From positions 102,016-166,015 of the forward strand of contig NZ_VIGX01000008.1 of the NCBI RefSeq assembly GCF_007858475.1: DNA of 64,000 nucleotides, read 5' to 3'. The notes under the pieces are model-generated. The model had not been told where the DNA came from, did no database searches, and saw only the letters and a list, made by a program, of their open reading frames with translations. Positions 1 to 64,000 of this stretch are shown here, piece by piece. A program made the translations under genes and the position numbers. This DNA is from Tsukamurella conjunctivitidis. GTDB lineage: Bacteria; Actinomycetota; Actinomycetes; Mycobacteriales; Mycobacteriaceae. How positions within the stretch are numbered: position 1 is the stretch's first letter; every line of letters starts with the position of its first letter.

Positions 1-148
1 TCGCCGCGTTCGCGGTCTCGGCCGCATCGGCCTGCGCCGCGGCCAGGCCGGCGAGGAAGCCCGAGAGCCACGCTCGCTGGTCTCCTGTGAAGACGTCGAT
101 GAGGGCGGACGTATCCGCCTCGGGCAGAGCGTAGGTGGGAGTGCTCAT
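1..148 (-). CDS. N-terminal fragment of a putative diflavin (sulfite-reductase-alpha-like) reductase, cut by window edge
   Basis: Only the first 49 residues lie in the window. The ATG overlaps the glutamate synthase stop as ATGA (145-148), so the two are translationally coupled. Residues 24-35 read QRAWLSGFLAGL, which resembles the segment ARAWLEGVLAGV just before the flavodoxin domain of the nitrate reductase fusion at 57011-60934; sulfite reductase flavoproteins have a similar pre-flavodoxin stretch. It does not look like the usual GltD start, which carries a cysteine-rich 4Fe-4S domain. Inference: a flavodoxin/FAD/NADPH reductase that could feed electrons to the upstream glutamate synthase. 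The fragment is short, so the family call is tentative. Confidence 0.5.
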   Translation of the reverse strand, partial: MSTPTYALPEADTSALIDVFTGDQRAWLSGFLAGLAAAQADAAETANAA

Positions 149-3100
149 GCCAGCGTCTCCTTCGCGAACCGCACCAGGTCGGGCATCGCGCCGTCGACCA
201 GCATGGCGTTGACCGTCGCGCCGTCGAGCACCGCGGCGTTGCGGGCCCGGTGGTGCAGGATCCAGCCGTACGTGGCGGGTGCGTCCATGCTCAGCACGTT
301 CCGTTCCTCCAGCGACGTGGTGTAGTCGCCGAGTCGTTTGGTGGCGATCAGCGCCGCGAGTTCGGCGTCGTCGTAGGCCTCGAGCCGACCGCGTAGGTAT
401 TTGGTGAGGCGCTGCCGGACTGCGAAGTCCTCGGTGAGCACCAGGTTCCGGGCGCGCGCCGAGACCCGCGGATCGTCGTGTCCCGTTGCGCCCGAGACGC
501 GCTCGGCGGCGACCTCCTGCGCCAGCGAGAGCACCGTGAACGAGGAGAGCAGGTCGAAGGCGTGCGCCGAGCGGGTGTCGCCGAACCGCGGCGCGGTTCC
601 GCCGCCGACGGGGGCGCCCGCGCGCAGGGAACGTTTGAACGCACGCAGGCGGTCCGCCGCGACCGAACCCGCGAGCTCGTCGAGGAGTTCCTTGCGGCCG
701 TGCGCCGCCCAGATCCGGTCGGCGTCCTGGTAGTGCAACAGCGCGACCGGGGTTCCCACGACGAGGTGTTCGCGGGTCGTCGACCACGCCGCGAGGAGTT
801 CGGCGGCGAGCGGCGATCCGGTCGCCTCGGCGTGCCAGGTCAGCATGGCGTGCGCGGCCGCCTCGTGGAAGCGCGGAGTCTCCGCGCCGACGACCGGGCT
901 CAGGTGCAGCGAGTCGCTCGCGGCCCGCGCGACGGTGCCGGACGGGTCGTACTGGTAGACGAATCCGCCGCTCATGCCGTTGCCCAGGCCCTTGCCGAAT
1001 CCGCCGAGGTTGAGCACCGCGCCGCCGGTCATGTACTCGCAGCAGTATTCGCCGACGCCCTCGACCACAGCGGTCGCGCCCGAGTTCCGGACGGCGAACC
1101 GGTCGCCGGCCTCTCCTTGCACGAAGGTGCGGCCGCCGGTGGCTCCGAACAGTGCGAAGTTGCCGATCAGGACGTTCGCGCCGGGCTCGGCTCCGCCGCC
1201 GCCGGGCGATCGCACCACGATGCGGCCGCCGCACTGGCTCTTCCCGACTCCGTCGTTGGCGGTGCCGGTGTGCTGCAGGTCCATGCCGTCGGTGCAGAAC
1301 ACGCCGAAGGACTGCCCGGCGCTGCCGTGCGTGCGGATGCGGACGGCACCGTCGGCGAGGAAGCGACGTCCGCGCTCGTCGGTGAGCACCGCGGGGTGCC
1401 CCGCCGGGATCGCCTCGCGATCGAACGCGCCCCGCGGGTCGGCGTCCGGGTGGTTGAGCGCGCGTTCCAGGTCGATCGCGAGCTGGCCACCCACCGACTT
1501 GTTCGGGTTCGACAGGGCCACGTCGGAGACGGAGACGGCCTCGGCGTCACCGGAGAACAGCCGCTCCCGGACCTCGGCCAGGAGCCGGTCGTCCACCGCG
1601 TAGTCCTTCTCCAGGTACACCGGTTCGGCGACGGTGCGCGGTGCGGGCGCGTGCAGCATCGCCCGCACGTCCAGATCGCCCACTGCTGCCGGATGTTCCA
1701 GGAGCTGAAGGAGATCGGTGCGGCCGCGGGCCTCGCGGAGCGACCGCAGTCCCAGGCGCGCCAGGATCGCGCGGACGTCGTGCGCCACGTTCAGCAGGTA
1801 CTGCGCCAGCGCGCGCGGGTCACCGTCGAAGGCCTCGGGGTTGGTGGTGAGCCCGGCCGGACACTTGAGGTTGCAGTTCTTGGCCATGACGCACTTGAGC
1901 ATCATCAGGGCGGTGGTACCGAACTCGAACGAGTCGCCGCCGAGGAGCGCCGAGACCACGACGTCACCGCCGGTCTGGTGCGCGCCCGAGCAGCGGAGGG
2001 TCACCTTCTCGCGCAGGCCGTTCGCGACCAGCGCCTGATGCACCTCGGCCACGCCGATCTCCGCGGAACGACCGGCGTACTTGAGGCTGGTGACGGCCGC
2101 CGCACCGGTACCGCCGGTGTTGCCGGCCACGTTGATGACGTCGGCGCCCGCCTTGGCCACACCCACAGCGATGGTCCCGATCCCCTCGGACGACACCAGC
2201 TTCACGATCACCCGCACACGAGCGGCCTTGCAGTCGTGGATGAGCTGCGCCAGATCCTCAATCGAGTAGGTGTCGTGATGCGGTGGGGGAGAGATCAGCT
2301 CGATCCCGGGGGTGCCGCCGCGGGCCGCGGCGATGTCGACGGTGACCTTCGGGCCGGGCAACTGCCCGCCCTCGCCGGGCTTGGCGCCCTGGCCGATCTT
2401 GATCTCCAGCTCCTGCAGCATCGGGTCGGCGAGATACCCCGTCCAGATGCCGAAACGCCCCGACGCGAACTGCTTGATCCGCGATCCGCGGATGGTGCCG
2501 TACCGGGTGCGGTGCTCGCCGCCCTCGCCGCAGTTCGACATGCCGCCCACCATGTTGGTGCCGTGGGCGACGGCCTCGTGCGCTGACGCGACCAGCGCGC
2601 CGTGGCTCATCGCGCCCGATGCCAGCGTTCGGGTGATCTCGTGGGCGGGCTGCACCTCGTCGAGCCCCAACGACGGAGGAGCCGCGCCGAGCAGCGTGAG
2701 GTAGGTGTGAGCGCGCCCCGTCGCCGTGATCTCGGCTTCGGTCGCGGTCGCACGGACCGTGACCTCCTCGGGGAAGGCCGATTCCAGGAACGACGCGAAT
2801 CCCGCGTACGCGGACTCCGCGTCGTTCTCGGGAGTCCCGGTGAGGTGGACGATGAACCGTCCCTCGGCCGGGGTGCTCACCGCCAACCCGCGGGTCGGCA
2901 GGCTCGCGTTGCCGGCCAGGGAGAACCGGGCGAGTTCGCGGTGGAACTCCTGCGCCGTGGTCAGCATGGTCACATCGGCGGGGAGCGCGAGGACGTCGCG
3001 CAGCGCGGACGGCCGGCGCTCCCGCTCGACGAGGGTGGCGGCGAGGAAGTCGCGGTAGCCGTCGGTGATCTCGAACCCGTCGATCTGCCGCGGGAGGAGT

Positions 3101-5670
3101 GCCTTGAAACCGCTGTTGCGGTACGCGGCGTCGTCGAGTCCGAAGGCGTCGTCGAGGCGCGAGAGCGTGAGCAATCGCAGCGACGTGGATCCGATGCCGT
3201 CGGGTCCGGTCAGCGCGAGGGGCTCCTCGGCCATGCGGGTGAATCCGCGGACGGCGTTGATGCCGTAGGAGTGCCCGGCACCGTCCGAGCGTTCCTTGAA
3301 CAGCCCGAGCAGCGGAACCTCGCGCTCCTCCGTGACGGAGACCGCGCGGTCGTGCCAGTCGCTGTTCGCCTGCGCGATGCGCGCGAAGCCGACGCCGCCG
3401 ACCGGCGCGTCCAGGTGCGGGAAGTAGCGTGCCAGGACCGGATCCCGGGTGTCCAGGTAGTTCGGTTCGAAGAACTGCCCGCCGATGTACGACTCGGCGG
3501 TGCACAGTCCCACGCGGCCCATGGTTTTCGCGAGCGACTTCTCCGCCGCCTTGCGGAACCGGTCGAAGGCGTGGTCGGTCTCGGTCAATTCCGTCGCGGG
3601 TGCCGCGGCCGAGGGGAACTTCTCCTCCGCGCGCAGCCGCGCGGAGAGCGAGTACACCGCAGACGCTCCGAACCCCAGCGCCGACGCGATGTGGTGCGAG
3701 GACGGGAGCTGCCCGCTCTCGGCGATGAGGGACAGACGCAGGCGCAGACCGGTCTCCGTCAGGCGGACGTCGGCCGCGGCGAGCGCGAGCAGCAGCGGCA
3801 GCGGCGCCTGCTCGGACGAGACGCCGCGATCGGAGAGCACGGCGATGCCGCCCCCGTCGCGGGCGAAGGTCTCGATCCGGTCGCACAGGTCCTCGATCGC
3901 CGTGAGCACCGCGTCGGCGTTGCCCGCGGCGTCCTCGGGGTCCGGCCGATAGAGCAGGTCGAAGTGCTGCACGGGTGTCAGTCGTTGATCCCGCAGCTTG
4001 ACCATGTCCAGGTGGCCGAGGATCGGCGTTGACACCACGATCTGGGGATCGGCGTGACCGTGCTCCGAGTTGCCAAGAGCGACGCGCATGCTCATCGCAT
4101 CGGCCTCGCGGATGGAGTCCAGGGGCGGGTTGGTCACCTGTGCGAAGCGCTGGGAGAAGTACTTCGCCATGCCGCCCTCGTGGTCCGACAGGGCGTTGAT
4201 CGCGTTGCCGTACCCCATCGCCGAGATCCGCTCCGCGCCGTCGGCGAGCATGGGATCGAGGAGGAAGCGGAAGCTCTCCTGATTGAGGGAGTAGGCCACG
4301 TACCGGCCGTGCAGGGTGAGATCACCCGGGTACCCGAGAGTGTCGGTGTCCCTCTGGATCTCCGGGGCATCGATGTCGGACAGGTCGACCCGTGCGGCGG
4401 CGAGGAGGTCAGTGTAGTCCCGGCGCGCCGCCAGCAGGTCGAGCGCCTCGCGGGTGCGGCGGACGCGGCCGTCGCCGGCGCGATGGTCCACGTAGAGCAT
4501 GCCGCCGGCCTCGATGCGACCGCGGTGGACCACCGACTCCGCGGGGAACGGAACCTGCCCGGCCTCCGACGCGACCACCACGTAGTCCTCGGTCTCGACG
4601 GTGCGCAGCGGACGGAGACCGAGCCGGTCCAGCCGGGCTCCGACCACGTCACCGTCGGAGAAGATGAGGGCGGCGGGGCCGTCGTTCTTCTCCTCGCTCA
4701 GCGAGAAGTACTCGAGCATGTCCCGCACGGGCGCGGGAACCGAGCCGTCGTTCTCCCATGCGGGTGGCATGAGCGAGACGACGGCCTCCACGAGGTCCAG
4801 CCCGTCGTCGAAGACGCGGCTCTGCAGGGACTGGTCGAGTCGGCTCGAGTCCGACTGGCCGGGCGGGCGGACGATCGTGCGCGCTTCGGCCCGCGCGACA
4901 GCGTCGTCGGCGAGGCGGTTCTTCCGGTCGGTGTTGAGCTCGCCGTTGTGGGCCATCAGCCGGAATGGCTGCGCCATCGACGGGTGCGGTTCCGTGTTGG
5001 TGGAGAACCGGGTGTGGAAGTACAGGGTGCAGACGGAGTGCCGGGGGTCGGTCAGGTCGGAGAAGTAGCGGATCACCTCGTCGGCGTTGAGCCTCCCCTT
5101 GAGCGTCTGCGTGCGCGTGCTCACCGAGAGCGGATACAGCCCGTCGAGTTCGGGGGAGCCGTAGGCGATGCTCTCGATCGCCAGGAGGGCCGCATGCGCG
5201 GCGCGATCCGACTCCTCCCGAGAATCGTTCGTGGTGAATACCCACTGCGTGATCGGCAGCTGATAGGGCAGTGCGGCGGCGCGGATCACGGCCGGGTCGA
5301 CGGGGACGTCCCGCTCTGCGATCACCTCGAAGCCGTGCTCCGCCAGTGTCGCGCGCACGACCCCGCGGGCCGATTCGCCCTGATCCGGGTCGGACGGCAG
5401 GAACAGGTTGGCGACGCCGAACCGCCCGCGCTCGAGCTGTCGGCCAGTGATCGCGCTGAAGAACTCCACGGACAGGTCCACATTGATCCCGGCCCCGTCG
5501 CCGACGCCCTCGGCGGACATGCCGCCGCGGTGGGGGATCGCGCACAGCGCGTGCTCGCCGAAAGCGATCACGTCGTGGTGCTGCGAGCCGTCCTTGCGCG
5601 TGATGAAGCCGACGCCGCAGGCGCTCGACTCCCGGGTGGGGTCGTACAGACCGGTTCGTGGTTCGTTCAA
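145..5670 (-). CDS. gltB: Long-form glutamate synthase, large (GltB-type) subunit
   Basis: Converts 2-oxoglutarate and glutamine to two glutamates in the cytoplasm. The start is a TTG; Cys18 in ACGVGF is the Ntn glutaminase nucleophile exposed after processing. Order: glutaminase about 18-430, central domain to about 890, an extra segment about 893-1000, FMN/substrate barrel about 1010-1330, GXGXG beta-helix about 1380-1610, then a helical extension to 1841. Typical GltB has about 1500 residues and lacks both extras. The 3Fe-4S cysteines are C1260, C1266 and C1270, spaced x5/x3 instead of the usual x5/x4. It is coupled by ATGA overlap to a diflavin-reductase-like gene instead of gltD. An iron box lies 38 bases upstream. 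The family is certain; the electron donor is inferred. Confidence 0.93.
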   Translation of the reverse strand: MNEPRTGLYDPTRESSACGVGFITRKDGSQHHDVIAFGEHALCAIPHRGGMSAEGVGDGAGINVDLSVEFFSAITGRQLERGRFGVANLFLPSDPDQGESARGVVRATLAEHGFEVIAERDVPVDPAVIRAAALPYQLPITQWVFTTNDSREESDRAAHAALLAIESIAYGSPELDGLYPLSVSTRTQTLKGRLNADEVIRYFSDLTDPRHSVCTLYFHTRFSTNTEPHPSMAQPFRLMAHNGELNTDRKNRLADDAVARAEARTIVRPPGQSDSSRLDQSLQSRVFDDGLDLVEAVVSLMPPAWENDGSVPAPVRDMLEYFSLSEEKNDGPAALIFSDGDVVGARLDRLGLRPLRTVETEDYVVVASEAGQVPFPAESVVHRGRIEAGGMLYVDHRAGDGRVRRTREALDLLAARRDYTDLLAAARVDLSDIDAPEIQRDTDTLGYPGDLTLHGRYVAYSLNQESFRFLLDPMLADGAERISAMGYGNAINALSDHEGGMAKYFSQRFAQVTNPPLDSIREADAMSMRVALGNSEHGHADPQIVVSTPILGHLDMVKLRDQRLTPVQHFDLLYRPDPEDAAGNADAVLTAIEDLCDRIETFARDGGGIAVLSDRGVSSEQAPLPLLLALAAADVRLTETGLRLRLSLIAESGQLPSSHHIASALGFGASAVYSLSARLRAEEKFPSAAAPATELTETDHAFDRFRKAAEKSLAKTMGRVGLCTAESYIGGQFFEPNYLDTRDPVLARYFPHLDAPVGGVGFARIAQANSDWHDRAVSVTEEREVPLLGLFKERSDGAGHSYGINAVRGFTRMAEEPLALTGPDGIGSTSLRLLTLSRLDDAFGLDDAAYRNSGFKALLPRQIDGFEITDGYRDFLAATLVERERRPSALRDVLALPADVTMLTTAQEFHRELARFSLAGNASLPTRGLAVSTPAEGRFIVHLTGTPENDAESAYAGFASFLESAFPEEVTVRATATEAEITATGRAHTYLTLLGAAPPSLGLDEVQPAHEITRTLASGAMSHGALVASAHEAVAHGTNMVGGMSNCGEGGEHRTRYGTIRGSRIKQFASGRFGIWTGYLADPMLQELEIKIGQGAKPGEGGQLPGPKVTVDIAAARGGTPGIELISPPPHHDTYSIEDLAQLIHDCKAARVRVIVKLVSSEGIGTIAVGVAKAGADVINVAGNTGGTGAAAVTSLKYAGRSAEIGVAEVHQALVANGLREKVTLRCSGAHQTGGDVVVSALLGGDSFEFGTTALMMLKCVMAKNCNLKCPAGLTTNPEAFDGDPRALAQYLLNVAHDVRAILARLGLRSLREARGRTDLLQLLEHPAAVGDLDVRAMLHAPAPRTVAEPVYLEKDYAVDDRLLAEVRERLFSGDAEAVSVSDVALSNPNKSVGGQLAIDLERALNHPDADPRGAFDREAIPAGHPAVLTDERGRRFLADGAVRIRTHGSAGQSFGVFCTDGMDLQHTGTANDGVGKSQCGGRIVVRSPGGGGAEPGANVLIGNFALFGATGGRTFVQGEAGDRFAVRNSGATAVVEGVGEYCCEYMTGGAVLNLGGFGKGLGNGMSGGFVYQYDPSGTVARAASDSLHLSPVVGAETPRFHEAAAHAMLTWHAEATGSPLAAELLAAWSTTREHLVVGTPVALLHYQDADRIWAAHGRKELLDELAGSVAADRLRAFKRSLRAGAPVGGGTAPRFGDTRSAHAFDLLSSFTVLSLAQEVAAERVSGATGHDDPRVSARARNLVLTEDFAVRQRLTKYLRGRLEAYDDAELAALIATKRLGDYTTSLEERNVLSMDAPATYGWILHHRARNAAVLDGATVNAMLVDGAMPDLVRFAKETLA

Positions 5671-5707
5671 CGGATCACTCTCACTCGGGACGCGTACCTG
5701 AAGTGAG

Positions 5708-5726
5708 AATGGTAAGGCTAACCTTA
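5708..5726. promoter_or_regulatory. Candidate IdeR/DtxR iron box upstream of gltB
   Basis: The 19-mer here matches the known actinobacterial iron box TTAGGTTAGGCTAACCTAA at 14 of 19 positions, including the core GGCTAACCT. It lies 38 bases before the gltB start and 86 bases before the divergent membrane protein gene. Its position near the gltB transcription start would suit iron-dependent repression of gltB. Family knowledge: IdeR binds this box when loaded with Fe2+. Confidence 0.68.
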
Positions 5727-5799
5727 TGCATCCGCCATATGGGGTTCGTCACCCGAGATTCGCGTGGTTCTTGTTGTCGGATGATCGCTGGTGGGCAGT

Positions 5800-5805
5800 T
5801 AATAT
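5800..5805 (+). promoter_or_regulatory. -10 element (TAATAT) of a probable leaderless promoter
   Basis: TAATAT ends 6 bases before the ATG at 5812 and no ribosome-binding site is present, so transcription probably starts at or next to the A of the start codon. Confidence 0.55.
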
Positions 5806-5811
5806 TTCCGC

Positions 5812-6306
5812 ATGAGTGATGAGCCGGCCCGTTCGGGCTCGAGCGGGCCGCCGTCGCCATCCGCCGCAAGGGGTGATGCTGTGGTGACCGCGGAGCGGCT
5901 GTGGCGCCTGGGGGCGATGGTCGCCGTCGTCGCACTCGTCGTCCGTGGTCTCGCGTGGCTGATCGGGTCGCGGCGCGACATCCAGCCTGGATGGCTCTAT
6001 CCGGGGAGCGTGTGGGACCGTCTCGGCGAGACCTGGGACTGGTACGGATGGGTGGTTACTGGTGCCCTGTGTGTCATCTTCGCAGCGATGGTGGCGATCG
6101 AGCGGCGTCGGGGATTCAGGGTGGCCGCAGTCCTGAGTCTGCTGTGCACGGCGGTGTCGGCTGTTCTCGTCATCCATACCGTGTACGTGCTGTACCTCGA
6201 ACCGCTCAAGGTCGCAGTCCTGACGGTCGGCATCGTTGCAATCTTCCTACTCGTCGACGCCCTGGGCCCGCGCGTGGCGGCTTGGGCCGCTCGCCCGCCG
6301 AGGTAG
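5812..6306 (+). CDS. Small four-helix membrane protein of unknown function
   Basis: The 164-residue protein has a Ser/Pro/Gly-rich cytoplasmic start followed by four hydrophobic segments at roughly 29-52, 78-98, 102-130 and 132-152. I do not recognise a family or catalytic motif. It is divergent from gltB and shares the intergenic region holding an iron box, so it might be iron-responsive too, but the box is far from its own -10. It appears to be made from a leaderless message. A strong bidirectional hairpin ends the transcript before the convergent tRNA-His gene. Confidence 0.7.
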   Translation: MSDEPARSGSSGPPSPSAARGDAVVTAERLWRLGAMVAVVALVVRGLAWLIGSRRDIQPGWLYPGSVWDRLGETWDWYGWVVTGALCVIFAAMVAIERRRGFRVAAVLSLLCTAVSAVLVIHTVYVLYLEPLKVAVLTVGIVAIFLLVDALGPRVAAWAARPPR

Positions 6307-6332
6307 TGGAAGTGCGCTCATCAGAGAATGAC

Positions 6333-6374
6333 GAAGGCCGGTCGATCAGCATTTCTGCTGTTCGACCGGCCTTC
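6333..6374. terminator. Bidirectional hairpin terminator
   Basis: GAAGGCCGGTCGA (6333-6345) pairs perfectly with TCGACCGGCCTTC (6362-6374). An inner CAGCA/TGCTG stem closes the loop. It sits between the convergent membrane protein gene and tRNA-His, serving both strands. Confidence 0.8.
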
Positions 6375-6380
6375 ACCGCT

Positions 6381-6457
6381 TGGGGTGGATGACGGGACTC
6401 GAACCCGCGACAGCCAGAATCACAATCTGGTGCTCTACCAACTGAACTACACCCACC
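6381..6457 (-). tRNA. tRNA-His (anticodon GTG)
   Basis: All four arms fold. The anticodon loop is TTGTGAT between CCAGA and TCTGG. The extra 5' G at position -1 typical of tRNA-His is encoded opposite discriminator C73, and CCA is encoded. It lies downstream of orn on the same strand, as I recall for mycobacteria. Confidence 0.97.
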
Positions 6458-6557
6458 AGGTGCCTGGGATCGCCAGGCTCGGAGAACTTTACCCGACGGT
6501 TCCAGCGGAATCCAATCGGTATGGCCCCCGCCTCACCGAGTGTGGCGACCTGCGACT

Positions 6558-7154
6558 TCAGGCGGGGCCGAGTTCCTCGACGGCCGCGGCGATCTGCTCG
6601 GTCGAGGGGCCGGGGGCGGGTACGAAGGCGGTGCTGCGGTAGTACTTCAGCTCGCGGATCGATTCCCGGATGTCGGCGAGCGCGCGGTGCGCGAGGCCCT
6701 TGTCCGGCTGGCCGAAGTAGATCCGCGGGTACCAGCGGCGGCACAGCTCCTTGATCGAACTGACGTCCACCATGCGGTAGTGCAGGAAGCCGTCGAGCTC
6801 CGGCATCTCCTTGGCGATGAACCGCCGGTCCGTCGCGATCGAGTTGCCGGCGAGCGGAACGGCACCGGCCTCGATGTGCTCACGCAGGTAGGCGAGCACC
6901 GCCTCCTCGGCTTCGCGCACGGTCACCGTCGAGGCTCGGACCTCCTCGGTCAGGCCCGACTTGGCGTGCATCTCCTGCACGACGGGCGGCATCGCAGCGA
7001 GAGCCGCGTCGTCGGCATGGATCACGAGGTCCACGCCCTCGCCCAGGATGTTGAGGTCCCCGTCGGTCACCAGCGCGGCGATCTCGATGAGTCGGTCGGA
7101 GGTCAGGTCGAGGCCGGTCATCTCACAATCGACCCACACGAGTTTGTCGTCCAC
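6558..7154 (-). CDS. orn: Oligoribonuclease (3'-5' exoribonuclease)
   Basis: Degrades 2-5 nt RNAs and linear dinucleotides such as pGpG, finishing cytoplasmic RNA turnover. The 198-residue protein is a DEDD-family exonuclease. D9 and E11 in [10 protein letters not shown] form the ExoI motif; the [10 protein letters not shown] stretch, the conserved [12 protein letters not shown] and the H-x4-D motif HRALADI follow. I chose the GTG at 7154: the next residues [11 protein letters not shown] match mycobacterial Orn, and a TACGCT -10 element (7162-7167) lies 7 bases upstream, indicating a leaderless message. It is divergent from the PPOX-like gene and followed by tRNA-His. Confidence 0.95.
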
Positions 7155-7220
7155 GCGGATCAGCGTAGCCAACGCCGCCGGGGGCCGGACCCCGGTGAAG
7201 CATGAGGGTAGCCTGGCCTC

Positions 7221-8228
7221 ATGGATCCTGTCGGTTCGGTGACGGAACTCGAGGACGCGGTCGGGAAGCCCGTCGCGGCGATGATGCTCAAAACCATCGA
7301 CCACCTCGACGAGCACTGCCGCGCGATCCTCGCGGTTTCGACGGCGGGCGTCGTCGGCTACGTCGACCGGGACGGCGTCCCACGCACTTGCCTGCTCGGC
7401 GGCGGCCCCGGTTTCGCCGCCGCGACCTCGTCGAACCGCCTGGACCTGGCCGTCCCCGCTGATGCCGCGGCGGGTGGCGCCTCGCTCCTGATGCTCGTCC
7501 CCGGCTGGCGCGAGACGCTGCGCATCAACGGCACCGTCGATGACAACGGCTTCCACGTGAACGAGGCCTACCTGCACTGCGGGAAGGCGGTGATCCGCTC
7601 GGGCCTGTGGCAGGAGGCGGAGCCGCGTAGCGGCGCCTCCGAGGCCGACGAGGCCTCGATCGGTCCCGCAGCGGCGGAGTTCCTCGCCGCGGCCCCCTTC
7701 GCCGTCATCAGCTCCCGGGACGAGGACGGCCGGGCCGACAGCAGCCCGCGCGGCGACCCCGCGGGCGACCTCCGGCTGCTGGGACCGACCACGGTCGCCA
7801 TCGCCGACCGTCCCGGGAATCGTCGGACCGACACGCTGCACAACATCGTCGGTACGCCCGAGGTCGCGCTTCTCGTGCTCGTGCCCGGCGACGACCGGGC
7901 ACTGGAACTGACCGGCACGGCCACCGTCAGCGCCGATGCGGCGCTCCGCGAACAGCTCGCGGAGCGCGGCAAGGCACCCAAAGCGGTCGTCGTGGTGGAG
8001 GTCTCCCGGGCACGGCTCGGCCGGAGCGAGGGGATCGCCGCTGCTCGCCTGTGGGACGTCGGGCAGCATGCCGACCCGACGTGGCTGCCGCGGCCGTCCG
8101 CGGTGTGGACGGACCATGTCAAACGGAACAGGGCCGGTGGCGTCGGCGCGCGGGTGCTGCGTGCGGTCGCGAACGAGCGCGTCATGCGCGCCGGCATCGA
8201 CCTCGACTACCGCCAGAACCTCTATTGA
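7221..8228 (+). CDS. Pyridoxamine 5'-phosphate oxidase-like flavin-binding protein, two split-barrel halves
   Basis: The 335-residue protein shows two PPOX-type split-barrel segments. The first, about 35-130, contains [18 protein letters not shown]. The second, about 155-260, contains [19 protein letters not shown], typical of FMN or F420 binders. A C-terminal tail with WTDHVKRN follows. The substrate cannot be read from sequence. A TAGCCT -10 at 7209-7214 lies 6 bases before the ATG, suggesting a leaderless start. The HerA-like gene follows after 27 bases but has its own -10. Confidence 0.75.
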
Positions 8229-8255
8229 CCCAGGTCTCACGCTAGGGTTTGCACC

Positions 8256-9803
8256 GTGACTGACAACGCGAACTCCCCGGCGCAGACGATCGCCGCCGGA
8301 TACGACTTCTCGGGCCCCGCCCTGGAGCTCGGCACCGTGCTGGTGGACGGCACCGTCGACCCGTCGGCGAAGGTGCGGATCCCGCTCGCCATGATGAACC
8401 GGCACGGCCTCGTCGCAGGCGCCACCGGCACCGGCAAGACGAAGACGCTGCAGCTCATCGTCGAGCAGCTGTCGGCCAACGGCGTGCCCGTCGTCCTGGC
8501 CGACATCAAGGGCGATCTCGCCGGCCTGTCCAAGCCCGGCGAGGCGAACGACAAGACCGCCGCTCGCGCCACCGACACCGGCGACGACTGGAAGCCGGCA
8601 AACGTGCCCACGGAGTTCGTCTCCCTCGGCACCAACGGCGTCGGCGTCCCGATCCGCGCCACCATCTCCTCGTTCGGCCCCATTCTGCTCTCGAAGGTGC
8701 TGAGCCTCAACGCCACCCAGGAGTCGACGCTCGGCCTGATCTTCCACTGGGCCGATCAGAATCAGCTCGAGCTGCTCGACCTCAAGGACCTCCGCTCGGT
8801 CATTCAGTACCTGACCTCCGCCGAGGGCAAGGCCGACCTCGAGGGCATCGGCGGCGTCAGCAAGCAGACCGCCGGCGTGATCCTGCGCGCCCTGGTCAAC
8901 CTCGAGGCCGAGGGCGGCGACACCTTCTTCGGCGAGCCCGAGATCGACATGGGTGACCTGCTGCGCACCGCAGGCGGACAGGGCGTCGTCACGCTCTTCG
9001 AGCTCGGCGACCAGGCCGCCCGGCCCACCCTGTTCTCGACCTTCCTCATGTGGGTGCTGGCGGACCTCTTCCAGTACCTGCCCGAGGCGGGCGACCTGGA
9101 CAAGCCCAAGCTCGTCTTCATCTTCGACGAGGCGCACCTGCTCTTCGCCGACGCCAGCAAGGCCTTCAAGGATCAGGTCGAGCAGACCGTCAAGCTGATC
9201 CGCTCGAAGGGCGTGGGCGTCTTCTTCTGCTCGCAGCTGCCCACCGACATCCCGAACCCGGTGCTCAGCCAGCTCGGCGCGCGCATCCAGCACGCGCTGC
9301 GCGCCTTCACCCCGGAGGACCAGGCGGCGCTGTCCAAGACGGTCAAGACCTACCCGACCTCGCCCGCCTACAAGCTCGACGAGGCGCTCACCAGCCTCGG
9401 CATCGGCGAGGCGATCGTCACCGTCCTGTCCGACAAGGGAGCGCCCACCCCGGTGGCGTGGACGCGCCTGCGGGCCCCGCGCTCGCTGATGTCCGCGATC
9501 GGCGACGATGCCGTCCGCTCGGCCGCGCAGGCGTCGCCGCTCTGGGCCAAGTACTCGCAGACAGTCGACAACCTCTCCGCCTTCGAGAAGCTGTCGCAGA
9601 ACGCCCAGCAGGCGCAGCAGGAGAACGCCCCCGCCGAGCAGGCGCCGCCGCCCCCGCCCGCGCCCAAGAAGGAGGAGGAAGAGTCCGGCTGGGTCTCCGA
9701 CGTGATGAGCAACCCCGCGGTCAAATCCTTCCTCCGCTCCGCCGCCTCCAGCGCCGGTCGTGAGCTCTCCCGCAGCATCTTCGGCACCAAGCGTCGCCGC
9801 TAG
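8256..9803 (+). CDS. HerA-like helicase/ATPase of the DUF853 type
   Basis: A 515-residue cytoplasmic P-loop ATPase. Walker A is GATGTGKT at residues 55-62 and Walker B is [13 protein letters not shown] near 285-297. The segment [12 protein letters not shown] carries a sensor-like Gln. The C-terminal part is a Gln/Pro/Lys/Glu-rich linker (about 445-470) and a basic tail ending KRRR. Family members are annotated as helicase HerA-like or YjgR-like with no firm role; a DNA-end processing or translocase role is inference. The GTG start has TAGGGT (8243-8248) 7 bases upstream, a leaderless pattern. The neighbours orn, cmrA and tRNA-His match the mycobacterial block around Rv2510c as I remember it. 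Confidence 0.85.
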
Positions 9804-9814
9804 CGCGCTCATCG

Positions 9815-9874
9815 CGACGAAAGTCCGGTCATCCGTCCCCACGTTCGTGGGCGCGAGTGACCGGGCTTTCGTCG
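9815..9874. terminator. Bidirectional hairpin terminator
   Basis: A 17-bp stem, CGACGAAAGTCCGGTCA (9815-9831) with TGACCGGGCTTTCGTCG (9858-9874), has one G-T pair and an inner CCCACG/CGTGGG hairpin. It separates the convergent HerA-like gene and the minus-strand gene ending at 9887. Confidence 0.8.
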
Positions 9875-9886
9875 TAGTGGAGGCAG

Positions 9887-10399
9887 CTACTTCGACGTAG
9901 CCGCTCGGCGCAGCATTTCGAACTCGCGGTCGGGGACCAACTGGGACGGGATCCCGTCGTAGAGCACTCCGCCGCGGTACCGGATCACGACGACCGGACC
10001 GACGCGCCGCACCGCGGTGATCGCCGCGTAGTCGATCACGCTCGTGGAGATCGGGGAGATGAGGGACAGTCCGGTTGGCCCGAATCCCGTCGCCCAGGTC
10101 GCTCCCAGCCGTGCCAGTTCCTTGGTGGCCGACAGGTAGTAGCCGAAGTACATGAGGTAGAGGAGGCACAGTAAGAGGCCGAAGGCGACGACCCCGAACA
10201 GGGCGCCCCATCCCGCGCGGGTGAAGTCCCACGCCACCGCGGCGGCCATGAGCAGATAGATCACCCACATCAGCTTGTTCCACATCATCGCCCGAGCGCA
10301 CGCCCATGCGGCGCGCGGAGCATCCCCCGGTCCCGCGACCCACTGATGCTGGATCGGTGGGAACGGGCGCTGCGGAGGCATCGGCGCAGCCGGATGCAT
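9887..10399 (-). CDS. Two-helix membrane protein with YcxB-like C-terminal domain
   Basis: 170 residues: a Pro-rich cytoplasmic start, two membrane segments at about 43-60 and 64-90, and a soluble C-terminal domain containing [20 protein letters not shown], which resembles YcxB-like domains. Its ATG overlaps the cmrA stop by one base (TGATG), so it is translated together with the mycolate reductase. A helper role at the membrane where mycolates are handled is inference; no catalytic motif is visible. Confidence 0.65.
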
Positions 10400-11205
10400 C
10401 AGTTGCCCGCGAGCTTCTTGTACATCTGTCCGACGATGGGCGCCATGATCGCGCGCGGGGTGTAGTGGCCCGCCATCGACATGCCCTTGGACAGCAGCCC
10501 GGGGACGACGCGCATCTTGTTCTTCTCCAGCGCGTCCAGGGTGACGCGCGCGGTGTATTCGGTGTTGACCCAGAGGAACTCGGGAACGACCTTCTCCACC
10601 GTGGAGCGGTCCTCGGGATCGGGGAGTTCGGTGCGCACGGGGCCGGGCGCGAGGAGCGTGACGTGCACGCCGGTCGACTTCAGCTCGCCGCGGAGCGACT
10701 CGGAGAAGGTGTTGGCGAAGGCCTTCGACGCCGCGTAGGTGGCGTTGTTCGGGATCGGCATGTTACCCGCCGCGGAGCCGGTGATCATGATGCCGCCGCT
10801 GCCGCGCTTCACCATCTGCGGGAGCACGGCCAGCGTCAGGTCGTGCACGGCGTTCGCGTTGAGCTCCAGCTGAGCGCGCTCGTAGTCGAAGTCGAGGTCG
10901 ATGACGCGGCCGAAGGTCGCGGTGCCGGCGTTGTTGCAGAGGATGGAGATCTCGCGCGACGCGAGCTCCTCGCAGAGCACGCCCCGGGCGGCGTGATCGG
11001 ACAGGTCGACGCCGCGGACCTCGGCTTCGACGCCGAACTCGGCGCGCAGCTTCGCGGCCAGCTCCTCCATGGGGCCGGTGCTGCGCGCGACGAGGATCAC
11101 CGAGTGACCGCGGCGGGCGAGCTCCGTCGCGAGGGCGACACCGATGCCGGAGGAGCCGCCGGTGACGACGGCGCGGGCGGACTGATGGGGTGCGGGTACT
11201 GGCAT
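10399..11205 (-). CDS. cmrA: Short-chain dehydrogenase, mycolate reductase (CmrA-like)
   Basis: Reduces the beta-keto mycolate precursor in the last step of mycolic acid synthesis, using NADPH. The 268-residue protein has the SDR nucleotide motif TGGSSGIG at 15-22, NNAG, and catalytic Ser (TGSAAG) and YAASK. Stretches such as [36 protein letters not shown] and [10 protein letters not shown] match mycobacterial Rv2509/CmrA as I remember it. The gene is coupled to the following membrane protein gene by a one-base overlap. Its presence supports a mycolic-acid-producing host. The SDR family is certain; substrate identity rests on recalled similarity. Confidence 0.85.
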
Positions 11206-11352
11206 GGGGGAGATGCTACGGGAGGGTGTCGACGAGCCGATATTGCGAACTGCGCACTGTGACGCCCCGGAGCAGGAGCAGGGCGCGGGGGACTTCCGCG
11301 CACGCTGGACCTGGGGAGATGCGCTTCGAGTGGCGCACCCGGAGCCTTGCCA

Positions 11353-11371
11353 TTAGGTTAGCCTCGCCAAT
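11353..11371. promoter_or_regulatory. Candidate IdeR/DtxR iron box upstream of doxX
   Basis: The left half TTAGGTTAG matches the iron-box consensus perfectly; the full 19-mer scores 14 of 19. It ends 22 bases before the doxX ATG, a position suited to repression by iron-loaded IdeR. Confidence 0.62.
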
Positions 11372-11393
11372 ATCCTCGCTGAAGGTGGAAGAC

Positions 11394-11852
11394 ATGAACC
11401 GCTGGGCCCCGTACTACCTGTCCGCACTCCGGATCGTGACGGGCGTGCTCTTCGCGCTCCACGGCGCCGCCACCTTCTGGGGCTTCCTCGACGGCCGACG
11501 GTCGAGCCCGGACGTCTTCGCGTGGCCCAGTTGGTGGGGCGCCGCGATCCAGCTCGTCGGCGGCCTGCTCATCGCCGTCGGTGCGCTCACCCGTCCCGCC
11601 GCGATCATCGCCTCGGGCTCCATGGCGTACGCGTACTTCGCGTTCCACGCCGGCGACGGGCTGTCTCCGCTCGCGAACGACGGTGAGCTGTCGGTCCTGT
11701 ACTGCTGGGTGCTGCTGCTGTTCGCCTTCACCGGCGCCGGACCGATCAGCGTCGACGCCGTGATCGGCCGTCTCCGGGACGGCGATCAGGCTGAGGCGAA
11801 GGCTCCATCGGACCGCGCCGACGAGAAGGATGCGGCAGAGTCTGCGGTATGA
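11394..11852 (+). CDS. DoxX family membrane protein
   Basis: A 152-residue integral membrane protein with four hydrophobic segments (about 6-28, 45-65, 70-88, 100-120) and DoxX-type features: ALRIVTGVLFALHGAATFWG and WGAAIQLVGGLLIAVGALTRPAA. Mycobacterial DoxX has been linked to a membrane redox complex with superoxide dismutase and a thiosulfate sulfurtransferase; whether that holds here is unknown. I start it at the ATG at 11394, preceded by GAAGGTGG, because the frame upstream is non-protein-like and holds an iron box. The stop overlaps the next gene as ATGA. The tail is charged and cytoplasmic. Confidence 0.85.
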   Translation: MNRWAPYYLSALRIVTGVLFALHGAATFWGFLDGRRSSPDVFAWPSWWGAAIQLVGGLLIAVGALTRPAAIIASGSMAYAYFAFHAGDGLSPLANDGELSVLYCWVLLLFAFTGAGPISVDAVIGRLRDGDQAEAKAPSDRADEKDAAESAV

Positions 11853-12247
11853 CCGCAGACATTCCCGAAGCCGCTCGCGTGCTCCTCGCCCAGGCCGTCG
11901 TCGTCGACCTCGCGACCGTCCGCCCCGACGGCGGCCCGCAGGTCAACCCGATGTGGTTCCTCTTCGAGGACGGGCTCATCTGGTTCACGCACACGGATTA
12001 CCGGCAGAAGTACCGCAACCTCCAGCACGAGCCGCGCGTCGCGATCTCCCTGCTGCCGGAGGGGAACCCGTACAACTACCTGGAGATCCGCGGCGAGCTC
12101 GATCGCGTCGAGCCCGACCCCACGGGCTCCCTCTACACCCGGCTCGCCGAGCGCTACGGCCAAGGATCGGTCGTACCGCCGGATGCGGCGGATCGCATCA
12201 AGATCGCGATCCGCCCCACCCTGTTCAGCGGCAACGCCCTGAAGTAG
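11849..12247 (+). CDS. PPOX-class F420-dependent oxidoreductase
   Basis: A 132-residue split-barrel protein. VVVDLATVRPDGGPQVNPMWF and the later LEIRGELDRVE segment are typical of small PPOX-class F420H2-dependent or biliverdin-type reductases in actinobacteria. It is coupled to doxX by a 4-base ATGA overlap, so it should share the iron-box promoter. The substrate is unknown. It ends 2 bases before the convergent fadH stop. Confidence 0.82.
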   Translation: MTADIPEAARVLLAQAVVVDLATVRPDGGPQVNPMWFLFEDGLIWFTHTDYRQKYRNLQHEPRVAISLLPEGNPYNYLEIRGELDRVEPDPTGSLYTRLAERYGQGSVVPPDAADRIKIAIRPTLFSGNALK

Positions 12248-12249
12248 GG

Positions 12250-14868
<2,619 letters not shown>

Positions 14869-14889
14869 CTACCGCCGCTCCGTCGACTA

Positions 14890-14903
14890 TGCAACTAGTT
14901 GCA
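14890..14903. promoter_or_regulatory. Perfect palindrome, probable PadR operator
   Basis: TGCAACTAGTTGCA is a perfect 14-bp palindrome 31 bases before the padR start. On the minus strand CATAGT, a likely -10, overlaps its end, so protein binding would block the padR-fadH promoter. Autoregulation is typical of PadR proteins. Confidence 0.6.
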
Positions 14904-14965
14904 CTGCGTGTGGATGCACTGATCCGGTGCAGCCGGAGGTGCCGATAAGATGTGCTCGCACCACT

Positions 14966-15039
14966 GCCTCCGTAGCTCAGTTGGATAGAGCATCGGCCTT
15001 CTAATCCGAATGTCGCAGGTTCGATTCCTGCCGGGGGCG
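14966..15039 (+). tRNA. tRNA-Arg (anticodon TCT)
   Basis: The acceptor GCCTCCG pairs with CGGGGGC, and D and T arms are intact. The anticodon loop CTTCTAA carries TCT. The closing pair of the anticodon stem is C31 (14997) opposite U39 (15005), a mismatch. CCA is not encoded; discriminator is G. Confidence 0.95.
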
Positions 15040-15172
15040 CACAACATCTGAGCGTCGCGGCGCGTACGCGTACGTGATCCGACCTGCAAAAACCGGTCGA
15101 AATGGGGTGTCCTCGGCCGCGCGTGCGGCGTTACGATCAACGGTGACGTGGGGGCCTCACAGGAGGTGCTCG

Positions 15173-15445
15173 ATGAAGCGGACAGTACGAACCTTCGCGG
15201 TGGCGGCCTGCGCGGTCGCGCTCTTCGGTGGAGGCGGGGCCGGCGCGGCCTCGGCCGATCCCACCCCCGCGCCACCGCCGGTCGGCTCGCAGTGCGGCAA
15301 GCCGGGCGAGAACAAAGTGATCACCACTATTCACACGTGCGCGAAGGTCAACTCCTCGTGCACGGGCTACGACATGATGATCATCGGTCGGGTCGACAAG
15401 TGGGGGCACTGCGTGATCCCGGGAATGAACGGGACCACCTGGTGA
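15173..15445 (+). CDS. Small secreted four-cysteine protein
   Basis: 90 residues. A Sec signal peptide covers about 1-30 (MKRT then a hydrophobic core, cleavage likely at ASA-D). The mature part is about 60 residues with a Pro-rich start and exactly four cysteines (in SQCGK, HTCAK, SSCTG and GHCVI), suggesting two disulfides. I chose the ATG at 15173 because AGGAGGTG lies just upstream. The next gene, DipZ-like, begins one base after its stop, so the two are cotranslated; this secreted protein may be a client of DipZ-supplied oxidoreductase activity. I do not recognise a named family. Confidence 0.75.
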   Translation: MKRTVRTFAVAACAVALFGGGGAGAASADPTPAPPPVGSQCGKPGENKVITTIHTCAKVNSSCTGYDMMIIGRVDKWGHCVIPGMNGTTW

Positions 15446-15446
15446 C

Positions 15447-17141
15447 GTGAGCGAGCTCGCGCTCCCGCTCGTCGGACTCGTCGGCGGCGTCCTCGCGGGA
15501 GTCTCCCCGTGCGTGCTCCCGGTGCTGCCGATCGTCCTACTCGGCAGCGCCGGGACGGGTGCCGACGGTCACCGCACCTCCCGGGCCCGCCCGATCGCCA
15601 TCGTCGCGGGCCTGGTGCTCAGCTTCTCCCTGTTCACGTTGTTCGGCACCGTCGTCCTCTCGCTCCTGCACCTGCCCACCGGGCTGATCCGCTGGGTCGG
15701 GATCGCTGCGCTGCTGGTGCTCGGCGCGGCCATGCTGTTCCCGCCGCTCGAGCGTCTGGTGGAGCGGCCCTTCGCGCGGATCCCGCAGCGGATTCCTGGA
15801 TTCCGGGGCGACGGCGCCGCGGGCGGCTTCGCGCTCGGCGTCGCCCTCGGCGCGGTCTACGTGCCCTGCGCGGGGCCGGTCCTGGCTGCGATCGCGCTGG
15901 CCGGCGCCACCGACACGATCGGCCCGCGCACCCTGATCCTCACGGCGTCGTTCGCCGTCGGCACCGCGATCCCGCTGCTCGCGATCGCCCTCACCGGCCA
16001 CCGCCTGGCGGACCGGGTCCGCGCGCTGCAGCGCCGCCAGCGGACCATCCGGGCCGTGGGCGGCGTGCTCGTGATCGCGCTCGCCGTCGCGCTCGCGCTG
16101 AACGTCACGGACCTCATCCAGCGCCGCGTGCCCGACTACACGCAGGCGGTCGGCGACCGGCTGGGAGCGGTCGCCGTCGCCCCGCAGGTCACGGGTGCGG
16201 GCTCGCTGCAGCAGTGCCAGCAGGCCGCGTTCACGGGAACGGCGCAGCTCACCGATTGCGGGCGGGCCCCGGAGTTCGCCGGCCTCGGACCGTGGCTCGG
16301 CGCCGCGCCGCGCACCATGGCGGACCTGCGTGGCACAGTGGTCCTGATCGACTTCTGGGTGTATTCGTGCATCAACTGCCAGCGCGAGCTCCCGCACGCC
16401 GAGGCCTGGTGGAAGAACTACCGCGACTTCGGCTTCGAGGTCATCGGGGTGCACACTCCGGAGTACGCCTTCGAGCACGACGTCGGCAACGTCACCGCCG
16501 GCGCGCGCAAGCTCGGCCTGACCTTCCCGATCGCCGTCGACAACCGGTCCGCGACCTGGGCGGCCTACCGCAACGTCGCCTGGCCGGCGGGCTACCTCGT
16601 CGACGCCACGGGCACGATCCGGCTGGTCACCCTCGGCGAGGGGCATTACGACAAGGCCGAGAGCGCCATTCGCTCGCTCCTGCTCGCGGCCCGTCCGGGT
16701 GCGACCCTGCCACCCGCGACCGACATCCCCGACGCGACGCCCCGTAACGCGGGTCGCACGCCGGAGCTCTACCTCGGTGCCGAGAAGCAGCAGGGCTACG
16801 GCGGCACCGGGGACTACGCGGCCGGCACCCGCGTATTCACCCGACCGGACGTGGTGCAGCCGAACAGGTTCGCGCTCGACGGGACCTGGACGGTCGGCGC
16901 CGAGGACATCCGCGCCGGCGAACGGGCCGCCCTCACCCTCGCCTACACGGCGCAGCGCGTCTTCCTCGACGTCGGCGGCACCGGCACGCTGACCGTCACC
17001 GAGGGCGGGGCCGTCCGGACGATCCCCGTCGACGGTCCGCCCGACATCCGCACCGTCGTCGACCGGCCCGCCTCCGGCGCCGGCACGGTCACCATCGGCC
17101 TGAGTCCCGGGCTGACGGCCTACTCGTTCACCTTCGGTTGA
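15447..17141 (+). CDS. dipZ: DipZ-like CcdA-thioredoxin fusion
   Basis: Moves reducing or oxidising equivalents across the membrane to extracytoplasmic thiols. The 564-residue protein has an N-terminal CcdA/DsbD-like membrane domain (about 1-215, paired cysteines C22 in SPCVLP and C141 in YVPCAGP), and an extracytoplasmic thioredoxin fold (about 280-410, active site C308-I-N-C311). A C-terminal beta-rich domain (about 430-564) starting near TPELYLGAEK resembles the carbohydrate-binding-like module of mycobacterial DipZ. The GTG start is one base after the stop of the secreted four-Cys gene. Mycobacterial DipZ is longer (about 695 aa). Confidence 0.88.
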   Translation: MSELALPLVGLVGGVLAGVSPCVLPVLPIVLLGSAGTGADGHRTSRARPIAIVAGLVLSFSLFTLFGTVVLSLLHLPTGLIRWVGIAALLVLGAAMLFPPLERLVERPFARIPQRIPGFRGDGAAGGFALGVALGAVYVPCAGPVLAAIALAGATDTIGPRTLILTASFAVGTAIPLLAIALTGHRLADRVRALQRRQRTIRAVGGVLVIALAVALALNVTDLIQRRVPDYTQAVGDRLGAVAVAPQVTGAGSLQQCQQAAFTGTAQLTDCGRAPEFAGLGPWLGAAPRTMADLRGTVVLIDFWVYSCINCQRELPHAEAWWKNYRDFGFEVIGVHTPEYAFEHDVGNVTAGARKLGLTFPIAVDNRSATWAAYRNVAWPAGYLVDATGTIRLVTLGEGHYDKAESAIRSLLLAARPGATLPPATDIPDATPRNAGRTPELYLGAEKQQGYGGTGDYAAGTRVFTRPDVVQPNRFALDGTWTVGAEDIRAGERAALTLAYTAQRVFLDVGGTGTLTVTEGGAVRTIPVDGPPDIRTVVDRPASGAGTVTIGLSPGLTAYSFTFG

Positions 17142-17167
17142 TCGCGGGCTCGACGGGTACCGGATCA

Positions 17168-17203
17168 GCGCGCAAAACGCGCAGAAGTGCGACTAAGACG
17201 CAC
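17168..17203. promoter_or_regulatory. Paired inverted repeats upstream of the citrate transporter gene
   Basis: Two dyads lie 75-111 bases upstream of the transporter start: GCGCG/CGCGC at 17168-17182 and GTGCG-N7-CGCAC at 17187-17203. They could be binding sites for the response regulator encoded downstream, or a weak terminator after dipZ. No function is proven by sequence. Confidence 0.3.
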
Positions 17204-17278
17204 AAGAGCGCGCTGTGAAGCCCGTCACCACCATGCTCCTCGTGTTACCCCGATCACGTGATTCACGAGGAGAACCCC

Positions 17279-18652
17279 ATGCTGACAGTCCTGGGACTGA
17301 CCATGGTCGCCGCGTTCATGGTCGTCATCATGGCTCGCCGCGCGACGCCCATCGTCGCACTGATCGCCGTCCCGGTGGTCTTCGGCCTGCTCGCCGGAGC
17401 GGGGACGGGCATCGGCACGATGATCGTCGGCGGCATCGAGGACCTCGCGCCGACCGCCGCGATGCTGTTCTTCGCGATCATCTTCTTCGGGGTGATGATC
17501 GACGTCGGGCTGTTCGACCCGGTCGTGCGCGCGGTCGTGCGCGTCGTGGGCGAGGACCCCGCCAAGCTCGTGCTCGGCACGGCGGTCCTGGCGGGTGTCG
17601 TCTCGCTCGACGGTGACGGTTCGACCACGTTCATCGTGACCACCTCGGCGCTCCTGCCCCTGTACCTCAAGCTGGGTGTCAGCCCGGTCGTCCTCACGGT
17701 GGTCGCGGGCCTCGCCAACGGCACGATGAACATCCTCCCGTGGGGCGGGCCCACCGCGCGTGCGGCTGCCGCGCTGAAGATCTCGCCGTCGGACGTCTTC
17801 GTGCCGATGATCCCGTCGCTCGTCGCGGGCATGATCGTGGTCCTCGCCTTCGCGTGGCACCTCGGCCTGATGGAGCGGAAGCGTCTCGGCAGCATCGTGA
17901 TCCGTGAGCGCGTCCTCTCCGGCGTCGGAGCGGGCGGGTCCGGTGGCACCGTCGGCGGCGACGGTGCGGACGCGTCCGTTCCGCCCACCGGCGGAACCTC
18001 CGACAGCGCCCTGACGGCGGTCGCCGGGGCGCACGGCAACCCGAAGCTGATGTGGTTCAACGCCGCTCTCACGGTCGCGCTGCTCTCCGTGCTCACCCTG
18101 GATCTGTTGCCGATCCCCGTGCTGTTCATGATCGCCGCGGCGATCGCACTCGCCGTGAACTTCCCGAAGGTCGCCGATCAGCAGGAGGCCATCACGCGGC
18201 ATTCGACGTCGATCGTCTCCGTGGTCGGAATGGTCTTCGCGGCAGCGGTTCTCACCGGTGTCTTCAAGGGGACCGGCATGGTGGACTCCGTCGCGGCCTG
18301 GGTCACCGGCATCATCCCGTCCTCGATGGGGCCGCACCTGGCCGTCATCACCGGCGTCCTGTCGATCCCCTTCACCTTCCTGATGTCCAACGACGCCTTC
18401 TACTTCGGCATCCTGCCCGTTCTCTCCGAGACCGCGAGCCACTACGGCATCAGCGCCGCCGAGATGGCCCGGGCCTCGATCACCGGCCAGCCCTTCCACA
18501 TGCAGAGCCCCCTGGTCCCCGCCATCCTGCTGCTCGTCGCGCTCGCCGGCGTCGGCCTGGCCGATCACCACAAGAAGGTGCTCTGGCGCGCCTTCGTGGT
18601 CTCGATCGTCATGCTGGTGGTCGGTGTCCTCCTCGGCCAGATCCCGTTCTGA
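17279..18652 (+). CDS. CitMHS family metal-citrate:H+ symporter
   Basis: Imports citrate complexed with a divalent metal across the cytoplasmic membrane. The 457-residue protein is almost entirely hydrophobic helices. It has family features such as FFGVMIDVGLFDPVVRAVVR, GDGSTTFIVTTSALLPLY and LPWGGPTARAA, with a Gly/Ser-rich loop near 215-250. The ATG at 17279 follows GAGGAG. The downstream citrate-type sensor kinase and response regulator are a common partner set for such transporters in actinobacteria and probably control it. Which metal is preferred cannot be read. Confidence 0.9.
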   Translation: MLTVLGLTMVAAFMVVIMARRATPIVALIAVPVVFGLLAGAGTGIGTMIVGGIEDLAPTAAMLFFAIIFFGVMIDVGLFDPVVRAVVRVVGEDPAKLVLGTAVLAGVVSLDGDGSTTFIVTTSALLPLYLKLGVSPVVLTVVAGLANGTMNILPWGGPTARAAAALKISPSDVFVPMIPSLVAGMIVVLAFAWHLGLMERKRLGSIVIRERVLSGVGAGGSGGTVGGDGADASVPPTGGTSDSALTAVAGAHGNPKLMWFNAALTVALLSVLTLDLLPIPVLFMIAAAIALAVNFPKVADQQEAITRHSTSIVSVVGMVFAAAVLTGVFKGTGMVDSVAAWVTGIIPSSMGPHLAVITGVLSIPFTFLMSNDAFYFGILPVLSETASHYGISAAEMARASITGQPFHMQSPLVPAILLLVALAGVGLADHHKKVLWRAFVVSIVMLVVGVLLGQIPF

Positions 18653-18680
18653 ACGGGCGGCGAATGGCTAGGCTCAGACG

Positions 18681-20306
18681 ATGCCCGGGATCCGGCTGCG
18701 CACGCAGATCCTCCTCCTCCAGGTGGTGATCATCATCGTCAGCCTGGCCGCCGGCTTCGGCATCGTGCTGCACCGGGTCGACACCGACACCCGCACCGAG
18801 TACGGGCAGCGGGCGGCGGTGATCGCCGAGACCGTCGCCTCGGACACCGATGTCCGCGCGGGCGCCGCGGCACAGTCGGCCGCGCGGCGCGCCGGCCGTC
18901 CCGCCTCCCGGGAGGAACTGGGAGCGGCGCCGCTGCAGCGCCAGGCGCTCGCCATCACCGAGCGGACCGGCGTGCTCTTCGTGGTGATCGCCGACGACGC
19001 CGGGTACCGCATCGCCCATCCGGACCCCGCTCAATTGGGCGCGCCGCTCAGCACCGACCCGTCCACCGCCCTCGGCGGCGATGTCGAGGTCACGCGGCAG
19101 CAGGGCACCCTCGGCGACTCCGTGCGCGCCAAGGCCCCGGTCCTGGGTGCCGACGGCACCGTCGTCGGCCTGGTGAGCGTCGGCATCTCCACGGAGACCG
19201 TTGCGCGGGCGGCACGGCACACCCTCCTGTTGCTGACAGGGCTCGCCGCCCTCGCCCTCGCCGTCGGCGTCCTCGGCTCCGCCCTCCTGGCCCGACGGTG
19301 GCGCCGTCTGACCTTGGGTTTGGAACCGGAGGAGATGGCGGAACTGATCCGCGAGCAGAACGCGGTGCTGTACTCGGGCTCGGAAGGAGTGATCGCCATC
19401 GACGCGCAGGGCATCGTCCGCGTGATCAATGACCGGGCGCGCGAACTTCTCGGCGTCACCGCAGCGGCCGGGACGCCGCTCGCGGATCTGGGCCTGACCG
19501 AGCGCGTCGCCCGGGTCGTCGCGACGCCCACCGAAGCGCCGGTCGCGGCGGCCGTCAACGAGAGAGTCGTGCTGGTGACGTCCCGCCGCGTGCACCGCGG
19601 CGACACGGACCTCGGCACGGTGCTGACGGCCGTCGACCGGACGGACGTCGAGGCCCTGACCCGCGAACTCGACTCCGTGCAGGCCATGAGCGCCGCACTG
19701 CGGGCCCAGCGGCACGAGTCCGCGAACCGGGTCCACGTGGTCGCCGGCCTCCTCCGCGATGGCCGCACCGATGAGGCCGTGGCGTACCTCGATGAGATCG
19801 CCGGACGCACGGGCGTCCTGCCCGTCCCGGGCCTCGACCGCCTCGACGAGCCGCACCTGCGGGCCTTCGTCTCCGCCAAGGCGGCGCGGGCCCGCGAACG
19901 CGGCGTGCTGTTGCGCGTCGGAGCGGATACGTCGTTCGTCGGAGTGCTCGCGCACCCCGTCGACACCACGACCCTCGTCGGGAACCTCCTCGACAACGCC
20001 ATCGACGCCGCCGCCGAGGGCGCCGAACCCAGAGAGGTCGAGGTGGACGTGCTGCGCGACGGCGACGACCTCGCCGTCATCGTCGTCGACAGCGGCCCCG
20101 GCTTCACGGTCGACGATCCGTTCGTGGAGGGCGTCAGCACGCGCGCCGACCCGACGGTGCCCGGCGGTCGCGGGCTCGGGCTCGTCATCGCCCGGCAGGT
20201 GGCACGGGGCCACGGGGGAGAGGTGGTCGTGGTGGAGCGAGGCGGCGCAGCAGCGCCCACGACGGTGATGGCGACGCTGCCCGAGGGGGTGCGCGACGAT
20301 GTCTGA
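18681..20306 (+). CDS. CitA/DpiB-type sensor histidine kinase
   Basis: 541 residues. A membrane segment at about 8-30, an extracytoplasmic sensor domain to about 175 and a second membrane segment at about 177-200 give a periplasmic-type PAS sensor as in citrate and C4-dicarboxylate kinases. A cytoplasmic PAS (about 220-330) and the kinase core follow. H345 in LRAQRHESANRVH is the phosphoacceptor; NLLDNAIDAA is the N box and DSGPGF plus GGRGLGLVIA the G boxes. TAGGCT (18669-18674) lies 6 bases before the ATG, so the kinase gene probably has its own leaderless promoter. It overlaps the regulator gene by 8 bases. Confidence 0.9.
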   Translation: MPGIRLRTQILLLQVVIIIVSLAAGFGIVLHRVDTDTRTEYGQRAAVIAETVASDTDVRAGAAAQSAARRAGRPASREELGAAPLQRQALAITERTGVLFVVIADDAGYRIAHPDPAQLGAPLSTDPSTALGGDVEVTRQQGTLGDSVRAKAPVLGADGTVVGLVSVGISTETVARAARHTLLLLTGLAALALAVGVLGSALLARRWRRLTLGLEPEEMAELIREQNAVLYSGSEGVIAIDAQGIVRVINDRARELLGVTAAAGTPLADLGLTERVARVVATPTEAPVAAAVNERVVLVTSRRVHRGDTDLGTVLTAVDRTDVEALTRELDSVQAMSAALRAQRHESANRVHVVAGLLRDGRTDEAVAYLDEIAGRTGVLPVPGLDRLDEPHLRAFVSAKAARARERGVLLRVGADTSFVGVLAHPVDTTTLVGNLLDNAIDAAAEGAEPREVEVDVLRDGDDLAVIVVDSGPGFTVDDPFVEGVSTRADPTVPGGRGLGLVIARQVARGHGGEVVVVERGGAAAPTTVMATLPEGVRDDV

Positions 20307-20958
20307 CGACGTGCGGATCCTCGTCGTGGACGACGACTTCCGCGTGGCAGCACTGCACGCGAAGATCGTCGACACGATGGTCGGACTCACCACGGTCGGC
20401 TCCGCGCGCACGGTCTCCGAGGCGCGGGCGATCCTCGAGCGCGAGCGGGTCGACCTCGCGCTGGTGGACGTCTACCTCCCCGACGGCTCGGGCATCGACC
20501 TGGTGCGGGAGCTGCGGTGCGACGCCTTCATCCTCGGTGCCGCCGACGATGCCGCCAGCGTCCGCGCGGGACTCGCGGCGGGCGCGCTGCAGTACCTGAT
20601 CAAGCCCTTCCCCGCCACGGAGTTGGCACGCAGGCTGGGCGCCTACACCGCGTACCGCCGGATCCTCGGTTCCGCGGAGGTCACCCAGGAACAGGTCGAC
20701 GCCGCGTCCTCGGTGCTGCGCAGCGAGCGTCCCGCCCCGCGCCGCGACGACGGCGGTTCGGTGACGGAACGCCGGATCGTCGAGGCGCTGCGGGGGTCCG
20801 GAGAACCGATGCTCGCCGACGACATCGCCTCCGACGTCGGGGTCTCACCCGCCACCGCGCGCCGCTACCTCGCGGAACTGGTGCGGGACGGGACGCTGAC
20901 GATGGCGCTCCAGTACGGGACCACCGGCCGCCCCCGGCAGCGGTACGCACTGAGCTGA
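20299..20958 (+). CDS. CitB/DpiA-type response regulator
   Basis: 219 residues. The receiver domain has acidic residues D11-D13, phosphoacceptor D57 in LVDVYLPDGSG and K102 in YLIKPF. The position that normally holds the conserved switch Ser/Thr is G80 (AFILGAADD), which is unusual. The C-terminal helix-turn-helix about 150-219, with ADDIASDVGVSPATARRYL, is typical of the citrate-regulator family. It overlaps the kinase gene, which supports a cognate pair, and presumably activates the upstream citrate transporter gene. Confidence 0.9.
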   Translation: MSDDVRILVVDDDFRVAALHAKIVDTMVGLTTVGSARTVSEARAILERERVDLALVDVYLPDGSGIDLVRELRCDAFILGAADDAASVRAGLAAGALQYLIKPFPATELARRLGAYTAYRRILGSAEVTQEQVDAASSVLRSERPAPRRDDGGSVTERRIVEALRGSGEPMLADDIASDVGVSPATARRYLAELVRDGTLTMALQYGTTGRPRQRYALS

Positions 20959-21034
20959 GCCGACTTCCGCGCGCCGGGAACCGATCGATCGACTCCCCGG
21001 GTGCCGCGACGATGTTGGCGTTAGAGTCCATCGC

Positions 21035-22222
21035 ATGAGAATCACTCGGCTCGCGTTCGCTGCCGCCACTACCGCACTGCTGGGGGCCGGGCTGGTGGCC
21101 GCGCCGGCCGGCGCGGCGCCCGTCTGGTCGGGGCTGGACGCGGCGAACTACTCGGGACCGGTCCCGGGAGAGGGCGGCGAGCAGATCAGGTCCGTCCCGC
21201 TCGCGCAGGGACTGTCGCTCCCCGGCGCGGGGACGGCCAAGCGGGTGCTCTACTCGACCACCGATCAGCACGGCAAACCCGCTACCAGCACGGGGGCGAT
21301 CTTCCTGCCGGAGGGAGCGGCCCCCGCGGGCGGCTGGCCCGTGATCGCGTGGGCCCACGGCACCGTCGGCCTCGGTGATGATTGCGCCCCGTCGGCGAAC
21401 CCCCGCTCGGCCCGCGACCGCGAGTACCTCGGGCACTGGCTGGCACAGGGCTACGCGATCGTGGCGTCCGACTACGCGGGCCTCGGGACGCCGGGCCTCA
21501 TGAGCTACCTGAACAGCGTCTCGACCGCGCACAACGTGGTCGACTCGGTGGTGGCCGCACACAAGGACCGGTCGCTGAACCTGTCGAAGAAGTGGGCGAT
21601 CGTCGGCCAGTCGCAGGGCGGCGGAGCGGCCGTCAACAGCGCGCGCTGGGCGACGGAGTTCAGTGCCGGGAGCGGCCTGGACTACCGCGGCGTCGTCGCC
21701 ACGGGGACGCCGTTCAAGATCGAAGAAGTCGTCAAGAACGTCGGCCCCGCGACCGATCTGCCCGGCGGCCTGAGCTCCGCGGCCACCTCCTACACGGCCT
21801 ACATCCTCGCAGGGATCCGCGAGGCGAATCCCGGCGTGGACTTCGATTCGGTGCTCACACCGCGTGGCAAGGCGGCCGCCGCGAAGGCGGAGATCCAGTG
21901 CTACGCGCAGCTCAGCACCACACTCGCCGGGCAGAAGCCGACCGACTTCGTGAGCGCGAAGGTGAGCACCGTGCCGGGAGCGAGTGCGGCGCTCGACCGG
22001 TACATGGGGACCCCCACCTCGGGGTACGACCGGCCCGTCTTCCTGGGCGTCGGACTCAAGGACACCGATGTGCCGGTCCAGTCGTCGATCGCCCTGGCCG
22101 CGGCGCTGAAGAAGAGCGGCACGACGGTCGAACTGCACCAGTACCCGACCGCCGATCACAGCGGCGCCGTGCTCCAGTCGATGAAGGACTCGACGCCCTT
22201 CCTCGCGCGCGTCTTCGCCTGA
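21035..22222 (+). CDS. Secreted lipase-family alpha/beta hydrolase
   Basis: 395 residues with a Sec signal peptide about 1-27 (cleavage near AGA-AP). The mature enzyme resembles secretory lipase-family (LIP) proteins of actinobacteria. The HGT segment in WAHGTVGLGDD forms the oxyanion region, S193 in VGQSQGGG is the nucleophile, and an acid near KDTDVPV and a His near TADHSG complete the triad. Substrates are probably acylglycerols or other esters outside the cell. TAGAGT (21022-21027) lies 7 bases before the ATG with no ribosome-binding site, a leaderless pattern. Confidence 0.85.
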   Translation: MRITRLAFAAATTALLGAGLVAAPAGAAPVWSGLDAANYSGPVPGEGGEQIRSVPLAQGLSLPGAGTAKRVLYSTTDQHGKPATSTGAIFLPEGAAPAGGWPVIAWAHGTVGLGDDCAPSANPRSARDREYLGHWLAQGYAIVASDYAGLGTPGLMSYLNSVSTAHNVVDSVVAAHKDRSLNLSKKWAIVGQSQGGGAAVNSARWATEFSAGSGLDYRGVVATGTPFKIEEVVKNVGPATDLPGGLSSAATSYTAYILAGIREANPGVDFDSVLTPRGKAAAAKAEIQCYAQLSTTLAGQKPTDFVSAKVSTVPGASAALDRYMGTPTSGYDRPVFLGVGLKDTDVPVQSSIALAAALKKSGTTVELHQYPTADHSGAVLQSMKDSTPFLARVFA

Positions 22223-22318
22223 TCGCCCACGCCGGATCCGGCGCCGGCGACCGGCGCGCTTGACCATGCCGCGACGTCATGGTTTCTCCTGGAGCCACCC
22301 CGCCGAGAGGAGATCGCC

Positions 22319-24208
22319 ATGCCGCTACCGAACATCATCACCGTCGAGGAGTTCTTCGCATCGCCCGTCCGGGCCGCCGCGAAGATCTCGCCCGACGGCA
22401 CCCGGATCGCCTTCCTGGCGCCGTCGGAGGGGCGGCTCAACGTCTGGGTCGAGGACCTCGATGGGGACGAACCCGCCCGACGCGTCACCGCCGACGCGAC
22501 CCGCAGCGTTCAGATGTTCTACTGGACCACCGATCCGCGCTGGCTGATCTACCTGCAGGACAACGGCGGCGACGAGCGCTGGCACCTGCTGCGGGCGGAC
22601 TTGGACGACCCGGACGCGTCCGCCGTCGACCTCACCCCCTTCGAGGGGGCGACCACGTTCCTGATGGATCTCCCGATCGCGCGCCCCGGCGTCGCCATCG
22701 TCTCGACCAACGCGCGCAAGGTCGACGAGTTCGACGTCTTCGAGATCGACATCGCCACTGGAACGCTCACCGAGATCGAGCGCAACCCCGGCAACGTCGC
22801 CGGCTGGGTGTACGGCGCCGACGGCACCCTGTTCGCCTCCACGCAGGACGCGGAGGGCGCGATCACGATCCGCCGCTGGGATTCCGCGGCACGGGAGCTC
22901 CGCCCGATCGCGGAGTTCGACGGGATCGACTACCCGCTCGGCGTCTTCCCGATCGTCCCGTCGCCCGACGGCGGCCTCTGGCTCGGGTCCAACCGCGGTA
23001 CCGACCGCACGCGCGTCGTGCACGTCGACGGCCGCACCGGAGCGCTGACCGAGGTGGACGCGCACCCGACGCTCGACCTCGACACCACCGGCCTGGTCGC
23101 GCCGACCCTGCCGCAGCCGCTCATCGTCGACCCCCGCACCGGCGCCCTGCTGGGCGTGCGCTACCTGGGGGAGCGCCAGGAGATCCACGCCCTGGACGCG
23201 GGCTTCGGAGAGGTGCTGACGGCACTGCGCAGCCTGTCCGACGGCGACATCGGTGCCCTGTCGTCGGACCTCGACGGGAACCGCTGGGTGGTCTCCTTCG
23301 TGCACGACCGCGACCCGGGCGTCACCTATCTCTACGACCACCGCACCGGTGGATCCCGGTTGCTGTTCCGCCCGTTCCCGCACCTCGATCCGGAGCTCCT
23401 CGCGCCGATGCGGCCCATCACGATCACCGCGCGCGACGGGCGCGCGCTGCCGTCGTTCCTCACGCTGCCGCAGGGTGTGGACCCCGTCGGCCTGCCGCTG
23501 GTGCTCCTCGTGCACGGCGGCCCGTGGTTCCGCGACACCTGGGGCTACCACGGCGAGGTTCAGCTGCTCGCGAACCGCGGCTACGCGGTGCTGCAGGTGA
23601 ACTTCCGCGGTTCCACCGGCTACGGCAAGGCCCACATGCAGGCGGGCATCGGCGAACTCGCCGGAGCCATGCATGACGACCTTATCGACGCGGTGCAGTG
23701 GGCCGTGGCGGAGGGGATCGCCGATCCGGAGCGGCTCGCGATCTTCGGCGGCTCGTACGGCGGCTACGCGGCGCTGGTCGGCGTCACCTTCACCCCGGAC
23801 GTCTTCGCCGCCGCGATCGACTACGTCGGCATCTCGAGCCTGCCCAACTTCATGGCGACGCTGCCCGAGATCGCGCGGCCGTACCTCGCCAACAACTGGA
23901 TCCGCTACGTGGGCGACCCGTCGGACCCGGATCAGCGCGCCGACATGCTCGCCCGCTCACCGATCACCCGGGTCGACGAGATCCGCACCCCGCTCCTCGT
24001 GGTCCAGGGCGCGAACGATCCGCGGGTGGTCCAGGCCGAGTCCGACAACCTGGTGGAGGCGCTCCGCGCCCGCGGCGTCGACGTCGAGTACATGATCAAG
24101 GCCGACGAGGGCCACGGCTTCGTCAATCCGGAGAACACGATCGACATGTTCCGGGCGACGGAGCGCTTCCTGGCGCAGCACCTCGGCGGGCGCACCGCCG
24201 AGGGCTGA
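22319..24208 (+). CDS. S9-family (prolyl oligopeptidase-type) serine peptidase
   Basis: 629 residues, no signal peptide. An N-terminal beta-propeller of about 350 residues gates a C-terminal alpha/beta hydrolase. Catalytic S479 sits in GGSYGGYA, with D567 in QGANDPRV and H599 in DEGHGF, the complete triad in the usual order. HGGPWFRDTWGY provides the oxyanion site. Such enzymes cleave short peptides or act as acylaminoacyl-peptidases; the specificity is not readable. The ATG follows AGAGGAGA. The gene ends 3 bases before the convergent paaK stop. Confidence 0.9.
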   Translation: MPLPNIITVEEFFASPVRAAAKISPDGTRIAFLAPSEGRLNVWVEDLDGDEPARRVTADATRSVQMFYWTTDPRWLIYLQDNGGDERWHLLRADLDDPDASAVDLTPFEGATTFLMDLPIARPGVAIVSTNARKVDEFDVFEIDIATGTLTEIERNPGNVAGWVYGADGTLFASTQDAEGAITIRRWDSAARELRPIAEFDGIDYPLGVFPIVPSPDGGLWLGSNRGTDRTRVVHVDGRTGALTEVDAHPTLDLDTTGLVAPTLPQPLIVDPRTGALLGVRYLGERQEIHALDAGFGEVLTALRSLSDGDIGALSSDLDGNRWVVSFVHDRDPGVTYLYDHRTGGSRLLFRPFPHLDPELLAPMRPITITARDGRALPSFLTLPQGVDPVGLPLVLLVHGGPWFRDTWGYHGEVQLLANRGYAVLQVNFRGSTGYGKAHMQAGIGELAGAMHDDLIDAVQWAVAEGIADPERLAIFGGSYGGYAALVGVTFTPDVFAAAIDYVGISSLPNFMATLPEIARPYLANNWIRYVGDPSDPDQRADMLARSPITRVDEIRTPLLVVQGANDPRVVQAESDNLVEALRARGVDVEYMIKADEGHGFVNPENTIDMFRATERFLAQHLGGRTAEG

Positions 24209-24211
24209 GCG

Positions 24212-25501
24212 TCAGTCCTTCGGCCGGTTGTCGACGAGCCGGCGGGCCTTCCCGACGGTTCGCTCGATGCCGCCGGGCGGGAGGACCTCGACATCGACGG
24301 TGACGCCGATCCTGTCCTTGATGAGCTCGGTGAGCGTGTCGCTCGCCCGCTCGTCGAGGGGGCGGTCGTGGCGGTGCTCGACCTTCACCGTCAGCCGGTC
24401 CATGCGTCCGGGGCGGTCCAGGACGCATTGGAACTGCGGTGCGAGGGAGTCGATGCCGAGGATCAGCTCCTCGATCTGGGTGGGGAAGAGATTGACGCCG
24501 CGCAGGATCATCATGTCGTCGGTGCGGCCCGTGACCTTCTCCATCCGGCGCATCGTGCGGGCGGTACCGGGCAGCAGGCGGGTGAGATCGCGGGTGCGGT
24601 ACCGGATGATGGGCGTGGCCTGTTTGGTGAGTGAGGTGAAGACCAGCTCGCCGTGCTCGCCGTCGGGCAGTACCTCCCCGGTCATCGGATCGATGATCTC
24701 GGGGTAGAAGTGGTCCTCCCAGACGTGGAGGCCGTCCTTCGTCTCGACGCACTCCATCGCGACGCCGGGACCGATCACCTCGGAAAGGCCGTAGATGTCC
24801 ACGGCGTCGATGCCGACCTCCTGCTCGAGTTCGGTGCGCATCCGGTCGGTCCAGGGCTCGGCGCCGAAGACGCCGGTGCGCAGGGACGTCGCCCGCGGGT
24901 CGATCCCCATGGCGCGCATGGTGTCCACGATGGTGAGCATGTAGCTCGGCGTCACCATGATCGCGTCGGGCTCGAAGTCCTGGATCAGTTGGATCTGCTT
25001 CTCCGTCTGCCCGCCCGACATCGGGATCACGGTCGCGCCCAGGCGTTCGGCTCCGTAGTGCGCGCCGAGACCGCCCGTGAACAGGCCGTAGCCGTAGGAG
25101 ACGTGCACCCGGTCGCCCGCGCGGACGCCCGCGGCGCGCAGCGACCGGGCCACCACGTCGGCCCACATGGCGATGTCGTCGGCCGTGTACCCCACCACGG
25201 TGGGACGGCCGGTGGTGCCGGACGAGGCGTGGATCCGCGCGACCCGCTCACGGGGCACCGCGAACATGCCGAACGGGTAGTTCTCCCGCAGATCGGCTTT
25301 CGTCGTGAGCGGGAATTTCGCGAGGTCGGAAAGCTCCTTCAGGTCGCTGGGATGCACGCCGGCTTCGTCGAACGCGCGGCGGTAGTGGGGCACGTTCTCG
25401 TAGGCGTGGGTGAGGGACCACTGCATGCGCTCGAGCTGCAGGGCGGAGATCCGGTCGCGGGTCGCGAACTCGATGTCGTCGGTCGGGACGGTCGATGTCA
25501 T
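24212..25501 (-). CDS. paaK: Phenylacetate-CoA ligase
   Basis: Activates phenylacetate to phenylacetyl-CoA with ATP, the entry step of the aerobic hybrid pathway. The 429-residue adenylate-forming enzyme has the P-loop SSGTTGRPTV near 93-102, YGLSEV, and the C-terminal DDMMILRGVNLFP region with a conserved Lys near the end (GKARRLV). The length is standard. It is the last gene of the minus-strand paa operon, with GAGGAA before its ATG, and its expression should follow the PaaR-type operator at 31824-31847. Confidence 0.95.
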   Translation of the reverse strand: MTSTVPTDDIEFATRDRISALQLERMQWSLTHAYENVPHYRRAFDEAGVHPSDLKELSDLAKFPLTTKADLRENYPFGMFAVPRERVARIHASSGTTGRPTVVGYTADDIAMWADVVARSLRAAGVRAGDRVHVSYGYGLFTGGLGAHYGAERLGATVIPMSGGQTEKQIQLIQDFEPDAIMVTPSYMLTIVDTMRAMGIDPRATSLRTGVFGAEPWTDRMRTELEQEVGIDAVDIYGLSEVIGPGVAMECVETKDGLHVWEDHFYPEIIDPMTGEVLPDGEHGELVFTSLTKQATPIIRYRTRDLTRLLPGTARTMRRMEKVTGRTDDMMILRGVNLFPTQIEELILGIDSLAPQFQCVLDRPGRMDRLTVKVEHRHDRPLDERASDTLTELIKDRIGVTVDVEVLPPGGIERTVGKARRLVDNRPKD

Positions 25502-25541
25502 GGCTGGCTTCCTCGGGCTGGGTCGGCTGATCGCGGCGGGT

Positions 25542-26621
25542 TCAGGCGTCGTAGTCGACGGTGACGGCGTCGCTGGTCGGATACGTCTGGCAGGTCAGGA
25601 CGAAGCCGGCGGCCACCTCGTCGTCCTCGAGGGCGTAGTTGCGGCGCATGTCGACGGTGCCGCACAGCACCTTTGCGCGGCACGTGCCGCACACGCCGCC
25701 CTTGCACGCGAACGGCAGGTCGGGACGGAAGGCCTCGGCACCGTCGAGCAGGGTGTCGTCCTGCGCGATCGTGCCGGTGGCGCTCCGTCCGTCGAGCACG
25801 ACGGTGACGGCGCTGCTCGGCCCGGTGACGCCGGGCTCGCGGTGCCGCTCCTGGGGCGGCGGGGTGCCGTCGTCGACGTAGAACAGTTCGCGGTGGATCG
25901 CGGTGCGCGCGACGCCGAGTTCGGCGAGGACGGCCTCCGAGTCGGTGACCATGCCGTGCGGTCCGCAGAGCCAGAAGTGGTCGACGTCCGCGGTCGGGAC
26001 GACGGTGCGCAGCAGCGCGCGCAGGCGCTCGGCGTCGACGCGGCCGGTGAACAGTTCCACGTCGCGCGGCTCGCGGCTCAGGACGTGGATCACGTCCAGC
26101 CGGTCGTGGTAGCGGTCCTTGAGGTCGGCGATCTCGTCGGCGAACATCACCGACCGCGTGCGCCGATTGCCGTAGATGAGGATCACCCGGGCCGCGGGAT
26201 TGGCGAGCACCGTGCCGGCGATCGACAGCATCGGCGTGATGCCGGAGCCCGCGGCGATGAGCACGTGCACGCCGCCCGCGTCGGGGTCGGCCGCGAAAGT
26301 ACCTGTGGGGCCCTGCACCTCGATGGTGTCGCCGGCGCGGACCCGGTGCACCAGCCACGAGGAGAACAGGCCGTCGGTGACCTCGCGGACGCCCACGCGG
26401 GGCCGCTCGCCGACCGGGGCGCAGATCGAGTAGGACCGGCGGTGCTCGACCCCGTCGATGATGCGGCGCAGCGTCAGCGATTGCCCGGCGGCGAAGACGA
26501 ACTCGTCGGCGAGGTCGGCGGGGACGTCGAAGGTGACGGCGACCGCGTCGTCGCACAGCGACTCGACGTCGGCCACGGTGAGCGCGTGGAAGGCGCGGCC
26601 GCGGAGGGCGGTGGCGGTCAT
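25542..26621 (-). CDS. paaE: Phenylacetyl-CoA epoxidase reductase subunit
   Basis: Passes electrons from NADPH to the diiron PaaA subunit. 359 residues: a ferredoxin-reductase module (FAD motif RRSYSICAP, NADPH domain with GSGITPM and CGPHG) and a C-terminal plant-type 2Fe-2S ferredoxin with CKGGVCGTC and a distal Cys in VLTCQTYP. Its ATG overlaps the paaD stop by one base (TGATG). It lies between paaD and paaK in the operon. Confidence 0.95.
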   Translation of the reverse strand: MTATALRGRAFHALTVADVESLCDDAVAVTFDVPADLADEFVFAAGQSLTLRRIIDGVEHRRSYSICAPVGERPRVGVREVTDGLFSSWLVHRVRAGDTIEVQGPTGTFAADPDAGGVHVLIAAGSGITPMLSIAGTVLANPAARVILIYGNRRTRSVMFADEIADLKDRYHDRLDVIHVLSREPRDVELFTGRVDAERLRALLRTVVPTADVDHFWLCGPHGMVTDSEAVLAELGVARTAIHRELFYVDDGTPPPQERHREPGVTGPSSAVTVVLDGRSATGTIAQDDTLLDGAEAFRPDLPFACKGGVCGTCRAKVLCGTVDMRRNYALEDDEVAAGFVLTCQTYPTSDAVTVDYDA

Positions 26622-27130
26622 CAGATCTCCTTGACGTGGTCGAAGGGCTCGCGGCAGTCCAGGCAGCGGTAGAGCGCCTTGCACGGCGTCGCGCTGAACT
26701 CGGAGCCGAGGCGCGTGCTGGTGGAACCGCAGGCCGGACACGCGATCCGGCGCGGCCGAGGCCGCAGGGTCAGAGGAATGGGGCCGTCGCCGCGGCGGGG
26801 CGCGGGGCCGGGCGTCGAGTACCCGGCGGCGCGGAGCTTGGCGCGGCCGGCGTCGGTGATCCAGTCCGTGGTCCACGCGGGGGACAGGGCGGTCTCGATC
26901 GTGACCTCGCCGTATCCGGCGGCGCGGAGTGCGCTCTCGATGTCCGCGCGGATGGTGCCCATCGCCGGGCAGCTCGAGTAGGTGGGGGTGATCGTCACGG
27001 TCACAGTGCCGTTGGCGGTTTCGGAGACGTCGCGGACGATGCCGAGGTCCGCGAGCGTGACCTGGGGCATCTCCGGGTCGAGGACGGCGCCCACGACGTC
27101 GAGGGCGATGCGGGTCGCGGTGGTGGGCAC
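26621..27130 (-). CDS. paaD: Phenylacetyl-CoA epoxidase assembly protein PaaD
   Basis: 169 residues. The N-terminal MIP18/DUF59 domain holds LDPEMPQVTLADLGIV and TPTYSSCPAM, typical of Fe-S or diiron maturation factors. A C-terminal zinc-ribbon-like tail has CPACGS and YRCLDC. It is needed for making active PaaABCE in other bacteria, probably through metal-centre insertion. The GTG start at 27130 follows GGAGGTG and comes one base after the paaC stop; the stop overlaps paaE. Confidence 0.93.
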   Translation of the reverse strand: MPTTATRIALDVVGAVLDPEMPQVTLADLGIVRDVSETANGTVTVTITPTYSSCPAMGTIRADIESALRAAGYGEVTIETALSPAWTTDWITDAGRAKLRAAGYSTPGPAPRRGDGPIPLTLRPRPRRIACPACGSTSTRLGSEFSATPCKALYRCLDCREPFDHVKEI

Positions 27131-27131
27131 G

Positions 27132-28049
27132 TCACCACCTCCCTTCGGGGTGTGCGCGTGCCACGGACTGCATGTCGGCGAGGATGCGGCTGAGCTCCTC
27201 GGTGTGCAGGCCCTGTCGCCCGGCTCGCCCGCCGACGCGTGCCACGCCCGGCGCATCGGGGACGGGGAGCCCGGCGGCGCCGAAGGTGAGCGCCATGACC
27301 GCATCGAACTCGGCCCGCAGCTCGCGCGGGTCCACGGCGATGCCGGAGGCCGCGAGCGCGAGCTCCTCGGCCGACGGCTCGAACAGCTCGGGCACGTACG
27401 GCCAGACCCTGGCGATCGCCGCCTCGGTCCGCCGCCGTGACTCGTCGGTGCCCTGCGCGAGGGTGACCACCCACCGAGCGGCGTAGTCGCGGTGGTAGGT
27501 GATCTCCTTGACGCCCTTGGCCGCCACCGCGGCGAGCACGGGGTCGCGCGATGTCCGCAGGCGGTCGAACAGGGCCAGGCGGGCGGTGGCGAAGACCAGC
27601 AGCCGCACCATCGAGACGGCGAAGTCGCCGTTGTCGAGTTCGACCAGCCGGACGTTGCGGAACGCCGCATCGTCGCGGAAGAAGGCCAGCGCGTCCTCGG
27701 CAGGCACGGGGGAGTCGTCCGCGACGTGCGGCACGACCGCGGGGTCGGCCGCCGCCGCGCGGGCCAGCAGCAGGCGGGCCTGTCCGATGAGGTCGAGGCC
27801 GACGTTGGCGAGCGCGACCTCCTCCTCGAGTTCGGGCGCGCGGGTGCTCCATTCGGCGAGCCGCTGCGCGGAGATCAGCGCGTCGTCGCCGAGCATCAGG
27901 CAGTAGACGGCGAGGGCATGCGGGTCGGCGCCGTCGGGCATCGTCGTGTCCACGCCGGCGAGGGGCTCGTCGAAGCCGGTGCCGAAGGCCCACTGGCCGT
28001 GGGAGTCCGAGTCGACGAGGCCGTCGTAGGCGCTGTCGTGATCGATCAT
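27132..28049 (-). CDS. paaC: Phenylacetyl-CoA epoxidase structural subunit PaaC
   Basis: A ferritin-like helical partner that stabilises catalytic PaaA. About 305 residues with YCLMLGDDALISAQRLAEW and the EITYHRDYAARWV segment of the family. Two in-frame ATGs occur at 28058 and 28049. AGGA directly abuts the first but sits 9 bases before the second, so I prefer 28049; the same AGCC-ATG context precedes paaA, paaK and fadH. It is a middle gene of the paaA-E cluster. Confidence 0.92.
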   Translation of the reverse strand: MIDHDSAYDGLVDSDSHGQWAFGTGFDEPLAGVDTTMPDGADPHALAVYCLMLGDDALISAQRLAEWSTRAPELEEEVALANVGLDLIGQARLLLARAAAADPAVVPHVADDSPVPAEDALAFFRDDAAFRNVRLVELDNGDFAVSMVRLLVFATARLALFDRLRTSRDPVLAAVAAKGVKEITYHRDYAARWVVTLAQGTDESRRRTEAAIARVWPYVPELFEPSAEELALAASGIAVDPRELRAEFDAVMALTFGAAGLPVPDAPGVARVGGRAGRQGLHTEELSRILADMQSVARAHPEGRW

Positions 28050-28106
28050 GGCTGTCATTCCTGTTCGCGGGCTGAGCGAGAGAGCGGCCGGATGGTGGCC
28101 GATCGG

Positions 28107-28403
28107 TCACATGTGCGGGACGGACTCGGGGATGTCGTAGAAGGTCGGGTGGCGGTAGACCTTGTCGCCGCTCGGCGCGAAGAACGGGTCCTTCTCCGAC
28201 GGGCTGGAGGCGACGACGTCGGTGGAGCGGACCACCCAGATGCTCACGCCCTCGTTGCGGCGGGTGTAGACGTCGCGGGCGTTGCGCAGCGCCATTTCCG
28301 CGTCGGCGGCGTGCAGGGACCCCACGTGCACGTGGTTGAGCCCGCGCTTGCCGCGCAGGAAGACCTCGTACAGGGGCCAGTCGATGCGGGTCTGCTCGGT
28401 CAT
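28107..28403 (-). CDS. paaB: Phenylacetyl-CoA epoxidase subunit PaaB
   Basis: A 98-residue small subunit of the PaaABCE multicomponent epoxidase that connects PaaA-PaaC units. The segments WPLYEVFLRGKRGLNHVHVG and ARDVYTRRNEGVSIWVV are typical. It begins 2 bases after the paaA stop, showing tight coupling. It has no catalytic residues of its own. Confidence 0.95.
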   Translation of the reverse strand: MTEQTRIDWPLYEVFLRGKRGLNHVHVGSLHAADAEMALRNARDVYTRRNEGVSIWVVRSTDVVASSPSEKDPFFAPSGDKVYRHPTFYDIPESVPHM

Positions 28404-28405
28404 CT

Positions 28406-29350
<945 letters not shown>

Positions 29351-29374
29351 GGCTGTGCCTTCCGTGCGGCTGGG

Positions 29375-30157
29375 TCAGCGACCGGTGAACTCGGGGCGGC
29401 GCTTGGCGAGGAAGGCCTCGACGGCGCCGCGGTGGTCGGCGGTGGCGGCGAGCGGGCCGGCGCTCGCGCGCTCGCGTTCGAGGGCGTCGTCGAGCGAGGG
29501 GAGCGACTCCGCGATGAGCGACTTGGCCGCGGCGAACGCCGCGGTTGGGCCGCCCGCGAGCCGCCGCGCGATCTTCTCGGCGGTGGCGGCGTGCTCGTCG
29601 TCGGGTGCGACCTGCGCGATGAGTCCCCAGTCGAGCGCCTGTGCCGCGGGGATCTTCGTCCCGAGCAGGATGAACGCGCGCGTGCGGACCGCGCCGATGG
29701 CGTCGACGAGGGTCCTGGTGAGGCCGGAGTCCGAGGCCAGGCCGATGGCGGTGAAGGCGGTCGCGAAGGTCGCGCCCTCGGAGGCGACGACCACGTCGGC
29801 AGCGAGCGCGAGGCCGAGTCCGGCGCCGACGCACGCGCCCTGCACGGCGGCGACGACGGGGACCTCGAGCGCGGCGATGCCGGAGATGAGCGGGTTGTAG
29901 TGCTCGGCGACCGTGTCCATGGAGCGCTCGGGCGATCGGCCCAGCGCGGCCGCGTGCTCGCCGAGGTCCTGGCCGACGCAGAAGTTGCGGCCCTCGGCGC
30001 GGATCAGCACCGCCCGGACCGTGTCGTCGGCGGCGATCGACCGGACACCGTCGAGCAGTGCGGTCTTGAGCGACAGGTCGAGAGCGTTGGCGGCCTGCGG
30101 GCGGTTGAGCGTGAGCACGGCGAGGCCGTCGGTGACGGTGAGGGTGGCGGAATCCAT
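29375..30157 (-). CDS. paaG: 1,2-epoxyphenylacetyl-CoA isomerase
   Basis: Turns the ring epoxide into oxepin-CoA. The 260-residue crotonase carries FCVGQDL, YNPLI, an Asp at IGLASDSGLT where E. coli PaaG has its catalytic Asp, and the C-terminal FLAKRRPEFTGR signature of PaaG. The ordinary hydratase glutamates are missing at the matching positions, which separates it from the PaaF-like crotonase of the same operon. GAGGAG precedes the ATG. Confidence 0.9.
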   Translation of the reverse strand: MDSATLTVTDGLAVLTLNRPQAANALDLSLKTALLDGVRSIAADDTVRAVLIRAEGRNFCVGQDLGEHAAALGRSPERSMDTVAEHYNPLISGIAALEVPVVAAVQGACVGAGLGLALAADVVVASEGATFATAFTAIGLASDSGLTRTLVDAIGAVRTRAFILLGTKIPAAQALDWGLIAQVAPDDEHAATAEKIARRLAGGPTAAFAAAKSLIAESLPSLDDALERERASAGPLAATADHRGAVEAFLAKRRPEFTGR

Positions 30158-30185
30158 GGGGTCTCCTCGGATCGATGTCAGCGGG

Positions 30186-31037
30186 TCAGGGCCAGGTGTG
30201 GAAGCCGCGGCCGCTCTTGCGGCCGAGGTCGCCGCGGGCGACCATGTCGCGCAAGAGCTGCGGCGGCGTGAACCGCTCGCCCAGCGTGGCGGCGAGGTGC
30301 TCGGCGATCGCGAGCCGCACGTCGAGGCCCACGAGGTCGGTGGAGCGCAGCGGTCCCATCGGGTGGCGATAGCCCAGTTCCATTGCGCGGTCGATGGACT
30401 CGGCGTCGGCGACGCCCTCCTCGAGCATGCGGATCGCCTCGAGGCCCAGGCACACGCCGAGCCGGCTGGTGGCGAAGCCGGGGGAGTCGTTGACCAGCAC
30501 CTCCTGCTTGCCGAGAAGGGAGACCCAGCCGCGGACCCGCTCGACCACGGCGGCATCGGTGTCGTCGGTGCGGATGATCTCGACCAGCGTCGATGCCGGC
30601 ACCGGATTGAAGAAGTGCATCCCCACGAGCCGCTGCGGGGCGTCCAGGGCGGCCGCGAGGGCGGCGATGGAGAGGGAACTGGTGTTGCTCGCGATCACGC
30701 ACTGCGGGCCGACGGCGCCTTCGATGCGGTGCAGCACGTCGAGCTTGAGGTCGATTACCTCGGGCACGGCTTCGATCACCACGTCGGCGTCCGCGGGCAG
30801 CTCGTCGATGCCGGCGGCGAAGGCGACGCGCGCGAGCACCTCGTCGGGCGTCGCTCCGCCGAGCTTGTCGCGCTCGGCGGCGCGCTGCAGGCCGGTGGCG
30901 ACCCGCTCCGCCGCCGCGGCCCGGTCGCCGCTCTCCACGAGGACGACGGTGGCGCCGAGTGTCGCGAAGACCTGCGCGATGCCCGCGCCCATCCGGCCTC
31001 CGCCGACGACGCCGACGTTCGACGGTGCTGTGCTCAT
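30186..31037 (-). CDS. paaH: 3-hydroxyadipyl-CoA dehydrogenase
   Basis: Oxidises 3-hydroxyadipyl-CoA with NAD+. 283 residues with the Rossmann motif GVVGGGRMGAGIA at the start, the catalytic His and Asn region GMHFFNPVP, and the C-terminal helical domain MELGYRHPMGPLRSTDLVGLD. It is short, like 3-hydroxybutyryl-CoA dehydrogenases, and not fused to a second domain. It overlaps paaF by 4 bases (ATGA), so the two steps are cotranslated. Confidence 0.9.
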   Translation of the reverse strand: MSTAPSNVGVVGGGRMGAGIAQVFATLGATVVLVESGDRAAAAERVATGLQRAAERDKLGGATPDEVLARVAFAAGIDELPADADVVIEAVPEVIDLKLDVLHRIEGAVGPQCVIASNTSSLSIAALAAALDAPQRLVGMHFFNPVPASTLVEIIRTDDTDAAVVERVRGWVSLLGKQEVLVNDSPGFATSRLGVCLGLEAIRMLEEGVADAESIDRAMELGYRHPMGPLRSTDLVGLDVRLAIAEHLAATLGERFTPPQLLRDMVARGDLGRKSGRGFHTWP

Positions 31038-31792
31038 CGGCGGTTCCTCTTCTCCAGGAAGGCGGTCATGCGATCTCGCTTGTCCGCGGTCTCGAACAGC
31101 ACCGCCTGGGCGATGTCCTCGGCCCGCCCCGTGCCGTCGACGATCGACTTGGTCAGGCGCAGCGCGAGCGCGGACGAGGCGGTGATCCGGTCGATGGCGC
31201 GGTGAGCGGCGGCGACGTGTTCCCCGTCCGGGACGACGTCCATGACGAGGCCGCACCGGAGCGCGGCGGCGGCGTCCAGCGTGCGGCCCGCGAGCAGGAC
31301 CTGCTTGGCGACCGACCGGCCGACCAGATCCGGTAGCCGGTAGGTCGCGCCGGCGGCGGCCAGGATGCCCAGGCCGGGCTCCGGGTTGCCGAAGACGGCG
31401 GTCTCGGTGGCGATCCGGATGTCGCAGGCGTAGCTGAGCTCGGCGCCGCCCCCGAGTGCGTAGCCGCTCACCGCGGCGACGGTGGGCAGGGGGAGTGCGG
31501 CGAACCGGTCGAACAGCGTGCGGTTGATCCCGGCGAGCGCCTGGTCGCGGCCGCGCTCGCGCAGCTCTCCGATATCGGCGCCGCCGGCGAAGTGCTCGCC
31601 GGCGCCGGTCAGGAGGACGGGGGCGGGGTCCGATTCGATCATGCTGCACACGGTGTGCAACTCCGCGATCATCGCGGCGTCGATGGCGTTGCGGGCCGCG
31701 GGGCGGTCGAGCGTCACCACGTACCGGTCGTCCGCGCGGGTGACGGAGACGGTGCGGAGGCCGGGAAGGGCTGCCGTGGGGGCGTCGGTCAT
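31034..31792 (-). CDS. paaF: 2,3-dehydroadipyl-CoA hydratase (enoyl-CoA hydratase)
   Basis: A 252-residue crotonase with both hydratase glutamates, in GGGAELSYACD and GNPEPGLGIL, and the oxyanion segment FAGGADIGEL. It probably hydrates 2,3-dehydroadipyl-CoA ahead of PaaH. It is the first gene of the minus-strand paa operon; an operator matching the one before paaZ lies 32-55 bases upstream. General enoyl-CoA hydratase activity cannot be excluded. Confidence 0.85.
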   Translation of the reverse strand: MTDAPTAALPGLRTVSVTRADDRYVVTLDRPAARNAIDAAMIAELHTVCSMIESDPAPVLLTGAGEHFAGGADIGELRERGRDQALAGINRTLFDRFAALPLPTVAAVSGYALGGGAELSYACDIRIATETAVFGNPEPGLGILAAAGATYRLPDLVGRSVAKQVLLAGRTLDAAAALRCGLVMDVVPDGEHVAAAHRAIDRITASSALALRLTKSIVDGTGRAEDIAQAVLFETADKRDRMTAFLEKRNRR

Positions 31793-31823
31793 ATCGCTTC
31801 CTCTTCGGTCGGTGCCTCGAAAT

Positions 31824-31847
31824 AATAACCGATCATTCGGTCGGTAA
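31824..31847. promoter_or_regulatory. PaaR-type operator, paaF/paaR divergent promoter
   Basis: The core ACCGATCATTCGGT (31828-31841) is a near-perfect dyad. Read on the minus strand the site starts TTACCGACCGAA and continues through four variable bases to CGGTTAT, almost the same as the site before paaZ. It lies between paaF and the TetR gene, so it could control both. Confidence 0.75.
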
Positions 31848-31891
31848 CAAGATCTTGATCGGATTCTGGGGATGAATGGGAGAATCGGCGC

Positions 31892-32503
31892 ATGAGCGCA
31901 ACACCCGTCCGTCGTCGCACCGGCTCGCCGGGGCGTCCCGGTTACGACCTCGATTCCCTGCTCGCCGTCGCGGTTCGCGTGTTCAACGAGCGTGGCTACG
32001 ACGCGACGAGCATGGACGTCCTGGCGAAGAACCTCGGGCTGACCAAGTCGTCGATCTACCACCACGTCGCCGGCAAGGAGGAGCTGCTCGAGCTCGCACT
32101 CAATCGCGCACTGAGCGGCTTGTTCGCGGTGACCACGGAGGCCGGCGCGATCACGGGGCGGTCCGTCGATCGGCTCGAGTACGTGCTGCGGCGCAGCGTT
32201 GAGGTGCTGGTGGCGGAGCTGCCGTACGTGACCCTGCTACTGCGGGTGCGCGGCAACTCGGACGTCGAGCGGCGAGCGCTGGCGCGCCGCCGCGAGTTCG
32301 ACGCCGTCATCGCCGACCTGGTGACGGGCGCCGTGGCGGAGGGCGACGTGCGCGCCGACGCCGACCCGGCGGTGACGAGCCGTCTGTTGTTCGGCATGGT
32401 CAACTCGCTCATCGAGTGGTACCGGCCGCGCCCGGATCACCCCGTCGGCGAGGTCGCCGATGCGCTCGTGGCGATCGCCTTCGACGGGCTGCGCCGGACC
32501 TGA
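31892..32503 (+). CDS. paaR: TetR-family regulator of the paa genes
   Basis: 203 residues. The N-terminal helix-turn-helix about 20-65 contains GYDATSMDVLAKNLGLTKSSIYHHV; the remaining helices form a ligand-binding and dimer domain. It sits between the two divergent paa transcripts, with one matching operator on each side. In Corynebacterium and Streptomyces a TetR-type PaaR represses paa genes and is released by phenylacetyl-CoA; the same is inferred here. Confidence 0.85.
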   Translation: MSATPVRRRTGSPGRPGYDLDSLLAVAVRVFNERGYDATSMDVLAKNLGLTKSSIYHHVAGKEELLELALNRALSGLFAVTTEAGAITGRSVDRLEYVLRRSVEVLVAELPYVTLLLRVRGNSDVERRALARRREFDAVIADLVTGAVAEGDVRADADPAVTSRLLFGMVNSLIEWYRPRPDHPVGEVADALVAIAFDGLRRT

Positions 32504-32554
32504 TCGAGGATCGACCGTTCCCCTTGACACGGGGCGGCGTTCCGGGCCACCCTG

Positions 32555-32578
32555 ATTACCGACCGAACATACGGTAAT
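32555..32578. promoter_or_regulatory. PaaR-type operator upstream of paaZ
   Basis: ATTACCG and CGGTAAT form 7-bp arms around a 10-base centre. The inner part has ACCGA-ACAT-ACGGT. TTACCGACCGAA is shared with the paaF-side operator on the opposite strand. It ends 13 bases before the paaZ ATG, close enough to block transcription. Confidence 0.75.
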
Positions 32579-32591
32579 AGGAGCGTGCTTC

Positions 32592-34646
32592 ATGGACAGC
32601 AGGATGGTCGAGAGTTACGCGTGCGGCCGGTGGCACCGGGCGACGGACGAGGGGCGGGCGGTGATCAGCCCGGTCGACGGTGCCGAGGTCGCACGGGTCT
32701 CGTCCGCCGGGCTGGACGTCGCGGCGATGGCGGCGTACGCCCGGGAGACGGGCGGGCCCGCGCTCGCCGCGCTGACCTTCCACGAGCGTGCCGCGGCGCT
32801 CAAGGCGCTGGGCCTGACGCTCATGGCCGGCAAGGCCGAGTTCTACGCCGAGTCCGCGCGGACCGGCGCCACCGAGCGCGACTCCGCCGTCGACATCGAC
32901 GGCGGCTTCGGCAATCTGCTCAGCTACGCGAGCAAGGCCAAGCGCGAACTCCCCAACGACGTGATCCACCTCGACGGTCCCGTGGAGGTGCTCGGCAAGA
33001 AGGGCACCTTCCTCGCCCGCCACGTCCACACGTCGCGGCGCGGCGTCGCCGTGCAGATCAACGCGTACAACTTCCCGGTGTGGGGATTCCTCGAGAAGCT
33101 CGCGCCCGCCTTCATCGCCGGCGTGCCGACCATCGTCAAACCCGCCACCCAGACCGCCTACCTCACCGAGCTGGTGTTCCGCCGGATCATCGAATCCGGC
33201 CTGCTTCCCGAGGGATCCGTGCAGCTGCTGTGCGGCGACCCGGCGCCGCTCCTCGACGCCCTCGGCGGCCAGGACTCCGTGGCCTTCACCGGCTCCGCGC
33301 ACACCGCGGCGACGCTGCGCGCGCGCCCCGCGCTGGTGGAGCGCAGCGTGCACTTCACCGCGGAGGCCGACTCGCTCAACGCCTCCGTCCTCGGCGCCGA
33401 CGTCACGACGGACGACCCCGAGTTCGAGCTGTACGTCAAGCAGCTCACCACCGAGATGACCGTCAAGGCGGGGCAGAAGTGCACCGCGATCCGCCGGGCC
33501 CTCGTGCCCGAGCCGATGGTCGAGGCGGTGATCGAGGCCGCGCGGGCGCGGCTGGACCGCGTCGTGGTCGGTGCCCCCGGCGCCGAGGGGGTCACCATGG
33601 GGCCGGTCGTCTCCCTCTCGCAGCGCACCGACGTGCTCGCCGCGGTCGACAAGCTGCGCGGCGCCGCCGAGCTCGTGGTCGGCGACCCGGACCACATCGC
33701 AGTGGTCGGCGGGGACGCGACGACCGGTGCCTACCTGCCGCCGATGCTGCTGCGCAGTACCGATCCCGAAGCGCCCGAGGTCCACGAGATCGAGGCCTTC
33801 GGGCCCGTCGCGACGATCATCGGGTACCGCGACACCGCCCACGCGGTCGAGCTCATCGCCCGGGGCGGGGGCAGCCTCGTCGCCTCCCTTGTGACCGCCG
33901 ATCCACAGCTCGCCCGAGAGGTGCTGCTCGGGATAGCCCCGTTCCACGGCCGGCTCCTGGTCCTCAACGCCGAGGACGCCCGCGAGTCCACCGGCCACGG
34001 CTCGCCGCTGCCCGTGCTGGTGCACGGCGGTCCCGGCCGGGCCGGCGGCGGCGAGGAGCTCGGCGGCATCCGCGGCGTGCTGCACCACATGCAGCGCACC
34101 GCGATCCAGGGCACCCCGGAGGTGCTCGCCGCCGCGACCGGCCAGTGGGTCGCCGGGGCGCCGCGCACGGAGGGCGACGAACACCCGTTCCGCAAGTCCC
34201 TGGCCGAGCTCCGCCTCGGCGACACCATCGTCGGCGGCCCGCGCACCGTCACCCTCGCGGACATCGGCCACTTCGCGGAGTTCACCGGCGACACCTTCTA
34301 CGCCCACACCGACCCCGAGGCCGCGGCGGCGAACCCGCTGTTCGGCGGCATCGTCGCGCACGGCTACCTCGTGGTCTCCCTGGCGGCGGGCCTGTTCGTC
34401 GATCCCGCTCCGGGGCCGGTACTGGCGAACTTCGGCGTCGACTCGCTGCGCTTCCTCACGCCCGTGCGCGCGGACGACGCGCTCACCGTCACCCTCACCG
34501 CCAAGCAGATCACCCCCCGCAGCGGTGCCGACTACGGCGAGGTGCGGTGGGACGCGGTGGTCACCAATCAGGACGGCGCACCGGTCGCGACCTACGACGT
34601 GCTGACGCTGGTCGCCAAGACCCTGGACGGGGGCGAGAGCGCATGA
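32592..34646 (+). CDS. paaZ: Bifunctional oxepin-CoA hydrolase / 3-oxo-5,6-dehydrosuberyl-CoA semialdehyde dehydrogenase
   Basis: Opens the oxepin-CoA ring and oxidises the resulting aldehyde. 684 residues: an aldehyde dehydrogenase domain about 1-520, with catalytic C297 in GQKCTAIRR, and a MaoC-like hot-dog hydratase about 540-684, with active-site Asp and His in GDTFYAHTDPEAA. The length is as in E. coli PaaZ. The ATG at 32592 is 9 bases after AGGAG. A palindromic operator lies just upstream. paaI follows with an ATGA overlap. Confidence 0.95.
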   Translation: MDSRMVESYACGRWHRATDEGRAVISPVDGAEVARVSSAGLDVAAMAAYARETGGPALAALTFHERAAALKALGLTLMAGKAEFYAESARTGATERDSAVDIDGGFGNLLSYASKAKRELPNDVIHLDGPVEVLGKKGTFLARHVHTSRRGVAVQINAYNFPVWGFLEKLAPAFIAGVPTIVKPATQTAYLTELVFRRIIESGLLPEGSVQLLCGDPAPLLDALGGQDSVAFTGSAHTAATLRARPALVERSVHFTAEADSLNASVLGADVTTDDPEFELYVKQLTTEMTVKAGQKCTAIRRALVPEPMVEAVIEAARARLDRVVVGAPGAEGVTMGPVVSLSQRTDVLAAVDKLRGAAELVVGDPDHIAVVGGDATTGAYLPPMLLRSTDPEAPEVHEIEAFGPVATIIGYRDTAHAVELIARGGGSLVASLVTADPQLAREVLLGIAPFHGRLLVLNAEDARESTGHGSPLPVLVHGGPGRAGGGEELGGIRGVLHHMQRTAIQGTPEVLAAATGQWVAGAPRTEGDEHPFRKSLAELRLGDTIVGGPRTVTLADIGHFAEFTGDTFYAHTDPEAAAANPLFGGIVAHGYLVVSLAAGLFVDPAPGPVLANFGVDSLRFLTPVRADDALTVTLTAKQITPRSGADYGEVRWDAVVTNQDGAPVATYDVLTLVAKTLDGGESA

Positions 34647-35065
34647 GTACGGCGGTGAGCGGCGGCTGCGAGCCCGCGCGGTCGATGTTCGCGGCCGACA
34701 ACGCCTCCCGGGCGCTCGGGATCGCTGTCGTCGACCTCAGCGCCGGGACCGCGATGACCACGATGACGGTGGGGGAGACGATGGTCAACGGCCACGGGAT
34801 CACCCACGGCGGCTACGTCTTCCTACTCGCGGACACCACCTTCGCCCTCGCCTGCAACTCCCGGGGCGACGCCGCCGTGGCCGCGCGAGGCGACATCCGG
34901 TTCCTCCGTGCCACGCGCGCCGGCGACGTGCTCACCGCCACTGCGGTCGAGCGGGAGCGATTCGGACGCAACGGCCTCTACGACGTGACCGTGCGCCGCG
35001 GCGACGAGGTGATCGCCGAGTTCCGCGGCGACAGCCGCACTGTTCCCCCTCCGGTTCCTAGCTGA
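34643..35065 (+). CDS. paaI: Hydroxyphenylacetyl-CoA thioesterase PaaI
   Basis: A 140-residue hot-dog thioesterase that frees CoA from dead-end phenylacetyl-CoA derivatives. MVNGHGITHGGYVFLLADTTFALACNS carries the family HGG motif and catalytic Asp. The start overlaps the paaZ stop as ATGA. Its last 8 bases overlap the end of the convergent ABC permease gene (35058-35065). Confidence 0.92.
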   Translation: MSTAVSGGCEPARSMFAADNASRALGIAVVDLSAGTAMTTMTVGETMVNGHGITHGGYVFLLADTTFALACNSRGDAAVAARGDIRFLRATRAGDVLTATAVERERFGRNGLYDVTVRRGDEVIAEFRGDSRTVPPPVPS

Positions 35066-35948
35066 CCACGTCCTTGGTGCGGAAGCCGCGCACGGCGAGT
35101 GCGACGAAGACGACGCCGATGCTCACCGACAGCGACGCACCCTGTGCCATCGCCGCCCACTCGATGCTGGGCTGGAGCAGATCGGTCCAGGCGTACTGCC
35201 AGTGCGCGGGCAACGCGGCGCGCAGGCCTCCGAGCGCAGTGACCTGATCGAGGACGCTGCCGATCACCGTGAGGCCCACGGCTCCTCCGACCGCCGCGAG
35301 CGGCGCGTCGGTGCGGGTCGAGAGCCATAGGGCGAGGCCGGCCGTGGCGAGCTCGGAGACGATGATGAACCCGGCCGCGAGGAGGAGCCGCCACAGGCCC
35401 TCGGCCGGCGGCAGGGCCGCGTTCGCAGGGGTCTGCAGGGGACCCCAGCCGTAGGCGAGCGTCCCCGCGATCAGCGCCACCGCCGTGAGTAGGGCGACCG
35501 ACGCCACCGAGAGGATCAGCGCCACGATCGCCTTCGTCGCCAGCAGGCGCGTCCGGGGGACGGGTGCGGCCAGCAGATATCGCAGCGAGGACCAGTCGGC
35601 CTCCGAGGCCACGGCGTCGCCGAAGTACAGCGCCACCGGGATCACCAGGAGGAAGCCGGTTCCCGCGATGAGGACGGTCGCCGTCAGGTTGAGCCCCGAT
35701 GCGGTCGCCACGTCGAACATCGACGGCCGCCCGTTGTCGCGGCTCGAGTCGTCGGTCCCGATGGCGAGCGCGATGATGAGCACGATCGGCAGCGCGGCGA
35801 GCAGTGCCGCCATCACCAGGGTGCGTCGGCGCCGCAGTTGCCGGGCGAGCTCCACGCGGATCGTCAGCGTGCGTCGGGGCGCGTAGCCCGGGGCGGCGCC
35901 CTGGGTCGCGTCGCGCGCGATCGCGGAGTCCTTCGCGGTGGTGGTCAT
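35058..35948 (-). CDS. ABC-2 type exporter permease
   Basis: 296 residues with about six membrane segments: a first hydrophobic helix about 40-62, then pairs at about 90-115, 130-170, 195-215 and 225-245, and a last one about 270-290. It starts inside the ATPase-fusion gene stop (ATGA overlap), so it is the membrane partner of that ATPase. ABC-2 permeases export lipids, drugs or peptides; the cargo is unknown. Confidence 0.82.
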   Translation of the reverse strand: MTTTAKDSAIARDATQGAAPGYAPRRTLTIRVELARQLRRRRTLVMAALLAALPIVLIIALAIGTDDSSRDNGRPSMFDVATASGLNLTATVLIAGTGFLLVIPVALYFGDAVASEADWSSLRYLLAAPVPRTRLLATKAIVALILSVASVALLTAVALIAGTLAYGWGPLQTPANAALPPAEGLWRLLLAAGFIIVSELATAGLALWLSTRTDAPLAAVGGAVGLTVIGSVLDQVTALGGLRAALPAHWQYAWTDLLQPSIEWAAMAQGASLSVSIGVVFVALAVRGFRTKDVVS

Positions 35949-38398
35949 GCCTCGTCTCCCGTCAGCTGGAGGAACGCGTCTTCGAGGGTGCGGGAGCCGC
36001 CGTCCGCGCCGGCCTGCACGATCTCGTCGACCGTGCCCGCGGCGATGAGCCGGCCGCGCTGCAGCACCACGACGTGCGTGCAGGTCTGCTCGACCTCCGC
36101 CAGCAGATGACTGGACACGATCACGGTGCGGCCGGTGGCGCCGTAGCGGACGATCGCGTCGCGCATCTCGCGGATCTGAGACGGGTCGAGCCCGTTCGTC
36201 GGTTCGTCCAAGACGAGCACGTCGGGCAGTCCGAGCATGGCCTGCGCGATGGCGAGTCGCTGCCGCATGCCCTGCGAGTACGTGCGGACCGGGCGTTCCA
36301 AAGCACTGCCGAGGTCCGCGATCGCGAGCGCTTCGGCGAGATGTGCTTGATCGGCGGGGCGGCCGGTGGCGCGCCAGTACAGGTCCAGGTTCGCGCGGCC
36401 GGAGAGGTGTGGGAGGAAGCCCGCGCCCTCGACGAAGGCGCCGACGCGGGAGAGCACCGGCGCGCCCGGGCGGATCGCGTGTCCGAAGACCCGGATCCCG
36501 CCCTCGTCGGGTGTGATCAGGCCCATCAGCATCCGCAGCGTGGTCGTCTTGCCGGCGCCGTTCGGGCCCAGGAGGCCCAGGACCTGGCCGCGGTCCACGC
36601 GGAAGGTCACGTCCTGCACGCTGTAGCCGTCGCCGCCCGCGTACTTCTTCGACAGCCCGGTGACCTGCAGTGCGACGTCGGCGAGAGCGGGGTCCGCGGC
36701 CGGCGCGCCGCGCGGACGGCGCACGAGCAGCAGGGCCGCGCCGATCGCGAGCGCCGCGATCGGCAGCACCCACACCCAGGTGGGCAGTGGCGCCGGCGCC
36801 GTCTTCAGGGCGGGCACCTCCGGCACCGTCAGCGGGCTCGTCGGCGTGATCGTGTGCGTCGCCGGTGCGTTCGGCGAGAGATAGGCCAGGTCCGTGGTCG
36901 CGAGCGCCAGACGCATCCGGTGTCCGGCCGCGAACTCGTGGTCGATGACGGGCAGTCGGATCGTGGCCGTCGCGGCCCCCGCCGTCAGCGGGATCCGGAT
37001 CGGAGCGGCGAGCTGCTGCGGCAGGATCGGCGTGCCCTCGGGGCCGACGTCGTAGAGCTTCGCGAAGAGCACCGCCTCCGGCGCTGGGGAGTCGACCTTG
37101 ATCGTCACCGTCGGGCCGCCGGTAACGGTCACCGGTCCGCTCAGCGGTTCGGAGTCGAAGACCGCGGCCTGCGCAGGCAGATCGCGTGAGAGTCCGAACC
37201 CTCCGAGTGCCGCCGCGGACGACGCCAGGCCGCCCAGCCCCGGGACGCCGGAGATCGACGGCGGCGCGCCGCCCGCGGGGTTCTCGGCAAGCTGCGGGCC
37301 GCCCGGTAGGGCGACGGTGCGCGTGATGGTCCCGTCGAGCCCGGGATAGGCGTCGGTCGTCGAGGTCCGCACGGTGCGCTCGCCGGTCTCGCGGTCGACG
37401 CCGCCCGAGCGGGACACCTGGAAGGCCGGCACCGCGGGGGCGTCCCCGGCCTTGAGGTAGCGGTCGAACCACTCGGCGGTACGTGCGTTCACCCGGGCGT
37501 CCTCGGCGCTGCCGGCGTCGTGGCCACCGGCGATCCAGTCGACGGCGACGGGCGCGCCGTTCGCGGCGATGCGTCGCGCCGCCGCGTCGGCGTGGTCGAG
37601 CGGGAACAGGGAGTCGAGCTCGCCCTGCGCAAGGTAGGTCGGTACTCGGATCTCCGCGCCGACCGACGCGGGGCTCCGCGCGGCGAGCAGCGCGCGGTCG
37701 GCCTCGGTGAGGGCGCCGCCCTGTGCGATCCGCGTGTACATCTCGCAGACGGCCGGCTCGAACCGTGCGCAGCCCCCGCCCATCGTGAACAGGATCCCCG
37801 CCCACTGCTTCTTGTAGACGCCGCCCGGGAAGAGCGCCTGCTCGAGGTCCCAGTAGGTGATCCGCGGTGCGATCGCGTCGACGCGCTTGTCGTGCCCGGC
37901 GAGGAGGAGCGCGAGGGCGCCGCCGTAGCTCCCGCCGGCTACACCGACGCGGGGATCGCCGGTCCCGTCCTGCTGCACGTCGGGGCGTGCGGAGAGCCAG
38001 TCGAGGAGTTTGCGGGCGTCGGCGACCTCGGCGTCGGGGGAATCGAGGCCGACGAGCCCCGTCGACTTCCCGAAGCCGCGCGCCGTGTACGTGAGCACCG
38101 CGTAGCCGCGTCCGGCCAGCTGCTCCGCCTCGGCGCGGACATCCTCCTTGGAGCCGCCGAAGCCGTGCGCGAGGAGCACTGCGGGGACGGGCTCGGCACC
38201 GTCGGGCCGGAAGAAGGAGGTGTCCAGGTTCACGCCCGCCCCGTCGACGACCTGGTCGGTGCGCTGGAACGACGGCGCGCTCCGACCTCCGAGCCCGCAC
38301 GCGGCGAACGCGGCGAGGATGATCACGACGGCGACCAGCGCCGCACCGGTGAGGAGGGGGCGCTGCACGGCGCCGCGCAGAGCGCGAGGAGGGGGCAC
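35945..38398 (-). CDS. Fusion: extracytoplasmic CocE/NonD-like hydrolase, membrane helix, ABC ATPase
   Basis: About 817 residues from the GTG at 38398. A membrane segment near 12-33 leads to a secreted alpha/beta hydrolase of the X-Pro dipeptidyl-peptidase/CocE type (HGFGGSKED, nucleophile in GGSYGGALALLL, acid in QGELDSLFPLDH, His in AGGHDAG) with a C-terminal jelly-roll-like domain. A second membrane segment near 535-555 follows, then a cytoplasmic ABC ATPase (Walker A GPNGAGKTTT, signature YSQGMRQR, Walker B VLVLDEPTNGLDP). The start is supported by TATCCT (38405-38410 on the minus strand) 6 bases upstream. The permease is coupled by ATGA. Inference: an exporter with a tethered hydrolase that processes or releases its cargo. 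Confidence 0.85.
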   Translation of the reverse strand: MPPPRALRGAVQRPLLTGAALVAVVIILAAFAACGLGGRSAPSFQRTDQVVDGAGVNLDTSFFRPDGAEPVPAVLLAHGFGGSKEDVRAEAEQLAGRGYAVLTYTARGFGKSTGLVGLDSPDAEVADARKLLDWLSARPDVQQDGTGDPRVGVAGGSYGGALALLLAGHDKRVDAIAPRITYWDLEQALFPGGVYKKQWAGILFTMGGGCARFEPAVCEMYTRIAQGGALTEADRALLAARSPASVGAEIRVPTYLAQGELDSLFPLDHADAAARRIAANGAPVAVDWIAGGHDAGSAEDARVNARTAEWFDRYLKAGDAPAVPAFQVSRSGGVDRETGERTVRTSTTDAYPGLDGTITRTVALPGGPQLAENPAGGAPPSISGVPGLGGLASSAAALGGFGLSRDLPAQAAVFDSEPLSGPVTVTGGPTVTIKVDSPAPEAVLFAKLYDVGPEGTPILPQQLAAPIRIPLTAGAATATIRLPVIDHEFAAGHRMRLALATTDLAYLSPNAPATHTITPTSPLTVPEVPALKTAPAPLPTWVWVLPIAALAIGAALLLVRRPRGAPAADPALADVALQVTGLSKKYAGGDGYSVQDVTFRVDRGQVLGLLGPNGAGKTTTLRMLMGLITPDEGGIRVFGHAIRPGAPVLSRVGAFVEGAGFLPHLSGRANLDLYWRATGRPADQAHLAEALAIADLGSALERPVRTYSQGMRQRLAIAQAMLGLPDVLVLDEPTNGLDPSQIREMRDAIVRYGATGRTVIVSSHLLAEVEQTCTHVVVLQRGRLIAAGTVDEIVQAGADGGSRTLEDAFLQLTGDEA

Positions 38399-38530
38399 CC
38401 GACCAGGATATGTGCGGTTCCTCGGGCGTGCCGTCGAGCGGAGTTCGCCCTGGGCGAAGGGCGCCCCGCCAGCGCGCGGACACGTCATCGCAGGGGTTGG
38501 GATCACCGAGGACGAACAGCGGGCACGGCG

Positions 38531-39565
38531 TCAGTCGCTGAGCATGTCCTTGACCATCGGGACCACCTGCTCGCCGTAGAGCGCGATCGAGTGCATCAGG
38601 TCGGCGTGCGTCACGGGCTGGTCGTACTTGAGGTCGAACCGGTCTACGCCGAGCGTGCGGATCGTCGCGGCGATCCTCCGCGCGACGGTCTCCGGCGAGC
38701 CGAGGTACAGCGACCCGGATTCGACCTCGCGCTCGAAGTCGCCGGGTGCGGGCGGCGGCCATCCGCGCTCCGCACCCATGCGGCGGCGCATCTGTAGCCA
38801 ACCGTCGTGGACCAGTTCGCGGGCGCGATCGTCGGAGTCGGCGACCAGGCCGGGTGAGTGCACCGCGATCGGTTGCGGGGCACCGCCGAACTCGTTCTCG
38901 GCGCGACGGAACAGATCGGTGTACGCGGTGAAGCGCTCCGCCGGCCCGCCGATGATCGCGAGGAAGAGACCGAAGCCGTACCGGGCGGTGCGGACCACCG
39001 ACTCGGGGCTGCCGCCGACGCCGACCCAGGCGCGGATGCCATCGGCCGTGGTCGGGTACACGCGCTGGTCGGTGAGCGGCGCGCGGGTGGTGCCCGACCA
39101 GGTGACCGGCTCCTCGGTGAGGAGCGCGGCCAGCAGTTCCAGCTTCTCCTCGAACAGCAGCTCGTAGTCCTGCAGGTCGTAACCGAACAGCGGGAAGGAC
39201 TCGGTGAACGATCCTCGGCCGGCGACGATCTCGGCGCGGCCCTGCGAGACGGCGTCGAGCGTCGCGAAGCGCTCGTAGACGCGGACCGGATCGTCCGAGC
39301 TCAGGACCGTCACCGTGGAACCGAGGCGGATCGACTCGGTGCGTGCAGCGATCGCCGCGAGCACCATCTCCGGACTCGAGACGGCGAAGTCCGCGCGGTG
39401 ATGCTCGCCGACGCCGAAGAAGTCGAGGCCCGCGCGGTCGGCCACGACGGCCTCCTCGACGAGGTCGCGGATCACCTGGGGATGCTGCAGCGGCGCGCCC
39501 TGCGCGTCCTTGGTGACGCCGCCGAACGTGTCCACACCGAACTCGGGAATCTTCACGGTCGCCAT
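38531..39565 (-). CDS. Luciferase-like (LLM) flavin-dependent oxidoreductase
   Basis: A 344-residue TIM barrel of the bacterial luciferase superfamily. FFGVGEHHRADFAVSSPEMVLAA and STVTVLSSDDPVRVYERFATLD are typical of the Atu2307/SP_0267-like branch using FMN. The start lies 43 bases downstream of the sfnB stop on the same strand, so it is probably the last gene of the sulfur-scavenging operon. The substrate is unknown; a sulfur-containing or other small organic molecule is a guess from context. Confidence 0.8.
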   Translation of the reverse strand: MATVKIPEFGVDTFGGVTKDAQGAPLQHPQVIRDLVEEAVVADRAGLDFFGVGEHHRADFAVSSPEMVLAAIAARTESIRLGSTVTVLSSDDPVRVYERFATLDAVSQGRAEIVAGRGSFTESFPLFGYDLQDYELLFEEKLELLAALLTEEPVTWSGTTRAPLTDQRVYPTTADGIRAWVGVGGSPESVVRTARYGFGLFLAIIGGPAERFTAYTDLFRRAENEFGGAPQPIAVHSPGLVADSDDRARELVHDGWLQMRRRMGAERGWPPPAPGDFEREVESGSLYLGSPETVARRIAATIRTLGVDRFDLKYDQPVTHADLMHSIALYGEQVVPMVKDMLSD

Positions 39566-39608
39566 CGTACACCAATCGGACCGCAGTCCGTATCGAGCGC
39601 TCGGGGCG

Positions 39609-40820
39609 CTAGACGACGCCGTGCAGCGGCGGCCGCTCCTCGTTCAGCGTGAACCGACCCAGGTGATTGACCTTGTAGCGCACCGGATCGTGCAGGGTGT
39701 GGGTACGCCCGTCGCGCCAGTACCGGTCGAGGCCGGCGTCGCCCGCGGCGCTCCGGGTGCCGCTCACCTCGAACAGTGCCGACGGCACCTCGACGGCCGC
39801 ACGGTCCGCGAGTACCTTCGCGGTGGCGACGGCGAGGGAGGCCTCGGCGGCGGTGTCGGGCCCCGGCGCCGCGAAGGCGCCGTCCACCGCACGCGCGGCG
39901 ACGGCGAGCGCCGCCTCCGCGGCGCGGACCGTCACCGTGAGCTCGCCGAAGCGTTGGATGACGAGCGGATCGTCCTGCGCGCGATCGACGTCCGCCTCGA
40001 ACCAGGGACGGGACTTGGTGCGGACGAACTCGGCGGCGGCCTCGAGTGCGCCGCGCGCGATACCGGTGTCGATTGCGACGTGCAGCAGTTGCGCGAAGGC
40101 TCCGTAGCCGGTGGGTTCGGAGACCGCGGGCGAGCGCGGGAGGATCGCGTCCACGGGCACGGCGACGTCGTCGAAGCGCACTGTTCCGCTCCCGGTCGTC
40201 CGCTGCCCGAGCCCGTTCCAGTCGTCGGCGATGGTGATGCCCGGGGTGTCCGCCGGGACGAAGGCGATGATCTGCTCCCCGGAGTCCGCGTCGCGCGCCA
40301 GTACCGCGAGAAGGTGCGCGTAGGGCGAGCCCGTGCAGTAGAACTTCTCGCCGTCGAGGTGTGCGCCCTCAGCCGTGCGCGTCAGCGTGGTCGCGACGTC
40401 CGCCACCGTTCTTCCGCCGCGCTCGGATTGGGCGTTGGCGATCCGAGCCCCGTCGAGCACCTGACCGAAGATCCTGCGCTGCAGGATCTCCGAGCCCGCC
40501 AGACGCAGCGCCGTGAGGTACACGTAGTGGCTGTGCGGGATCTGCGCCAACGACGGGTCGGCGGTGGCGAGCGTGCGGAAGACCTCGGCGACGACCGACG
40601 GCGGCAGGTCGGGCCCGCCGAAGCGGGCCGGTACGGTCAGCGCGAACAGGCCGGCGTCGGAGAGGTATTCGACCTCCGCGTGGGGCTGGCTCCGCTCGCG
40701 GTCGCGCTCGGCGGCACCGTCGGCGAAGCGCGCCGCGAGTTCGCGCGCCGCGTCGACGGCGGCCGCGGCGGAGTCGATCGCCGCGGCGGGCCGCGAGTCG
40801 GCTACCGGCGCGACCGTCAC
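39609..40820 (-). CDS. sfnB: SfnB-family sulfur-acquisition oxidoreductase
   Basis: A 403-residue acyl-CoA dehydrogenase fold flavoprotein of the SfnB/DszC type. Stretches such as IPHSHYVYLTALRLAGSE, NAQSERGG, LDGEKFYCTGS and IADDWNGLGQRTTGSGTV match SfnB proteins used in sulfone or sulfonate sulfur acquisition. The GTG start overlaps the sfnG stop as GTGA, so the two are made together. It lacks an acyl-CoA dehydrogenase role indication in this operon. The exact reaction is unsettled even in the family. Confidence 0.85.
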   Translation of the reverse strand: MTVAPVADSRPAAAIDSAAAAVDAARELAARFADGAAERDRERSQPHAEVEYLSDAGLFALTVPARFGGPDLPPSVVAEVFRTLATADPSLAQIPHSHYVYLTALRLAGSEILQRRIFGQVLDGARIANAQSERGGRTVADVATTLTRTAEGAHLDGEKFYCTGSPYAHLLAVLARDADSGEQIIAFVPADTPGITIADDWNGLGQRTTGSGTVRFDDVAVPVDAILPRSPAVSEPTGYGAFAQLLHVAIDTGIARGALEAAAEFVRTKSRPWFEADVDRAQDDPLVIQRFGELTVTVRAAEAALAVAARAVDGAFAAPGPDTAAEASLAVATAKVLADRAAVEVPSALFEVSGTRSAAGDAGLDRYWRDGRTHTLHDPVRYKVNHLGRFTLNEERPPLHGVV

Positions 40821-41926
40821 ACCAGCGCCCCGGCGCGGCTCGCCTCGATCTCGCGGACCAGTGGCAGGACCTTCTCGCCGAAGTACTCGATCTCCTCCTG
40901 GAAGTGCAGGAAGCCGCCGAGGATGAGGTCGACGCCGAGCTCCTTGTAGGCGACGATCCGTTCCGCGACCTGCTCCGGCGTGCCGATCAGTTGGGTGCGG
41001 AAGCCGTCGTTGTACTGCACGAGGTCCTCGAACGAGGAGTCCGCCCACATGCCGCGGCCATCGGAGGTGGACTTGCCGGCCTGCTGCACCGCGTCGCGGA
41101 AGCCCTCGACGGCGGGCTTGTTCGCCTTCTCGACGATCTCGCGCAGGGTGTCCCGCGCCTCCTTCTCGGTGTCGCGGGCGATGATGAAGCCGTTGAGCCC
41201 GAACTTCACCTCGCGCTGCGCCTCGCGGGCGACGCGGCGCAGATCGTCGAGCTGGTCGGTGACCCCGTCGAAGTCCTTGCCGTTCGAGAAGTACCAGTCG
41301 GCGTACTTCCCGCCGTTGATCCGCGCGGCCGACGAGTTGCCGCCCTGGAAGAGTTCGGGATTCGGGCGCTCGGGGGTGTTGAGCGGCTTGGGCTTGAGGG
41401 TGAAGTCGCGGATGCGGTAGAAGTCACCGCCGAAGTCGACGTTGTCCTCGGTCCAGATCTTGCGGATCACCTCGAGGAACTCGGCGCTGCGGCGGTAGCG
41501 CTCGTCGTGCTCGAGCCAGGGCTCGCCGAGGGCCTTGAACTCGCCGGCGAACCAGCCCGAGACGACGTTGATCGCGAACCGGCCGTTCGACAGGTGGTCG
41601 GCGGTGGCGCCGAACTTCGCGAGGACCGCCGGGTGCCAGAGGCCGGGGTGCACGGCCGCGATGACCTTGAGCTTCTCCGTGGCGCCGAGCAGGGCCAGGC
41701 TGAAGGAGGTGGACTCGTGCTGGTACTCGGCGCCGTAGCTCGCCATGTACCGGACCTGCGAGAGGGCGTACTCGAAGCCCACGCGTTCGGCTGTCTGCGC
41801 CAGCTTCTTGTTGTACTCGAAGTCCCAGCTGGTGCGCTGCTCGATGTCGCTCGTCACCAGGCCGCCCGAGACATTGGGCACCCAGTAGGCGAACTTGATC
41901 TCGTCGGCGATCTTCTCGGTGGTCAT
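40817..41926 (-). CDS. sfnG: FMNH2-dependent dimethylsulfone monooxygenase
   Basis: Converts dimethylsulfone to methanesulfinate, releasing sulfur for growth under sulfate limitation. The 369-residue LLM protein carries FAYWVPNVSGGLVTS, NVVSGWFAGEFKALGEPWLEHDERYRRS within longer matches, ELFQGGNSS and GFLHFQEEIEYF, all as I remember for Pseudomonas SfnG. AAGGA precedes the ATG. It lies between the msuD-like gene and sfnB, giving the sequence of sulfone-to-sulfonate-to-sulfite steps in one operon. Confidence 0.92.
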   Translation of the reverse strand: MTTEKIADEIKFAYWVPNVSGGLVTSDIEQRTSWDFEYNKKLAQTAERVGFEYALSQVRYMASYGAEYQHESTSFSLALLGATEKLKVIAAVHPGLWHPAVLAKFGATADHLSNGRFAINVVSGWFAGEFKALGEPWLEHDERYRRSAEFLEVIRKIWTEDNVDFGGDFYRIRDFTLKPKPLNTPERPNPELFQGGNSSAARINGGKYADWYFSNGKDFDGVTDQLDDLRRVAREAQREVKFGLNGFIIARDTEKEARDTLREIVEKANKPAVEGFRDAVQQAGKSTSDGRGMWADSSFEDLVQYNDGFRTQLIGTPEQVAERIVAYKELGVDLILGGFLHFQEEIEYFGEKVLPLVREIEASRAGALV

Positions 41927-41955
41927 GCGGAGTCCTTCGGGTCGGAGAACCGGGG

Positions 41956-43140
41956 CTAGGAAGTGGGGGAGAGGTTGGGCAGGAAGGCGCCGCGCACGGG
42001 CTCCGACGATGCGCCTGGAGCGCCGAGGAGGCCGCGGGCCGCGAGGCGGGGCCGGACGCCCTCGCCGAAGTGGTAGGCCTCCTCCAGGTGCGGGTACCCG
42101 GAGAGGATGAAGTGGTCGAGCCCGAGGTCGGCGTACTCGGCGATGAGGTCGGCGACCTCGTCGTGCGAGCCGACGAGAGCGGTACCCGCCCCGCCGCGGA
42201 CCAGTCCCACCCCGGTCCACAGTCCCGGGTAGACCTGGAGTGAGCGGGCGTCGGCGGCCTCGTCGAAGGCCGCTCCGCCGCCGTGCAGCTCGCGCATGAG
42301 CCGCTGGCCCTCCGACTCGCTCCGGGCGAGGTTGGCCTGCGCCGCGCGCACCGCGGCGGGGTCGAGGTTGCCCAGCAGCCGGTTGGCCTCGGCCCAGGCC
42401 TCCTCGCTCGTGTCGCGCGAGATCACGTGCAGGCGGATTCCGTAGGTGAGCTCGCGCCCCTGTGCGGCGGCGAGACCGCGGATCCAGTCGAGCTTCTTCT
42501 TCACCTGCGCGGGCGGCTCGCCCCAGGTGAGGTAGGTGTCGGCGTGCTTCGCGGCGACGTCGCCGGCGGCGGGGGAACTGCCGCCGAAGAAGATCGGGGG
42601 CGCGGGGTCCGGGCGGCGCGCGAGCAGGGCGTTCTCGGCGGAGACGTACTGGCCGGCGACGTTCACGGGCTGCGTCGAGCTGAACAGTTGCCGCGTGATG
42701 TCCAGGAACTCGCCGCAGCGGGCGTACCGCTCGTCCTTGCTGAGCGTGTCGCCGAAGGCGCGCTGCTCGGACGACTCGCCGCCCGTGACGACGTTGAGCA
42801 GCACCCGCCCGCCGGACTGCCACTGCAGCGTGCTCGCCATCTGGGCGGAGAGCAACGGGCTGACCAGGCCGGGACGCAACGCGACGAGGAACTTGAGCTT
42901 CTGCGTGGCCTCGGTGAGCAGCGCCGCCGTGAGCCAGGCGTCCTCGCACCACAGCCCGGTGGGGATGAGGACGGCCTCGAACTCGTTCGCCTCCGCGGCG
43001 AGTGCGAGCTGCTTGAGGTAGTGCAGGTTCGCCGGCCGGTCGCCGCTCATCGAACTGCCGTGCCCGCCCGCCATGAGGTTCCGTGAGTCGCCGTAGGTGG
43101 GCAGGAACCAGTGCAGGTGGAGGGGGGTGCGCGGGCTCAC
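41956..43140 (-). CDS. msuD: Alkane-/methanesulfonate monooxygenase (SsuD/MsuD-like)
   Basis: An FMNH2-dependent LLM enzyme that desulfonates alkanesulfonates to aldehyde and sulfite. 394 residues from the GTG at 43140, which has GGAAGG 6 bases upstream. LHWFLPTYGDSR, FEAVLIPTGLWCEDAW, FLVALRPGLVSP and NVVTGGESSEQRAFGD are typical of SsuD/MsuD. It is the first gene of the four-gene operon and divergent from the carboxylic acid reductase. No flavin reductase (ssuE/msuE) is seen nearby, so reduced FMN must come from elsewhere. The SsuD versus MsuD assignment is uncertain. Confidence 0.87.
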   Translation of the reverse strand: MSPRTPLHLHWFLPTYGDSRNLMAGGHGSSMSGDRPANLHYLKQLALAAEANEFEAVLIPTGLWCEDAWLTAALLTEATQKLKFLVALRPGLVSPLLSAQMASTLQWQSGGRVLLNVVTGGESSEQRAFGDTLSKDERYARCGEFLDITRQLFSSTQPVNVAGQYVSAENALLARRPDPAPPIFFGGSSPAAGDVAAKHADTYLTWGEPPAQVKKKLDWIRGLAAAQGRELTYGIRLHVISRDTSEEAWAEANRLLGNLDPAAVRAAQANLARSESEGQRLMRELHGGGAAFDEAADARSLQVYPGLWTGVGLVRGGAGTALVGSHDEVADLIAEYADLGLDHFILSGYPHLEEAYHFGEGVRPRLAARGLLGAPGASSEPVRGAFLPNLSPTS

Positions 43141-43251
43141 GTCGGCCTTCCGTTCGGTGGATCGGGATGTGGAGCGCAAGTCCACCACCATGGCGTCGCG
43201 GGGGCCAGGTTTGGACTCGCGATGCGTCGAACGTGCGGAGTTACCGATCAG

Positions 43252-43262
43252 TAGCTAAGCTA
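43252..43262. promoter_or_regulatory. Palindrome in divergent msuD/car promoter region
   Basis: TAGCTAAGCTA has 5-bp arms around one central A. It lies midway between the two divergent starts (112 and 44 bases away) in the only AT-richer part of the region. It could be an operator or part of a promoter; no regulator is identified. Confidence 0.3.
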
Positions 43263-43305
43263 GGGAAAGGGTTAGTTAGAGTTCCGTAGTGAAATGAGGT
43301 GTCAG

Positions 43306-46300
43306 ATGTCGATCGAGGCAGTGCAGGGTAGCGATCCGGCGATCACCGGTTCGGAGGCCACCGGACAGGCCGGTGCGCACGACGAGCGGCTTCCCCAGGT
43401 GATCGCGCGGATCTTCGCCCGGTTCGCGGACCGGCCCGCGTTCGCCACTCGGGACGGTGGGCCGCGCGCTCCGTACGTCACCGTCTCGTACGGGGAGATC
43501 TGGCGGCGGGTCACCGCGCTCGCCGCCGCCTGGCAGAGCGAACTGGCCGCGGGCGACTTCGTCGCGATCCTGGGCTTCACCAGTGCCGACTTCGTCACCG
43601 TCGACCTCGCGACCACGATCCTCGGCGCGCCGAACGTTCCCCTGCAGGCCGGCGCCCCCGCCGCCCGGATCGCCACGATCCTCGACGAGACCCGGCCGAA
43701 GATCTTCGCCGTGAGCGCCGATCAGGTCGACCTCGCCGAGCAGGCGCTGGCGGAATGCTCCGCCACGCCGCGGGTCGTCGTCTTCGACGGTGACCACCCC
43801 GGCTACGAGGGCCTGGAGGCCGACGTCCTCGCGGGTGAGGCGCTTCCCGCGCCCGCGCTCTTCGCGCCCGAACCGGGCTCGGACCCGCTCGTCACCCTGA
43901 TCTACACCTCGGGCAGCACCGGGACCCCGAAGGGCGCGATGTACACGGAGCAGCTGGTCTCCGACGCGTGGCTCAAGGTGGACAGCATCGTCGACGTCGA
44001 CCTGCCGTCCGAGTCCTTGCTGCACTTCCTACCGATGAGCCACATGTACGGCCGCAACTGGCTCATCGCCGGACTGGCCTCGGGCGGGACCGGCTACTTC
44101 GCCGGGGCGTCCGACATGTCGACGCTGTTCGAGGACCTCGCAGCCGCGCGCCCGACCGCGATCGGCCTCGTGCCCCGGGTGTGCGAGTTGATCCACCAAC
44201 GCTTCCTCGCCGTCGAGGCGGAGACCGACACCGAGACGGCCCGCGAAGAACTGCGCGACCGGGTTCTCGGCGGGCGGCTGCAGGCCGCGATGTGCGGCAG
44301 TGCCGCGCTGTCCGCCGACCTGCAGGCCTTCATGGAGTGGCTGCTGGGCATCGACATCCAGATCGGCTACGGCTCCACCGAGGCCGGCGGCGTCATCCGC
44401 GACGGCGTGGTCGTGCGGCCCCCGGTGACCGAGTACAAGCTCATCGACGTCCCCGAACTGGGCTACTTCGTCACCGACTCCCCGCATCCGCGCGGCGAGC
44501 TCCTGGTCAAATCGACGCAGCTCATCCCCGGGTACTACAACTCCGACAAGCGGATCCGCGACGACGAGGGTTTCTACCGCACCGGGGACGTCATGGCCGA
44601 GCTCGCGCCCGATCACCTCCAGTACGTCGACCGCCGCAGCAACGTGATCAAGTTGGCGCAGGGCGAGTTCGTGCCGATCGCGCAGCTCGAGGCCACGTAC
44701 GCCGCCGGCCCCGATGTGCACCAGATCTTCCTGTACGGCACCAGCGAGCGGTCGTATCTCCTCGGGGTCGTGGTGCCGGCGCCGGGGCCCGACGGGGAGA
44801 GCGACTCGGAAGCCCGTGTCCGCGTGCTCGACGGACTCGCGGCGATCGCGCGCGACAACGACCTCGCCGGGTACGAGCTGCCGCGCGATGTGATCATCGA
44901 ACGCGAGCCCTTCTCCCAGGAGAACGGACTGCGCTCCGGAATCGGCAAGCTCGTCCGCCCGGCCCTCAACGCCCGCTACGGCGCGGAGCTCGACGCCTTG
45001 TACGCCGCGGCCGAGGAGCGTCGCCGCGACGGACTGCGCGCGCTGGACGCCGACGGCTCGGTGGCGGAGACCGTCGTGCGGGCCGCTGCTCTCACCCTCG
45101 GTGTGCTGCCCGAGGAGCTCGACGAGGACACCAGGTTCCTCGACCTGGGCGGTGATTCGCTCTCCGCCCTCTCGCTCGCGACCACCCTCGAGGGCGTCTA
45201 CGACCTCCCCGTGCCGGTACAGGCGATCGTGGGCCCCACCGCGACGCTGGGCGGCGTGATCGCGCACATCGAGGAGGCCCGCGCGGGTGGCGTTCAGGCT
45301 CCCACCGCCGCGTCCATCCACGGCGCCGACGCCGAGGTGGCGCGCGCGGCCGACCTGCGCCTCGACCGGTTCATCGACCCGGGGCTGCTGGCGGCGGCCC
45401 CGTCGATCCCCGCGCCGCACGGAGAACCCTCGACGGTCTTCGTCACCGGCGGAACCGGCTACCTCGGCCGGTTCCTCCTGCTCGAGTGGCTGCGCCGCGT
45501 CGCGCCGCACGGGGGCACCGTCGTCGCGCTGGTCCGCGGCGCCGACGCCGACGACGCACGTCGCCGCGTCTTCGACGCGATCGGGACCTCCGATCCCGCG
45601 CTCACGACGGAGTTCGCGAGCCTCGCCGAGCGTCACCTCGAAGTGGTCGCCGGCGACTTCGGCGCGCCGTCCCTCGGCCTCGACGGTCCGACCTGGGAAC
45701 GCTTGGCGAACAGCGTGGACCACGTGGTCCACTGCGGCGCTATGGTCAACCACGTCCTGCCCTACGACCAGCTCTTCGGCCCGAACGTGGTGGGCACGGC
45801 GGAGATCGCCCGCCTCGCGATCACCGTGCGGCGCAAGTCGATCGACTACGTCTCGACGGTCGCCGTGGTCCCGCAGGACGACGGCCGCCTCCTGGCGGAG
45901 GACGACGACGTCCGGGTGGCGGGCGCCGAGCGCCGGATCGGTGCGGACGCCTACGCCAACGGCTACGCGGTGAGCAAGTGGGCGGGCGAGGTACTGCTCC
46001 GTGAGGCGTCCGACCTCGCGCACCTGCCGGTGCGGGTGTTCCGCTCGAACATGATCCTGGCGCACAGTCGGTTCCGCGGTCAGTACAACCCGGTGGACCA
46101 GTTCACGCGGCTGCTGCTGAGCATCGCCGAGACGGGGCTCGCGCCCGCCTCCTTCTCCGCCGATCCGAGCGGGCCGCGGGCGCACTACGACGGCCTGCCG
46201 GTGGACTTCACCGCCGAGTCGATCGTCACCCTCGGCGCCGCCGGGCGCGAGGGCTTCCGGACCTTCCACGTCCTCAACGTCGACGAGGGCGGTGCCGGGC

Positions 46301-46611
46301 TGGACGACTTCGTCGACTGGATCGCTGAGGACCGTCCGATCGAGCGTGTCGCGGACTACTCCGAGTGGCTCGCACGGTTCGAGGCGGCGCTGCGGGCGCT
46401 GCCCGCCGAGGACCGCCAGCGGTCGGTCCTCCCGCTGCTGCATTCGTTCGCCCGGCCCGCAGCGGCCGGCGCGGGTTCGGCGCTGACGGCCGACCGGTTC
46501 CGGGAGGCGGTGCGCGAGGCGAAGGTGGGGCCCGGCGACATCCCGCACCTCGATCGTGCACTCGTCGGTCGGTACCTCGATGGCTTCACCGCGGCGGGGT
46601 GGCTGGCGTAG
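43306..46611 (+). CDS. car: Carboxylic acid reductase (adenylation-PCP-thioester reductase)
   Basis: Reduces carboxylic acids to aldehydes with ATP and NADPH. About 1101 residues. The adenylation domain about 1-560 has YTSGSTGTPKGAM; the carrier domain carries the phosphopantetheine S618 in LGGDSLSAL; the reductase domain about 700-1101 has VTGGTGYLGRFL and a catalytic YAVSK-like GYAVSKW. The ATG at 43306 has GAGGTG upstream; an ATG at 43294 overlaps that element. Characterised CARs have about 1170 residues, so the N-terminus here is shorter. It needs a phosphopantetheinyl transferase encoded elsewhere. Confidence 0.9.
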   Translation: MSIEAVQGSDPAITGSEATGQAGAHDERLPQVIARIFARFADRPAFATRDGGPRAPYVTVSYGEIWRRVTALAAAWQSELAAGDFVAILGFTSADFVTVDLATTILGAPNVPLQAGAPAARIATILDETRPKIFAVSADQVDLAEQALAECSATPRVVVFDGDHPGYEGLEADVLAGEALPAPALFAPEPGSDPLVTLIYTSGSTGTPKGAMYTEQLVSDAWLKVDSIVDVDLPSESLLHFLPMSHMYGRNWLIAGLASGGTGYFAGASDMSTLFEDLAAARPTAIGLVPRVCELIHQRFLAVEAETDTETAREELRDRVLGGRLQAAMCGSAALSADLQAFMEWLLGIDIQIGYGSTEAGGVIRDGVVVRPPVTEYKLIDVPELGYFVTDSPHPRGELLVKSTQLIPGYYNSDKRIRDDEGFYRTGDVMAELAPDHLQYVDRRSNVIKLAQGEFVPIAQLEATYAAGPDVHQIFLYGTSERSYLLGVVVPAPGPDGESDSEARVRVLDGLAAIARDNDLAGYELPRDVIIEREPFSQENGLRSGIGKLVRPALNARYGAELDALYAAAEERRRDGLRALDADGSVAETVVRAAALTLGVLPEELDEDTRFLDLGGDSLSALSLATTLEGVYDLPVPVQAIVGPTATLGGVIAHIEEARAGGVQAPTAASIHGADAEVARAADLRLDRFIDPGLLAAAPSIPAPHGEPSTVFVTGGTGYLGRFLLLEWLRRVAPHGGTVVALVRGADADDARRRVFDAIGTSDPALTTEFASLAERHLEVVAGDFGAPSLGLDGPTWERLANSVDHVVHCGAMVNHVLPYDQLFGPNVVGTAEIARLAITVRRKSIDYVSTVAVVPQDDGRLLAEDDDVRVAGAERRIGADAYANGYAVSKWAGEVLLREASDLAHLPVRVFRSNMILAHSRFRGQYNPVDQFTRLLLSIAETGLAPASFSADPSGPRAHYDGLPVDFTAESIVTLGAAGREGFRTFHVLNVDEGGAGLDDFVDWIAEDRPIERVADYSEWLARFEAALRALPAEDRQRSVLPLLHSFARPAAAGAGSALTADRFREAVREAKVGPGDIPHLDRALVGRYLDGFTAAGWLA

Positions 46612-46623
46612 CCACCCTGCCAC

Positions 46624-46655
46624 GGCGGTCCGACACGCGCACCGTCGAGACCGCC
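46624..46655. terminator. Hairpin after car, possible terminator
   Basis: GGCGGTC (46624-46630) pairs with GACCGCC (46649-46655), extended by CGAC/GTCG with one bulged base. There is no T-run. It lies between car and ssb. Confidence 0.4.
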
Positions 46656-46792
46656 GCCATCCACAAGTAAGCGTACGAAACGTGTTTTCTCCACAGGTCC
46701 CGCCCTGGACGCCGTCCGGGGCGGGACCCGCGCATGACACTCGTTCACGACGGCCGGGAACAACCGGCCGCGACACGACGAGGAGGCGCGTC

Positions 46793-47353
46793 ATGCCCGG
46801 GGTACTTGTTTTCGCAGCGGGGAACGTCACGAACGACCTGACCTACCGGGAGTCCACCCGCGATCAGCGGCACGACTTCCTGAGCTTCACGATGGCGGCC
46901 AACAACGGCTACCTGGACGAGAACGGCGAGTGGAAGCAGACCAGCACCGTCTGGCTCAACGTCAAGGCCTTCGGCGCGCTCGCCCGCAACGCGCGCGCCG
47001 TGATCGCGAAGGGCCGGCCCGTCATCGTGCACGGCGAGCTCAAACACGAGACCTTCGACGGCGCGGACGGGCAGCGGCACAGCTCGCTGGATCTCAAGGC
47101 CGACGCGATCGGCCTCAACCTGCGGATGTGCGCGAGCCAGTACGTCGGCACGGGGGAGAGGTACCGGGAGATCGCGTCGCCGCCGCTGGAGACCGCTGCC
47201 GGGGGGCCGGATCGTGACCGGGCGGCGGGAGCGACGCCCGCCGACGACGACTCGGTTCGTGACCCCGTCCACGACGGCCCGGCGCAGGACGTCGTGGGCG
47301 AGGGCGACGAGGCCGGCCGCGCACCGGCCGCCGTGGGCGCGCCGGACTTCTAG
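46793..47353 (+). CDS. ssb: Accessory single-stranded DNA-binding protein
   Basis: 186 residues. An OB fold covers about 1-125: VFAAGNVTNDLTY, DFLSFTMAANN, STVWLNVKAFGALARNA and GKPVIVHGEL-like GRPVIVHGEL. An acidic disordered tail ends VGAPDF and lacks the usual acidic DDxPF tip that recruits partner proteins. It stands alone, not between rpsF and rpsR, and has an AGGAGG site. This points to a second SSB paralogue with a specialised role instead of the replicative protein. Confidence 0.82.
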   Translation: MPGVLVFAAGNVTNDLTYRESTRDQRHDFLSFTMAANNGYLDENGEWKQTSTVWLNVKAFGALARNARAVIAKGRPVIVHGELKHETFDGADGQRHSSLDLKADAIGLNLRMCASQYVGTGERYREIASPPLETAAGGPDRDRAAGATPADDDSVRDPVHDGPAQDVVGEGDEAGRAPAAVGAPDF

Positions 47354-47580
47354 AGCGGCCGCGGCCGCGCCCCGGTGCGGCGACGAGGCAGGGGCCTCGC
47401 TCACCCGGAGACCGCGGACGAGCCGGGGCGTCGCCGCAGCCCCGATGTCGGCCTCACACCCGGTGGTGCGTGGGCGTGAGGTCGAGTTCACGGGGCGGAC
47501 ACCGCGGGAACCGGCGCCGCAACATCGGCTGCCTACCTTCGACGCGAAAGAGATCGTCGACGCACCGAGAGGTCTGGGAC

Positions 47581-48993
47581 ATGAGCCGATCACACACGAT
47601 CACGGACTGGGATCCGGAGAACCGACGCCAATGGGAGTCGGGCGGTGAGAAGGTCGCGAAGCGGAACCTGCTGTGGTCCGTCGTCGCCGAGCACGTGGGT
47701 TTCTCGGTGTGGTCCCTGTGGTCCGTGATGGTCCTGTTCATGCCGCAGGACGTCTACGGCCTGAGCACGGCCGACAAGTTCCTCATCGGCGCCACCGCGA
47801 CCCTCGTGGGCTCGTGCCTGCGGATCCCGTACACGCTGGCCACGGCGCGTTTCGGCGGCCGCAACTGGACGATCTTCAGCGCCTTCGTCCTGGCGGTCCC
47901 CGTGATCGCGACGATGCTGATCCTCGCGAACCCCGGGCAGCCGCTGTGGGTGTACCTCGCGTGCGCGGCGCTCACCGGTTTCGGCGGCGGGAACTTCGCG
48001 TCATCGATGACCAACATCAACGCCTTCTTCCCGCAGCGGCTCAAGGGCTGGGCGCTCGGGCTCAACGCGGGCGGCGGCAACATCGGCGTGCCCGCTGTGC
48101 AACTGGTGGGGCTCCTCGTCATCGCGACCGCGGGCAACCGCGAGCCGTACTGGGTGTGCGCCGTCTACCTGGCGCTGCTGGCCGTGGCCGGGATCGGCGC
48201 GGCCCTGTTCATGGACAACCTCCAGGTCCCGACGGTCGACACCGCCGCGATGCGGGCTTCCACCCGCGACCGGGACACCTGGATCGTCTCCCTGCTCTAC
48301 ATCGGCACGTTCGGCTCCTTCATCGGTTTCTCCTTCGCCTTCGGCCAGGTCCTGCAGGCCACCTTCCGGGCGGGCGGCGAGTCCGCGGCGCAGGCCTCGC
48401 TCCATGCCGCGCAGATCGCCTTCATCGGTCCGCTGCTCGGTTCGATCTCCCGGGTCTACGGCGGCAAGCTCGCCGACCGGCTGGGCGGTGGCCGGGTCAC
48501 TCTCTACGTCTTCACGGGAATGATCGCAGCGGGCGGCGTCCTCATCGCGGCGGCCACGACGGCCGGCTCGGGCGCCCCGTCCGGTGCCGTACTCGGCGCG
48601 TACGTCCTCGGATTCATCGCCCTGTTCCTGCTCAGCGGCCTGGGCAACGGCTCGGTCTACAAGATGATCCCGTCGATCTTCGAGGCCAAGGCGCGCTCGC
48701 TCGACGCCGATGAGGCAACCCGCACCCACTACTCCCGCGCCATGTCGGGGGCGGTCATCGGCATCGCGGGCGCGATCGGCGGCCTCGGTGGCGTCGGGAT
48801 CAACCTGGTGCTGCGGGCCTCGTACCAGTCCTCCGGCACGGCGACGATCGCGTTCTGGGTGTTCGGCGCCTTCTACGTTCTCGCAGCACTGGTCACCTGG
48901 AAGGTCTACGTGCGTACGCCCGCCCCGCGCGGACATGGGACGCTTGACGCAACGCCGCGCGACGATGCGCTCACCGTCGCCGACACCCGATGA
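47581..48993 (+). CDS. narK: Nitrate/nitrite transporter (NarK-type MFS)
   Basis: A 470-residue major facilitator with about 12 membrane segments. The nitrate signatures are clear: GFGGGNFASSMTNINAFFP and LNAGGGNIGVPAVQ. It imports nitrate for the assimilatory enzymes encoded on the opposite strand, and may exchange nitrite. It heads the plus-strand set narK, hemD-like, cbiX-like; the next gene starts within or just after its end. The upstream 227 bases between ssb and narK hold no gene and no convincing regulator site. Confidence 0.93.
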   Translation: MSRSHTITDWDPENRRQWESGGEKVAKRNLLWSVVAEHVGFSVWSLWSVMVLFMPQDVYGLSTADKFLIGATATLVGSCLRIPYTLATARFGGRNWTIFSAFVLAVPVIATMLILANPGQPLWVYLACAALTGFGGGNFASSMTNINAFFPQRLKGWALGLNAGGGNIGVPAVQLVGLLVIATAGNREPYWVCAVYLALLAVAGIGAALFMDNLQVPTVDTAAMRASTRDRDTWIVSLLYIGTFGSFIGFSFAFGQVLQATFRAGGESAAQASLHAAQIAFIGPLLGSISRVYGGKLADRLGGGRVTLYVFTGMIAAGGVLIAAATTAGSGAPSGAVLGAYVLGFIALFLLSGLGNGSVYKMIPSIFEAKARSLDADEATRTHYSRAMSGAVIGIAGAIGGLGGVGINLVLRASYQSSGTATIAFWVFGAFYVLAALVTWKVYVRTPAPRGHGTLDATPRDDALTVADTR

Positions 48994-49019
48994 CCGCAGT
49001 ACCGAAGGAGTCCGATCCG

Positions 49020-50147
49020 ATGACCGAGGCGCCGGCCCGCCCCCTAGTCGGATTCACCGTGGCGATCACCGCCGCGCGCCGCGCCGACGAGCTGGGCACC
49101 CTGCTCGAGCGGCGCGGCGCGGCGGTGCTCGCCGCACCCGCGATCGCGATGGTGCCGCTCTCGGACGACGAACGCCTGCGCGCCGCGACCGAGGAACTGC
49201 TGGCGAGTCCACCCGATCTGCTCGTCGCGACCACCGGCATCGGCTTCCGCGGTTGGCTCGAAGCGGCCGAGGGGTGGGGGCTCGCGGAGCAGCTCGTCGC
49301 GGCCCTCGGGGGCGGCCGGGTGATCTCCCGCGGGCCCAAGGCGACCGGCGCGCTCCGCGCCGCGGGCCTGCGCGAGGAATGGTCGCCGGAGTCGGAGTCC
49401 TCCGCCGAGGTGCTCAGTCACCTCTCGACCTCCGATCTCAGCGGGCTCCGGGTCGCGGTCCAGCTGCACGGAGCCACCGACAAGTGGGACCCGAACCCGG
49501 GCCTCCTCGACGGGCTGCGGGCCCTCGGCGCACGGATCGTCGAGGTCCCGGTCTATCGCTGGGAGCGGCCCGCCGACGTGACCGGGCTCGACCGGATCAT
49601 CGAGGCGCTCGCGACGTCCGCAGTCGACGCCGTCACCTTCACCTCCGCGCCCGCCGCCGCGTCCATCCTGGAACGGGCCGCGGAACTCGGGCTCGACGGG
49701 GCCGTGCGGGGCGCGCTGGGCGGCGCCGTCGTGCCCTACTGCGTGGGGCCGGTGACCGCGACTCCGCTCGACCGCCTGGGGATCGACACCGTCACCCCCG
49801 AGCGGATGCGGCTCGGAGCACTGGCACGCCTGGTCGAACAGGACCTGCCCGCCCGCAGACCCGACCTCCCCGTCGCCGGGCACCGCCTCGGCCTGCGCGC
49901 GCGGGGCGCGGTCGTCGACGGCGACGAGCGTGAGCTCACGCCCACGTCGATCGTCCTGCTGCGCCTGCTCGCCCGCGAGCCCGGCGCCGTCGTCTCCCGG
50001 GAGGACCTGCTCGCGGCACTGGGCGGTGACGATCCGCACGCCGTCGAGGCGGCGGTCGCACGACTGCGGACGGGCCTGGGGCACAAGGAGATCGTCGCCA
50101 CGGTGGTCAAACGCGGCTACCGCCTCGCACTCGATGAGGAGCACTGA
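49020..50147 (+). CDS. Uroporphyrinogen-III synthase domain fused to winged-helix DNA-binding domain
   Basis: 375 residues. HemD fold about 8-265: ITAARRADELGTLLERRGA, ATTGIGFRGW, VDAVTFTSAPAAASIL and YCVGPVTATPL. An OmpR-type winged helix about 285-375 contains ELTPTSIVLLRLLAREPGAVVSREDLL and KRGYRLAL. I prefer the ATG at 49020, which has AAGGAG 9 bases upstream; an ATG at 48990 overlaps the narK stop but has no such site. Between narK and cbiX it could supply uroporphyrinogen III for siroheme, or regulate the nitrate genes in response to a tetrapyrrole. It resembles mycobacterial Rv0260c beside narK3. Confidence 0.88.
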   Translation: MTEAPARPLVGFTVAITAARRADELGTLLERRGAAVLAAPAIAMVPLSDDERLRAATEELLASPPDLLVATTGIGFRGWLEAAEGWGLAEQLVAALGGGRVISRGPKATGALRAAGLREEWSPESESSAEVLSHLSTSDLSGLRVAVQLHGATDKWDPNPGLLDGLRALGARIVEVPVYRWERPADVTGLDRIIEALATSAVDAVTFTSAPAAASILERAAELGLDGAVRGALGGAVVPYCVGPVTATPLDRLGIDTVTPERMRLGALARLVEQDLPARRPDLPVAGHRLGLRARGAVVDGDERELTPTSIVLLRLLAREPGAVVSREDLLAALGGDDPHAVEAAVARLRTGLGHKEIVATVVKRGYRLALDEEH

Positions 50148-50148
50148 C

Positions 50149-50871
50149 GTGGGAACCCTGTTGGTGGCGCACGGCACCCGGAGCGACCACGGCGTCGCGA
50201 TGGTAGGCGATCTGGCGGCGGCGATGTCCGCGCGGCTGTCCGAGACCGTCCGGGTGGCCTTCGTCGACGTCCTCGGTCCGACCCCGGCGGAGGTCCTCGC
50301 CGACCTCGACCACGAGCCGACGGTGGTGGTGCCCGCATTCCTGTCCAGCGGCTTCCACGTCCGTCACGACCTGCCGCGGGAGGTCGCCGAATCGCGGCAC
50401 CGCGCAACGACGGTCACACCGGCGCTCGGCCCTTCCCCGGAGCTCGCCCGGGCGATGTTGGGGCGCCTGCAGGAAGCGGGCTGGCAGCGCGGCGACGCCG
50501 TCGTCATGGCTGCCGCCGGCACTCGCGACATCCACGCGCAGGGGGAGCTGCGGCGGACCGCCGCAGCGCTCTCCGCCCTGGTGGGGAGCCGGGTCTCCAT
50601 CGCCTTCGCGGCCCCGAGCCAGCAGAGCGAGGGCTACCGGTCCGTCCCGGAGGTCGTCGCGCGCGTCCGGGCCGACGGTGCGCGGTCCGTCGCCGTCGCC
50701 TCCTACCTGCTTGCCGAGGGGCTGTTCCAGCAGCGCCTGCGGGACGCCGGTGCCGAGGTGGTCGCCGCTCCGCTGGGCCTGCACCCGGCCGTCGTGCGGC
50801 TGGCGTGCCTGCGTCGGCGCCACGCGGGTCTGACCGCGCCGCCGCGCCGGGACGTCATCGTCGGTCGCTGA
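50149..50871 (+). CDS. CbiX/SirB-like sirohydrochlorin chelatase
   Basis: Inserts Fe2+ or Co2+ into sirohydrochlorin, giving siroheme (for NirB) or a cobalamin precursor. 240 residues with two CbiX-like halves: LLVAHGTRSDHG with catalytic H8, VVVPAFLSSGFHVRHDLP with the second metal His, and a later VASYLLAEGLFQ repeat. The GTG start follows the HemD-like gene stop by one base, with AGGAG just before. Its place in the nitrate/nitrite cluster favours an iron chelatase for siroheme. Confidence 0.85.
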   Translation: MGTLLVAHGTRSDHGVAMVGDLAAAMSARLSETVRVAFVDVLGPTPAEVLADLDHEPTVVVPAFLSSGFHVRHDLPREVAESRHRATTVTPALGPSPELARAMLGRLQEAGWQRGDAVVMAAAGTRDIHAQGELRRTAAALSALVGSRVSIAFAAPSQQSEGYRSVPEVVARVRADGARSVAVASYLLAEGLFQQRLRDAGAEVVAAPLGLHPAVVRLACLRRRHAGLTAPPRRDVIVGR

Positions 50872-50896
50872 GCCGGCCGGCCGGTCGCCGCGCCGG

Positions 50897-51541
50897 TCAG
50901 GACAACGAGTCGACGACGAGGATCCCGACCCACAACAGGACACTCAGCACCGCGAGCGTGGCGGCGATCAGTGCGAGCAGCCGGAGTGCCGACATCCGTC
51001 GAGCCCGGTCGGCGACTCCCTCCGGGAAGTCGAAGAGTTCCGGGGCGACGGTGTCCGCGGGTGGAGGTGCGAGCGCCGCTGCGAGCGCGCGGGCGAAGTC
51101 CGTGGCCGACTGGTATCGGAACGCGGGATCGCGCGAGGTCGCCCGGGTGAGCGCAGCCTCGAGACCCGGTCCCAGAGCCGGCCGAGCGCGACGTGCATTG
51201 GCGATCCGGAAGGAGTTGGGCGTCGTTCCCGTCAGGAGCGTGTACGCCGTGCTGGCCAGGGAGAAGACCTCGGATCGCGCATCGGGGATCGCTCCGCCGA
51301 AGATCTCCGGGGCCGCGTGTGCGCCGGTGTCCGGCGCTGCGCCGAGGCTCGCCGGGTCGACGAGGACGACGCGGCCGTCCGAGGCCAGCGCGATCGCGGC
51401 GGGACTGAGCCGCCCGTGCGGGTCGCCCGCCGCCGCCCGGCCGTCGATCTCCGCGGCCACCGCCGAGACGACGTAAGCGACCTGATTCGCGGCGAGCGGC
51501 CCCGTCGCACGGACGCGGCCGGCGAAGTCGCCGTCGGTCAT
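50897..51541 (-). CDS. C-lobe-only pseudokinase with C-terminal membrane anchor (second of pair)
   Basis: 214 residues that match only the C-lobe of Ser/Thr kinases. DPHGRLSPAAIAL stands where HRDxKPxN should be (no catalytic Asp, Lys or Asn), LVDPASLG where DFG should be. The APE motif (HAAPEIFG) and helix F/G segments ARSEVFSLASTAYTLLTG are kept. No Gly-rich loop or ATP lysine exists. A tail-anchor helix (about 185-210) ends the protein. It starts 15 bases after its paralogue. A catalytic role is excluded by the missing residues; scaffolding or sensing is inferred. Confidence 0.78.
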   Translation of the reverse strand: MTDGDFAGRVRATGPLAANQVAYVVSAVAAEIDGRAAAGDPHGRLSPAAIALASDGRVVLVDPASLGAAPDTGAHAAPEIFGGAIPDARSEVFSLASTAYTLLTGTTPNSFRIANARRARPALGPGLEAALTRATSRDPAFRYQSATDFARALAAALAPPPADTVAPELFDFPEGVADRARRMSALRLLALIAATLAVLSVLLWVGILVVDSLS

Positions 51542-51556
51542 CGGGTCACCTCCGGG

Positions 51557-52231
51557 TCAGGAGCCGCTGAGGAACAGCGCCATGAAGCCCGCCGCGGCGA
51601 GGACGATCAGCAGGAGGAAGACGATCGGTAGCGCGGCCTCGGGGAGCTCGAAACGCCGCCGCGGGTCCGGCGCCGCCCGCGCCGCCGGGGCGGGGACGAC
51701 CAGTTCCGGCTCCGGCGCGGGGGCCGGGGACCGCACCGGGATCGTCGAGGCATGGACGGGCTGGTCGAGCGCCTCCGACAGTGCCGTCGCGAACTCGGTC
51801 GCGGTCGCGAACCGCAACTCCGGAGAGCGAGCGGTCGCCTGGAGGAGGACGCCGTCGACCCCGGGGCCGAGGTCGGGGCGGTCGCGGCGCACCGTCGCGA
51901 AACCGTACGGGTTGGGCGGATGGCCGGTCAGCAGCGTGTACGTGGTGTTGCCGAGGGAGTACACCTCGGACTGCCCGGTGATGAGCCCGGTGTCCCGGAT
52001 CTCGGGGGCGGCGTAGATCACGGCCTCGTCGCTGTCGGACACGTCGATCAGCTGCGGGTTCCCCGCGGGATCGATGGAGAGCGCAGCCGGACTGATCCGT
52101 CCGTGCGGCGTGCCTGCACGCCCCCGGGCATCGACGGCGGGCGCGATCGAGCCGATGAGGAAGCCGACGTCGGCGGCCGCCAGGGGCCGCCGGTCGCGCA
52201 GTCGAACCGAAGGGTCGCCGTGACCTGTCAT
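51557..52231 (-). CDS. C-lobe-only pseudokinase with C-terminal membrane anchor (first of pair)
   Basis: 224 residues, a paralogue of the following gene. Kinase C-lobe landmarks: TPHGRISPAALSI (degenerate HRD loop), QLIDVSDSD (degenerate DFG), YAAPEIRD (APE) and QSEVYSLGNTTYTLLTGHPP. No N-lobe is present and there is no room for one. A Pro/Ala-rich linker about 160-190 and a membrane helix about 197-220 follow. AAGGAG precedes the ATG. It begins 43 bases after the nirD stop, so it may share the nirBD transcript; a TACTCT -10-like element also lies in the gap. Confidence 0.78.
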   Translation of the reverse strand: MTGHGDPSVRLRDRRPLAAADVGFLIGSIAPAVDARGRAGTPHGRISPAALSIDPAGNPQLIDVSDSDEAVIYAAPEIRDTGLITGQSEVYSLGNTTYTLLTGHPPNPYGFATVRRDRPDLGPGVDGVLLQATARSPELRFATATEFATALSEALDQPVHASTIPVRSPAPAPEPELVVPAPAARAAPDPRRRFELPEAALPIVFLLLIVLAAAGFMALFLSGS

Positions 52232-52274
52232 CGCTACTCCTTCACCAGTCAGGAGCAGAGTAGCGGTGCTGCGA

Positions 52275-52682
52275 TCACAGAATGCCGGGACGGGGACGGA
52301 AGCCGAAGCGCACCTCCGGGGAGTTCGCGACGTAGACCGTCCCATCGAGCGAGATCCTGGTGTCGTACACCGGGATCGAGACGCCGGGAGCGTCGAGGCA
52401 GCGGCCGTCGAGCAGGCTGAAGGCCTGCTTCTTCAACGGCGACTGGACGACGGGGAAGCCGCCCCGGTCGCCGACGATGCCGCGCGACATCACGGCGGCC
52501 CGCCCGATCGGGTCGATGTTCCCGATCGCCCGGATGCTGTCGTCCGCCAGCCGGAACAGGGCCACTTGAGCGCCGTCGGGGAGGAGCACCGCCACGCCGC
52601 GCAGCGGTTCGAGCCGGGCCGCGGGGCACGCCGCCGTCCAGTCGCGGGTCCACCGGTGCAGATCGAAGGGGGTCGTGGTCAT
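52275..52682 (-). CDS. nirD: Nitrite reductase (NADH) small subunit
   Basis: A 135-residue Rieske-like subunit of assimilatory NADH nitrite reductase. It has the beta fold (VALFRLADDSIRAIGN, GFPVVQSPLKKQAFSLLDG) but, like NirD proteins generally, no CxH pairs for an Fe-S cluster. Its ATG overlaps the nirB stop as ATGA. Two pseudokinase genes follow on the same strand. Confidence 0.92.
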   Translation of the reverse strand: MTTTPFDLHRWTRDWTAACPAARLEPLRGVAVLLPDGAQVALFRLADDSIRAIGNIDPIGRAAVMSRGIVGDRGGFPVVQSPLKKQAFSLLDGRCLDAPGVSIPVYDTRISLDGTVYVANSPEVRFGFRPRPGIL

Positions 52683-55216
52683 GCCTTCTCCTTCTTCGGG
52701 GGCATCGACGGGGTGGGGGTGCCGAGCAGGATCGGCACCTTGCGGCCGTTCTTCTCGCCGAAGTCGACCGTCGGATCGGGCGCCCCGGGGGCGTTGACGA
52801 AGGAGACGAACCGAGCGAGCTTGTCGGGATCGTCGAGGACGCCCTTCCACTCGCACCCGTAGCCGTCCACATGACGCTCGACCGTGGCCTCGAAGTCGGC
52901 GTTGAGGCCGAGTGCATCGTCGATGACCACCTCGCGCAGGCGATCCATCCCGCCGTCCAGGCTCTCGACCCATGGCGCGGTGCGCTGGAGCCGGTCGGCG
53001 GTGCGGATGTAGTACATGAGGAATCGGTCGACGTAGGTGATGAGCGTCTCGCGGTCGAGGTCGCCCGCGAGGAGCTGCGCGTGTTTGGGGGTCATGCCGC
53101 CGTTGCCGCCGACGTAGAGGTTCCAGCCCGACTCGGTCGCGATGACGCCGACGTCCTTGCCACGGGCCTCCGCGCACTCGCGGGCGCAGCCGGAGACGCC
53201 CATCTTGATCTTGTGCGGTGATCGGAGCCCGCGGTAGCGCAGCTCGAGGTCGATCGCCATCTGCACCGAGTCCTGCTGACCGTAGCGGCACCAGTCGCTG
53301 CCGACGCAGCTCTTCACGGTGCGCAGCGACTTGCCGTAGGCCTGACCGGATTCCATGCCGGCGTCCACCAGTCGCCGCCAGATCAGCGGTAGCTGGTCGA
53401 CGGTGGCGCCGAACATGTCGATCCGCTGGCCGCCGGTGATCTTCGTGTACAACCCGAAGTCGCGGGCGATCTCGCCGATCACGATCAGCTGCTCGGCGGT
53501 CACGTCGCCGCCCGGCATGCGGGGCACCACCGAGTAGGTGCCGTTGCGCTGGATGTTGGCGAGGAAGTGGTCGTTGCTGTCCTGCAGCGACGCCTGCTCG
53601 CCGGAGAGGATGTGGTCCGAGCTGGTGGAGGCGAGGATCGACGCCACCGTCGGCTTGCAGAGGTCGCAGCCGGTGCCGGAGCCGAAGCGCTCGATCAGGC
53701 CGGAGAAGGTGCGGATGCCGCTCGCCTGGACGAGCTCGAAGAGCTCCGCGCGGGACTGGGTGAAGTGCTCGCACAGCGACTTCGAGACGGTGACGCCCTC
53801 GGCCTCCAACAGCTGGGACAGCAACGGCACGCAGGATCCGCACGAGGTGCCCGCGTTGGTGCAGCCCTTGAGGTCCGCCACCGTGCACGCGCCCTCGGCG
53901 ATCGCCGAGCACAGCGTGCCCTTCGAGACGTCGTTGCACGAACAGACCTGCGCCGCATCGGGGAGCGCGCCCACCCCGATACCGGGGGAACCGTCGCCGG
54001 CGGGCGCGATCAGCGAGACCGGGTCGCCCGGCAGCGACGAGCCGACGAGCGGCCGCAGCACGCCGTACTGCGAGGCGTCGCCGACGAGCACGCCGCCCAG
54101 CAGCGTCGACGCGTCGTCCGACAGGACGAGCTTGGCGTAGGTCCCGCCGATCGGGTCGCTGACCACGACGTCGAGGGCACCCGGGGTGGTGCCGAGGGCG
54201 TCGCCGAAGGAGGCCACGTCGACCCCGAGCAGTTTGAGCTTGGTGGACAGGTCGGCACCGGGGAACTGCGCGTCGCCCCCCAGCAGGCGGTCGGCGACCA
54301 CCTCGGCGGTGGCGTAGCCCGGGCCGACCAGGCCGTAGCAGCGGCCCTCGATCGCCGCCACCTCGCCGATGGCGAAGACGGCGGGATCCGAGGTGGCGCA
54401 GCCGAGGTCGGTGATGACCCCGCCCCGCTCGCCGACGGTCAGCCCGGCCTCGCGGGCCAGTTCGTCTCGGGGCCGGACACCGGCCGCGAAGACCACGACG
54501 GCCGCGTTCACCACCGTCTCGTCCTTGAGCGTCACGGCCAGGCCGTGCTCGCCGGGGGAGATGTCGGTGGTGCCGGACGAGAGGGTGATGTCGATCCCGA
54601 GGTCGCCGATCATCCGCGCCAGGTGCTCGCCGCCGCCGGTGTCCACCTGCTGCGGCATCAGGCGGGGGTTGACCTCCACCACGTGCGGGCGCAGCCCCAG
54701 GCTGCGCAGGGCGTTCGCCGCCTCGAGGCCGAGGAGGCCACCGCCGACCACCATCCCGACGGGCTCGGCCGTGCTGGCCAGCGCGGCGTCGGCGTCCGCG
54801 CGGAGCGCGTCCAGGTCGTCGAGGGTGCGGTAGACGTGACAGCCGGGCAGGTCGTGGCCCGGGACGGGCGGCACGAAGGCGTAGGAGCCGGTGGCGAGCA
54901 CGAGCGCGTCGTAGGCGATCGGGCCGTCGGCCGTCGCGACGGTGCGCGCCGCGCGGTCGATCCCGGTCACCCGGACGCCGAGCCGCAGCTCCACCAGCGG
55001 ATCACCCGCGTAGTCGTTGCCCGCGAGAGCGAGTCCGGCGCGGTCCCAGGTCCCGACGTAGGACGAGAGTCCCACGCGGTCGTAGGCGCCGTCCGTCTCC
55101 TCGCCGAGGACGACGACCCGCCACTCGCCCGCCTCGTCACGGGCGCGGAGCGCCTCGACGAACCTGTGGCCGACCATGCCGTGTCCCACCACGACGACGG
55201 TGCGCTGGGTGACCAT
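52679..55216 (-). CDS. nirB: Assimilatory NADH nitrite reductase, large subunit
   Basis: Six-electron reduction of nitrite to ammonium in the cytoplasm. 845 residues: FAD/NAD(P) reductase domains (VVVGHGMVGHRFV at the start, GGGLLGLEAA), a BFD-like 2Fe-2S region about 425-470 (CSCNDVSKG and TSCGSCVP), and the siroheme/4Fe-4S domain with ligands C637, C643, C677 and C681. GGAGAGG lies before the ATG. GlnR-like half-sites at 55289-55315 lie upstream, so nitrogen-dependent control is likely. mobA-moeA precedes it by 125 bases. Confidence 0.95.
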   Translation of the reverse strand: MVTQRTVVVVGHGMVGHRFVEALRARDEAGEWRVVVLGEETDGAYDRVGLSSYVGTWDRAGLALAGNDYAGDPLVELRLGVRVTGIDRAARTVATADGPIAYDALVLATGSYAFVPPVPGHDLPGCHVYRTLDDLDALRADADAALASTAEPVGMVVGGGLLGLEAANALRSLGLRPHVVEVNPRLMPQQVDTGGGEHLARMIGDLGIDITLSSGTTDISPGEHGLAVTLKDETVVNAAVVVFAAGVRPRDELAREAGLTVGERGGVITDLGCATSDPAVFAIGEVAAIEGRCYGLVGPGYATAEVVADRLLGGDAQFPGADLSTKLKLLGVDVASFGDALGTTPGALDVVVSDPIGGTYAKLVLSDDASTLLGGVLVGDASQYGVLRPLVGSSLPGDPVSLIAPAGDGSPGIGVGALPDAAQVCSCNDVSKGTLCSAIAEGACTVADLKGCTNAGTSCGSCVPLLSQLLEAEGVTVSKSLCEHFTQSRAELFELVQASGIRTFSGLIERFGSGTGCDLCKPTVASILASTSSDHILSGEQASLQDSNDHFLANIQRNGTYSVVPRMPGGDVTAEQLIVIGEIARDFGLYTKITGGQRIDMFGATVDQLPLIWRRLVDAGMESGQAYGKSLRTVKSCVGSDWCRYGQQDSVQMAIDLELRYRGLRSPHKIKMGVSGCARECAEARGKDVGVIATESGWNLYVGGNGGMTPKHAQLLAGDLDRETLITYVDRFLMYYIRTADRLQRTAPWVESLDGGMDRLREVVIDDALGLNADFEATVERHVDGYGCEWKGVLDDPDKLARFVSFVNAPGAPDPTVDFGEKNGRKVPILLGTPTPSMPPKKEKA

Positions 55217-55288
55217 AGGACCTCTCCTCTCGCCGGAAACCGTTGGCTCCGAATCTAAGGAGGTGGTGTTGCGGGGCTGTGCCGCCGT

Positions 55289-55315
55289 GTTGCCCGTCGA
55301 TCACGCCTTCCTCAC
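55289..55315 (-). promoter_or_regulatory. Candidate GlnR half-sites upstream of nirB
   Basis: On the minus strand GTGAG-N6-GTGAT-N6-GCAAC repeats with an 11-base period. The known GlnR box alternates GTnAC and GnAAC with N6 spacers; GTGAT and GCAAC each match 4 of 5. It lies 73 bases before the nirB start. Confidence 0.4.
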
Positions 55316-55341
55316 AGGCGGCGAGGCATGGACGTGAGGAC

Positions 55342-57024
55342 TCAGGCGAGCCGTTCGACGAGGTCGCCCGGGCGTGCGAGCGGGGGTACGAGCGCCACCG
55401 CGCGGCGGCCCACGGCGTCCCGCAGGTGGGGCGTCGCAACGGTCGCGGGGAGGAGCCACCGTCCGGCGCCGTCGGGTTCGACCGGGAGCATGCGCCAGCG
55501 GTCGTCGGGGTTGCCGTCGGCGAGGAGGAGCAGGTCGACGGTCCGCGGGCCCTCCCTCAGCAGCGCCGCGCACAGAGGGCGGGCGAGGAGTGCGGCGCCC
55601 AGCATCGCCGCCATCGGGTTTCCGCCCAGGCCCACCACGATCGGGCCGTCCGGCACCGTCGCCACGAGGAGCGAGCCACCGGGGCGGACGTCGACGCCGT
55701 CGACGAGCTGCGTCGCCCCGGCCTCGGCGAGCGCGTCTCGCAGACGGTCCGCGGCACCGCGGCCGGTCGCGCCGATGATCACCACGACGTCGGCGCCGTC
55801 CGGGAGGAGCGCAGCACCGAACGAGGCGGGCGCGTCGCGCAGGTGCGGCCCCCGCCGCACGTCCGCGCCAGCCGTCTCGAAGGTCGTGGCGACGGGTCCC
55901 CACGCGGTCTCGGGCAGGCCGGTGCGGCCGGCGGCCCCGACCTCGTCGCCGGAGGTGTGCAGCCGGATCCGGACCGGACCGCGGGAGGGGAGGAAGGACA
56001 CTCCGGCGGCCGTCGCGAGTGAGACGGTGGCCGGGTCGATCGCGGTGCCGGCGGGTGCGAGCGTCGTGCCCGCCTGCCACGCCGAGCCGATGCGCCGGAC
56101 ATCGTCGCGAGCGGGATCCGCGCACCCGAGCAGCGCGCCGTCGCGCACGATCTCCTCGTCGCGGACCACGCGATCGGCGCCCATGGGGAGGCGGGCGCCG
56201 GTGGCGATCCGCACCGCGGTCCCGGTGCCGAGCGGCAGCGGGTCGTGGCCCGCGACCGCCGCGCCTTCGACGGGCCGCCACGGCGGCGGGCCCGCGACCG
56301 CCCAGCCGTCCATCGCGGACTGGTCGAACGGCGGAAAGGGAGCCGCCGCGACGAGCGGATCCGCGAGGACCGCCCCGGGCACCAGCGGTCCGGGAGATGC
56401 AGGCAGTGCGGGGAGCGTCGTGCGCAGGAGCCGGCGCACGGCGAGCGGGGACGCGAGGGCGCGGGCCAGGTCCTCGGGCGTGTCCACATCGGCGAGCGGT
56501 TGCCGCAGCCGGGGCGCGTCCGGCGGGACGATCGCTCGGACCGGTACGCCGGACGGCTCGTCGATGCCCACCAGTGCCGCGCGCAGGGCGTCCGCCTCCC
56601 ATACGGCGAGCAGGTATTGCGGTCTGCCGTGCACGTCCTCGGCGATCGCCACGGCGGCGCCGGTCGCGGCACGCAGGGCGGCCAGCCCGGCCAGGGTCGA
56701 CGGCTCCACCTCGGGAACGTCGGCGGCCACGACCGCGATCGTCCGCGCATCCGCGGGCACGGCGGCGAGGCCCGCGGCGATCGCGGCGAGGGGACCACCG
56801 CCCGGCGGGTCCTCGCGGACCACGGTGACGTGATCCGGTACCGCGCGCGGCGGGCCCACGACGACGGTGCGCGCGCCGCGGGCAGCGGCGATCGCCGCGT
56901 CGAGCAGACGTCGCCCGCCCACTACGATCTCGGGTTTGTCGCGCCCCAGACGGCGTGCCCCGCCACCTGCCACGACCACGGCCGCGTCGCAGGACGCGGC
57001 CGGGTCGCGGTCAGTAGACGTCAC
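55342..57024 (-). CDS. MobA-MoeA fusion for molybdenum cofactor completion
   Basis: 560 residues from the GTG at 57024, which overlaps the nitrate reductase stop by 14 bases. The N-terminal MobA-type guanylyl/nucleotidyl transferase about 1-190 has VVVAGGGARRLGRDKPE. The C-terminal MoeA-type molybdenum insertase about 200-560 has FDQSAMDGWAVA, TGARLPMGAD, TSGDEVG and GLGGNPMAAM. Together they insert molybdenum and form the dinucleotide cofactor needed by the upstream nitrate reductase. The reaction order in the fusion is assumed from the single-domain families. Confidence 0.88.
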   Translation of the reverse strand: MTSTDRDPAASCDAAVVVAGGGARRLGRDKPEIVVGGRRLLDAAIAAARGARTVVVGPPRAVPDHVTVVREDPPGGGPLAAIAAGLAAVPADARTIAVVAADVPEVEPSTLAGLAALRAATGAAVAIAEDVHGRPQYLLAVWEADALRAALVGIDEPSGVPVRAIVPPDAPRLRQPLADVDTPEDLARALASPLAVRRLLRTTLPALPASPGPLVPGAVLADPLVAAAPFPPFDQSAMDGWAVAGPPPWRPVEGAAVAGHDPLPLGTGTAVRIATGARLPMGADRVVRDEEIVRDGALLGCADPARDDVRRIGSAWQAGTTLAPAGTAIDPATVSLATAAGVSFLPSRGPVRIRLHTSGDEVGAAGRTGLPETAWGPVATTFETAGADVRRGPHLRDAPASFGAALLPDGADVVVIIGATGRGAADRLRDALAEAGATQLVDGVDVRPGGSLLVATVPDGPIVVGLGGNPMAAMLGAALLARPLCAALLREGPRTVDLLLLADGNPDDRWRMLPVEPDGAGRWLLPATVATPHLRDAVGRRAVALVPPLARPGDLVERLA

Positions 57025-60000
57025 GCACGTATCTCCGTTCGGCGGACAGCGCCGCGAGGTAGGCATCGGCGCTGCGGGGGGCCATGTGGCCGTGTTCGGC
57101 GACGATACCGCGCAGGGCCTCGTCCACGTCGCGGGCCATGCGGGCCGCGTCGCCGCACACGTACACGTGTGCGCCGCGCCGGATCCACTCCCACAGCTCG
57201 GCGGCGTGCTCACGCATCCGGTCCTGCACGTACACCTTTCGGGCGCTGTCGCGGGAGAAGGCGGTGTCCACGCGGGTGAGCACGCCCTCGGCGGCGAGGA
57301 CGTCGAGCTCCGTGCGGTAGTAGAAGTCGCTGGCCTCGTGCTGCTCGCCGAAGAACAACCAGTTCGGTCCCGTCGCTCCGGCGCGTGCCCGGTCGTGCAG
57401 GAAGCCGCGGAAGGGGGCGATGCCCGTGCCCGGGCCGATCATGATCGCGGGGGCGTCGGGGTCCTCCGGCGGCAGGAAAGCGCGGGTGGGCTGTACGAAG
57501 ACGTCCACCTCGCCGCCCGCGTCGAGCCCGGCGAGGTGCGTCGAGCAGGCGCCGCCGCGGCGGCGTCCGGCGTGCTCGAAGGCCACGACGGAGACGGTGA
57601 TCGACACCCGGTCGGGGTCCTCGCGAGGACTGGACGAGATCGAGTACAACCGGGGCGTGAGCGGCCGCAACAGGGCCTCCCACTCCGCGGGATCGGCCTG
57701 CACCGGGTGCGCGGCGAGAAGGTCGAGCAGCTGACGGCCCCACGTCCACGAGGCGAACTTCGTGGGGTCGTCGAGCACACCGCGCAGCTCGTCGTTCACC
57801 TCGCAGCGGTCGGCGACGAAGCGCAGCAGCTCGGGGGTGATCCGGGTGAGGTCCTTGCGGTCGAGATCCGCCACGTCGCGCCGCACACCGGTGCGCGCGC
57901 AGAACTCCTCGATCACGGCCCCCGAGTTCACCGGGAGGATCCCGAGGGCGTCGCCTGCGCGATAACTCAGCTCCGCCGCCGGGAGCTCGAAGGTGAAGCG
58001 GCGCACGTCCTTCGCCGAACCCTCCCCGGACAGTCGCTCGGATTCCACCAGGCGGGTCCGCAGCGGGTTGGTCCGGGAGCGGCCCGACCGCTCCGCCGTC
58101 CGTTGCGGCGGCGCGGCCTCGGGGTCCAGCGCGGTCACCACCGTGCCGAGCCACGCGGCGGCGGTCTCGGCGTAGTCGGGCTCGCACGAGGAACGCGGCG
58201 CGAGCCGGGCCGCGCCGAGGTGCTCGAGACGCGCGTCCAGCTTGCGGGCGAAGCCGCAGAAGTCGGCGTACGACGGGTCGCCGAAGCCGAGGACGGAGAA
58301 CCGCAGGCCGCCCAGGTCGCCGGGCTCCGCCGAGGCGAGCGCGTCCCAGAGCGCGACGCCGTTGTCGGGCGCTTCGCCGTCGCCGGTCGTGGCGACCAGG
58401 AACAGCACGGTGCCCGTCAACTGCGCGGGCGAGACCTGTTCGGCGCCGAGGATCGTCGTCGTCATGCCGGCGCCGCTCAGTGCCTCGGCGCAATCGGCGG
58501 CGTACGCCTCGGCCGTGCCCGTCTGCGACGCCCATACGATGCTGACTGTCGCGCCCGGGGGCTGCGTCTCGGCCGGGGACGCGCCGTACACGCCCGCAAG
58601 GACGCCCTCGAGCCAGGCGCGCGCGATCGGGGCGAGGGGCGCGTCGCCGGGCACCGTCGGCACACCCGACGGGGGCGCGACGCTCAGGCCCGTCAACAGC
58701 CCGCCGAGGAATCCCGAGGCCTCCGCGGTCAACTCGCCCGGGCCCGAGGCGAACGGCGCGAGCGCCGTCGCGAGCGGCGAAGCATGGGCCGCGGCGGGAG
58801 CCGGGGCCGGGGCCGGCGGGTCGGCCGGAAGCGGGGTGAGCGCGACCGCACTCACCTTGAACTCGGGCTGCAGTGATTCGGGATCGACGGCGTCGTTGGT
58901 CACCGCGTTCACGGCCACATCCTCTCCGAAGGAGTCGGCGAAGTGCATGGGGGCGAAACAGACCCCGGGCCGGACGGCGTCGTCGACGGCGACGGGCAGG
59001 GTCGCGCCGCCGCGGCGGCTGGAGACCCGCACCCGCGCCCCCGGGGTGAGGCCGAGCCGGTCGGCGTCCTCGGGATTGACCTGGAGGAAGGGCGCGGGGT
59101 TGAGACGGTTCAGTTTGGCGACCCGCCCGGTCTTGGTCATGGTGTGCCACTGGTGCGCGAGCCGACCGGTGGTGAGGATCAGCGGGTACTCGTCGTCGGG
59201 CAGTTCCGCGGGCGGGAGGTAGGGCCGCGGGAGGAATCGTGCCCGTCCGGACGGGGTGGCGAAGACGGGGCCGCGCGCGGTGTCCTCGGGGTCGAGGTAA
59301 CGCACCGGATTCCGGTCGGGGCCGCCCGGTGCGGCGGGCCACTGCACGGGTCCGCGCGCCAGGCGCGCGTGGTCCACGCCGCGCACGTCCCAGCCGGTTC
59401 GGGGGTTGTGGAAGGCGCTGAGCTCGTCGAAGACCGCCGCGGCGTCGGGGTAGTCGAAGTCCGCACCGTGGCCCAGCTCGGCGGCGATGAGGCAGATCAA
59501 CTTCCAATCGGGGAGCGCGTCACCGGGCGGGGGCGTCGCGGCGGCGGTCCGGGTGAGGGAGCGTTCCGAGTTGACCATCACGCCGTCGGTCTCGGCCCAC
59601 AGCGCGGCGGGTAGCACGACATCGGCGTACTCCGAGGTCTCGGTGCCCGTGTACGCATCCTGCACCACCACCAGCTCGGCCGACCGCAAGGCGTCGATCA
59701 CGGTGGAACGGTTCGCCATCGACGCCACGGGGTTGCTGCAGATGATCCAGGCGGCCTTGATCGAGCCCGCGGCGAGATCGCGGTACATCTGGACGGTGCC
59801 CTGGCCGGCCTCCGCGCGGATCGTGCCCTCGGGCAGGCCCCAGAGGTCCTCGGTGCGGGCGCGGTCGCCCTCGTCGAGGACGGACCGCTGTCCGGGCAGG
59901 CCCGGTCCCATGTACCCCATCTCGCGGCCACCCATCGCGTTCGGCTGGCCGGTGAGGCTGAAGGGGCCCGAGCCGGTACGGCAGATCGCGCCGGTGGCGA

Positions 60001-60934
60001 GGTGCAGGTTGCAGAGCGCGATCGTGTTCCACGTGCCATGGGTGGACTGGTTCAGGCCCATGGTCCACAGGCTGGTCCAGTTCGCGGCGCCGCCGATGAG
60101 CTCGGCCGCGCGCTCGATGTCGGCGGCGGCGAGGCCCGTGATCTCGGCGACGCGGTCCGTCGGGTAGTCCTCGAGGAAGGCGGGCATGGCGTCCCAGCCC
60201 TCGGTGTGGTGCGCGATGAAATCGAGGTCGAGCGCGTTCTTCTCGGCCAGCAGCCGGAGGATCCCGTTGAGCAGCGCGAGGTCGGTGCCCGGGCGGACGG
60301 CGAGGTGGAGATCGGCCTTCGCGGCCGTGGCGGTGCGGCGCGGATCGACCACGATGAGGCGCGCGCCCGCCTTGACCCGGTCCATCATCCGTAGGAACAG
60401 GATGGGGTGGCAATCGGCCATGTTGGCGCCCATGACGAGGAAGACGTCGGCGTGGTCGAGGTCGTCGTAGCTGCCGGGCGGCCCGTCGGCGCCGAGGGAC
60501 TGCTTGTAACCGGTACCGGCGCTCGCCATGCACAGTCGCGAGTTGGACTCGATCCATTTCGTCCGGAGGTAGCCCTTCGCCAGCTTGGTGGCGAGGTACT
60601 GCGCCTCCAGCGTCATCTGTCCGCTCACGTACAGGGCGATCGCGTCGGGACCGTGTTCGTCGCGGATGGCGCGCAGGCGCTCGCCGGTCGCCGTGATGGC
60701 CTCCGCGAGGCCGACGGGGCCCCGGGGCGCGTCGCGGTCCTGGCGCAGCTCGGCGCGGGTCTGGCGGCCGCCCGCGGCGAGCAGGTCGACGGTGGTCGTC
60801 CCCTTCGTACACAGCCGGCCCCGGTTCGCCGGGTGGTTCTTCGTGCCGACGGAGCCCGTGACGGCACCGTCGCGCACCTGCAGCGTGAGGCCGCAGCCCA
60901 CCCCGCAGTACCCGCACACCGTCTCCACATCCAT
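57011..60934 (-). CDS. Assimilatory nitrate reductase fused to diflavin (sulfite-reductase-alpha-like) reductase
   Basis: A 1307-residue single-chain NADPH:nitrate reductase. The 4Fe-4S ligands are C7, C10, C14 and C42 (x2/x3/x27). The molybdopterin domains extend to about 740 (NasA/NarB type, RLAHQWHTMTKTGR near the C-terminal Mo domain). A Pro/Ala linker leads to ARAWLEGVLAG, then flavodoxin about 820-960 (WASQTGTAEAYAADCAEAL), the FAD domain (LYSISSSP) and NADPH domain to the end (GPGTGIAPFRGF, HVYVCGDAARMARDV). It needs no separate electron-transfer partner. It is the first gene of the minus-strand nitrate operon, with GlnR-like half-sites upstream. Confidence 0.93.
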   Translation of the reverse strand: MDVETVCGYCGVGCGLTLQVRDGAVTGSVGTKNHPANRGRLCTKGTTTVDLLAAGGRQTRAELRQDRDAPRGPVGLAEAITATGERLRAIRDEHGPDAIALYVSGQMTLEAQYLATKLAKGYLRTKWIESNSRLCMASAGTGYKQSLGADGPPGSYDDLDHADVFLVMGANMADCHPILFLRMMDRVKAGARLIVVDPRRTATAAKADLHLAVRPGTDLALLNGILRLLAEKNALDLDFIAHHTEGWDAMPAFLEDYPTDRVAEITGLAAADIERAAELIGGAANWTSLWTMGLNQSTHGTWNTIALCNLHLATGAICRTGSGPFSLTGQPNAMGGREMGYMGPGLPGQRSVLDEGDRARTEDLWGLPEGTIRAEAGQGTVQMYRDLAAGSIKAAWIICSNPVASMANRSTVIDALRSAELVVVQDAYTGTETSEYADVVLPAALWAETDGVMVNSERSLTRTAAATPPPGDALPDWKLICLIAAELGHGADFDYPDAAAVFDELSAFHNPRTGWDVRGVDHARLARGPVQWPAAPGGPDRNPVRYLDPEDTARGPVFATPSGRARFLPRPYLPPAELPDDEYPLILTTGRLAHQWHTMTKTGRVAKLNRLNPAPFLQVNPEDADRLGLTPGARVRVSSRRGGATLPVAVDDAVRPGVCFAPMHFADSFGEDVAVNAVTNDAVDPESLQPEFKVSAVALTPLPADPPAPAPAPAAAHASPLATALAPFASGPGELTAEASGFLGGLLTGLSVAPPSGVPTVPGDAPLAPIARAWLEGVLAGVYGASPAETQPPGATVSIVWASQTGTAEAYAADCAEALSGAGMTTTILGAEQVSPAQLTGTVLFLVATTGDGEAPDNGVALWDALASAEPGDLGGLRFSVLGFGDPSYADFCGFARKLDARLEHLGAARLAPRSSCEPDYAETAAAWLGTVVTALDPEAAPPQRTAERSGRSRTNPLRTRLVESERLSGEGSAKDVRRFTFELPAAELSYRAGDALGILPVNSGAVIEEFCARTGVRRDVADLDRKDLTRITPELLRFVADRCEVNDELRGVLDDPTKFASWTWGRQLLDLLAAHPVQADPAEWEALLRPLTPRLYSISSSPREDPDRVSITVSVVAFEHAGRRRGGACSTHLAGLDAGGEVDVFVQPTRAFLPPEDPDAPAIMIGPGTGIAPFRGFLHDRARAGATGPNWLFFGEQHEASDFYYRTELDVLAAEGVLTRVDTAFSRDSARKVYVQDRMREHAAELWEWIRRGAHVYVCGDAARMARDVDEALRGIVAEHGHMAPRSADAYLAALSAERRYVRDVY

Positions 60935-60956
60935 GCCGCCACCGTGCCCGCGCGGT

Positions 60957-60994
60957 GTTTCCGGGGGCGAGCCGGATTGTTACGACGGTGTCAC
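60957..60994 (-). promoter_or_regulatory. Candidate GlnR box upstream of the nitrate reductase fusion
   Basis: On the minus strand GTGAC (60990-60994), N6, GTAAC (60979-60983); after one blank 11-base turn a third element GAAAC lies at 60957-60961. GTGAC fits GTnAC exactly and GTAAC fits GnAAC. The start codon is 23 bases past the last element. Confidence 0.5.
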
Positions 60995-61047
60995 CGGCTG
61001 CGCGCCGGGACGTGCTGACTCCCGTGCGGCGGGTGCCTCCCGCGGTC

Positions 61048-61986
61048 TCATCGCAGCCGCGGGAGCACGTCGGCGTGCAGCCGCTCCACCTGCTCGCGGT
61101 CCGCGGCGACGTCGTGGCCCAGCGGATTGAGCAGGACCGTCTGCGCGCCCGCGGCGACCACCTCGGCGATGCCGTCGGCGACCTGCTCGGGCGTCCCGGT
61201 GACGGCGACGTCGCCGAACCGCGCCGTCAGCGCGCCGTAGATCCGGTCGAGGCCCTCGTCGGCGCGTCGCCGGGCGCGCGCGGGATCGTCATCGACGGCC
61301 ACGTAGACGCGTTTGCCGATCCGGAAGCCCGCGGCGTCGCGCCCCTGCCGGGCGAGCTCGTCGCGGATGGTGGCGGCGGCACCGCGGAAGTGCGCCGTGG
61401 TCGAGGACCCCGCGCCCATGAAGCCGTCGCCGAGGCGCACCGCGCGGGCGAGCGCCTTGGGGGCGCCGCCACCGAACCACAGAGGAGGGTGCGGTCGCTG
61501 CACGGGCTTGAGCGGGATCGAGACGCCCTCGACCTCGCGGAAGCGGCCGTGGAAGGTCACCGTCGGATCGTCCGCCCACGCCGCCTTCATGAGGTCGATA
61601 CCCTCCGTGTAGGACGCGATGAAGGTCTCGCGTGCGACGCCGAAGGCCGCGAAGGGCCGGAAGTCGCCGCCGGAGCCCACTCCGAGGTCGAGTCGCCCGT
61701 GGCTGAGCCGGTCGACCGAGGTGGCCGCGGCCGCGAGGTGCAGCGGATCGTGCAGCGAGGAGACGATCACCGCCACCCCGAGGCGCAGCCGGCCCGTGCA
61801 CGCAGCCGCCCACGAGAGCAGCTCGAGCGGTGCGAGCATCGCCGCCCCGCCCACCGTCTGCTCCGACGTCCAGGCCCCCTCGAACCCGAGTTCCTCCGCG
61901 CGGACGAGATAGTCCCGGACACCCGCCGCGTCGAAGTCGCCGTCGAGGATCTGCGGGATCGAGACCGCGTAGCTCGTGGAGGTCAT
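61048..61986 (-). CDS. LLM-class (F420- or FMN-dependent) oxidoreductase
   Basis: A 312-residue luciferase-like TIM barrel: YLVRAEELGFEGAWTSEQ, LRLGVAVIVSSLHDPLHLA, LDLGVGSGGDFRPFAAFG and PPLWFGGGAPKALARA are typical. It resembles actinobacterial F420-type members, but the cofactor cannot be fixed from sequence. It lies 19 bases after the ABC permease gene on the same strand and may be cotranscribed with the exporter; 113 bases separate it from the nitrate reductase gene. The substrate is unknown. Confidence 0.8.
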   Translation of the reverse strand: MTSTSYAVSIPQILDGDFDAAGVRDYLVRAEELGFEGAWTSEQTVGGAAMLAPLELLSWAAACTGRLRLGVAVIVSSLHDPLHLAAAATSVDRLSHGRLDLGVGSGGDFRPFAAFGVARETFIASYTEGIDLMKAAWADDPTVTFHGRFREVEGVSIPLKPVQRPHPPLWFGGGAPKALARAVRLGDGFMGAGSSTTAHFRGAAATIRDELARQGRDAAGFRIGKRVYVAVDDDPARARRRADEGLDRIYGALTARFGDVAVTGTPEQVADGIAEVVAAGAQTVLLNPLGHDVAADREQVERLHADVLPRLR

Positions 61987-62005
61987 ACCGCCAGGCTACG
62001 ACCGC

Positions 62006-62878
62006 TCACCCGAGCCTGCGGCCGATGCGCCAGGCGCCGAGGGCGACGAAGACGATGAACAGGCCCGCGAACAGCAGCCAGATCGTCCACTCGGGGACCG
62101 GCGCCGAGGCGATGTGGGGGATCAGGCCGTACTCCTCGCGGACCGTTTCGCGTGCCTGCTCCGACGAGCCGACGAGGGCGTCGAGCGGGGCACGGGTGAA
62201 CGGACCCCGCATCAGTGTCGCGGCCTGGTTCAGGGGGAGCAGGTTCATGAACGTCACCACGCCGCTCGGCAGGGCACCGACGGTGATGTACGCACCCGCG
62301 AGGAAGCCGCCCGCCGTGCCCACGATCGTGGCGACGGAGGTGAAGACGCCGGTGGACCCGATGAAGGTGACCACGAGGCTCCAGATCGCGGAGAACAGCA
62401 GGCAGAAGCCGATCAACTGGGTCAGCACCTGCGCGAACGCGCCGACGGGGAGCGCCGCCGCGTGGACGACACCGAGGTAGACGTCAGCGAGGACGAACAC
62501 CGTCGCGCTCAGCGCGACCGACACCACGAAGGCGCCGAGCAGGTAGCTCAGGATCATCTGGAGTCGGCTGATCGGCGAGACCAGGAAGTCCCGGAAGACG
62601 TTCCCCACCCTGTCGTTCACGAACACGACGAGAGCCGACAGGCTGGTCGTGGCGGTGGTGATCATGACCAGGTTGGCGATCACCCAGGAGTAGACGAAGG
62701 CGTCGACGTCGTCGGCGCTCGCGGATGGCACGGACTTCTGCAGGGCATCGGTCTGCACGCCGCCGAGGAACGCCGAGAAGAGGATGAACAGGATGATCGG
62801 CGACAGCAGCGAGAAGAACACCGCCGCGGGATCGCGGAAGAAGACGACGACGTTCCGCCGGGTCAGATGGAACAACAT
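62006..62878 (-). CDS. ABC-2 type exporter permease (DrrB-like)
   Basis: 290 residues with about six membrane helices: an early one after FFRDPAAVFFSLLSPIILFILF, then four more between about 70 and 230 and a last one about 262-283. The N-terminal NVVVFFRDPAAVFFSL pattern is typical of ABC-2/DrrB permeases. The ATG overlaps the ATPase stop by one base (TGATG), so the two form one exporter. The cargo is unknown; such pairs export drugs or lipids. Confidence 0.85.
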   Translation of the reverse strand: MLFHLTRRNVVVFFRDPAAVFFSLLSPIILFILFSAFLGGVQTDALQKSVPSASADDVDAFVYSWVIANLVMITTATTSLSALVVFVNDRVGNVFRDFLVSPISRLQMILSYLLGAFVVSVALSATVFVLADVYLGVVHAAALPVGAFAQVLTQLIGFCLLFSAIWSLVVTFIGSTGVFTSVATIVGTAGGFLAGAYITVGALPSGVVTFMNLLPLNQAATLMRGPFTRAPLDALVGSSEQARETVREEYGLIPHIASAPVPEWTIWLLFAGLFIVFVALGAWRIGRRLG

Positions 62879-63963
62879 CACCGGTCGCCTCCTCGGGTGA
62901 TCGCGAGGAAGACGTCGTCCATGGTCCCGTGCCGGAACTCGAAATCGGCGATGTCGGCGTCGAAGTCGCGGAGCAGTGCCATGGCTTCGCGGCTCGACTC
63001 GACGGCGATCCGCCGCTCGGCCCCGTTGCGTCGTGCACGCGGGCCGAAGGTCTCGTCGAAGCGCCGCGGGTTCCGCAGGGTGACGCGCAGTTCGTCCCGC
63101 GCGTGGGCGCTCCGCAGCTCCGTCGGCGTGCCCGCCGTGACTATCCGGCCGTGGTCGATGATCGCGATGCGGTCGGCGCGCTCGGCCTCCTCCATGTAGT
63201 GCGTGGTGAGGAAGACAGTGAGCCGCAGGCGCTTCTGCAGGTCCAGGATCGTCGACCAGACGCGATCGCGCGAGTCCGGGTCGAGGCCCGTCGTCGGCTC
63301 GTCGAGGAACAGGATGCGCGGCTGATGGATCAGTGCCCGCGCGATGTCCGCGCGACGCTTCTGCCCTCCGGAGAGAGCTTTGTACCGGCGGTCGAGGAAC
63401 TCCTCGAGCCCGAGCAGCGAGGACAGTCCCGCGATCCGCTCCTTCACCGGCTTCGCGCCGATCCCGTAGAAGGTCGCGCGCAGGGCGAGGTTCTCGCGGA
63501 CGGACAGCACCGGGTCCAGCAGGGACTCCTGGAAGACCACGCCGATCGCGCGTCGAACGTCGAGATCCTGGTGGCCCACCTGCATTCCCGCGACGTGGAT
63601 CGTCCCGGACGTCGTGGATTTCAGCGTGGTGATGCAACTGATCGTCGTCGACTTGCCGGCGCCGTTGGTGCCGAGGAAGGCGAAGGTGCTGCCGGCGGCG
63701 ACGTCGAAGGAGACGCCGTCCACCGCGCGCACGTCGCCGTAGCTCTTGACCAGGCTCCGCACGCTGATGGCCGGGGGAGCACCGGGTGCGGTGGCCCGCG
63801 CCGGGTGCCCGGCGGGCGCGGACGGCCCCGATGGTCGTCGTGGCACGGCAGCCACCTGCCGCGAGGGGACGACCGGCGGGCGGGGCTGCGGGTGCGGCGC
63901 CGAGGCCCGGTCGGCTTGTGCTGGCGGCGCCGTCGGAGGCCCGAGGACGGGAACTCCAGTCAC
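62878..63963 (-). CDS. ABC exporter ATPase (DrrA-like) with Pro-rich N-terminal extension
   Basis: 361 residues from a GTG. The first about 65 residues are a Pro/Ala/Arg-rich low-complexity extension absent from typical DrrA proteins. The ATPase follows: Walker A GTNGAGKSTT, Q-loop VFQESLLDP, signature LSGGQKRR, Walker B ILFLDEPTTGLDP and switch His TTHYMEEAE. A C-terminal domain about 280-361 is of the DUF4162 kind. A TACAAT -10 at 63974-63979 suggests an RNA start only a few bases before the GTG; a downstream start near residue 60 is possible. Confidence 0.87.
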   Translation of the reverse strand: MTGVPVLGPPTAPPAQADRASAPHPQPRPPVVPSRQVAAVPRRPSGPSAPAGHPARATAPGAPPAISVRSLVKSYGDVRAVDGVSFDVAAGSTFAFLGTNGAGKSTTISCITTLKSTTSGTIHVAGMQVGHQDLDVRRAIGVVFQESLLDPVLSVRENLALRATFYGIGAKPVKERIAGLSSLLGLEEFLDRRYKALSGGQKRRADIARALIHQPRILFLDEPTTGLDPDSRDRVWSTILDLQKRLRLTVFLTTHYMEEAERADRIAIIDHGRIVTAGTPTELRSAHARDELRVTLRNPRRFDETFGPRARRNGAERRIAVESSREAMALLRDFDADIADFEFRHGTMDDVFLAITRGGDR

Positions 63964-63973
63964 CGTACGTAAG

Positions 63974-63979
63974 ATTGTA
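63974..63979 (-). promoter_or_regulatory. -10 element (TACAAT) for the DrrAB-like exporter
   Basis: TACAAT on the minus strand lies 10 bases before the GTG at 63963, leaving a very short or absent 5' leader. The surrounding sequence is AT-richer than its neighbours. Confidence 0.45.
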
Positions 63980-64000
63980 TGTCGTCTTTCGCCCGTGAAA

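What the first reader, a model, noticed from the sequence alone, without database searches (positions are those of the whole stretch)
1..5670. Glutamate synthase coupled to a diflavin-reductase-like gene instead of gltD
The GltB-type gene ends in an ATGA overlap with a gene whose first 49 residues lack any GltD feature but contain a QRAWLSGFLAGL stretch like that preceding the flavodoxin domain of the nitrate reductase fusion in this same window. This suggests a glutamate synthase that takes electrons from NADPH through a flavodoxin-FAD reductase, not from the usual GltD Fe-S flavoprotein.
Basis: partly seen in the sequence, partly recalled or inferred. Interest (0 to 1): 0.75.

Follow-up and report, generated by a model that had tools for sequence, protein, structure and literature searches.

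The report
Glutamate synthase powered by CysJ-type reductase
This operon encodes what looks like an unrecognised form of glutamate synthase, a central nitrogen-assimilation enzyme, whose usual iron-rich partner GltD is replaced by an iron-free flavin reductase; in Actinobacteria it carries an iron-regulator site, as if it were a low-iron spare.

Summary
The gene left of position 1, read whole from the same contig, is a 593-aa CysJ-like NADPH diflavin reductase (flavodoxin + FAD + NAD domains), not GltD. The 1841-aa GltB keeps every catalytic residue checked but has a shortened 3Fe-4S motif (C-x5-C-x3-C), a ~100-aa insert and a ~175-aa C-terminal extension. The genome, a Tsukamurella, also holds a normal gltBD and has no CysI above cut-off.
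In the 80 best relatives (Actinomycetota, Alpha- and Gammaproteobacteria), 80 of 80 have this CysJ directly downstream and none has GltD in the flanks held. Six of six gammaproteobacterial genomes lack canonical GltB and GltD; in Pantoea/Enterobacter the pair sits in the gltBD interval. That suggests natural replacement, probably twice.
In Actinobacteria a DtxR/IdeR-type iron box precedes the operon. In the window's genome the five best box sites are this promoter, three beside Peripla_BP_2 genes and one beside a DUF2470 gene. A HemS-like third gene follows in 33 of 80 loci.
Best reading: a fourth type of glutamate synthase (NADPH→FAD→FMN→3Fe-4S→FMN) needing 3 instead of 11 Fe, deployed in Actinobacteria when iron is scarce. 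My paper searches listed no description of it. Activity is inferred, not shown.

The parts
145..5670 (-). long GltB-type gene, 1841 aa (P0002)
   Evidence: four GltB Pfam domains; NF008730 995.3 bits, cut-off 1047
1..148 (-). first 49 codons of the CysJ-like diflavin reductase gene (593 aa, P0001); continues on G000:C332 below the window (L005:16383-18164)
   Evidence: ATGA overlap with gltB
5708..5726 (-). DtxR/IdeR-type iron box TAAGGTTAGCCTTACCATT, 37 bp before the gltB start codon
   Evidence: enrichment in relatives
5617..5619 (-). codon of catalytic Cys18 (nucleophile after removal of a 17-residue leader; role recalled)
   Evidence: conserved in 84 of 84 rows
1861..1893 (-). 3Fe-4S cluster motif C-x5-C-x3-C (residues 1260-1270)
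   Evidence: 83 of 83 relatives; canonical loci C-x5-C-x4-C in 18 of 18
2671..2988 (-). insert of about 100 aa between central and FMN domains (residues 895-1000)
   Evidence: 94-145 aa in 83 relatives, 7 aa in canonical P0005
148..918 (-). C-terminal region after residue 1585, of which about the last 175 aa are found in the long type only
   Evidence: 253-277 aa in 83 relatives, 83 aa in canonical P0005; strong near-full-length match in 10 of 397 genomes of the order

Best explanation
The pair is an NADPH-dependent glutamate synthase in which a CysJ-type diflavin reductase replaces GltD. [quoted passage not shown] In some Gammaproteobacteria it has taken over as the only glutamate synthase. 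In Actinobacteria it is a second isozyme beside gltBD, placed under the DtxR/IdeR iron regulator and so expected to be switched on when iron is scarce, replacing an enzyme of 11 Fe by one of 3 Fe. Shown: gene identities, conserved pairing, intact catalytic residues, presence in the gltBD interval of genomes without GltD, iron boxes. Inferred: electron transfer, catalytic activity, induction by low iron, role of insert and extension as docking parts. The confidence given is for the enzyme reading; the iron part is less sure (see the third rival).
For: Domains of P0001 and P0002; P0001 is 41% identical to E. coli CysJ over its length. Pairing: 80 of 80 named loci have CysJ directly downstream, 0 of 80 have GltD in the held flanks; 9 of 9 long-GltB loci in 61 related genomes (the window's own included) have CysJ, the 18 canonical loci L016-L033 have GltD (three more canonical loci, L034-L036, end inside gltB and cannot tell). 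Catalytic Cys, oxyanion Asn/Gly and the three cluster Cys in 84 of 84. Coinheritance: distance correlation 0.89 over 35 pairs, largest of 2000 permutations 0.235 (shared species history would also give a correlation). No CysI over cut-off in the window's genome (109.8 bits, cut-off 756.55) nor in 10 of 10 other actinobacterial genomes, so no sign of a sulfite reductase haemoprotein for this CysJ there. Replacement: in 6 of 6 gammaproteobacterial genomes no clear GltD and the long type is the only full-length GltB; in 3 of 4 Pantoea/Enterobacter loci the pair lies between arcB and sspB-sspA-rpsI, the interval in which E. coli has gltBD, the fourth shows arcB only; a quick tree with four of the six needs two gammaproteobacterial origins. 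Iron: the promoter is strictly the best DtxR-box tile in 43 of 54 actinobacterial loci, score 13+ in 30 of 54 promoters against 6 of 2158 other tiles; Fur consensus best in 6 of 54. In the window's genome the only five places within 2 mismatches of the box pattern are this promoter, three next to Peripla_BP_2 genes and one next to a DUF2470 gene. HemS-like third gene in 33 of 80 loci. Canonical gltBD is reported to fall under iron limitation (Caulobacter, PMC3751524, passages read; Bacillus as cited in PMC9938188, passages read).
Against: No activity, binding or expression data. P0002 and P0001 both score below the NCBIfam cut-offs of the canonical families. No box enrichment in Alpha- or Gammaproteobacteria (DtxR or Fur consensus); 11 of 54 actinobacterial promoters are not the best tile and 24 of 54 score under 13, all 14 Curtobacterium sites (11-12) among them. 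The box consensus was recalled and first seen by eye in this window. A stricter pattern built around this box matched nothing else in the genome; with the looser pattern, at 3 mismatches the genome-wide count is hardly above its reversed control (23 against 18 sites), and the tool gives no control at 2 mismatches. The CysJ-type reductase could have further partners, such as the HemS-like protein; in the gammaproteobacterial genomes CysI was not looked for. Two of the six gammaproteobacterial genomes are MAGs. No structure could be predicted.
Confidence: 0.82

Rival explanations
1. The GltB-like protein is an amidotransferase that aminates another 2-oxo acid or acceptor, with CysJ as its true reductant; it is not a glutamate synthase.
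For: Two large extra regions and an altered cluster motif; databases call it only 'glutamate synthase-related protein' in three of the four records opened ('gltB'); canonical GltD kept in 16 of 16 actinobacterial genomes tested.
Against: Substrate-side motifs (QGAKPGEGGQLP, RGxTPG, SPPPHHD) are shared with the canonical GltB of the same genome (role recalled); the pair stands alone in the gltBD interval of Pantoea/Enterobacter genomes without any other full-length GltB or clear GltD.
Confidence: 0.1
2. The reductase serves another acceptor (sulfite reductase, or the HemS-like third protein in haem degradation) and only shares the operon with GltB.
For: It resembles CysJ; a HemS/ChuX-like gene follows in 33 of 80 loci and the operon has an iron box.
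Against: CysJ is present in 80 of 80 loci, the HemS-like gene was found in 33; no CysI over cut-off in 11 of 11 actinobacterial genomes tested; without it GltB would have no known reductase in the genomes that lack GltD.
Confidence: 0.05
3. A genuine CysJ-coupled glutamate synthase, but not an iron-sparing one: the iron box serves the HemS-like gene downstream, or another advantage (such as oxygen tolerance) is the real one. This shares the enzyme part with the best explanation, so its odds overlap with it.
For: No iron-type box found in gammaproteobacterial or alphaproteobacterial promoters; in Gammaproteobacteria it is apparently the housekeeping enzyme.
Against: The box lies directly before gltB, not before the third gene; high-scoring sites also occur where no HemS-like gene was found in the held flank, e.g. 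Corynebacterium L049/L050, score 13 and 14.
Confidence: 0.2

Closest known systems
NADPH-dependent glutamate synthase GltBD (alpha/beta GltS)
   Same: Same four-domain alpha subunit, catalytic Cys, FMN-domain and 3Fe-4S cysteines; NADPH as presumed donor; two-gene operon; same chromosomal interval in Pantoea as E. coli gltBD
   Different: No GltD and so no two 4Fe-4S clusters (cofactors of GltBD from PMC8097209, section 6.1, part 1 of 2 read); partner is a diflavin reductase; C-x5-C-x3-C instead of C-x5-C-x4-C; insert and C-terminal extension
Ferredoxin-dependent glutamate synthase (Fd-GltS)
   Same: No GltD; electrons would enter directly at the 3Fe-4S cluster from a one-electron carrier (inference)
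   Different: Lacks the loop of the Synechocystis chain (alignment split at 914/930; that it is the Fd-GltS loop is recalled); fixed encoded reductase instead of ferredoxin
NADPH-sulfite reductase CysJI
   Same: Same reductase type, incl. N-terminal W-x-x-G segment and C-terminal RDVY
   Different: Acceptor is a GltB, not CysI; CysI over cut-off absent in 11 of 11 actinobacterial genomes tested
NasA-CysJ nitrate reductase fusion in the same window (57011-60934)
   Same: Another nitrogen-assimilation enzyme supplied by a CysJ module
   Different: Fused, and the CysJ part is only 45% identical to P0001

Membership tests
GltB, glutamate synthase large subunit | GATase_2, Glu_syn_central, Glu_synthase and GXGXG domains over the Pfam cut-offs | tested here: met
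   all four over gathering score
GltB, glutamate synthase large subunit | NCBIfam NF008730 over curated cut-off | tested here: not met
   995.3 bits against 1047; five gammaproteobacterial relatives just pass when pieces are summed, 1053.9-1063.2, one does not
GltB, glutamate synthase large subunit | catalytic Cys, oxyanion Asn-Gly, three cluster Cys | tested here: met
   84 of 84 rows; residue roles recalled
GltB, glutamate synthase large subunit | cluster spacing C-x5-C-x4-C | tested here: not met
   C-x5-C-x3-C in window and 83 of 83 relatives; C-x5-C-x4-C in 18 of 18 canonical loci; E. coli GltB did not match the pattern as I wrote it, which also demanded a Pro after the last Cys
NADPH-GltBD operon | adjacent GltD with Fer4_20 and Pyr_redox domains | tested here: not met
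   neighbour is CysJ-like; 0 of 80 loci have GltD in the flanks
Glutamate synthase (enzyme) | glutamine- and reductant-dependent glutamate formation | not testable with these tools
   indirect support only: sole full-length GltB in 6 of 6 gammaproteobacterial genomes
CysJ, sulfite reductase flavoprotein | Flavodoxin_1 + FAD_binding_1 + NAD_binding_1 | tested here: met
CysJ, sulfite reductase flavoprotein | TIGR01931 over curated cut-off | tested here: not met
   603.9 bits against 668.15
CysJ, sulfite reductase flavoprotein | CysI partner in the genome | tested here: not met
   only a 110-bit match to TIGR02041, cut-off 756.55
Fd-dependent glutamate synthase | Fd-GltS-specific loop in the FMN domain | tested here: not met
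   absent in alignment with the Synechocystis chain 1llw; that the loop defines the family is recalled
DtxR/IdeR regulon | iron box in the promoter | tested here: met
DtxR/IdeR regulon | repression by iron | not testable with these tools
   no expression data at hand

The most novel reading that the evidence does not exclude
A fourth class of glutamate synthase, in which a diflavin reductase drives the enzyme, has spread by transfer between phyla together with its own reductase, displaced gltBD in its own interval at least twice in Gammaproteobacteria, and serves Actinobacteria as an iron-regulated, low-iron isozyme: an isozyme swap that keeps ammonia assimilation running when iron is short.
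Probability: 0.7. Interest if true: 0.85.

Novelty: new variant of a known kind. Interest (0 to 1): 0.78.

Why it matters
One review lists NADPH- (GltBD), ferredoxin- and NADH-dependent glutamate synthases (PMC8097209, passages and part 1 of its section 6.1 read); another, on diflavin reductases, names their partners in the passages I read without a glutamate synthase, and the word glutamate does not occur in its text (PMC3509625). A diflavin-driven form would add a class to a central enzyme of nitrogen metabolism, suggest that the two low-potential 4Fe-4S clusters of GltD are dispensable, and give a concrete iron-sparing mechanism: replacing, not merely repressing, an iron-rich enzyme. It would also mean that genes named 'sulfite reductase subunit alpha' next to 'glutamate synthase-related protein' are misnamed, and that genomes scored as lacking GltBD may still have a complete glutamate synthase.

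Tried and rejected
Rejected: GltD as the neighbour. Judged unlikely: P0001 as the reductase of a sulfite reductase. Tested without support: Fur box in gamma- and alphaproteobacterial promoters, DtxR box in the same; known RNA families in ten loci gave only the ArcZ sRNA, in three of them. An inverted repeat GTCAG-N5-CTGAC shared by Rhizobiaceae promoters was seen but the consensus was made from those same sequences and it is not the TGA-N9-TCA box given for RirA in PMC8822346 (passages read), so I draw nothing from it. Structure prediction of residues 880-1841 (alignment A5) could not be run. Trees were quick ones; the CysJ tree had only two outside rows, both on long branches, so its single clade of GltB partners is weak. 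Papers: all ten searches used; none of the titles and abstract starts listed is about this pair, but searches listed only part of what they found (10 of 11, 15 of 19, 15 of 36, 12 of 18). Passages were read of PMC9938188, PMC9409073, PMC3751524, PMC8822346, PMC5863699, PMC3509625 and PMC8097209 (and part 1 of 2 of its section on glutamate synthase); the rest were seen as listings. The library lacks most subscription journals, so a description may exist elsewhere.
Full report
What is there. The window lies in a 5.07-Mb genome at contig C332:102016-166015, a Tsukamurella by its nearest named relatives (88-89% identity). The GltB-type gene runs from 5670 to 145 on the minus strand (TTG start, 1841 aa). 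Its stop overlaps the start of the next gene as ATGA. I fetched the flank and read that gene whole: 593 aa, L005:16383-18164 minus. It has Flavodoxin_1, FAD_binding_1 and NAD_binding_1 domains; best NCBIfam model cysJ at 603.9 bits, below its 668.15 cut-off. It is 41% identical to E. coli CysJ over its length, ending in the same RDVY. The genome also has a normal gltBD pair on contig C21 (1563-aa GltB; GltD with Pyr_redox_2 and Fer4_20 and TIGR01317 at 747.7 bits).

The pairing is fixed. In 80 of 80 a CysJ homologue (49-95% identity) starts directly downstream on the same strand, three of them cut by a contig end; 0 of 80 show GltD in the flanks held. In 61 genomes (the window's own and 60 relatives), 9 hold the long type, all 9 with CysJ next door; the 18 canonical loci L016-L033 have GltD, and three further canonical loci (L034-L036) end inside gltB and cannot tell. 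CysJ and GltB distances correlate at r = 0.89 over 35 pairs (largest of 2000 permutations 0.235), although shared species history alone would also give a correlation. In the order, a near-full-length match to the C-terminal region occurs in 10 of 397 genomes; the other 31 genomes with a match have only 20-30-bit pieces, mostly in frames of canonical length. So the pair is patchy but travels as one unit.

The enzyme looks intact but different. In 83 relatives plus the window, the catalytic Cys, the oxyanion Asn-Gly, the three cluster cysteines and 15 other checked positions are invariant (the roles of these residues are recalled). The cluster motif is C-x5-C-x3-C in 83 of 83 relatives, against C-x5-C-x4-C in 18 of 18 canonical loci; E. 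coli GltB did not match my pattern, which also required a Pro. Two regions are added: 94-145 aa before the FMN domain (7 in the canonical copy) and 253-277 aa after residue 1585 (83 in the canonical copy). In one further relative (L015, genome G023) the first insert is missing. The loop that splits the alignment with the Synechocystis ferredoxin enzyme is absent.

It seems to stand in for gltBD. I searched the genomes of 40 of the 80 loci for GltD. All 14 actinobacterial and 18 of 20 alphaproteobacterial genomes have one (E 1.4e-90 or better). The six gammaproteobacterial genomes (three Pantoea, one labelled Enterobacter ludwigii, two SAR92 MAGs) have only short weak pieces (best E 3e-4 to 6e-10), and two alphaproteobacterial MAGs have no clear GltD. 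With TIGR01318, 0 of those 8 genomes pass the cut-off; the best, 254 bits, is in the Marinibacterium MAG. With NF008730, the long type is the only full-length GltB in all six Gammaproteobacteria and in the Tepidamorphaceae MAG; the Marinibacterium MAG also has a canonical GltB cut by a contig end, so its GltD may be missing for assembly reasons. In three of four Pantoea/Enterobacter loci the pair lies between arcB and sspB-sspA-rpsI, the fourth shows arcB only; E. coli K-12 has gltBD in this interval, with yhcC and other genes also in it. In SAR92 the neighbours look like aroK-aroB and hemE (read by eye), which I recall as the usual Pseudomonas place of gltBD. On a quick tree with four of the six, the two gammaproteobacterial groups fall apart among the Alphaproteobacteria, so two separate replacements are likely. 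MAG incompleteness weakens the SAR92 cases, not the Pantoea isolates.

Iron. A DtxR/IdeR-type box, TAAGGTTAGCCTTACCATT, stands 37 bp before the start codon (window 5708-5726). I scored the recalled consensus over all 80 loci: in 54 actinobacterial loci the 300 bp before gltB is strictly the best tile in 43, and 30 of 54 promoters reach 13 of 19 against 6 of 2158 other tiles; a Fur consensus is best in 6 of 54. The 24 that stay under 13 include all 14 Curtobacterium loci. Alpha- and gammaproteobacterial promoters show nothing with either consensus. Genome-wide in the window's own assembly, a box pattern with up to 2 mismatches hits five places: this promoter, three next to genes for Peripla_BP_2 proteins (which I recall as including siderophore-binding proteins) and one next to a gene for a DUF2470 protein (haem-related by recall). 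No site within 3 mismatches lies at the canonical gltBD promoter on C21. At 3 mismatches the search is near background (23 sites, reversed control 18), and a stricter pattern built around this box had matched only this site. A third gene overlapping the end of cysJ by one base is HemS/ChuX-like: weak in the window (PF05171 21.4 bits, below its 24 cut-off), without a Pfam match in one Shimia copy, but clear in relatives (91.8 bits in Azorhizobium); BLAST finds it in 33 of 80 loci. In Ketogulonicigenium the operon is followed by a regulator and siderophore-uptake genes; the Shinella and Neorhizobium plasmid loci show no such genes.

Reading. GltBD carries FAD, FMN, one 3Fe-4S and two 4Fe-4S clusters (PMC8097209, section 6.1, part 1 read), 11 Fe by arithmetic; a CysJ-type reductase carries flavins only, leaving 3 Fe. 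Canonical gltBD is reported to fall under iron limitation (PMC3751524; PMC9938188 citing Bacillus work; passages read). An iron-regulated GltB-CysJ pair fits as the replacement. All 16 actinobacterial genomes tested that have the pair also keep canonical GltD, and 11 of 11 actinobacterial genomes tested have no CysI over the cut-off. I give 0.82 to the pair being a real diflavin-driven glutamate synthase; the iron-sparing part is less sure and is claimed for Actinobacteria only. The ten full-text searches of open-licence papers listed no paper on the pair (see Tried and rejected for their limits).

Noticed in passing
window 57011-60934 (-): Nitrate reductase fused to a CysJ-type diflavin reductase (1307 aa); a second nitrogen-assimilation enzyme with a CysJ module in the same window.
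   Followed up: partly
window 11353-11371 (+): A second iron-box-like site TTAGGTTAGCCTCGCCAAT, about 22 bp before a likely start of a DoxX-like gene (about 11394-11852; identity from the order of genes).
   Followed up: no
L005:15448-16383 (-), left of the window: HemS/ChuX-like third gene overlapping the end of cysJ; weakly conserved, found in 33 of 80 relatives' loci.
   Followed up: partly
L079, L086, L089, L092, L116, L118, L119 promoters: Rhizobiaceae promoters of the pair share an inverted repeat near GTCAG-N5-CTGAC beside a likely -10 region; regulator unknown, possibly iron-related.
   Followed up: partly
L013 (genome G007) 39-1232: A second CysJ-like stretch (58% identical to P0001) lies directly upstream of the long gltB in this relative of the same genus.
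   Followed up: no
L117, NZ_LR134452.1: A 386-kb record labelled plasmid 10 of Tsukamurella tyrosinosolvens carries the pair beside orn and other chromosomal-looking genes; possibly a chromosome piece labelled as a plasmid.
   Followed up: no
L005:9175-15379, left of the window: Two SSF-type sodium symporters, a PucR/CdaR-like regulator and an amidohydrolase lie downstream of the operon (by eye).
   Followed up: no
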